Shown in pieces: positions 1-27,203 of a DNA stretch of 27,203 nt. Under the pieces are notes generated by a model. It was not told the origin of the DNA, made no database searches, and was given only the letters and a program-made list of their open reading frames with translations. A program made the translations under genes and the position numbers. The DNA is from a virus: IMG/VR virus record IMGVR_UViG_3300017720_001558, positions 1 through 27,203 of that record; one strand, 5' to 3'. Within the stretch, counting starts at the first letter, position 1. The number at the start of each line of letters is the position of its first letter.

Positions 1-1371
1 ATCTACATTCTTGGTATTGGTACTGCTGGAAACGGTGTTGGAGGCCCAGACGAGGAAGGAGATCTCGAAGGAGTCGAATTCGGTGCGAAGGAAAGATTTG
101 TTCCCGCTACCGAGTTTGGTGCTGGATCTCTCCTATTCGACTTCCAGACAACTGGAGCAGAAGCAAGGCCAGTTCAAGTCTTTGGATACTATGGAGACGA
201 CAACGATCCAGGCACATCTGGTGGATTTACAGTTCGTCAGGAAGGTGGTATTCTCACAATCGAGAAATTCGTCGTTCCAGAAGTCGGATCTGGCACATTC
301 ACTTACAGTGGTGCTGGTCAAGACGAAGCAACAACATTCTCCGAAGTCGGTGGTGGATCTCTATTCGCAATCGGTGGTATATCGGAGACCAAGACAAGTG
401 CAGAACTTGTTGCTGGTACATCAATATTCAACGGAACGGCAGAAGAATCATTCATCGCTCAGACTCCAGAGAATACTGCAACACTTACACTATCTGGAGA
501 AAGTGTCGCCTTCCGCCTACGAGAGTTCGATGGATCTGGAACTATTACACTCAGAAGAGACAACGTTGTTCTATCTGGTGTTCGTCTGTCAGCTACTGGA
601 TCTGGTTCTCTCTTTGCACTTGGATCTGCTGCAGAGGCAACAGTCGAACCATCTGCTGCAAGTGCAATTCTTACAAGAATCAGTGGAGATGCAGACACAA
701 GAACATTGGCAGTCTTCCAAGACTTCGTTCCATCTGGTACATTCACAATATCTGGAGAACTTACACATCCAGATATCGACTACACACCAGCATACACTGG
801 TATTGGAAATGTTACTATATCTGGAACTGCCGACGAGAAAGGATTCTTCAGAGAGATTGGAGTTGGTATTGCTACATTCTCTGGTGCATCAGTTGTCAGA
901 TTTACAGCCGATTCCGTCGAGGGTACAGTCCTCTTCGACACAAAAGGCGCTTCTGCACTTACCGCTCTCAATCAAGTATACGGATACTATGGAGACGACA
1001 GAGATCCAGGCACATCTGGTATCACAACTATATTTGGAGATGCAGCGACCAGATACTTCCAAGTATTCCAAGACTTCGTTCCATCAGGAACATTTACAAT
1101 ATCGAATACTTCTCTTGTACATCCATTCGTCGATTACACACCTTCGATTGGTATTGGTGTTGCAGTTCTTTACAAGACCAGTGGATCTGCTCTCGAATCA
1201 GTCACGAAAGGCAATTACACGACTCAAGGATTCTTCAAGGGACTTGCAGGAGCTAAGGAATCTCAAGCTCGTGCAACTTACGTTGGTATTGGTCAGGTTA
1301 ACTCCTTCGGTATTGCTCAAACAGAGTATGCAGTCATTGAGGAAGGTAGAACCTATGTTGTCATTATTTAA
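1..1371 (+). CDS. Large repetitive virion structural protein, 3' part (5' end outside window)
   Basis: The frame is open from base 1 to the TAA at 1369-1371, so this is the C-terminal 456 residues of a longer protein. It is rich in Gly, Ser, Thr, Val and Phe, has almost no Cys, and is built of imperfect beta-strand-like repeats. The motif YYGDD(N/R)DPGTSG occurs twice (near residues 62 and 328), VFQDFVPSGTFTIS occurs twice (near 238 and 355), and short SGTxTxSG units lie between. Such composition is typical of very large tail-fibre or baseplate-associated proteins of cyanophages; the exact role is not identifiable. An ATG at 706 is in frame but internal, because coding-like sequence and the repeats continue upstream without a stop. 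A late promoter for the next gene begins four bases after the stop. Confidence 0.8.
   Translation: MYILGIGTAGNGVGGPDEEGDLEGVEFGAKERFVPATEFGAGSLLFDFQTTGAEARPVQVFGYYGDDNDPGTSGGFTVRQEGGILTIEKFVVPEVGSGTFTYSGAGQDEATTFSEVGGGSLFAIGGISETKTSAELVAGTSIFNGTAEESFIAQTPENTATLTLSGESVAFRLREFDGSGTITLRRDNVVLSGVRLSATGSGSLFALGSAAEATVEPSAASAILTRISGDADTRTLAVFQDFVPSGTFTISGELTHPDIDYTPAYTGIGNVTISGTADEKGFFREIGVGIATFSGASVVRFTADSVEGTVLFDTKGASALTALNQVYGYYGDDRDPGTSGITTIFGDAATRYFQVFQDFVPSGTFTISNTSLVHPFVDYTPSIGIGVAVLYKTSGSALESVTKGNYTTQGFFKGLAGAKESQARATYVGIGQVNSFGIAQTEYAVIEEGRTYVVII
184..1103 (+). repeat. Imperfect direct repeats inside the large structural gene
   Basis: Two in-frame near-identical repeat pairs are visible at DNA level. 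Bases 184-222 match 982-1020 with two differences, and bases 715-752 match 1066-1103 with a few third-position changes. The spacings (798 and 351 bases) are multiples of three, so the repeats encode repeated protein modules rather than regulatory sites. Confidence 0.75.
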
Positions 1372-1375
1372 TTCC

Positions 1376-1383
1376 TATAAATA
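1376..1383 (+). promoter_or_regulatory. T4-type late promoter (TATAAATA)
   Basis: The exact octamer TATAAATA lies in the 45-base gap between the large repeat gene and the next gene, 41 bases upstream of its ATG. In T4 this octamer is the late promoter -10 element, recognised by sigma factor gp55. Cyanophages of this group encode gp55 homologues and use a similar motif. The same motif with the same 41-base spacing occurs again at 9265, which supports function. Confidence 0.75.
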
Positions 1384-1416
1384 AATGGAGAAGCATAACT
1401 ATTTGACATCTAGCTC

Positions 1417-1875
1417 ATGACAAAGCAGGTTCAATTCAGAAAAGGAACGACAGCTGAACACTTTAACTTTACTGGAGCTCTAGCAGAGATAACGGTAGAT
1501 ACAGACAAGAATACGGCGGTTGTTCACGACGGATCAACTCCTGGCGGATTTGAACTTGCGAAAGCAAGATGGACTTTCGTGTCTGGAGCGTATTCTCTTG
1601 GTACAAACCAAAAGTATACAGTAGACTCCCAAAATACATCTGGTGGTTACAGTCTAACTATGCCAACTCCTCGTGCGGTTGGTGACTGGGTATGGATCGA
1701 AGACTTTGCGAATTTCTTCAGTATCAACCCTGTTAGTGTGACATCTGTTTACAGTTTTGAAAATGGACACTTAGTTAGAGAATCTTCACCTTTCATCATG
1801 GACGTGTCGGGTGCGTCAGTGACCTTTATTTGGAATGGAACTCTTTGGAAAGTATTCAACAATAGGGCAAGTTAA
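1417..1875 (+). CDS. Small tail-fibre/adhesin-type protein with Mtd-like N-terminal domain
   Basis: 152 residues. The N-terminus (about 3-50: QFRKGTTAEH, then GALAEITVDTDKNTAVVHDG, then GGFELAK) is the short trimerising domain found at the start of many phage fibre and receptor-binding proteins, of the major-tropism-determinant N-terminal type. Residues about 54-152 form a beta-rich C-terminal domain, with MPTPRAVGDWVWIED in the middle and TFIWNGTLWKVF near the end. This resembles the C-terminal tip of the 1484-residue fibre encoded downstream. It is probably a virion fibre or collar component. The gene follows a TATAAATA late promoter. No strong Shine-Dalgarno is seen before the ATG. Confidence 0.7.
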   Translation: MTKQVQFRKGTTAEHFNFTGALAEITVDTDKNTAVVHDGSTPGGFELAKARWTFVSGAYSLGTNQKYTVDSQNTSGGYSLTMPTPRAVGDWVWIEDFANFFSINPVSVTSVYSFENGHLVRESSPFIMDVSGASVTFIWNGTLWKVFNNRAS

Positions 1876-1877
1876 CA

Positions 1878-2282
1878 ATGGCACTTACGCTAAGTAACTC
1901 AATTTCTGGAAATTTTGACCCCTCCGAATCGTCGGGTTTTTTCGTGTATGCACTCAGAAGAGATGCAGACGACATGCTATTATTTTCAAAAGTTAGTGCT
2001 GCTTCAACAGAAATGGGAGAATTCTATCGTAACGATGGAACTGCTATACCAGAATTCGGTGATGGTTTAGATTATGGTACATATGATGTTGGTGTTGGTA
2101 AAACATCTGTTATCCGTAATGATATCGCAACTGTTAAAAAACTTGTAGATGATCCGAATGATAAATACCAACAGATTCGCTTTGACCGCAGAAACTTATA
2201 CTATTACATAGATGATGATGGCTTTTTCGTCATAAGATTCAACGGTCCCGACTATGCTTACAACAGCATCGGACCTAAGTAA
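1878..2282 (+). CDS. Hypothetical virion-associated protein
   Basis: 134 residues, starting two bases after the previous stop, so almost certainly co-transcribed and translated with it. The protein is acidic and Asp/Tyr-rich, with no signal peptide or membrane segment. Features include FFVYALRRDADDMLLFSKV near residue 21 and a tyrosine-rich stretch (NLYYYIDDDGFFVIRF) near residue 105. I do not recognise a family. Its position between a fibre protein and a giant fibre suggests a structural or fibre-connecting role, which is inference from context only. Confidence 0.65.
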   Translation: MALTLSNSISGNFDPSESSGFFVYALRRDADDMLLFSKVSAASTEMGEFYRNDGTAIPEFGDGLDYGTYDVGVGKTSVIRNDIATVKKLVDDPNDKYQQIRFDRRNLYYYIDDDGFFVIRFNGPDYAYNSIGPK

Positions 2283-2316
2283 AAAAATCCCCCTCAGATA
2301 ATTACACGGAGAAAAA

Positions 2317-5300
2317 ATGGCTGAGTTTAGACTTGGAAGAGTAAAATTCAACTGGACAGGTGACTGGGCAGTATCCAAAAGCTACTTAATTGACGACATC
2401 GTTAAGTTTGGTGGCAATACTTATGTGGCGATCACAAACCACACATCCACCGCAAATGCCAGTGACTTTTATTCTAACGACCTTGGAAACTGGAATGTTC
2501 ACATAGAAGGTCTAGAACAAAAAGGACAATGGGCTGCTGGAGTTTACTATCGTATCAACGATATTGTAAAATACGGTAACGTTGTTTATAGAGTAACAAC
2601 TGCACATACATCAGAAGGAACTTTCATCGACGAGACGAAAGTTACTGAGTATGTAAAAGGATTTCAAAACGAAGGAACTTGGGATCAGAACAATGAATAC
2701 CAATCAGGTGACGTTGTTAACTACAATGGTTCATCTTACGTTGCTCTAACAACTTCACTTGCTGGATTCCAACCTCCACAGTATTTGGGTGTTTCTACAG
2801 ACCCTTCTGCAAAATGGAGTATCTTATCTGACGGTCTTGCTGGTGCTGCAGTAACATATACAGAAGGTTCATACTACAGAGGCGACCTCATCCAGTATGG
2901 TGGTAACATTTACCGTCACACAATAGGTGTTACAACTAACGTTTCTCCACTCCAAATTGGTGTTGGATCTATCTTCCCCGAAGCATACAATGGTGAACAA
3001 GTATGGGATTTACTTGTTAAAGGATTTGATTTTAAAGGTGGCTTCTCCACTACCTTCAACTATCATCCAGGCCATGTTGCAAGATACGGTTCAGATTCAT
3101 ATGTTTCTGTTGGTAACTCTCATCAGAACGTTATTCCTACTGCTGGAATCGGAACATTCTGGGAAGTACTTGCATCAGGAGATTCATCCGCTGCTCTTAA
3201 CACTAAGGGTGACTTACTAAGTTACAACTCAGGTAACGTAAGAATTGGTATTGGATCTACAGGTTACGCTCTTGCAGTTCAGGCAAACGGAATGCCTGGT
3301 TACGAGATTGTAGGAAACCAGACTAGAATTTACTACGTTGACTCTGAGGATGGAGTTGACACAAACAATGGTCTTGCACCTAACTTGGCGTTTAAGACTA
3401 TTAAGAGGGCTTGTATTGCTGCACGTCCACAAACTTCGATCACTGATATGGTGTATACCGCTTCCACTGGTGTGGCAACGGTTACTGCGGCTGGTCACGG
3501 TCTATTAAACACTGGTACATTCGTTCAGTTACAAGATATTCAGTTTGAGTGTATATCTGGAGGTAATGTATTCAACGTCTTGGGTATGACATACAACAAG
3601 GCTGTTGGACTTGCAACTATAACTGCTATCGGTCTTGGTGGTGCTCCCGAAATTGGAATCGGTGCGACTGTTAGAATCAGAAACTTAAGTGTTCAGTACA
3701 CAGGTTCTGCAAGATTCGCTCATACATTCAAGAGTGCATTAGCTAACGCTATCCAATCTGGTGGTGACTACGTTCACACATTCAACAGTTGTGCAACAAA
3801 CGGTGTTCAAGTTGTTGGTGGATCAGGTATAACTCCAACAAGTGCGACATACGATCCTTCAAATGGTAACTTCGTAATGACCCTTGCTGGTCATAGTCTA
3901 TCAACTTCTGATAAAGTTACTATTTCCAACGATGCGTTTACGTTCACATGTACAATGAACAACAACGCCACACAGAAGACTTATCCTCGTGCTGGAAAAG
4001 ACCCTGCTGTAGGACAACAATTAGCAATTACAGGTACAACAACTGATACATTCACTATAAACGTTGGATCTTCTCCAATCGTTAACCATGAACCAACTGC
4101 TGTTTCTTATAACGAGAACACTGGTGACATGGTTTGTACAATCGGTGCTCACTCATTAACAGTTGGTACATCTGTAAGATTAGAAACAGAAGGTATGACA
4201 TTCCGTTGTTCAATGGACGGTTATACAACTGATCACCCATATCCTCGTGCTGTTGCTGGAGACGGAAACCCAGACCCTGCATATAACACTGCTCTTAATA
4301 TTACATCAACTACAACCAACACAATTACAATTAACGTTGGTACTGCATCTGATGACCAAACAATCACTGGTAAGTTCCCTGCTGTACATACTCAAGGTAC
4401 TTATGAGTTCGTTGTTCAAGGTGTACCCGACTCTAACTCAATCACTCTAAACGTAGGTGTTTCAACTACTGATTACCTCTATGTTTCTGGTGGTACTGCG
4501 TTCGTTGGTTTAACAACAACCAAGTATCCCGATAAGGTATCTAAGTCTTACTATGAGGTTCTTGAAGTTCCTGATACACAGACATTCAAGGTTAACGTTG
4601 GTATCTCATCTATCAACCACACATACGTTGAAGGCGGTACAGTTACAGACCTAACACCTGCTATCTTGAAACTATCTGCGTCTCAGTTCTACGAACAGTT
4701 ACCAGTTACAGTTCCTCCTTTCACTTCTATCGTTGGTAACGCACTTAGAGGTTCACAGGTTCTACCTAAAATTGGAACATCTGATGATTCAACAACTCCT
4801 AATAACAGGAGTCATATGTTCAAGATGTCTGATGCAACAACAATTCAGGCGATCTCCATGAAAGGAATGGAAGGATTCTACTATGATCCTAACGCTCCTC
4901 TAGTTCTTGACAATACAAACCTAAGAACTGGTATTGGTACAACTGCTGCTGGTGTATTCATCTCATTGAACCCAGACTCACCAATTAATAACAAGTCACC
5001 TTACGTTAAGGATTGTACTTGTTTCTCAGACCCTGCTACAGAGGCAATCCCTGCAAGATTCGGTGGTGGTGGTGTCGGTGTATTCATCGATGGTGGAGTA
5101 CACGATGTCGGTGCGAAATCAATGGTGTTCGATGCGTTTACGCACGTTGCATCTGATGGTGCTGGTTACATTCTTGATAAGGGTGCAATCGCTGAAATCG
5201 TTTCCTGTTTCACATACTACGCTAAGTGGGGTTACTACTCAGGTGGTGGATCAAGAATCAGGGGTGTTGGTGGAAACAACTCTTATGGAGACTACGGTGT

Positions 5301-6771
5301 TATCTCATCTGGTTTCTCAACTGATGAAGTACCAAGAGAAGCAAAACTCTTCGGTGACATGATGACAGTTCAAGGTGTAACTAAGGGCGGAACACTTGCA
5401 ATCGGTGCTACAATGTTCGGTACTACATCCAAGGCAACTGCATGGTTCTTGAATGACCAAATCGCTGCTGATAAGATTTACTTCAAGTATCAGTCTGGAT
5501 ACGGTAATGCTGGAATCGGAACCACTGGTTTCGTAGATGGTGAGACCATCTGGTTCGGTGCTGGTGCAGAACAGAGTTCTGGTATTGGTTCGATTGCAGT
5601 CGGAGCGGCCGCAAGTTCAGTCACAGGACAGAAAGGAACAATTATGGAAATTGACCAGACTTCTGGAACCCTACTGGTCGGTGATGCTATCGGATTCTCA
5701 ACCACACTCTATGGTGCAACTGATAGATTCTTCATTATTAACACTATAACGAACGTCGCTGTTGCTAAGACCTACTATGAATGGCAGGCTGGATCGACGG
5801 CTGGTATCGCAACGATATTCTATAATCGTGCTACGTTATCGATCTCACCAGAGAAAGCAACTGGTACATGGGATACTAGAAACATAGATGCGGACAACGT
5901 TTCTTATGGATCTACAATTACAATCAGAACACTGTTCTCACAGGCAAGACTAACAGGACATGACTTCCTCGCAGTTGGTACTGGTAACAAAACAGAAACT
6001 GGTTATCCAAATGTTAATTTGGCAAACGTTATTCAAGGTAACGAGACTAACGTATTCGGGCCTGGTAAGGTGTTCTTCGTATCAACCGACCAAGGTGGTA
6101 ACTTCAGAGTTGGAGACTTCTTCTCCGTTGACCAGTTGACTGGTCGTGCGACATTGGATGCTTCTGCGTTCAACCTATCTGGTTTGACAGAATTGAGACT
6201 TGGTTCTCTTGGAGGTCAGGTCGGTGAGGCGATCTCTGAATTCTCCTCTGACCCTGCACTTGCTGGTAACTCCAACGGTGCGTGTCCTACTGAATTTGCT
6301 GTTAAGGGATTCGTAACTCGTGGTTCAATGGGTACTAAGGCGATGACACCTCCTGTAGGTACAACCGCTCAAAGACCTGGCGGCATTGACGATGAATTCA
6401 ACACTGGTTGTTTAAGATTCAACACAGACCTCGGTGCTCTTGAGTACTATGATGGAACTCAGTGGATTCAGCCTGGTGTTACTTCATACAGTACAGTTTC
6501 ATCTAACTTCAGTCCTAATGCTGGAGAACACTACTTCGTTAACACTGGTGGTGGACAGGTAACTGCAACACTCCCTGCATCTCCTAACACAGGTGCAACA
6601 ATTACATTCTATGACGTTGCTAAGACATTTGACTCTAACGCACTAGTCGTTTCAAGGAATGGTAGACCAATCCAAGGTGACACTGCTAACCTAACTGTTA
6701 ACACAGAGGGTGCTGCGTTTAGTCTTGTATACTCTGGTTCAACATACGGTTGGAGAATCTTCTCCATCTAA
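2317..6771 (+). CDS. Giant tail fibre / tailspike-like protein: carbohydrate-binding-like repeats plus beta-helix
   Basis: 1484 residues; the ATG is preceded by GGAG at good spacing. Residues about 8-288 hold five tandem units of the type GxW.....Y..xDIVxYGxxxY, resembling the chitin-binding (CBM5/12) fold. Near residue 337 the sequence YYVDSEDGVDTNNGL followed by AFKTIKRAC is the classic entry to a right-handed parallel beta-helix of the pectate-lyase type. At about 500-690 two copies of a module (GHSL...DKV...FTFTCxM...YPRA...DP...TINVG) interrupt the helix. The helix resumes around 780-1020, including GGGGVGVFIDGGVHD near 916. A C-terminal part (CLRFNTDLGALEYYDG near 1364) leads to a tip domain at about 1398-1484. 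It probably binds and possibly degrades a surface glycan. No catalytic residues could be assigned. Confidence 0.85.
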   Translation: MAEFRLGRVKFNWTGDWAVSKSYLIDDIVKFGGNTYVAITNHTSTANASDFYSNDLGNWNVHIEGLEQKGQWAAGVYYRINDIVKYGNVVYRVTTAHTSEGTFIDETKVTEYVKGFQNEGTWDQNNEYQSGDVVNYNGSSYVALTTSLAGFQPPQYLGVSTDPSAKWSILSDGLAGAAVTYTEGSYYRGDLIQYGGNIYRHTIGVTTNVSPLQIGVGSIFPEAYNGEQVWDLLVKGFDFKGGFSTTFNYHPGHVARYGSDSYVSVGNSHQNVIPTAGIGTFWEVLASGDSSAALNTKGDLLSYNSGNVRIGIGSTGYALAVQANGMPGYEIVGNQTRIYYVDSEDGVDTNNGLAPNLAFKTIKRACIAARPQTSITDMVYTASTGVATVTAAGHGLLNTGTFVQLQDIQFECISGGNVFNVLGMTYNKAVGLATITAIGLGGAPEIGIGATVRIRNLSVQYTGSARFAHTFKSALANAIQSGGDYVHTFNSCATNGVQVVGGSGITPTSATYDPSNGNFVMTLAGHSLSTSDKVTISNDAFTFTCTMNNNATQKTYPRAGKDPAVGQQLAITGTTTDTFTINVGSSPIVNHEPTAVSYNENTGDMVCTIGAHSLTVGTSVRLETEGMTFRCSMDGYTTDHPYPRAVAGDGNPDPAYNTALNITSTTTNTITINVGTASDDQTITGKFPAVHTQGTYEFVVQGVPDSNSITLNVGVSTTDYLYVSGGTAFVGLTTTKYPDKVSKSYYEVLEVPDTQTFKVNVGISSINHTYVEGGTVTDLTPAILKLSASQFYEQLPVTVPPFTSIVGNALRGSQVLPKIGTSDDSTTPNNRSHMFKMSDATTIQAISMKGMEGFYYDPNAPLVLDNTNLRTGIGTTAAGVFISLNPDSPINNKSPYVKDCTCFSDPATEAIPARFGGGGVGVFIDGGVHDVGAKSMVFDAFTHVASDGAGYILDKGAIAEIVSCFTYYAKWGYYSGGGSRIRGVGGNNSYGDYGVISSGFSTDEVPREAKLFGDMMTVQGVTKGGTLAIGATMFGTTSKATAWFLNDQIAADKIYFKYQSGYGNAGIGTTGFVDGETIWFGAGAEQSSGIGSIAVGAAASSVTGQKGTIMEIDQTSGTLLVGDAIGFSTTLYGATDRFFIINTITNVAVAKTYYEWQAGSTAGIATIFYNRATLSISPEKATGTWDTRNIDADNVSYGSTITIRTLFSQARLTGHDFLAVGTGNKTETGYPNVNLANVIQGNETNVFGPGKVFFVSTDQGGNFRVGDFFSVDQLTGRATLDASAFNLSGLTELRLGSLGGQVGEAISEFSSDPALAGNSNGACPTEFAVKGFVTRGSMGTKAMTPPVGTTAQRPGGIDDEFNTGCLRFNTDLGALEYYDGTQWIQPGVTSYSTVSSNFSPNAGEHYFVNTGGGQVTATLPASPNTGATITFYDVAKTFDSNALVVSRNGRPIQGDTANLTVNTEGAAFSLVYSGSTYGWRIFSI

Positions 6772-6825
6772 TTTGAGATCCTCTATATTATGATATTTTT
6801 TACAACGCAAATTTTAGGATCATAA

Positions 6826-7611
6826 ATGGCCAATTATAGATCATATCGAAAAGTAAGATCTGACCAAATAGCGTCAGGTGATATTCACCCCGACAAGCTA
6901 GAAGCTGGGGTGACACCTCGCTATTGTGTCAAGATGTTCTACGGTCATCCATGTTACTGTACGCCTGGATGCTGTTGCAACTGGCAAGTCCCTTCTGGAG
7001 TTGAGAAATTAACTCTCGAAGTCTGGGGTGCTGGGGGTAACGGACATGGTGCATGTTCATGTAACAGATGCCATCACTACAGAGGTGCTTCTGGTGGTGC
7101 ATATAATACTAAAACAATCAGTACGACTGCTGGTTGTTCATATACTGTATGCGCTGGTGGTGTTTACCGTTGTTGTTCTAGAGAGTGTAACGGATGTAAT
7201 GGATGTAATTCATATGTTAATGGTTACAACTTAAGTAACTTCTGTGCTCACGGTGGTGCAAGAGGTTGTGCAAACCCTGACTGGTCTATTAGATGTAGTT
7301 CAACTAACTGGTGTTGTGCATCGCCTGGAACATGGGGTGGAGACTTTGCAATGGCTCCTCACCAAAAAGGTTGGTCAGGTCACTGGAACTGTCACTGTAC
7401 TGGTGCGGTTGCAAACACAATGTCATCAGGTGCTCCGTTCTTGTCAACGAATGGTGTTGAAAACCTCTTGGAACAGTGTTGGATGAGATGTGGTTGTTGG
7501 ACTGCTCCTTATGCAACAGGTGGTCAAGGTGCGATGACTACATATTGTGGTCGTTGTTGCGGTCAGGGCGGTCAAGGCGGCTCTGGTGTTGTAAGAATCA
7601 CTTACGTCTAG
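6826..7611 (+). CDS. Cysteine/glycine-rich tail adhesin paralogue 1
   Basis: 261 residues, 29 of them Cys (about 11%). The N-terminus MANYRSYRKVRSDQI is shared with the two downstream paralogues and probably anchors the protein to the virion. From residue ~50, NWQVPSGVEKLTLEVWGAGG and the end GGQGGSGVVRITY match the pattern of glycine-rich phage adhesin domains (Gly_rich_2-like), but the usual polyglycine runs carry paired Cys: CYCTPGCCCNW, GACSCNRC, YRCCSRECNGCNGC, CWMRCGCW, YCGRCCGQGG. The Cys may form disulfides on the mature virion or bind metal. The middle (about 145-225) is the most variable part between paralogues and is the likely receptor-contact zone. Adhesin function is inferred from domain pattern and position. 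A weak AGGA lies 10 bases before the ATG. Confidence 0.8.
   Translation: MANYRSYRKVRSDQIASGDIHPDKLEAGVTPRYCVKMFYGHPCYCTPGCCCNWQVPSGVEKLTLEVWGAGGNGHGACSCNRCHHYRGASGGAYNTKTISTTAGCSYTVCAGGVYRCCSRECNGCNGCNSYVNGYNLSNFCAHGGARGCANPDWSIRCSSTNWCCASPGTWGGDFAMAPHQKGWSGHWNCHCTGAVANTMSSGAPFLSTNGVENLLEQCWMRCGCWTAPYATGGQGAMTTYCGRCCGQGGQGGSGVVRITYV
7048..7070 (+). repeat. 23-base identical segment shared by the three adhesin genes
   Basis: A 23-base segment beginning ggtgcatgttcatgtaacag is identical at 7048-7070, 7848-7870 and 8651-8673, in the same reading frame, encoding GACSCNR. It is the most obvious of several long identical blocks among the three tandem genes. Such blocks could support recombination between copies. 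Confidence 0.8.
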
Positions 7612-7625
7612 GTATTTAAAAAAAA

Positions 7626-8420
7626 ATGGCTAATTATTCATCATATAAAAAAGTTCACGGAGATCAACTAGAATCGAATGTCTTATCGGCATCGAGTTTC
7701 AGTCAATCACCGAACTGTACCTACGGTGTTAAATGGGTTTTCGGTATTATGTGTCGTTGTTCTGCTGGTTGCTGTTGTAACTGGTCAGTCCCAACAGGGG
7801 TTCAGAACATGTGGATTCAGGCTTGGGGTGCTGGTGGAAACGGTACTGGTGCATGTTCATGTAACAGATGTCAACACTACTCAAGTTCTGGTGGAGGATA
7901 CTATAACTCCAAGATGATTACAACCAATGGTGGTTGTGGATACAGTATTTGTGCTGCTGGTGTTTATAGATGTCTTTCTAGAGAATGTTATGGTTGCACA
8001 GGTTGTTCATCTTATGTGAACGGATATAACCTATCAAACTTCTGTGCTATCGGTGGATGTAGAGCAAACGCCAACCCAAGTTGGTCAAACTCTTGTCAAT
8101 CAGTTAATACTTGTTGTTTAGGTCCAAACTCAAACAACGGAGACTTTGGAATGGGAGATCATGCTGGTGTGTGGAACGCATCTAGACATGATACTTACAG
8201 AGGTTGGTGTCACTGTTACCACTATGGTCACAGACCTGGCTCTGCACCTTTGATTGGTACACAAGTCACTCAGTCTATCAGAGAATGTTGGGTACGTTGT
8301 GGTTGCTGGATTGTTCCTTATGGACACGGCGGACAGAACGCAATGACTACATATTGTGGTAGATGTTGTGGACAAGGTGGTACTGGTGGCGGTGGTCTAG
8401 TTAAAATTACTTACTTCTAA
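7626..8420 (+). CDS. Cysteine/glycine-rich tail adhesin paralogue 2
   Basis: 264 residues, 28 Cys, starting 15 bases after paralogue 1 across an A-rich spacer (run of nine A before TGG). The architecture matches paralogue 1: MANYSSYKKVHGDQL N-terminus, C(x)CSAGCCCNW, IQAWGAGGNGTGACSCNRC, YRCLSRECYGCTGC, CWVRCGCW, and YCGRCCGQGG at the end. It differs most in the N-terminal linker (28-40) and the middle segment (about 140-225). There one cysteine of a pair is lost (YRCL for YRCC) and the loop is His/Tyr-rich. It lacks a good Shine-Dalgarno, so translation may be coupled to the upstream gene. This is a probable receptor-binding or tip protein; the family call rests on the glycine-rich beta pattern. 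Confidence 0.8.
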   Translation: MANYSSYKKVHGDQLESNVLSASSFSQSPNCTYGVKWVFGIMCRCSAGCCCNWSVPTGVQNMWIQAWGAGGNGTGACSCNRCQHYSSSGGGYYNSKMITTNGGCGYSICAAGVYRCLSRECYGCTGCSSYVNGYNLSNFCAIGGCRANANPSWSNSCQSVNTCCLGPNSNNGDFGMGDHAGVWNASRHDTYRGWCHCYHYGHRPGSAPLIGTQVTQSIRECWVRCGCWIVPYGHGGQNAMTTYCGRCCGQGGTGGGGLVKITYF

Positions 8421-8428
8421 GGGAAGCA

Positions 8429-9217
8429 ATGGCAAATTATTCGAGTTACAAAAGAATAGAAAACACTCAGATCACTGACACGACGATACCTTCGTCTGCG
8501 GTTCAGAGTGGATCTTTCTCTAACTGGTGCGTAAAATGGGTATATGGTCATCCATGTTACTGCACACCTGGCTGTTGTTGCAACTGGCAAGTTCCCACTG
8601 GAGTAACAAGAATTACTTGGGAAATATGGGGTGCTGGAGGAAATGGTCACGGTGCATGTTCATGTAACAGATGTCAAAACTGGCACGGTGCTGGTGGTGG
8701 ATATTATAATACAAAAACTATTTCAACGACTGGCGGATGTTCATACACTGTATGTGCTGCTGGTGTTTACCGTTGTTGTTCTAGAGAGTGTACAGGGTGT
8801 TGCGGATGTAACTCCTATGTAAACGGATACAACCTCTCTAACTTCTGTGCCTTAGGTGGTCCTAGAGGTTGTGCAACTGGTGACTGGTCTGCAAACTGTT
8901 ACTCAGAATTCGAGACTTGTTGTATGCAACCTGGCGCTCACGGAGGAGACTTCGGAATGGGCAACCACGGTGGTGAGTCATACAGACCTGACGGATTTAA
9001 CTGTCACTGCTTCTATAACGAAGGATTACCAACAGGTGCTCCATTCATCGGAACTCTTGGTGTTTCCTACGGACAAAGAGAGTGTTGGATGCGTTGTGGT
9101 TGTTGGACAGTTCCATACGGACACGGTGGACAAGGTGCTAACAGTAACTACTGTGGTAGATGTTGTGGACAAGGCGGACAAGGTGGATCTGGACTTGTTA
9201 AGATCACATACGTCTAA
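8429..9217 (+). CDS. Cysteine/glycine-rich tail adhesin paralogue 3
   Basis: 262 residues, 30 Cys, eight bases after paralogue 2 with AAGGGA upstream of the ATG. It is closer to paralogue 1 than to 2 (shared GHPCYCTPGCCCNWQVP and YRCCSREC), but has an extra Cys in CTGCCGC. The body follows the glycine-rich adhesin pattern, ending GGQGGSGLVKITYV. The variable middle segment (about 140-215) contains GAHGGDFGMGNHGG and FNCHCFYNEG. It is followed by a strong intrinsic terminator at 9241, so the three adhesins end a transcription unit. Expected location is the tail-fibre tip or baseplate periphery. Cysteine pairing or metal binding cannot be decided from sequence. Confidence 0.8.
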   Translation: MANYSSYKRIENTQITDTTIPSSAVQSGSFSNWCVKWVYGHPCYCTPGCCCNWQVPTGVTRITWEIWGAGGNGHGACSCNRCQNWHGAGGGYYNTKTISTTGGCSYTVCAAGVYRCCSRECTGCCGCNSYVNGYNLSNFCALGGPRGCATGDWSANCYSEFETCCMQPGAHGGDFGMGNHGGESYRPDGFNCHCFYNEGLPTGAPFIGTLGVSYGQRECWMRCGCWTVPYGHGGQGANSNYCGRCCGQGGQGGSGLVKITYV

Positions 9218-9240
9218 ACCGAACAAGAAAATATCTGAAA

Positions 9241-9265
9241 AGGGGGTCATAGACCCTCTTTTTTT
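9241..9265 (+). terminator. Intrinsic terminator after the adhesin genes
   Basis: A GC-rich hairpin (GGGTC, loop ATA, GACCC with flanking near-pairs) at about 9241-9258 is followed by a run of seven T. It lies 23 bases past the stop of adhesin 3. The last T of the run is the first base of a TATAAATA late promoter, so one unit ends exactly where the next starts. Confidence 0.85.
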
Positions 9266-9272
9266 ATAAATA
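9265..9272 (+). promoter_or_regulatory. T4-type late promoter (TATAAATA)
   Basis: An exact TATAAATA octamer directly abuts the terminator T-run, 41 bases upstream of the ATG of the chaperone-like gene. That is the same spacing as the site at 1376. An AAGGAG at 9280-9285 lies about 20 bases before the ATG, longer than ideal for a ribosome site. Confidence 0.75.
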
Positions 9273-9305
9273 ATAATCGAAGGAGAAAACCCGAAGAAAT
9301 CCAAA

Positions 9306-10091
9306 ATGGCAACTAAAATTATCGAACAGGGATGGCAACTGTCATTACCTAATGACTTTCTAACAGATCACTCATTTAGTGATGGAAAGTATAGAGACCA
9401 AACTTATGATGGTCCAGACAAAATCTATCTACAAATTGGTGCAGATGGAAAAGAACTTTATGGTCCTCTCACAGAAGATGACATTGCAGATGGTCGTCCC
9501 AAGCCACTAGACGTTGTACAGTGGTACGAAGTAGACTGTGCTAGATCAAATCTTCACACACTCATCTGTCAACTCAGAGGCCCAGTTGTTAACGAGAAGG
9601 AAGAAGACAGAGGTGCTGGAAGTGATGTATTCCATGCTGGATCTCCAGATCTAACTTCTGATGGATATGACAGATTCTCATATTCTTCAACACTCTTCCC
9701 AGATGACATTTACAACTACGAGAGTATCACAGTTGCAAATCCAGGCAGTGCAGGCCCTGATGACATTTCTATAAAAGAATTCACACCAAAAGAAAAGTTA
9801 AATGGTGTTGACCTAGACAAAACATGGGATCACGTTAGAGCTCATAGAAACAATGTTCTTTCTAATAGTGATGGTCAGATTGCAGAAGATATGCCTGATT
9901 CACTTAAAGATCAGTGGAAAACATATCGTCAACAGTTAAGAGATCTTCCAAGCAAAATGCAAGCTGCTGGAGTTCACCCTAACTTTGCTGACTTAATGTT
10001 CCCAGCTGAACCTAACTTCACTGATCCACCAAAACAGCCAGACGCAGATGCAACAGAGGCAGAATCATGGATGCCACCTAACGCAGCGTAA
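9306..10091 (+). CDS. Putative tail-fibre assembly / tail-assembly-chaperone-like protein
   Basis: 261 residues, in its own short unit between a late promoter and a terminator. Residues about 10-90 form an acidic domain containing KIYLQIGADGKELYGP, resembling the N-terminal parts of fibre-assembly proteins. Near residue 203 the sequence WKTYRQQLRDLPSKM followed by HPNFADLMFPAEP matches the W..YRQ.LRDLP...FP..P motif common to phage tail-fibre assembly chaperones (Phage_tail_APC / DUF4376-like). It has no signal peptide or membrane segment. The adjacent fibre and adhesin genes support a role in their folding or attachment. It could instead be a small structural protein carrying this motif. Confidence 0.6.
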   Translation: MATKIIEQGWQLSLPNDFLTDHSFSDGKYRDQTYDGPDKIYLQIGADGKELYGPLTEDDIADGRPKPLDVVQWYEVDCARSNLHTLICQLRGPVVNEKEEDRGAGSDVFHAGSPDLTSDGYDRFSYSSTLFPDDIYNYESITVANPGSAGPDDISIKEFTPKEKLNGVDLDKTWDHVRAHRNNVLSNSDGQIAEDMPDSLKDQWKTYRQQLRDLPSKMQAAGVHPNFADLMFPAEPNFTDPPKQPDADATEAESWMPPNAA

Positions 10092-10118
10092 AGTAAACTT
10101 TTATATATAAGTTAATTC

Positions 10119-10145
10119 AAGATCCTCTTATGGGGATCTTTTTTA
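10119..10145 (+). terminator. Intrinsic terminator before the enzyme cargo
   Basis: The hairpin AAGATCCTC-TTAT-GGGGATCTT (nine pairs, including one G-U) is followed by TTTTATT. It lies 28 bases past the stop of the chaperone-like gene and 14 bases before the next ATG, separating fibre transcription from the enzyme module. Confidence 0.85.
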
Positions 10146-10157
10146 TTATCTGGGGTT

Positions 10158-10820
10158 ATGTTTGAAATAAATTCTATAGATCCTTTGGTATACAGGGTTT
10201 ATGATCATTCTAGATGGAATGATGCTGGTTATTGTTGGCGAAAAGTATTCGTAATTGATGACTTCTATAAAAATCCTGATGAGATAAGAGACTATGCTCT
10301 ATCATGTGATTTGAAAACAGATAAAGAATATTGTGGTGGACTTGTAGGGTCAAGAGTGGTAGAAGAAAATCAAGAGATGATTGACAATCTTCGACCAGTA
10401 TTCACCAAACTCTGCCAACATGAAGAGTGGCAAAATATAGAATATTCTGAAGGAATGTTCCAATATAGGTGGGACAATATGAAATTCATGGTCAACCATA
10501 CGACACATGAGGATATAAATGAAAAGTTTAATAAAGATATATTTTGTTATACTCACCACAAAGATGATATGGAAACTAAGTGGGCTGCATTAGTATATTT
10601 GAACAAACCAGATGAGTGTAATGGAGGCACAGATTTCTATAAATTTATAGAAGATCACCCCTACGGTAATGGTTACAACATCAAAAAAGACATAAAGTGG
10701 ACAAGTGAGATGAAATATAATAGAATGGTATTATATGAAGGCCGTCATACTCATGGAGCTATCCTAAACAGGTCAATGTTTAAGGAATATCCCAGACTGG
10801 CACAGGTATTTTTTATGTGA
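10158..10820 (+). CDS. DUF6445-like putative 2OG-Fe(II) oxygenase, copy 1
   Basis: 220 residues. VFVIDDFYKNPDEIRDYAL (about 31-48), LVYLNKPDECNGGTDFY (about 145-161) and MKYNRMVLYEGRHTHGA (about 185-201) are strongly shared with the - strand gene at 20503-21201. This pattern fits the DUF6445 family, which is related to Fe(II)/2-oxoglutarate dioxygenases. Candidate metal ligands are H133/H134 with D136/D137, and H197 or H199, with R213 as possible 2OG binder; the HxD spacing is less clean than in copy 2. It lies immediately after a terminator, with no clear promoter of its own and only GGGG near the ATG. The substrate is unknown; oxidation of a protein or glycan in the cytoplasm of the infected cell is a reasonable guess. 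Confidence 0.65.
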   Translation: MFEINSIDPLVYRVYDHSRWNDAGYCWRKVFVIDDFYKNPDEIRDYALSCDLKTDKEYCGGLVGSRVVEENQEMIDNLRPVFTKLCQHEEWQNIEYSEGMFQYRWDNMKFMVNHTTHEDINEKFNKDIFCYTHHKDDMETKWAALVYLNKPDECNGGTDFYKFIEDHPYGNGYNIKKDIKWTSEMKYNRMVLYEGRHTHGAILNRSMFKEYPRLAQVFFM

Positions 10821-10838
10821 CTATATAGTACAGGAATT

Positions 10839-12089
10839 ATGAAAACTATGAGATCGAAAGCGTTTTTTGTTAATGGTGGTGCAGGCAGAGTAATAAGTTC
10901 AATCCCTGCATTTGAAAAATATGCAGAGAACCATGATGACTTTATTATTGTATGTGAGGGTGGTACAGACTTCTTCAAGGGACACCCAACACTAGATGGT
11001 AAAGTATATGATCACTGGCATAAAAATCTTTTTCAAGAACATATAATACAGAGAGACTGCGAGACTCCAGAACCATATAGAGTATGGGATTATTACAATC
11101 AGAAATGTAGTATCGCACAGGCATATGATATCGCAATCAACGGATTAGATGAACCTAGAGAACTACCTAAACCAAGAGTAGAACTCAATAAGATGGAGAT
11201 CATTACTGGTTATAATGTCGTAGAAGAAATTAAAGCAACAACTAAGAAAGATAAAGTAATTGTCATTCAACCATTTGGGAGATCAGTTCAACAAATAGGA
11301 GAGTTTATTGCAGACCCAACTTCAAGAAGCATGTCTCTTATAGGTGCTATTGATATTGTCAATCAACTCAAAAAAGATTATGCAGTAATCATTATGAGTG
11401 AACATCACTTTGCAACTGAGGAGAATGAAGATAAGTATCCTATCGCTAGACCACAGATAAGTGATATGAGAGTATGGGCTGCTGTTATTGATGTTGCAGA
11501 TCATTTCTTAGGATGTGATAGTGTGGGTCAACATATTGCGAGAGCATTTGATAAAACTGCAACTGTCGTGGTTGGTTCCACATATCCAGAAAATATCAGT
11601 TATCCTGGCCATAAGGAATTTGATATTATTGATGTCGGTGATGGTCGTAGAGAATATGCTCCAATCAGAATCACTATGGATGAAAGAGTTGATCGTTTTA
11701 ATGATGAAGCGATGGAGTTGAGTAAGAAACAAGTTGATGAGATTGTTGCATCTTGTAGAAAGAGATTAGGTAAACCAAAAACATATACTGGTACTTTCGT
11801 TCCTCCACAACAAGATCAGGGACAATCTTGTTCGCCTCAACAACAACCAGCACTAGGACAGGGAATTGCATCACCAGCTCCAACAACTGATGTTCCTAGA
11901 CAAGGACCCCCAACTCCTACTTGGTCTCCAACATCAAATGCTCCTTCTTTCACAGGAGCTCCTAAACCTAGTTTCACTATGGAAACTAAGAAAAAACCAA
12001 AAAATAAAAAAGGTTTTCAATCTGAAATTAAAAATCTCTTAAAGTCAGATAAAGAAGACGCAATTACTATAGAAAAAAAATCTATTTAA
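10839..12089 (+). CDS. GT9-like glycosyltransferase (heptosyltransferase-type) with low-complexity C-terminal tail
   Basis: 416 residues. The N-terminus FFVNGGAGRVISSIPAFEKY looks like the donor-fold start of a GT-B enzyme. VIVIQPFG near 155 and FLGCDSVGQHIARAF then VVVGSTYPE (about 222-248) match the C-terminal nucleotide-sugar site of family GT9 (ADP-heptose:LPS heptosyltransferases). HldE- and HldD-type genes in the same cargo supply the matching donor, which strengthens the heptosyltransferase call. From about residue 320 the protein changes to a Pro/Gln/Ser-rich linker and then a Lys-rich end of about 35 residues, unusual for GT9 and possibly a tether or interaction tail. The stop is one base from the next ATG. 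The acceptor is unknown (host glycan or virion protein). Confidence 0.7.
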   Translation: MKTMRSKAFFVNGGAGRVISSIPAFEKYAENHDDFIIVCEGGTDFFKGHPTLDGKVYDHWHKNLFQEHIIQRDCETPEPYRVWDYYNQKCSIAQAYDIAINGLDEPRELPKPRVELNKMEIITGYNVVEEIKATTKKDKVIVIQPFGRSVQQIGEFIADPTSRSMSLIGAIDIVNQLKKDYAVIIMSEHHFATEENEDKYPIARPQISDMRVWAAVIDVADHFLGCDSVGQHIARAFDKTATVVVGSTYPENISYPGHKEFDIIDVGDGRREYAPIRITMDERVDRFNDEAMELSKKQVDEIVASCRKRLGKPKTYTGTFVPPQQDQGQSCSPQQQPALGQGIASPAPTTDVPRQGPPTPTWSPTSNAPSFTGAPKPSFTMETKKKPKNKKGFQSEIKNLLKSDKEDAITIEKKSI

Positions 12090-12090
12090 T

Positions 12091-13893
12091 ATGACACAGT
12101 GGATTGCAGCAATTGCCAGAGGACATAACTCTGGTGTTTGTTTACTGAAAGATGGAGAGATGGTCTTTTCGATTGAAGAAGAAAGGTTATCTAGGAAAAA
12201 ATATGATGGAGGTCCTTTGGCATCCATGATCAAGATATTAGACTATACTGATAGACTTGATTATCTTGTGGTTGCACATACACAGCCACTCGATCAAGCT
12301 GGATCAAATGATTTTACAGGTGAACCTATTTACATTGCCCTTGCAAGAAAACTAGGTTTGATTGATCGTAAAGCAGATATTTACAAACATCCACAAGTAG
12401 TAGATTATAGTCATATTCACCATAAACTCCATTCATCTTGTGCTTTCTTTAGATCAGGATTTGAGAGTGCTGTATCTGTTATCGTAGATGGTGCAGGGAC
12501 ATTTATCCCTATGGAGATTGATAGAGAACAGGAAATGACATGGGAGTTGGAAACTATCATCCAGTGTGAATATCCAGATAAGTTTAAGACATTATATAAA
12601 CATCAAGGAGGTAGAGGTCCTTGGGGTGCAGTAAGAATTGATAAATTTACTTCTGACAGAGAAGGAGAAGAAGGAACACATGAATTAATATTAGATGACT
12701 CTGCTGGTATCGTAAAAGCATATGAGGCAGTTACTCAATACTGTGGTTGGGCTCCTATTGAAGCTGGTAAGACTATGGGACTATTCCCATATGGAAAAGA
12801 GAATAGTGAGATACCAGACATCTATACAAACTATGATGGTAGAAGTGATTGGGCCACTACTAATAGAGATCTTATTGTACCTACCTATCCTAATGGTGCA
12901 GTTGTAAACAAAGGTAGATTCTTAGAACTAAGAGAACCTCAAGATCCAAGTACAGTAAAAGATATAACTCAGTTAGATAATCGTAGAGATATGGCATATG
13001 CAATCCAAACAGAATCACAGTCTATGGTGTTAGATCTTATCTTCAAAGCAGTTGAGATAAGCGGTGAAAAGAATGTAGTTCTTTCTGGTGGATATGGATT
13101 AAACTGTGTTGCAAACTATTGGTATCTTCCTCAACTGAAAGAAAAGGGTATCAATTTATTTGTAGAACCAGTAAGTAATGATGCTGGAACAGCTATAGGT
13201 GCTGCATACTGGCACTATCAGAAAGTAAGTAAGAATATGAAAGTTCACCCACCCATGAAAGATCTATATTACGGACCTGTTCATGAATATGATCCTGAGT
13301 ATATTACAGATCTTGCAAATTATTACGATGCAACTAGAATCTTCGAGGCTACACATGAAGATGCAATTGATCTGATTTCTAAAAAGAATATTGTTGCAAT
13401 GTTCCAAGGTAAATCAGAATCAGGTCCTCGTGCATTAGGTAATAGATCTATCATGTATGATCCTAGAGATCCAAAAGGAAAAGATCATGTCAATACTATC
13501 AAACGTCGTGAATATTTCAGACCGTTTGCTGGATCAATATTGAAAGAATATGTACATGAATGGTTTGATCTTCGTGGTATGGATGATACACCATTTATGA
13601 TGTATGCTGTTAAATGTCAGGAAGGAATCAAAGAAAAGATTCCAGCAATCATTCACGTTGATGATACATGTAGAATCCAAACAGTTACAGAAGATGTCAA
13701 TCCTCATTACTATAATTTAATTAAGGCTTGGTACGATAAGACAGGATGTCCTATAATTTTTAATACATCTTTCAACTTAGGTGGAGAACCTCTTGTAGAG
13801 ACCCTAGACGACGCTCTAAGGACTCTTGCAAATAGTTTGATAGAATACCTCTATCTACCTGAGTACGGTCTTATGATCGAAATAAAGAACTGA
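12091..13893 (+). CDS. O-carbamoyltransferase (NodU/CmcH/TobZ family)
   Basis: 600 residues, full length for the family. The N-terminal Kae1-like domain begins IAAIARGHNSGVCLLKDG and contains IEEERLSRKKYDGG (about 28-41), the metal-ligand HHKLH (110-114) and IVDGAGTF (131-138). The centre has KTMGLFPYGK and VVLSGGYGLNCVAN. The C-terminal YrdC-like domain has SESGPRALGNRS (about 441-452), YFRPFAGSIL and IIFNTSFNLGGEPLVE. Family members transfer the carbamoyl group of carbamoyl phosphate, via carbamoyl-AMP, to a hydroxyl of a sugar or antibiotic. Here a sugar made or moved by the neighbouring heptose genes is the most natural substrate, which is inference. The stop overlaps the next start (TGATG). 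Confidence 0.88.
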   Translation: MTQWIAAIARGHNSGVCLLKDGEMVFSIEEERLSRKKYDGGPLASMIKILDYTDRLDYLVVAHTQPLDQAGSNDFTGEPIYIALARKLGLIDRKADIYKHPQVVDYSHIHHKLHSSCAFFRSGFESAVSVIVDGAGTFIPMEIDREQEMTWELETIIQCEYPDKFKTLYKHQGGRGPWGAVRIDKFTSDREGEEGTHELILDDSAGIVKAYEAVTQYCGWAPIEAGKTMGLFPYGKENSEIPDIYTNYDGRSDWATTNRDLIVPTYPNGAVVNKGRFLELREPQDPSTVKDITQLDNRRDMAYAIQTESQSMVLDLIFKAVEISGEKNVVLSGGYGLNCVANYWYLPQLKEKGINLFVEPVSNDAGTAIGAAYWHYQKVSKNMKVHPPMKDLYYGPVHEYDPEYITDLANYYDATRIFEATHEDAIDLISKKNIVAMFQGKSESGPRALGNRSIMYDPRDPKGKDHVNTIKRREYFRPFAGSILKEYVHEWFDLRGMDDTPFMMYAVKCQEGIKEKIPAIIHVDDTCRIQTVTEDVNPHYYNLIKAWYDKTGCPIIFNTSFNLGGEPLVETLDDALRTLANSLIEYLYLPEYGLMIEIKN

Positions 13894-14360
13894 TGAGAGA
13901 AATAAAAGAATACGAATATCCATATCAAGAAGATAACAGTGAATTGAAGGTGGCCATTCTTAATTCACAATCAACTACAACAGAGAGTTACATAGAAAGA
14001 TCAGATAATTGCCACATAGCAACAGGAGTCGAAAGTTCACAAGCAGTTCAAAAATTTATAAACTGGATAGAAGAAACAACAGATACTAAGTTAGAAACTA
14101 TATGGGGAGTTTGGTATCGTGATGGTGGTGGTATCAAATGGCACACACATAAAGGAGATTTTAGATATTCATTTGCCTACTACATACAGGTTCCAGAGGG
14201 TAGTTCATCATTACATTTTAGCGAAGATCCAGAAACAATTGAACCAACTTTCTTCTATGCAAATCAAGGAATTTGTGTGATATGGGATAGTGATTTCCCA
14301 CATTGTGTACCTCCTAGTAATCATAAAGGTAGATGTGTATTGTCAGGTAATCTAATATGA
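13893..14360 (+). CDS. Putative 2OG-Fe(II) oxygenase-like protein (small)
   Basis: 155 residues. The double-stranded beta-helix pattern is visible: WGVWYRDGGGIKWHTHKGD (about 71-89), SSSLHFSED, then a turn and VIWDSDFPHCVPPSNHKGR (129-147). Candidate ligands are H84 or H86 with D89, distal H137, and R147 for 2-oxoglutarate. This is the layout of small phage 2OG-Fe(II) dioxygenases (TIGR02466-like). The start overlaps the carbamoyltransferase stop and its own stop overlaps the next start (ATGA), so the four genes from 12091 to 16353 look translationally coupled. The substrate is unknown. Confidence 0.7.
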   Translation: MREIKEYEYPYQEDNSELKVAILNSQSTTTESYIERSDNCHIATGVESSQAVQKFINWIEETTDTKLETIWGVWYRDGGGIKWHTHKGDFRYSFAYYIQVPEGSSSLHFSEDPETIEPTFFYANQGICVIWDSDFPHCVPPSNHKGRCVLSGNLI

Positions 14361-14872
14361 ATTTGAGTGTTTTTGATGATAAAGTTCCATTCGATATAAG
14401 AGATGTTTTGTGGGAATTTTGTGTCAACTCAACTTTCAAATTAGGTTGGGAAGATACTGATGTGCCAGAAAAATATGATCTTAATATTTACAGTGAGTGG
14501 ACTGCTAAGGAATTGGTATCAACTAATGTATTTCCCCATATTACTAAGTGTATAAATGAGACTGATTGGTTCGTAAATAAAAATCTTCAATCAGTTGTTT
14601 GTAATTTAATTAGACCTGATGATGTACATTACATGCACATACATCATGATCTGCAAGTTGCTCTATATTATGTTAATCTAGATTGGAGAGATGGATGGCA
14701 TGGTGAAACTATATTCTATAATCCGAATAATGTAAAAGAAATTTCACATACATCTTTATATGTGCCAGGCAGGATTATTTTATTTGATGGATCTATACCT
14801 CATGCGATAAGACCACAATCTGTTAGGGCACCAAAATTTAGATTTACATTGAGTTTATTTTTTCAAAGATGA
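14357..14872 (+). CDS. 2OG-Fe(II) oxygenase, prolyl-hydroxylase-like
   Basis: 171 residues. The C-terminal half shows the catalytic core: YMHIHHDLQVALYYVNLDW (about 92-110), WHGETIFYNP, VPGRIILFDGSIPHAIRPQS (136-155) and FRFTLSLFF. The HxD pair is H96-D98, the distal His is H149, and R162 is the expected 2OG-binding residue. The N-terminal ~60 residues are family-variable. It overlaps the genes on both sides by four bases. Related enzymes hydroxylate proline, other side chains or small molecules; the order of neighbours suggests it acts with the halogenase or carbamoyltransferase, but no substrate can be read from sequence. Confidence 0.8.
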   Translation: MNLSVFDDKVPFDIRDVLWEFCVNSTFKLGWEDTDVPEKYDLNIYSEWTAKELVSTNVFPHITKCINETDWFVNKNLQSVVCNLIRPDDVHYMHIHHDLQVALYYVNLDWRDGWHGETIFYNPNNVKEISHTSLYVPGRIILFDGSIPHAIRPQSVRAPKFRFTLSLFFQR

Positions 14873-16353
14873 AGAGAATTAAAAGACTAGTTATTGTTGG
14901 TGGCGGAACCGCTGGTTGGATTACTGCATCTTGGTTTTCTCGTAGATGGGGAAAGATGATGGATGTAGTTGTAATTGATAAATCAGAACCAGAGAGAGTA
15001 GGTGTAGGAGAAGCAACTCTTTTAAGTTTTCCAAATGTCATGAGACAAATGGGATACAAACCTAACGATTGGATGAAAGAAATAGATGCAACATTTAAAT
15101 CTGGTATTTTATTTCCAGGCTGGGGTAAGGAAGATAAGACAATATGGCATCCATTTTCATTTACAAGTGTAGGGGATACTAAAGTACCTTTGTATGATCT
15201 CTGGTCATCATATCAAGATGAGTATGATATAAAAAAAATATCTCCAATGTACGTTTCTTCTATGAAAAATAGAATAGAAACAGATTATATACATGACTCA
15301 TATGCCTTTCAAATTGACTGTGGTAAATTAGTACAATTTTTACAAATGAATACTATACCACACTTGAAAGAATATATTCAATCCGATGTTGTAGATGTTA
15401 TTAGAGATGGAAATGCTGATGATTTAACTGAATCTAATATAAAAGAATTGGTATTAGATGATGGATCAAAAATTACTGGTGATCTATTCATAGATTGTAC
15501 TGGTTGGAAACAGATGTTGATAGGAAAGAAAAATGTTGATTGTAGTGATAGATTGTTTATAAATGCAGCTCTTGCTGCTAGAGTTGAATATAAACATCAT
15601 GGAGAACAACACCCATACACTGCTTGCCCAGCACAGGAACATGGTTGGATATGGAAGATTCCTACTAGATCTAGAATTGGTACAGGATATTGTTTCAATC
15701 AAGATGTTGTAGATCCAGATGAAGTTGCACAGGCATTCTCTGATCATTGGGAAGGAAGAATAAAACCAGATGACATGAGATTGTTAGATTGGAAACCACA
15801 GTATAGTAAAAGTTTTTGGAAAGGTAATGTAGTTCCAATAGGATTAAGTGCTGGATTCATTGAACCATTAGAAAGTACAGGACTTGCACTGATGATAAGA
15901 GGTGTTGAGTATCTTGAGGAATCCATTTATGGGTGTAGTTATAATTCTAAGATAGATCCATCTTTCTTTCATACTAAGATGAAAGCTAGTTTTGAAACTG
16001 CTGTTGATTATGTAAGTATGCACTATTCATACTGCCAGAGAAAAGGTAAGTTCTGGGATTTTGTGAGATCTAAATACAAAAAAACTCCTTCACAGATTTT
16101 CTTTGAACAGGAAATTCAAGATCAACACAGACAAACTATTCAAACTGGTAAAGTGGGTTCTTTCTTTGATGGAACTAATTGGCAAGTTTGGTTATGTCAA
16201 CTGATGACTGGTGAAATTAATCCAAAACAATATTGGAAAAAAGATGTGAGTTGTCTGCCAAGACTTAAAAACTTTATAAACAAAACTTTACCAGAAAATC
16301 AGAAGAACTCTGTTCCTCATTCTGAATATCTTTTACATGTAGATACATTATGA
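14869..16353 (+). CDS. Flavin-dependent halogenase (tryptophan-halogenase family)
   Basis: 494 residues, near the usual length. The FAD-binding GGGTAGW is at 11-17 and GVGEAT follows at 45-50. The catalytic lysine is in ATFKSGI (K77, equivalent to K79 of PrnA). The halogenase signature WxWxIP is present as WIWKIP (260-265), and PLESTG holds the conserved glutamate (E335, equivalent to E346 of PrnA). All expected active-site residues are intact. Family members use FADH2, O2 and halide to form HOCl or HOBr that halogenates an aromatic ring via the lysine. A cyanophage homologue, VirX1 of phage Syn10, has been reported to prefer iodide. No flavin reductase is seen in the window, so reduced flavin would come from the host. 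Natural substrate unknown. Confidence 0.92.
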   Translation: MKRIKRLVIVGGGTAGWITASWFSRRWGKMMDVVVIDKSEPERVGVGEATLLSFPNVMRQMGYKPNDWMKEIDATFKSGILFPGWGKEDKTIWHPFSFTSVGDTKVPLYDLWSSYQDEYDIKKISPMYVSSMKNRIETDYIHDSYAFQIDCGKLVQFLQMNTIPHLKEYIQSDVVDVIRDGNADDLTESNIKELVLDDGSKITGDLFIDCTGWKQMLIGKKNVDCSDRLFINAALAARVEYKHHGEQHPYTACPAQEHGWIWKIPTRSRIGTGYCFNQDVVDPDEVAQAFSDHWEGRIKPDDMRLLDWKPQYSKSFWKGNVVPIGLSAGFIEPLESTGLALMIRGVEYLEESIYGCSYNSKIDPSFFHTKMKASFETAVDYVSMHYSYCQRKGKFWDFVRSKYKKTPSQIFFEQEIQDQHRQTIQTGKVGSFFDGTNWQVWLCQLMTGEINPKQYWKKDVSCLPRLKNFINKTLPENQKNSVPHSEYLLHVDTL

Positions 16354-16745
16354 GTAAAGTAGTATGGTGCAACGGAACTTTCGATATCCTACACCCAGGC
16401 CACATAGAATTATTCAAAGTTGGAAAGTCTTTAGGAGACAAACTCATAGTCGCCACGGATACTGATGAAAAGATACGTCAAGATAAGGGTCCGTCTAAGC
16501 CCGTCAATAATCTTTGTGACAGAATTTCGATGTTACAAGCGATAAAATATATTGATGAAGTATTATATTTCAATGATAGAAAACAACTAGAGGGGTTGAT
16601 AGAATTGTATTCACCTGATATACTATTACTGGGTGATGATTGGAAAGGTGGAGACATAGTTGGTATGTATGCTGCAAAAGAAGTGAGGTTCTTACCTCGC
16701 CTAAATCATTCAACAACCGATATCATTAAAAAGATTCGTGGCTAA
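16350..16745 (+). CDS. hldE-C (rfaE2-like): HldE C-terminal-type nucleotidyltransferase (heptose-1-phosphate adenylyltransferase-like)
   Basis: 131 residues. The signature GTFDILHPGH at 9-18 is the nucleotidyltransferase active site (GxFDxxHxGH); VATDTDEKIRQDKGPSKPV and the end STTDIIKKI match RfaE2/HldE C-terminal domains. It would convert D-glycero-D-manno-heptose 1-phosphate and ATP to ADP-heptose. In many bacteria this domain is fused behind the kinase; here it is a separate gene placed before the kinase and overlapping it by eight bases. A glycerol-3-phosphate or other cytidylyltransferase is the alternative, but the neighbouring kinase and epimerase favour heptose. Confidence 0.82.
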   Translation: MSKVVWCNGTFDILHPGHIELFKVGKSLGDKLIVATDTDEKIRQDKGPSKPVNNLCDRISMLQAIKYIDEVLYFNDRKQLEGLIELYSPDILLLGDDWKGGDIVGMYAAKEVRFLPRLNHSTTDIIKKIRG

Positions 16746-17583
16746 CGTAATTGTTATAGGGGATAAGTGTACAGATAAGTACGTTTTTGGGGAGTGTAAT
16801 AGACTCAGCCCAGAACAACCTGTTCCTGTCTTGGATCATACTAAGATAGAAGAAAGGCCAGGCATGGCTGCAAACACTGAATTAAATCTCAAGGCATTTG
16901 GTATTAATACTGTTCTACTTTCACAAAGGGAAGAGATTACTAAAACAAGATTCATAGACACAAATAGTGGTTATCAGTTGATGCGTTTGGATGAAACTCC
17001 AGAAGTGAGTAGGATTGCAAATGCTGAAGTGAAGATGGCGATGATGCACATGAATCCTGATGCAATTGTTATTTCAGATTATGACAAAGGATACATAACT
17101 GATGATGATTTATGGCATCTGTGTCACAATTTTAACAGACCAGTGTTCGTAGACACTAAGAAGCGTAGACTTTTTCATAAAGATAATGTATTCTGGAAAA
17201 TAAACAAGAAAGAATATGATCTCTTGGACAAAAACCATCTACCTAACGACACTCATCTGATTGTCACTCTTGGATCTCGTGGTGTTAAGTGGAGTGGATT
17301 TACCTTTAAGCCTCAGGTAGTCAAAGTATTTGATGTTTGTGGTGCTGGAGATACATTTCTAGCCGCTTTAGTTTACGAGTTTCTAAAAACATCCAACATG
17401 CAGAAGTCTATTGATTTAGCAAATAGAGCTGCTGCAATTTCAGTAACACATCCTGGCGCTTATTATCTAAATCAGGATGACATAGAATCATTATTCGGAG
17501 GAGGACATGGACAAGTTAACCGCCAGCAAAGCAGATCTGATGCACTTCAGGCTACAGGCGTGGCTAAGAGAACACACATGTGA
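16738..17583 (+). CDS. hldE-N (rfaE1-like): PfkB-family heptose-7-phosphate kinase (HldE N-terminal type), compact
   Basis: 281 residues from a GTG inside the end of the nucleotidyltransferase gene. VIVIGDKCTDKYVFGECNR, LSPEQPVPVLD and EERPGMAAN (about 4-46) match RfaE1; AIVISDYDKGYI, INKKEYDLL and FDVCGAGDTF (about 197-206, catalytic Asp) complete the ribokinase fold. It would phosphorylate heptose 7-phosphate at C1. Compared with E. coli HldE, roughly 33 residues after the first Rossmann strands (the lid/dimer region) are missing, and the conserved Gly-Gly of the substrate loop reads Gly-Met. The last ~28 residues overlap the next gene in another frame and look like an extra tail. Kinase activity is probable but not certain. 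Confidence 0.78.
   Translation: MANVIVIGDKCTDKYVFGECNRLSPEQPVPVLDHTKIEERPGMAANTELNLKAFGINTVLLSQREEITKTRFIDTNSGYQLMRLDETPEVSRIANAEVKMAMMHMNPDAIVISDYDKGYITDDDLWHLCHNFNRPVFVDTKKRRLFHKDNVFWKINKKEYDLLDKNHLPNDTHLIVTLGSRGVKWSGFTFKPQVVKVFDVCGAGDTFLAALVYEFLKTSNMQKSIDLANRAAAISVTHPGAYYLNQDDIESLFGGGHGQVNRQQSRSDALQATGVAKRTHM
17497..17504 (+). promoter_or_regulatory. Strong ribosome binding site inside the kinase gene
   Basis: GGAGGAGG at 17497-17504 directly precedes ATG 17507. It also codes Gly-Gly-Gly of the kinase tail. It is among the best Shine-Dalgarno sequences in this window and is the main reason to accept the short overlapping gene. Confidence 0.7.
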
Positions 17584-17719
17584 AGATATCGCATACTTAG
17601 GAGAATCAGAAGATAACACTGGTGAGATGAAGCACCTCTATCGAATTGGTGAACATGAAGTATTTCACGATATGATCCACGATTTAGAAATGGTAGAAGT
17701 TGAAGATGATGAAGAGTGA
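17507..17719 (+). CDS. Small acidic protein of unknown function
   Basis: 70 residues, beginning MDKLTASKADLMHFRLQAW, with CEDIAYLGESEDNTGEMKHLYRI in the middle split by polar residues, and an acidic end (EVEDDEE). The first 77 bases overlap the end of the kinase gene in another frame, and the stop overlaps the GTG of the methyltransferase gene. A perfect GGAGGAGG precedes the ATG. The predicted helical, charged composition and exact fit into the overlap chain argue that it is real. I do not recognise a family; a small regulator or subunit is possible. Confidence 0.65.
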   Translation: MDKLTASKADLMHFRLQAWLREHTCEDIAYLGESEDNTGEMKHLYRIGEHEVFHDMIHDLEMVEVEDDEE

Positions 17720-18411
17720 TAGAATATATTTTTAGAGTTAAGGGGTGTGATATTTTCTATACGCCACAAACAAATGGTGGTGGAGATTATTTCTTTACAG
17801 AATATTTAAACTTAGTTATCGAACAATATGGTAGAGTCCATCATATATTAGAATGGTGTAGTGGGCCTGGGTTTATAGGGTATGGAATGTATGCTATGAA
17901 TGTTTGTGATCATATAAGTTTATTAGATAAATTTGAACCAGCAATAGAATTTGCAAAGAAGACTGCCAATAATTCATTTAAGAAAGATATAGATCTAGTA
18001 GATTCGGAAAAAGTTTTTCATCGTAGAGTTTTTACAAATACATCAATTTATCATTCTGATACTTGTTCAGTATTGGGAGATAAAAAAATAGATTTAGTTA
18101 TCGGTAATCCTCCACACTTTGAAAATAAAGAAGATGCAATCAAAGCTTTGAGTAAGTTGGGTGGGATACCTTTATTCAATAAACACCTGTCAGATATTTT
18201 GTTAGATCCAAATTGGGATGCTCATAGAGATATGTTTAATGAAGTATCGACAAGATTGAGTGATGGTGGTAGAATATGTTTACAACTTCACTCAGGTGGA
18301 TCTGACGCAGATACATTCAGACCAATGGTTGAGGAAGCTGGACTAAAGATCACTGCCACAATGGAAAGTGTTCAATACCAAGACATCTATTATATGGAAG
18401 TTCAAAAATGA
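17716..18411 (+). CDS. SAM-dependent methyltransferase with NPPH motif
   Basis: 231 residues from a GTG overlapping the previous stop (GTGA). HILEWCSGPGFIGYGM (43-58) is the SAM-binding motif I; SLLDKFEPAIEFA is motif II; DLVIGNPPHF (126-135) is motif IV. The (N/D)PP(Y/F/H) form is used by methyltransferases acting on planar amino nitrogens: HemK/PrmC-type protein glutamine, adenine N6, or small molecules. No DNA-recognition domain is visible and the length is close to PrmC/TrmN6-like single-domain enzymes. In this cargo, methylation of a protein or of the sugar product is plausible; a DNA methyltransferase cannot be excluded. Confidence 0.75.
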   Translation: MIEYIFRVKGCDIFYTPQTNGGGDYFFTEYLNLVIEQYGRVHHILEWCSGPGFIGYGMYAMNVCDHISLLDKFEPAIEFAKKTANNSFKKDIDLVDSEKVFHRRVFTNTSIYHSDTCSVLGDKKIDLVIGNPPHFENKEDAIKALSKLGGIPLFNKHLSDILLDPNWDAHRDMFNEVSTRLSDGGRICLQLHSGGSDADTFRPMVEEAGLKITATMESVQYQDIYYMEVQK

Positions 18412-18743
18412 GATACTGTGTAGATATTGATGGGACTATTTGTAGTCCAACTGTAGGTAGGGATTACCATAAGGCAATGCCATGGTGGGATAGAATTGCT
18501 ACGATAAATAAGTTGTATGATGAAGGTCATAATATCACCTACTTTACCGCTAGGGGTATGGGTCGATTCGGTGATGATCCAGATGCAAGTACAAAGGCAT
18601 CTGTTCTATTATTTGATCTTACAGAACAACAACTTAAAGATTGGGGATGCAAATATCATTCATTGATATTGGGTAAACCACATGCTGATTTCTTTATTGA
18701 TGACAAAGGTGTAAACTCTGATGACTTCTTTAGGTCCAAGTAG
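18408..18743 (+). CDS. Small HAD-family phosphatase (capsule-biosynthesis type)
   Basis: 111 residues. YCVDIDGTI (3-11) carries the nucleophile D6 and acid/base D8; ITYFTARGMG supplies the motif II Thr; GKPHADFFIDDKG (about 88-100) supplies the motif III Lys and motif IV Asp pair. The layout resembles the short BcbF/EcbF-type HAD phosphatases of polysaccharide loci. It could stand in for GmhB, removing the 7-phosphate of heptose 1,7-bisphosphate, because that step is otherwise absent between the kinase and adenylyltransferase seen here. That assignment is inference from context; it is not a GmhB by sequence. The ATG overlaps the methyltransferase stop (ATGA). Confidence 0.8.
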   Translation: MRYCVDIDGTICSPTVGRDYHKAMPWWDRIATINKLYDEGHNITYFTARGMGRFGDDPDASTKASVLLFDLTEQQLKDWGCKYHSLILGKPHADFFIDDKGVNSDDFFRSK

Positions 18744-19122
18744 AAGACCTCGTAATGCTCGTGCGGCTGAACCTGTAAAGTATGTGCCGAAGGGGTGGGG
18801 ATATGAAAAGTGGATCGCAAACTGCGAGAAATATTGTGGTAAACTTTTGTTTATTGCAAAGGATAAACAGTGTTCATGGCACTATCATAAATTAAAAGAC
18901 GAAGTATTTTTTGTACAAAGTGGTAAGATAAAATTGTATCATGGATGGGATGACGATATAGAAAAAGCGGAGATAACAATATTAAGAAGAGGAGATAAAT
19001 TTCATGTACCTATTGGTCTGAAGCATCGTATGTTTGCACTAGAAGATACTGAACTATTTGAGTTTAGTACAGAACATATGGATTCAGATTCACATAGAAT
19101 TATGCCTGGTGATCTAATATGA
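18721..19122 (+). CDS. Cupin-domain protein
   Basis: 133 residues. The cupin motif 1 is CSWHYHKLKDEVFFVQSGKI (51-70), with metal ligands H54, H56 and E61; motif 2 is GDKFHVPIGLKHRMF (91-105), with H102. Such single cupins are often sugar-phosphate isomerases/epimerases or mannose-6-phosphate-isomerase-like proteins, or dioxygenases. The N-terminal ~20 residues (Arg-rich) overlap the HAD gene by 23 bases and there is no better in-frame start before the domain. In context a sugar-modifying role or a further oxygenase step is likely; the exact reaction is unknown. Confidence 0.78.
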   Translation: MTSLGPSRRPRNARAAEPVKYVPKGWGYEKWIANCEKYCGKLLFIAKDKQCSWHYHKLKDEVFFVQSGKIKLYHGWDDDIEKAEITILRRGDKFHVPIGLKHRMFALEDTELFEFSTEHMDSDSHRIMPGDLI

Positions 19123-19733
19123 TAGAGAAGATTACGGACATGATTTATGTTGAAAGAGATGTCCTATCACAAGAACAATGTGATGAGTTAATAAAGTATT
19201 TTTGGGAGAGTGAAGATAAACATGATGATGGTAAGGTGGAACACTTCAAGGATGGAGAATATAAAGGCAAGTTAGTAAACAAGGATCATAAAAATTGTAC
19301 TCAATTTATGTTTGAGCCTGGTCATAAGTATGCAAACTTAATGACAGAGGTAATTCAAAACGCATATCTAAATTACAGATACCAACTACCAGTATTACCG
19401 TCATCAGATCTTGCAATATTGGATTATACGATTAGAGTCTATCCTAAAGGGGAAGGTATATTTAAAACACATGTAGATCAATCAGAAGGCGGAACTATAT
19501 CCAGACTCTTTGCTTGTATCATATATTTGAATGACGTGGAGGAAGGAGGTGAAACATTCTTCCCTGATTGGAATATTGGATGTAGATGTGAAAGAGGTAA
19601 GATATTACTATTCCCATGTAACTGGATGTTCCCACATGGATCTAACAAAAATATATCTCACGACAAATATATACTAACTGCTTTTATAAATTTAAACTAC
19701 GACATGCCCATGTATTCTGATACAGAAGCATAA
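19119..19733 (+). CDS. 2OG-Fe(II) oxygenase, prolyl-4-hydroxylase type
   Basis: 204 residues. The core reads YTIRVYPKGEGIFKTHVDQS (103-122) with H118 and D120, FACIIYLNDVEEGGETFFPD (131-150), GKILLFPCNWMFPHGS (160-175) with distal H173, then K183 in the position where prolyl 4-hydroxylases use Lys rather than Arg for 2-oxoglutarate. All catalytic residues are present. It begins by a four-base overlap with the cupin gene and ends 37 bases inside the convergent epimerase gene. Known relatives hydroxylate protein prolines or other side chains; cyanophage genomes often carry several copies of unknown target. Confidence 0.85.
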   Translation: MIEKITDMIYVERDVLSQEQCDELIKYFWESEDKHDDGKVEHFKDGEYKGKLVNKDHKNCTQFMFEPGHKYANLMTEVIQNAYLNYRYQLPVLPSSDLAILDYTIRVYPKGEGIFKTHVDQSEGGTISRLFACIIYLNDVEEGGETFFPDWNIGCRCERGKILLFPCNWMFPHGSNKNISHDKYILTAFINLNYDMPMYSDTEA

Positions 19734-20506
19734 TCATGCTGATGCCATGAGTTATCTGCACATGTATATTCTTGATACTTACCTTCTAGATGTTTGGGGA
19801 AGGGGATTACTTCAATCTCCGCCCCTTCTTTTTTGGCAATCAACTCTGCAATCTCAAGAAATGAGATAGGATTGCCAGTCCCAACATCATAGATGCCGCT
19901 CCCTGCCGTATTATCTAGGACAACATCTACTACATCTTCTACCCACACAAAATCTCTAAAGGCATACTCAGACTCTTCAAAGATTTTAATTACCTTATTT
20001 TGTTTTGCTTGTAAAGTGAACTTACTGATTGGACTTGCTTGATCTCCTTTGTGTTCTTCACCTTTTCCATACACATTGAAGTATCTAAATCCTTGCACTT
20101 GTTCAAACCTATCCATATTATCTAAGACCCAGTAATCCACAGTTGCTTTTGATAGTGCGTAGAAGTTTAGTGGATTGATGGTCTTCTTTAAATATCCAAA
20201 GTCGCTATGAATTTTACCATACACAGACGCAGATGAGGCATATTTGACTGGGATAGAATGTTCTATTGCTTTCTCAAATAGTCCAATAGAAAACTCTACG
20301 TTATACTTGTGAATTTTATTTACATCTGTTTCTGTTGTACTTGATATAGCTCCCTGATGTATAATCATCTCTACCTCATCCCACTTATCATATTGACTTA
20401 AGAAGTCAAAAGCACCACTTTGTTCAATTCTGTAAAGGTTTTCTGGATCAAGTCTCTTTTTAAATGCTTGACCTATAAAACCTTGATAACCTGTTAGAAT
20501 AATCAT
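19697..20506 (-). CDS. hldD (rfaD-like): ADP-glycero-manno-heptose 6-epimerase (HldD/RfaD type)
   Basis: 269 residues, shorter than the ~310 of E. coli HldD. An N-terminal Rossmann motif TGYQGFIGQ (5-13), IIHQGAISSTTETD (48-61, an HldD hallmark), ASSASVYG, catalytic Y116-x3-K120, then GFRYFNVYGKGEEHKGDQAS, FRDFVWVEDVVDVVL, GIYDVGTGNP and IPFPKHLEGKYQEYT follow the HldD order. It converts ADP-D-glycero- to ADP-L-glycero-D-manno-heptose. It is on the opposite strand from the kinase and nucleotidyltransferase. It starts by an ATGA overlap with the upstream - strand oxygenase, and its last 12 codons are antisense to the + strand oxygenase. Confidence 0.88.
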   Translation of the reverse strand: MIILTGYQGFIGQAFKKRLDPENLYRIEQSGAFDFLSQYDKWDEVEMIIHQGAISSTTETDVNKIHKYNVEFSIGLFEKAIEHSIPVKYASSASVYGKIHSDFGYLKKTINPLNFYALSKATVDYWVLDNMDRFEQVQGFRYFNVYGKGEEHKGDQASPISKFTLQAKQNKVIKIFEESEYAFRDFVWVEDVVDVVLDNTAGSGIYDVGTGNPISFLEIAELIAKKEGAEIEVIPFPKHLEGKYQEYTCADNSWHQHDYASVSEYMGMS

Positions 20507-21201
20507 CTCGGAAAATGTAATGGTATAAAAAATACTTGGACTAATCGGTAAGTATCACCTTCAAAAAAGCCTGGTTTGTCATATGCACCGTGAAGAATTT
20601 GGTCTGGGTACATAATCATTCTATTATATTTCATCTCAGCAAGGTGGACTAAATCCCATGGACCTACACTATCTGAAACATATTCATCTCTCCATATCCC
20701 ATCTTGATCAGGGTTAACTTGCATCCCTTTATATGTATAGAACCCAGTGCCACCCTTACATTCCTCTGGTTTATTGAGATATACCAGACCAGCAAACCCT
20801 CTCGTTGTATACTCTAGTGGATAATCTATGTGTGGTGTCTTGATTCTGTAGTTTGATTGTGTTACGTTAACAGAAAAAGGCACATTCAAGCATGCTTCTT
20901 TGAATGTTTTGATCTCTCCCATCTTCAACCCATATACATTTTCTGCGATCTGTTGCCATATTTCATGTATATGATCAAGATTCATGTTCATATCCACTCT
21001 TACGCCAGGTAGATTACCGCATACTCTTGGGTTGTTTGTGCCTGGGCATCTGAGTGCAAGGTTCCTTACCTTGTCTGGATTCTTGTAGAAATTATCAATA
21101 TAAACTATGGGAGTTTCTTCCCAACCCATCAATTCTACTCTAGCTCCCAACTCCTCACTGATTGCAAAGGTTTTCTCTTCATCAATAAAATACTTTTTCA
21201 T
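20503..21201 (-). CDS. DUF6445-like putative 2OG-Fe(II) oxygenase, copy 2
   Basis: 232 residues. It shares with copy 1 at 10158 the segments VYIDNFYKNPDKVRNLAL (33-50), LVYLNKPEECKGGTGFY (139-155), MKYNRMIMYPDQILHGAY (190-207) and the end YRLVQVFFIP. Here the metal site is clear: HID (H124-D126), distal H204, with R219 as 2OG-binding candidate. It is the first gene of a two-gene - strand unit with the epimerase. Only 37 bases separate it from the divergent neck gene and no clear Shine-Dalgarno precedes its ATG. Substrate unknown; co-transcription with HldD suggests a sugar or glycoconjugate link. Confidence 0.72.
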   Translation of the reverse strand: MKKYFIDEEKTFAISEELGARVELMGWEETPIVYIDNFYKNPDKVRNLALRCPGTNNPRVCGNLPGVRVDMNMNLDHIHEIWQQIAENVYGLKMGEIKTFKEACLNVPFSVNVTQSNYRIKTPHIDYPLEYTTRGFAGLVYLNKPEECKGGTGFYTYKGMQVNPDQDGIWRDEYVSDSVGPWDLVHLAEMKYNRMIMYPDQILHGAYDKPGFFEGDTYRLVQVFFIPLHFPR

Positions 21202-21205
21202 ATAA

Positions 21206-21213
21206 CTAAATAC
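21206..21213 (+). promoter_or_regulatory. Candidate late promoter variant (CTAAATAC) before gp13
   Basis: CTAAATAC lies in the 37-base divergent gap, 33 bases before the GTG of gp13. The same octamer lies 28 bases before gp15 at 24345. It differs from T4 TATAAATA mainly in the first three bases. Two copies at matching distances upstream of neck genes suggest a late promoter variant; this is not proven. Confidence 0.45.
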
Positions 21214-21238
21214 TTCGGAGAACTAATGTGGAGAGGTT

Positions 21239-22057
21239 GTGGCAAAACCCAATAGTAAAGACGGTTTGAAGGAATATGCTCTTAGGAAACTTGGAAAGCC
21301 TGTTCTTGAGATCAACGTTGACGATGATCAAATAGATGATTTGATTGATGATGCTATCCAATTGTTTCATGAAAGACATGGTGAAGGTATCGACAGAGTA
21401 TTCCTAAAACATAAACTCACAGAAGCAGAAAAGAATACTATGACTGGTATTGCTTCTACTACCACTGGATCAAGTACATTTGGTGGTGTAAGTTCTGCTG
21501 AATTTACAGAGAGTGCAAACTATCTTCCTTTACCAGATAGTATAATCTCTGTACAGAAAGTATTTAAAATGGACTCATCAACCATATCGGCTGGTATGTT
21601 CAATCTTAAATATCAGATATTCCTTAATGATTTATACTACTACGGAGCGATTGATTTACTCAATTATGCCATGACAAAATCATACTTGGAAACTCTAGAT
21701 TACATGCTTAATCCTGATGTTCAGATAAGATTTAATAAAAAGAATAGTAGACTTTACTTAGATGTCAATATAAATGAATTGACTGATGATCATTTTCTAG
21801 TCATAGACTGTTTCCGTGTGGTTGATCCACAAAGCGATACAAATGTATATAATGATCACTGGCTTAAACAGTATACCACTTCACTCATTAAACGTCAATG
21901 GGGACAGAACCTTATTAAGTTTACTGGAGTAAAACTACCTGGCGGACTAGAACTGAATGGTAGACAAATATATGATGATGCAGTCATGGAGTTAGAAAAA
22001 CTCGATGAGAAGTTAATGCAAGAGTACGCAATGCCACCACTAGACTTTGTTGGATAA
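21239..22057 (+). CDS. 13: Neck protein (T4 gp13 homologue)
   Basis: 272 residues from GTG with GGAGAGG upstream; an ATG at 21225 is out of frame. The N-terminus MAKPNSKDGLKEYALRKLG followed by PVLEINVDDDQIDDLIDDA is the typical cyanophage gp13 start, and FNLKYQIFLNDLYYYGAIDLL is in the centre. In T4, gp13 and gp14 form the neck that seals the filled head and joins it to the tail. T4 gp13 is 309 residues, so this one is somewhat short. Gene order 13-14-15-16-17 follows T4. The stop overlaps the next start (TAATG). Confidence 0.9.
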   Translation: MAKPNSKDGLKEYALRKLGKPVLEINVDDDQIDDLIDDAIQLFHERHGEGIDRVFLKHKLTEAEKNTMTGIASTTTGSSTFGGVSSAEFTESANYLPLPDSIISVQKVFKMDSSTISAGMFNLKYQIFLNDLYYYGAIDLLNYAMTKSYLETLDYMLNPDVQIRFNKKNSRLYLDVNINELTDDHFLVIDCFRVVDPQSDTNVYNDHWLKQYTTSLIKRQWGQNLIKFTGVKLPGGLELNGRQIYDDAVMELEKLDEKLMQEYAMPPLDFVG

Positions 22058-24348
22058 TGCCTTTATCACCTTTCTTTCTACATGGATCTCCAAGTGAACA
22101 AAGACTAGTTCAAGACTTGGTAAACGAACACTTACAGTTGTTCGGTCAAGATGTCCTATACTTACCTAGAAAAATCATCAATCAGAATACAGTTATCCGA
22201 GAGATTACTGCTTCTAAGTTTGATGATAGTTTTAGACTGGAAGCATACCTTGTGAATGTTGATGGTTTTGGAACTCCATCTGATGCACTGACTAAGTTTG
22301 GTGTAAGAGATATGGATGAGATAACTCTAGTTGTATCTAAAGAGAGATATGATGATTTCATCACACCATTTATAAAATCATTTCCAGAAGGTGAAAGAGT
22401 AAATGCAAACACTCCAAATGAAGGAGACTTGATTTACTTACCTCTTGATAATGCTTTATTTGAAATCAAGTATGTAGAAAGAAAAGTACCATTCTACCAA
22501 GTAAATGAACTATTCATGTATGAGTTCAGATGTGAGATCTTTGAGCCTGAGGATGAGGTTGTTGATCTACCTGATGGATTGACTGATAAGAATGGTGAAG
22601 ATGTGGATGATGGTATCATCACTCGTGGCAATATCATTACTTTACAACTAGACAAAGATGATAATACAAATGCTTTGGGATATGTGTCTCTTGCATCCAC
22701 AGTTCCAGGCGTAAAATCTGTTCAACGTGTTCCACTATTCAATGATGGTAATTACTTAGGAACTCCAACAGTACAGATATTCAAACCTAAACAAGGTAAT
22801 CAAGCCACTGGAACCGTAACTATTTCAGAAGGTGGTATTGATACTGTAACTCTAACAAGCAGTGGGTCTAATTATCTTAGTGTTCCTACTATATCATTCA
22901 GTCCACCCAACCTAACCACATCATCACAGATTAAATTCGGTAACAATTCATTACATCATACTGCAATTACAGATGTAATTGGTGCTAACTTTGTATTCTC
23001 TACCAATGTGGACTCTAGAGATACTGGTAATGGAAGACTATCACTAAGTTTCTGGTTATATCCAACTAAATTTGATCCAGCAGTCAATGGTGGAACAGTC
23101 ATGTGGACTGATAGATTTAAGATATACTATAGAGAAACAGGTAACATTATCTTTGCTTCTGGTTCTGGATCTATTGAAAACACCACACCACTCAATCTAA
23201 ATGCTTGGAACTTCATCAGAGTAGAACAGTATAATACTGATGCGACTATATCTGTAAATGGAACTGTAAGTAATAATTTGAATACTGCCAACCCAATCAT
23301 GTTCTTTGCAGGCGATTTACTTAAGTTGGGTGCAGATACATCTGGTGCTGGTTTCATTCCAAGTCAGACTGCATCATTTGAGGGATTCTTAGACCACCTA
23401 ACTATCAACTTGACTGGTGACAATGCACTAAGAAACTTTACTGCAACTCAGGTTCCAAGTTCAGAAACATCACAAGAGACTGATGGACAGACTAATAGTA
23501 ACGCTTCATTCATTCGTAAGATGGACAATGAATCACCTCAAGTTATTGCAACTACTGATGTAAATAAAGTTGTAACAGGACTGACTATCAACTATGAGGG
23601 ATGGGGATACACCTCGGTTCCTATTATGACAATAGATCAACCCGCTCTTGGATCTCAGGCAACTGCTGTTGCGATCATGACAAGTAGAACTGGTGTTCCT
23701 AATCAGTCTATTGATAGAATACTAATCACAAATCCTGGCTTTGGATACACTGAGCCACCAATAGTAACATTCACAGGTGGTAGTCCTATATCTGTTGCGA
23801 TTGCTACTGCTGTAATATCAGAGGCAGTATTAGGTCCTATTGGACTCACAACTGGTGGTAGAGGATATACGTTTACACCTACAGTTGGTATTACCTCTGT
23901 GTACACACAACAGTCTAATGAAACCATACCACTACTACAGAACGCACAAGCAGAAGCAGTTGTAAGCACCGCAGGTACAGTCAAGGAAATTAGATATAGT
24001 AATGCTGGTGCTGGTTATACTAATACAACTGCATATGTTGGTATTCAGTCAGTGACATCTAACTTCTTCGGTGAGTTTGAAGTCGATGAACTAGTAACAC
24101 AGGTATCTACAGGTACGAGTGCATATGTAGCTAACTGGAATACTGCAAATAATATTCTTAAAGTTGTTGCATCAAGTGGCGACTTCACTGTAGGAGAGAC
24201 AATCGTTGGTGCTGCTGCAAGTTACAGGATTTTATCAGTTGGTGATGATCTTTCTACAGATATTCCTTTCGCTGCTAATGCAGAAATAGAGAGTGAAGCA
24301 GACGAGATTGTAGACTTCTCAGAAAGAAATCCATTCGGAGAGTTCTAA
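22057..24348 (+). CDS. 14: Neck protein (T4 gp14 homologue) with LamG-like insertion
   Basis: 763 residues against 256 in T4. Residues 1 to ~180 are the gp14 core (PLSPFFLHGSPSEQRLVQDL, then FGQDVLYLPRKIINQ and ALFEIKYVERKVPFYQVNE). After ~240 come glycine/tyrosine repeats of the form GxGYxxxPxVxF: NYLSVPTISF near 272, WGYTSVPIMTI near 509, FGYTEPPIVTF near 563, RGYTFTPTV near 603 and AGYTNTTAYV near 653. Between the first and second lies a concanavalin/LamG-like domain (about 286-450: LSLSFWLYPTKFDP, WNFIRVEQYNTDATISVNG, FEGFLDHLTI). The added parts probably project from the neck and may bind glycans; gp14 core identity is firm, the extra domains are structural inference. Confidence 0.88.
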   Translation: MPLSPFFLHGSPSEQRLVQDLVNEHLQLFGQDVLYLPRKIINQNTVIREITASKFDDSFRLEAYLVNVDGFGTPSDALTKFGVRDMDEITLVVSKERYDDFITPFIKSFPEGERVNANTPNEGDLIYLPLDNALFEIKYVERKVPFYQVNELFMYEFRCEIFEPEDEVVDLPDGLTDKNGEDVDDGIITRGNIITLQLDKDDNTNALGYVSLASTVPGVKSVQRVPLFNDGNYLGTPTVQIFKPKQGNQATGTVTISEGGIDTVTLTSSGSNYLSVPTISFSPPNLTTSSQIKFGNNSLHHTAITDVIGANFVFSTNVDSRDTGNGRLSLSFWLYPTKFDPAVNGGTVMWTDRFKIYYRETGNIIFASGSGSIENTTPLNLNAWNFIRVEQYNTDATISVNGTVSNNLNTANPIMFFAGDLLKLGADTSGAGFIPSQTASFEGFLDHLTINLTGDNALRNFTATQVPSSETSQETDGQTNSNASFIRKMDNESPQVIATTDVNKVVTGLTINYEGWGYTSVPIMTIDQPALGSQATAVAIMTSRTGVPNQSIDRILITNPGFGYTEPPIVTFTGGSPISVAIATAVISEAVLGPIGLTTGGRGYTFTPTVGITSVYTQQSNETIPLLQNAQAEAVVSTAGTVKEIRYSNAGAGYTNTTAYVGIQSVTSNFFGEFEVDELVTQVSTGTSAYVANWNTANNILKVVASSGDFTVGETIVGAAASYRILSVGDDLSTDIPFAANAEIESEADEIVDFSERNPFGEF

Positions 24349-24352
24349 ATAC
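24345..24352 (+). promoter_or_regulatory. Candidate late promoter variant (CTAAATAC) before gp15
   Basis: CTAAATAC overlaps the gp14 stop codon and lies 28 bases before the gp15 ATG, with an AAGGTGG ribosome site between. It is identical to the octamer before gp13 at 21206. Confidence 0.45.
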
Positions 24353-24372
24353 TATTATAAGGTGGTAATATT

Positions 24373-25458
24373 ATGTTAACAAATCATTTCTATCATGAGA
24401 TCATCCGTAAGACAATCGTGTCTTTCGGAACCTTGTTTAATAACATTGAGATCCAACACACGGACAAGTCTGGTAAGACAATCAGTGTTGTAAAAGTTCC
24501 AGTATCTTATGGTCCTCAACAGAAATTCTTGGCAAGAGTATCTCAAGGTAGAGACTATCAGGGTGACAGCACCATAGGAACTACATTGACATTACCAAGA
24601 ATGTCTTTTGAAGTCATGGGTATGAACTATGACGCAACTAGGAAAGTCTCTACAATGCAGTCTTTCAAATCTGTTAACAAAGAAACTAACAAATTTGTAA
24701 AGGCATTTATGCCTGTTCCTTATAACATCAATATGAATCTCAGTATCCTTGCTAAACTTAATGAGGATGCTATACAAATTTTAGAACAGATACTTCCTTA
24801 TTTCCAACCAGCATTTAATTTAACAATAGATTTGGTAGATATAATTGGTGAGAAAAGAGATATGCCAATTACTCTAGAGAACATACAGATGGAAGATAAT
24901 TATGAAGATGACTTTCTAACTAGAAGAGCATTGGTATATACTTTATCTTTTACATGCAAGACATACTTATTTGGTCCTATCAATAATAGTACTGATGGAT
25001 TGATCAAGAAAGTACAAACAGATTACTATACAGAGACAAAAAATATCAAGACTGCATCTAGACAACAGAGATATACAGCAGTTCCTATTGCAGTTAAGGA
25101 TTACACCAACGATGATACTGCAAGAACTAACGAAGTTATAGATACTACTAGAACACAGTTCGCTGTGAATAGTGCAACACCTTTCAATAAAGGTGACTAC
25201 ATTGAAATTGATGATGAGAAAATGTTAATCAGAGCCATCTCTGGTAATAGATTGACAGTTAGAAGAGGTGAGTTTAATAGTGTGGTTATGGCACATGACA
25301 TTAATATTCCTATAAATTCTATTAATGTACAGGATGATTCACAGGTAGTTGATAGAGTCATTGAAACTGGTGATGACTTTGGATTCGGTGAAACTATCAC
25401 AGATTATGTGGATGGTAATGTGTTTAGTGCAAGTCAACAAAGGGATGTTGAGACATGA
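24373..25458 (+). CDS. 15: Proximal tail sheath stabiliser / tail completion protein (T4 gp15 homologue)
   Basis: 361 residues. The N-terminal two thirds begin MLTNHFYHEIIRKTIVSFG and contain LFNNIEIQHTD, VPVSYGPQQKFLARV, LPRMSFEVMGMNYDATRK and DFLTRRALVYTLSFTCKTYL, the recognised gp15 pattern. In T4, gp15 (272 residues) caps the contractile tail tube and sheath and binds the neck. An extra C-terminal ~85 residues (about 270-355) hold a small beta module, FNKGDYIEIDDEKMLIRAI then RLTVRRGEF, as seen in phage structural add-ons. AAGGTGG lies eight bases before the ATG. The stop overlaps the next start. Confidence 0.88.
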   Translation: MLTNHFYHEIIRKTIVSFGTLFNNIEIQHTDKSGKTISVVKVPVSYGPQQKFLARVSQGRDYQGDSTIGTTLTLPRMSFEVMGMNYDATRKVSTMQSFKSVNKETNKFVKAFMPVPYNINMNLSILAKLNEDAIQILEQILPYFQPAFNLTIDLVDIIGEKRDMPITLENIQMEDNYEDDFLTRRALVYTLSFTCKTYLFGPINNSTDGLIKKVQTDYYTETKNIKTASRQQRYTAVPIAVKDYTNDDTARTNEVIDTTRTQFAVNSATPFNKGDYIEIDDEKMLIRAISGNRLTVRRGEFNSVVMAHDINIPINSINVQDDSQVVDRVIETGDDFGFGETITDYVDGNVFSASQQRDVET

Positions 25459-25901
25459 TTGAAGACGAAACATTTGATTCTATAGATGACGCTCTAGATA
25501 TCGTTGATAGAGGAGCGGAAATAATGAAGAAAGAACCTTCTAAACCTACTAGGACTAGTCCTAAGAGTTTGGATAAGTCTAAGAAACCAGATGTAGATAA
25601 AGATTATGAATATAGTAGAGCTCAGTTGTATTCTCTAGTTGAGAAAGGACAGGAGGCAGTTGATGGTGCATTAGATGTGGCACAACAATCAGACTCTGCA
25701 AGGGCGTATGAAGTTGCTGGACAACTTATCAAACACGTTGCAGATACAGCAGATAAACTCATAGACTTGCAAAAGAAAATGAAGGATATCGATGAAGTGA
25801 AAGAAAAAAACAACACCACTGTTACTAATAATTCTTTATTTGTCGGAAGCACAACCGAGTTACAAAAGATGTTGAAAGACATGAAGAAGGGATCAAAATG
25901 A
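25455..25901 (+). CDS. 16: Small terminase subunit (T4 gp16 homologue)
   Basis: 148 residues, close to the 164 of T4 gp16. An acidic N-terminus and basic linker (KPTRTSPKSLDKSKKPD) lead to a helical centre (SRAQLYSLVEKGQEAVDGAL, ARAYEVAGQLIKHVADTADK) that matches the coiled-coil oligomerisation domain. The end NSLFVGSTTELQKMLKDM is characteristic of the family. It assembles as a ring that presents concatemeric DNA to gp17 and regulates its ATPase. It is coupled by ATGA overlaps to gp15 upstream and to the small basic gene downstream. Confidence 0.85.
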   Translation: MIEDETFDSIDDALDIVDRGAEIMKKEPSKPTRTSPKSLDKSKKPDVDKDYEYSRAQLYSLVEKGQEAVDGALDVAQQSDSARAYEVAGQLIKHVADTADKLIDLQKKMKDIDEVKEKNNTTVTNNSLFVGSTTELQKMLKDMKKGSK

Positions 25902-26281
25902 AAACCTATCAACAGTTCAACGAATCAGTAAAAGATTGGTGGAATAAAGGGAAGAATGAACGTATTCCTAATGAAGACCAAGCATCATTGAAAACACTAT
26001 TCAAAGATGATCAAGCTCAAAAAGGAATGGATAGTGATAACTATAAGAAAGGTGGGAAACCAAATCCTCTTGGTAGACCAGATAGATCTATTTTAGGACG
26101 TGACTTGAATCCAAGAAGTTCAGAATTCTTGAAAAGAGTTAAAGCTGATGGGGGTGGGTTCGGATCTGGACCAACTCCACTTGTAAGACAACTTGGTAAT
26201 CGTGCTGCTAAACCAGTCGTTAGTCTCGTTAAAAAATTTAGAGGTAAAGGACAAAAACACCCACAAAATAAAGGATCATGA
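25898..26281 (+). CDS. Small basic protein between terminase subunits; possible internal head protein
   Basis: 127 residues, strongly basic, Lys/Arg/Gly/Pro-rich, without Cys. The first ten residues MKTYQQFNES resemble the capsid-targeting peptide of T4 internal proteins (MKTYQEF type), which directs proteins into the prohead and is later cut by the gp21 protease. The middle (KKGGKPNPLGRPDRSILGRD) and the end (VKKFRGKGQKHPQNKGS) look disordered and able to bind DNA. It overlaps gp16 and the next small gene by four bases. The internal-protein idea is inference; a packaging accessory protein is the alternative. Confidence 0.6.
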   Translation: MKTYQQFNESVKDWWNKGKNERIPNEDQASLKTLFKDDQAQKGMDSDNYKKGGKPNPLGRPDRSILGRDLNPRSSEFLKRVKADGGGFGSGPTPLVRQLGNRAAKPVVSLVKKFRGKGQKHPQNKGS

Positions 26282-26529
26282 AAAGTTTTAAATCAATCCA
26301 AGAAGAAGGTAACTGGCAAAGACTGAATAAGTATGGTGCTACATATAGTATCACATTTATATTCAGAGGTCAGACCAAAATGATTCAGATGTTCTTCCCT
26401 CAGAGAGCAAGACCTCTGAAAAAGAATGTTCAATATGAATTAGAAAAGATTTATCCAGGCGGAAAGGTAATATACTTTGATGCTAGTGATAAAGACCCAA
26501 CAAAACCACTATTAGTAATTGACTCTTAA
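26278..26529 (+). CDS. Small hypothetical protein between terminase subunits
   Basis: 83 residues. It starts MKSFKSIQEEGNWQRLNKYG, then a compact alpha/beta fold-like region ATYSITFIFRGQTKMIQMFF, LKKNVQYELEKIYPGGKVIYF and LLVIDS. The N-terminus again has the MK(T/S)(Y/F)xx(F/I)xE shape, and SIQE-E fits the (I/L)xE cleavage consensus of T4 gp21. It is linked to the gene before by an ATGA overlap and ends three bases before the gp17 ATG. I do not recognise the family. Confidence 0.6.
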   Translation: MKSFKSIQEEGNWQRLNKYGATYSITFIFRGQTKMIQMFFPQRARPLKKNVQYELEKIYPGGKVIYFDASDKDPTKPLLVIDS

Positions 26530-26532
26530 ATC

Positions 26533-27203
26533 ATGCCAGTTGATAATGCACAATACCTTGGAAATCCGAATCTAAAAAAAGCGAACGTTGCTCAGAACTT
26601 TACTAAGAAACAAGTTGCTGAGTTTCTAAAGTGCGCTCAAGATCCTGTATACTTTGCACAGAAGTATGTGAAGATCATTAACTTGGATGAAGGTCTAGTA
26701 CCATTCCAGATGTATGACTTCCAAGAAAAGTTAGTTAATAATTTCCATAATAATAGATTTAATATATGTAAGATGCCTAGACAGTCAGGTAAGTCAACGA
26801 CTGTGGTATCATATCTTTTACACTATGCCATCTTCAATGATAGTGTCACAATAGGTATCCTTGCAAACAAGGCTCAGACTGCAAGAGATCTACTTGGTAG
26901 ATTGCAGATTGCATACGAGAACTTACCCAAGTGGATGCAACAGGGTATCATTGCATGGAACAAGGGATCTATGGAATTGGAAAACAAATCCAAGATCATT
27001 GCCGCATCTACCTCTGCATCAGCTGTCCGAGGTATGTCATTCAATATTATATTCTTAGACGAATTTGCGTTCGTTGCCAACCATTTAGCAGATGATTTCT
27101 TTAGTAGTGTATATCCTACTATTAGTTCTGGTAAGTCTACTAAGGTAATTATTGTTTCTACCCCTCGTGGTATGAATCACTTTTACCGACTGTGGCATGA
27201 TGC
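26533..27203 (+). CDS. 17: Large terminase subunit (T4 gp17 homologue), 5' part
   Basis: The ATG at 26533 opens a frame that runs to the window end (223 complete codons), so the gene is truncated by the window. An N-terminal segment has VAEFLKCAQDPVYFAQKYVK and VPFQMYDFQEKL. The Walker A is MPRQSGKST (81-89), Walker B is IIFLDEFAFV with D176-E177, and the coupling motif VSTPRGMNHFY follows. This is the ATPase half of the packaging motor; the C-terminal nuclease lies outside. The terminase context (gp16 upstream) and the arginine-containing Walker A typical of T4 gp17 make the call secure. Confidence 0.95.
   Translation, partial: MPVDNAQYLGNPNLKKANVAQNFTKKQVAEFLKCAQDPVYFAQKYVKIINLDEGLVPFQMYDFQEKLVNNFHNNRFNICKMPRQSGKSTTVVSYLLHYAIFNDSVTIGILANKAQTARDLLGRLQIAYENLPKWMQQGIIAWNKGSMELENKSKIIAASTSASAVRGMSFNIIFLDEFAFVANHLADDFFSSVYPTISSGKSTKVIIVSTPRGMNHFYRLWHD

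Follow-up and report, generated by a model that had tools for sequence, protein, structure and literature searches.

Two tagged genes between the terminase subunits

The window is the whole 27,203-nucleotide stretch analysed here (positions 1 to 27,203 of IMG/VR record IMGVR_UViG_3300017720_001558). Its source is a Synechococcus-phage relative of S-SSM7, with ~81% DNA identity to S-SSM7 and S-SSM6a over 90% of positions 20001–26529. Two small genes lie between those of the terminase subunits, where a sequence-only reading had placed them and had proposed that both carry capsid-targeting peptides. ATGA overlaps couple gp16 (ending at 25901), the gene for a 127-residue protein (25898–26281) and that for an 83-residue protein (starting at 26278), and gp17 comes next. 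The two products are the most basic of the 25 genes in the window, with pI values of 10.25 and 9.70, so that the description of the first as very basic holds and extends to the second. The features of the locus are:

25455–25901, + strand: gp16, small terminase subunit (PHROG 445, E 6e-57; PF11053)
25898–26281, + strand: 127-residue basic protein with the N-terminal tag MKTYQQFNES, a candidate optional cargo gene; relatives in the same slot in 10 other contigs and downstream of gp46 in 4 contigs
25898–25924, + strand: candidate targeting peptide MKTYQQFNE, codons 1–9 of the 127-residue gene; Tyr4 and Phe7 as in T4 IPIII, with gp21 possibly cutting behind codon 9, at FNE↓S
26278–26529, + strand: 83-residue basic protein with the N-terminal tag MKSFKSIQEE, orthologue of S-SSM7 SSSM7_139
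26278–26304, + strand: candidate targeting peptide MKSFKSIQE, codons 1–9 of the 83-residue gene; canonical IQE↓E site, motif kept in 80/80 contigs (best 80 of 90), residues 1–8 disordered in the model
26335–26487, + strand: ordered β-β-α-β core, residues 20–70 of the 83-residue protein, which recurs within larger virion proteins of cyanophages
26533–27203, + strand: gp17, large terminase subunit, running off the window (PF03237, E 4e-18; PHROG 5989, E 5e-62)

Sullivan et al. 2010 (PMC3037559) count the gp16–gp17 interval among four hot-spots for genes enriched in Synechococcus phages. SSSM7_139 occupies the same slot with 89% protein identity to the 83-residue protein; unlike the window, S-SSM7 has no gene for the 127-residue protein there. 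Elsewhere in the window, two opposite-strand genes lie directly upstream of gp13 (19697–21201, − strand); at the corresponding place, S-SSM7 encodes a nucleotide-sugar epimerase and a ‘minor coat protein’.

Similarity to the T4 internal-protein propeptide

MKTYQQFNES and MKSFKSIQEE had been likened to the targeting sequence of T4 internal proteins, and the T4 record bears this out, since its ipII and ipIII genes both begin MKTYQEFIAE. In the portion of PMC9026906 available, residues 4 and 7 of the T4 tag (Tyr4 and Phe7 in IPIII) are assigned to targeting and residues 8 and 10 to processing. The 127-residue protein has Tyr4 and, like IPII and IPIII, Phe7 in 11 of 11 sequences. The 83-residue family has Phe or Tyr at position 4 but Ile, Leu or Val at position 7, and thus shares half of the pair; the Ile in place of Phe in the window is a point against targeting. 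Both window proteins resemble IPII and IPIII in their N-terminal stretch of 9–10 residues with an aromatic residue at position 4 and a terminal Glu, in their small basic bodies, and in being encoded by variable, optional genes. They differ in that their bodies have no Pfam or PHROG internal-protein match, the Glu is at position 9 rather than 10, and the genes lie between gp16 and gp17; the 127-residue protein also has FNE where T4 has IAE.

A scan for the motif was carried out on S-SSM7 together with the window. Six of 325 ORF starts (ORFs of at least 50 residues) match M[KR].[FY]..[FILVM].{1,2}E, compared to a mean of 0.296 and a maximum of 3 when each N-terminal column was permuted among the proteins (0/2000 shuffles reached 6). 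Two of these starts are the adjacent window genes, and the other four, all from S-SSM7, are the orthologue of the 83-residue protein, SSSM7_196, SSSM7_213 and SSSM7_235. A comparison of starts with internal methionines in S-SSM7 gave a weaker result (3/266 vs 1/1245, p 0.019). As a positive control, a DNA pattern recovered ipII, ipIII and 61.1 at gene starts of T4, along with chance matches; ipI is absent from the matches identified there. Since ipI was not recovered and the regular expression, which accepts ATG only, overlooks GTG starts such as that of SSSM7_194, the tag counts are lower bounds. The DNA pattern had no match in the podovirus P-SSP7 and none in frame in ORFs of at least 30 residues in phiKZ, and a pattern search found no in-frame tagged gene start in S-PM2 or HTVC008M. 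We found no application of the tag to cyanophages in the titles and abstract openings searched, which lay largely outside subscription journals; in PMC9026906, which treats the capsid-targeting sequence, the mention of cyanophage that was located belongs to the reference list.

Conservation of the tags and properties of the bodies

The proposal depended on the N-terminal motif being kept in homologues, which is the case for both proteins. MKTYQQFNES is present in all 11 sequences of the 127-residue protein. Its gene occurs in 11 of 80 contigs (best 80 of 90), the window's near-twin among them, and four further relatives, with MKTYKQFNED, were found in other contigs, not near the terminase genes but downstream of gp46, which indicates that the gene moves. 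The protein matched nothing in Pfam or PHROG, a tblastn search of named phages returned a single chance-like Gordonia match (E 0.08), and structural modelling gave no reliable fold (mean pLDDT 51). The slot protein of contig L012 (MKTYEEFNES) was considered as an unrelated body under a similar tag and rejected: the 127-residue bodies score 42 against it, compared to 33.2 ± 6.5 for shuffles (30/300 reach this score), the body from contig L015 scores 52 (0/300), and the L015 and L012 bodies have an RGKGQ.YSKK tail in common. The L012 protein is possibly a diverged relative and was therefore not counted as unrelated.

The tag of the 83-residue protein follows MK..[FY][KR].[ILV].E[EQ] in 80/80 contigs (best 80 of 90), many of them closely related to one another. 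Within this set it is kept as 23 different strings, despite a one-residue indel directly after it. More distant tagged forms include MKSFQKFLGE↓G in Sf-FS3 and MK[DN]L[NK]QF[IY]SE↓A in 11 of 11 contigs (L367–L377), and some short stand-alone relatives of the domain carry no tag (e.g. in L412 and L431). In the AlphaFold2 model, residues 1–8 are disordered and residues 20–70 form a confident β-β-α-β core. This fold recurs in cyanophage proteins, including a virion protein of S-SCSM1 and DUF6321 proteins, and the body of a tagged family, PHROG 1742, is homologous to it (hhalign 95%, E 2.7e-8). The 83-residue protein itself had no DUF6321 (PF19846) match in Pfam at E up to 1, and in the larger relatives DUF6321 falls outside the 83-residue-type domain. 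A Foldseek search of the PDB gave no match at E 0.001. The VIA likenesses of the fold, to T7 Gp2 (Z 5.0, rmsd 2.7, 50 residues) and to the RNA polymerase epsilon subunit YkzG (Z 5.2, rmsd 2.4, 51 residues), are weak, and ribosomal proteins score equally well. The A4 profile, run without a positive control, found nothing in S-SM1, S-PM2, syn9, HTVC008M or P-SSM2.

The PHROG 1742 proteins (SSCSM1_30 and SfCH8_73) are a further parallel to the 83-residue protein in that they combine a tag, MK[ST][FY]KQFMSE, with the gp16–gp17 slot and a homologous body. They differ in their length of 106 residues, in extra N- and C-terminal parts, and in keeping the register of the T4 tag.

Candidate processing sites and the prohead protease

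The SIQE↓E sequence of the 83-residue protein agrees, as had been stated, with the gp21 consensus (I/L)xE. The IQE at residues 7–9 is its sole hydrophobic-x-E, and the tag ends in [ILV]xE in 80/80 contigs (best 80 of 90). The 127-residue protein also has a single hydrophobic-x-E, FNE at residues 7–9, and its cleavage is uncertain because FNE↓S departs from (I/L)xE. Among distant sequences of the 83-residue domain, [ILVMFY]xE↓[ASG] directly precedes the domain in 18/18 non-redundant cases, despite their differing upstream sequence; 16 of the 18 lack the MK tag. The site is unique within 14 of the 18 sequences, against a background of 35 occurrences per 3314 residues. Phe stands at P3 in some of these sites too (SFKE↓A, SFHE↓A), so that a cut at FNE↓S is plausible.

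Over 7.2 kb, contig 3300017756_000218 matches the window at 99.9% identity, and it extends through gp17–gp20 to gp21 (partial), gp22 and gp23. Its gp23 contains AFQSLTE↓ASPTNS, a cut being predicted from the site. Thus, the same phage population encodes gp21 and, judging from this site, a gp23 that would be cut at a matching position. Cleavage of the 83-residue protein by gp21 is likely; for the 127-residue protein, slightly less speaks for a cut than against one. We also considered whether the spacing of the tag tracks the gp23 site of the same phage; this holds in five of seven contigs and fails in L082 and L084, and the idea was dropped.

The same tag on unrelated bodies

An exact DNA scan of viral contigs for MKTYQ[QE]F found at least 119 stretches; 85 matches were readable, and 81 of these lie in ORFs of at least 40 residues. 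Among the matches listed, the bodies (from residue 11 on) form 26 blastp clusters headed by MKTYQ[QE]F. A Glu is present at position 9 or 10, both outside the scan pattern, in 24 of the 26 listed clusters, compared to 134 of 635 ORFs (21%; binomial 1e-14). Another T4-like gene was found nearby, in the stretch examined, at 35 of 84 loci (80 among the scan matches listed and the four loci of the 127-residue family). A few matches, e.g. in helicases, are probably due to chance. The FxE sub-type is also seen on other bodies (FSED, FTED, FQED, FNEG), and a 293-residue protein beginning MKTYQQFNEG is encoded two genes upstream of gp17 in L304/L314. Judged by sequence, the tag looks like an address that can be moved from one unrelated protein to another.

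A distant T4-like contig, L283, has a run of tagged genes of 65–100 residues around gp14 and before gp15 (372–2492 in reverse-strand numbering); six are recognized by eye and five by the regular expression, and their bodies have no mutual blastp matches.

Tagged proteins in virions

The T4-GC190 nucleotidyltransferase (NMNAT/cytidyltransferase) carries the same kind of tag, e.g. MKSFLQFLKE↓A. It is unlike the window proteins in being a large enzyme found in virions, with an unrelated body and locus. The tag is present in 9 of 11 records (S-SCSM1, S-SM2, Sf-CH8, P-SSM2, Sf-FS3, contig G001, S-SSM7 with a GTG start, syn9 and S-SM1) and absent in S-PM2 and HTVC008M. According to the available text of PMC3037559, mass spectrometry found the enzyme in virions of S-SM1 and it was undetected in those of S-PM2; in S-SCSM1, its presence in virions is reported from mass spectrometry in the accessible part of PMC9602691 and likewise in the record annotation. 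Tag and virion detection, as given in these partial sources from different studies, are therefore concordant in 3/3 phages (S-SM1, S-SCSM1 and S-PM2). A point against packaging is that SSCSM1_30, with MKTFKQFMSE, the gp16–gp17 slot and a homologous fold, is annotated as hypothetical, whereas SSCSM1_29 and SSCSM1_31 on either side of it are labelled as virion proteins; the small size of SSCSM1_30 may explain the lack of such a label.

Tag-like sequences also occur away from N-termini: RTFKEFLE near the C-terminus of SSCSM1_93, annotated as a virion protein (L149, 3127–3336), and KSFGNFVAE inside the DUF6321 protein SfCH8_72 (L003, 3596–4804). By sequence, the core-binding motif may also function internally or C-terminally. 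In S-SM2, the slot protein SSM2_108 (L006, 1890–2318) begins with MKTLKQFLKE, continues with PTNSVGNGGYTSAGGQTVAGYD, which resembles the gp23 arm (63 vs 32 ± 5, 0/500), and has an internal tag-like KTFEEFRE. Separately, T4 gp61.1 (18966–19130, L131) and the gp61-near genes of S-SSM7 (170591–170764, L092) and S-SCSM1 (93121–93306, L149) look like a propeptide and a gp21 site followed by a copy of the mature N-terminal arm of gp23. IKE↓DMVAGDSGGNPENISIGTTSGAVVNKGP of gp61.1 scores 69 with LTE↓AEIGGDHGYNATNIAAGQTSGAVTQIGP of gp23, compared to 28 ± 4 for shuffles (0/500), and SSSM7_213 scores 77 with the gp23 arm (28 ± 4, 0/500). PHROG 696, ‘major head protein’, matches both cyanophage genes, and SSCSM1_97 is annotated as a virion protein.

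Proposed role and alternatives

Prohead targeting best explains the motif, its conservation, its portability and the protease context, and the capsid-targeting proposal gains support from the conserved motif, its occurrence on unrelated bodies, a gp21 accompanied by SLTE↓A in gp23, and a tagged enzyme found in virions. We consider it probable, from the sequences compared, that in this T4-like cyanophage both genes encode internal head proteins with prohead-targeting propeptides. By analogy with T4 genetics, the first 9–10 residues would be the capsid-targeting sequence, with Tyr/Phe4 and Phe/Ile7 binding the scaffolding core, and the tagged protein would be enclosed as the gp23 shell forms. 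The prohead protease gp21 would then cut after Glu9, at IQE↓E in the 83-residue protein and, with less certainty, probably at the FNE↓S of the 127-residue protein. The predicted products are a compact β-β-α-β protein of 74 residues and a basic, largely unstructured protein of 118 residues, lying alongside the packaged DNA with which both might be delivered. The gp16–gp17 slot, a known hypervariable spot, would serve as a site of exchangeable cargo genes. In T4, internal proteins are injected with the DNA and some inhibit host defences, as is known for IPI (PMC3012670, in the part available). Delivery of the window proteins into the cell, which rests on this analogy, is conceivable though somewhat doubtful, and a counter-defence role appears unlikely.

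The tag could instead lead into the core proteins that are scaffold or core components, like T4 gp67 and gp68, or DNA-condensing packaging aids rather than delivered effectors. Such a role would suit two small basic proteins whose translation is coupled to that of terminase genes, one of them (the 127-residue protein) without a confident fold. However, the 127-residue gene is missing in most relatives (present in 11/80, best 80 of 90), which argues against an essential core part, and with one hydrophobic-x-E per protein gp21 would not shred either product; we regard this explanation as unlikely. The 83-residue domain might also be an outer or a neck or tail structural part, its N-terminus binding another virion surface and not serving as a core address, since the domain is found inside large cyanophage virion proteins of the same slot (SSCSM1_29 and DUF6321 proteins), some annotated as structural. 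The gp21-type site at the domain border of the larger proteins (18/18) speaks against this, gp21 being active within proheads, as does the tag on many bodies that lack the domain, and we find an outer location very unlikely.

The ATGA coupling and the position between gp16 and gp17 could also indicate accessory or regulatory proteins of the terminase, whose likeness to the T4 propeptide would stem from chance or from common translation-start preferences. This is scarcely credible in view of the column-shuffle result (0/2000), the relatives of the 127-residue protein downstream of gp46 and off the terminase genes, and the occurrence of this tag on unrelated genes at other loci.

Beyond the two internal-protein candidates, the evidence is evenly poised on whether marine T4-like phages use one portable label, genome-wide, that loads dozens of unrelated proteins, including the NMNAT-like enzyme, into the head for delivery with the DNA. 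The gp16–gp17 hot-spot would then act as a dock for cargo, and a domain of the 83-residue type would be released from larger virion proteins through the gp21 site at its border. If true, such a label would explain the recurrence of NMNAT-like enzymes in cyanophage virions and would supply a mechanism for the virion-borne nucleotidyltransferase, which the S-SCSM1 authors merely noted in the accessible text of PMC9602691. A 10-residue label readable from sequence would also predict which of the many unnamed proteins of cyanophages are carried into the host alongside the DNA, and would make protein delivery into cyanobacteria directly testable.
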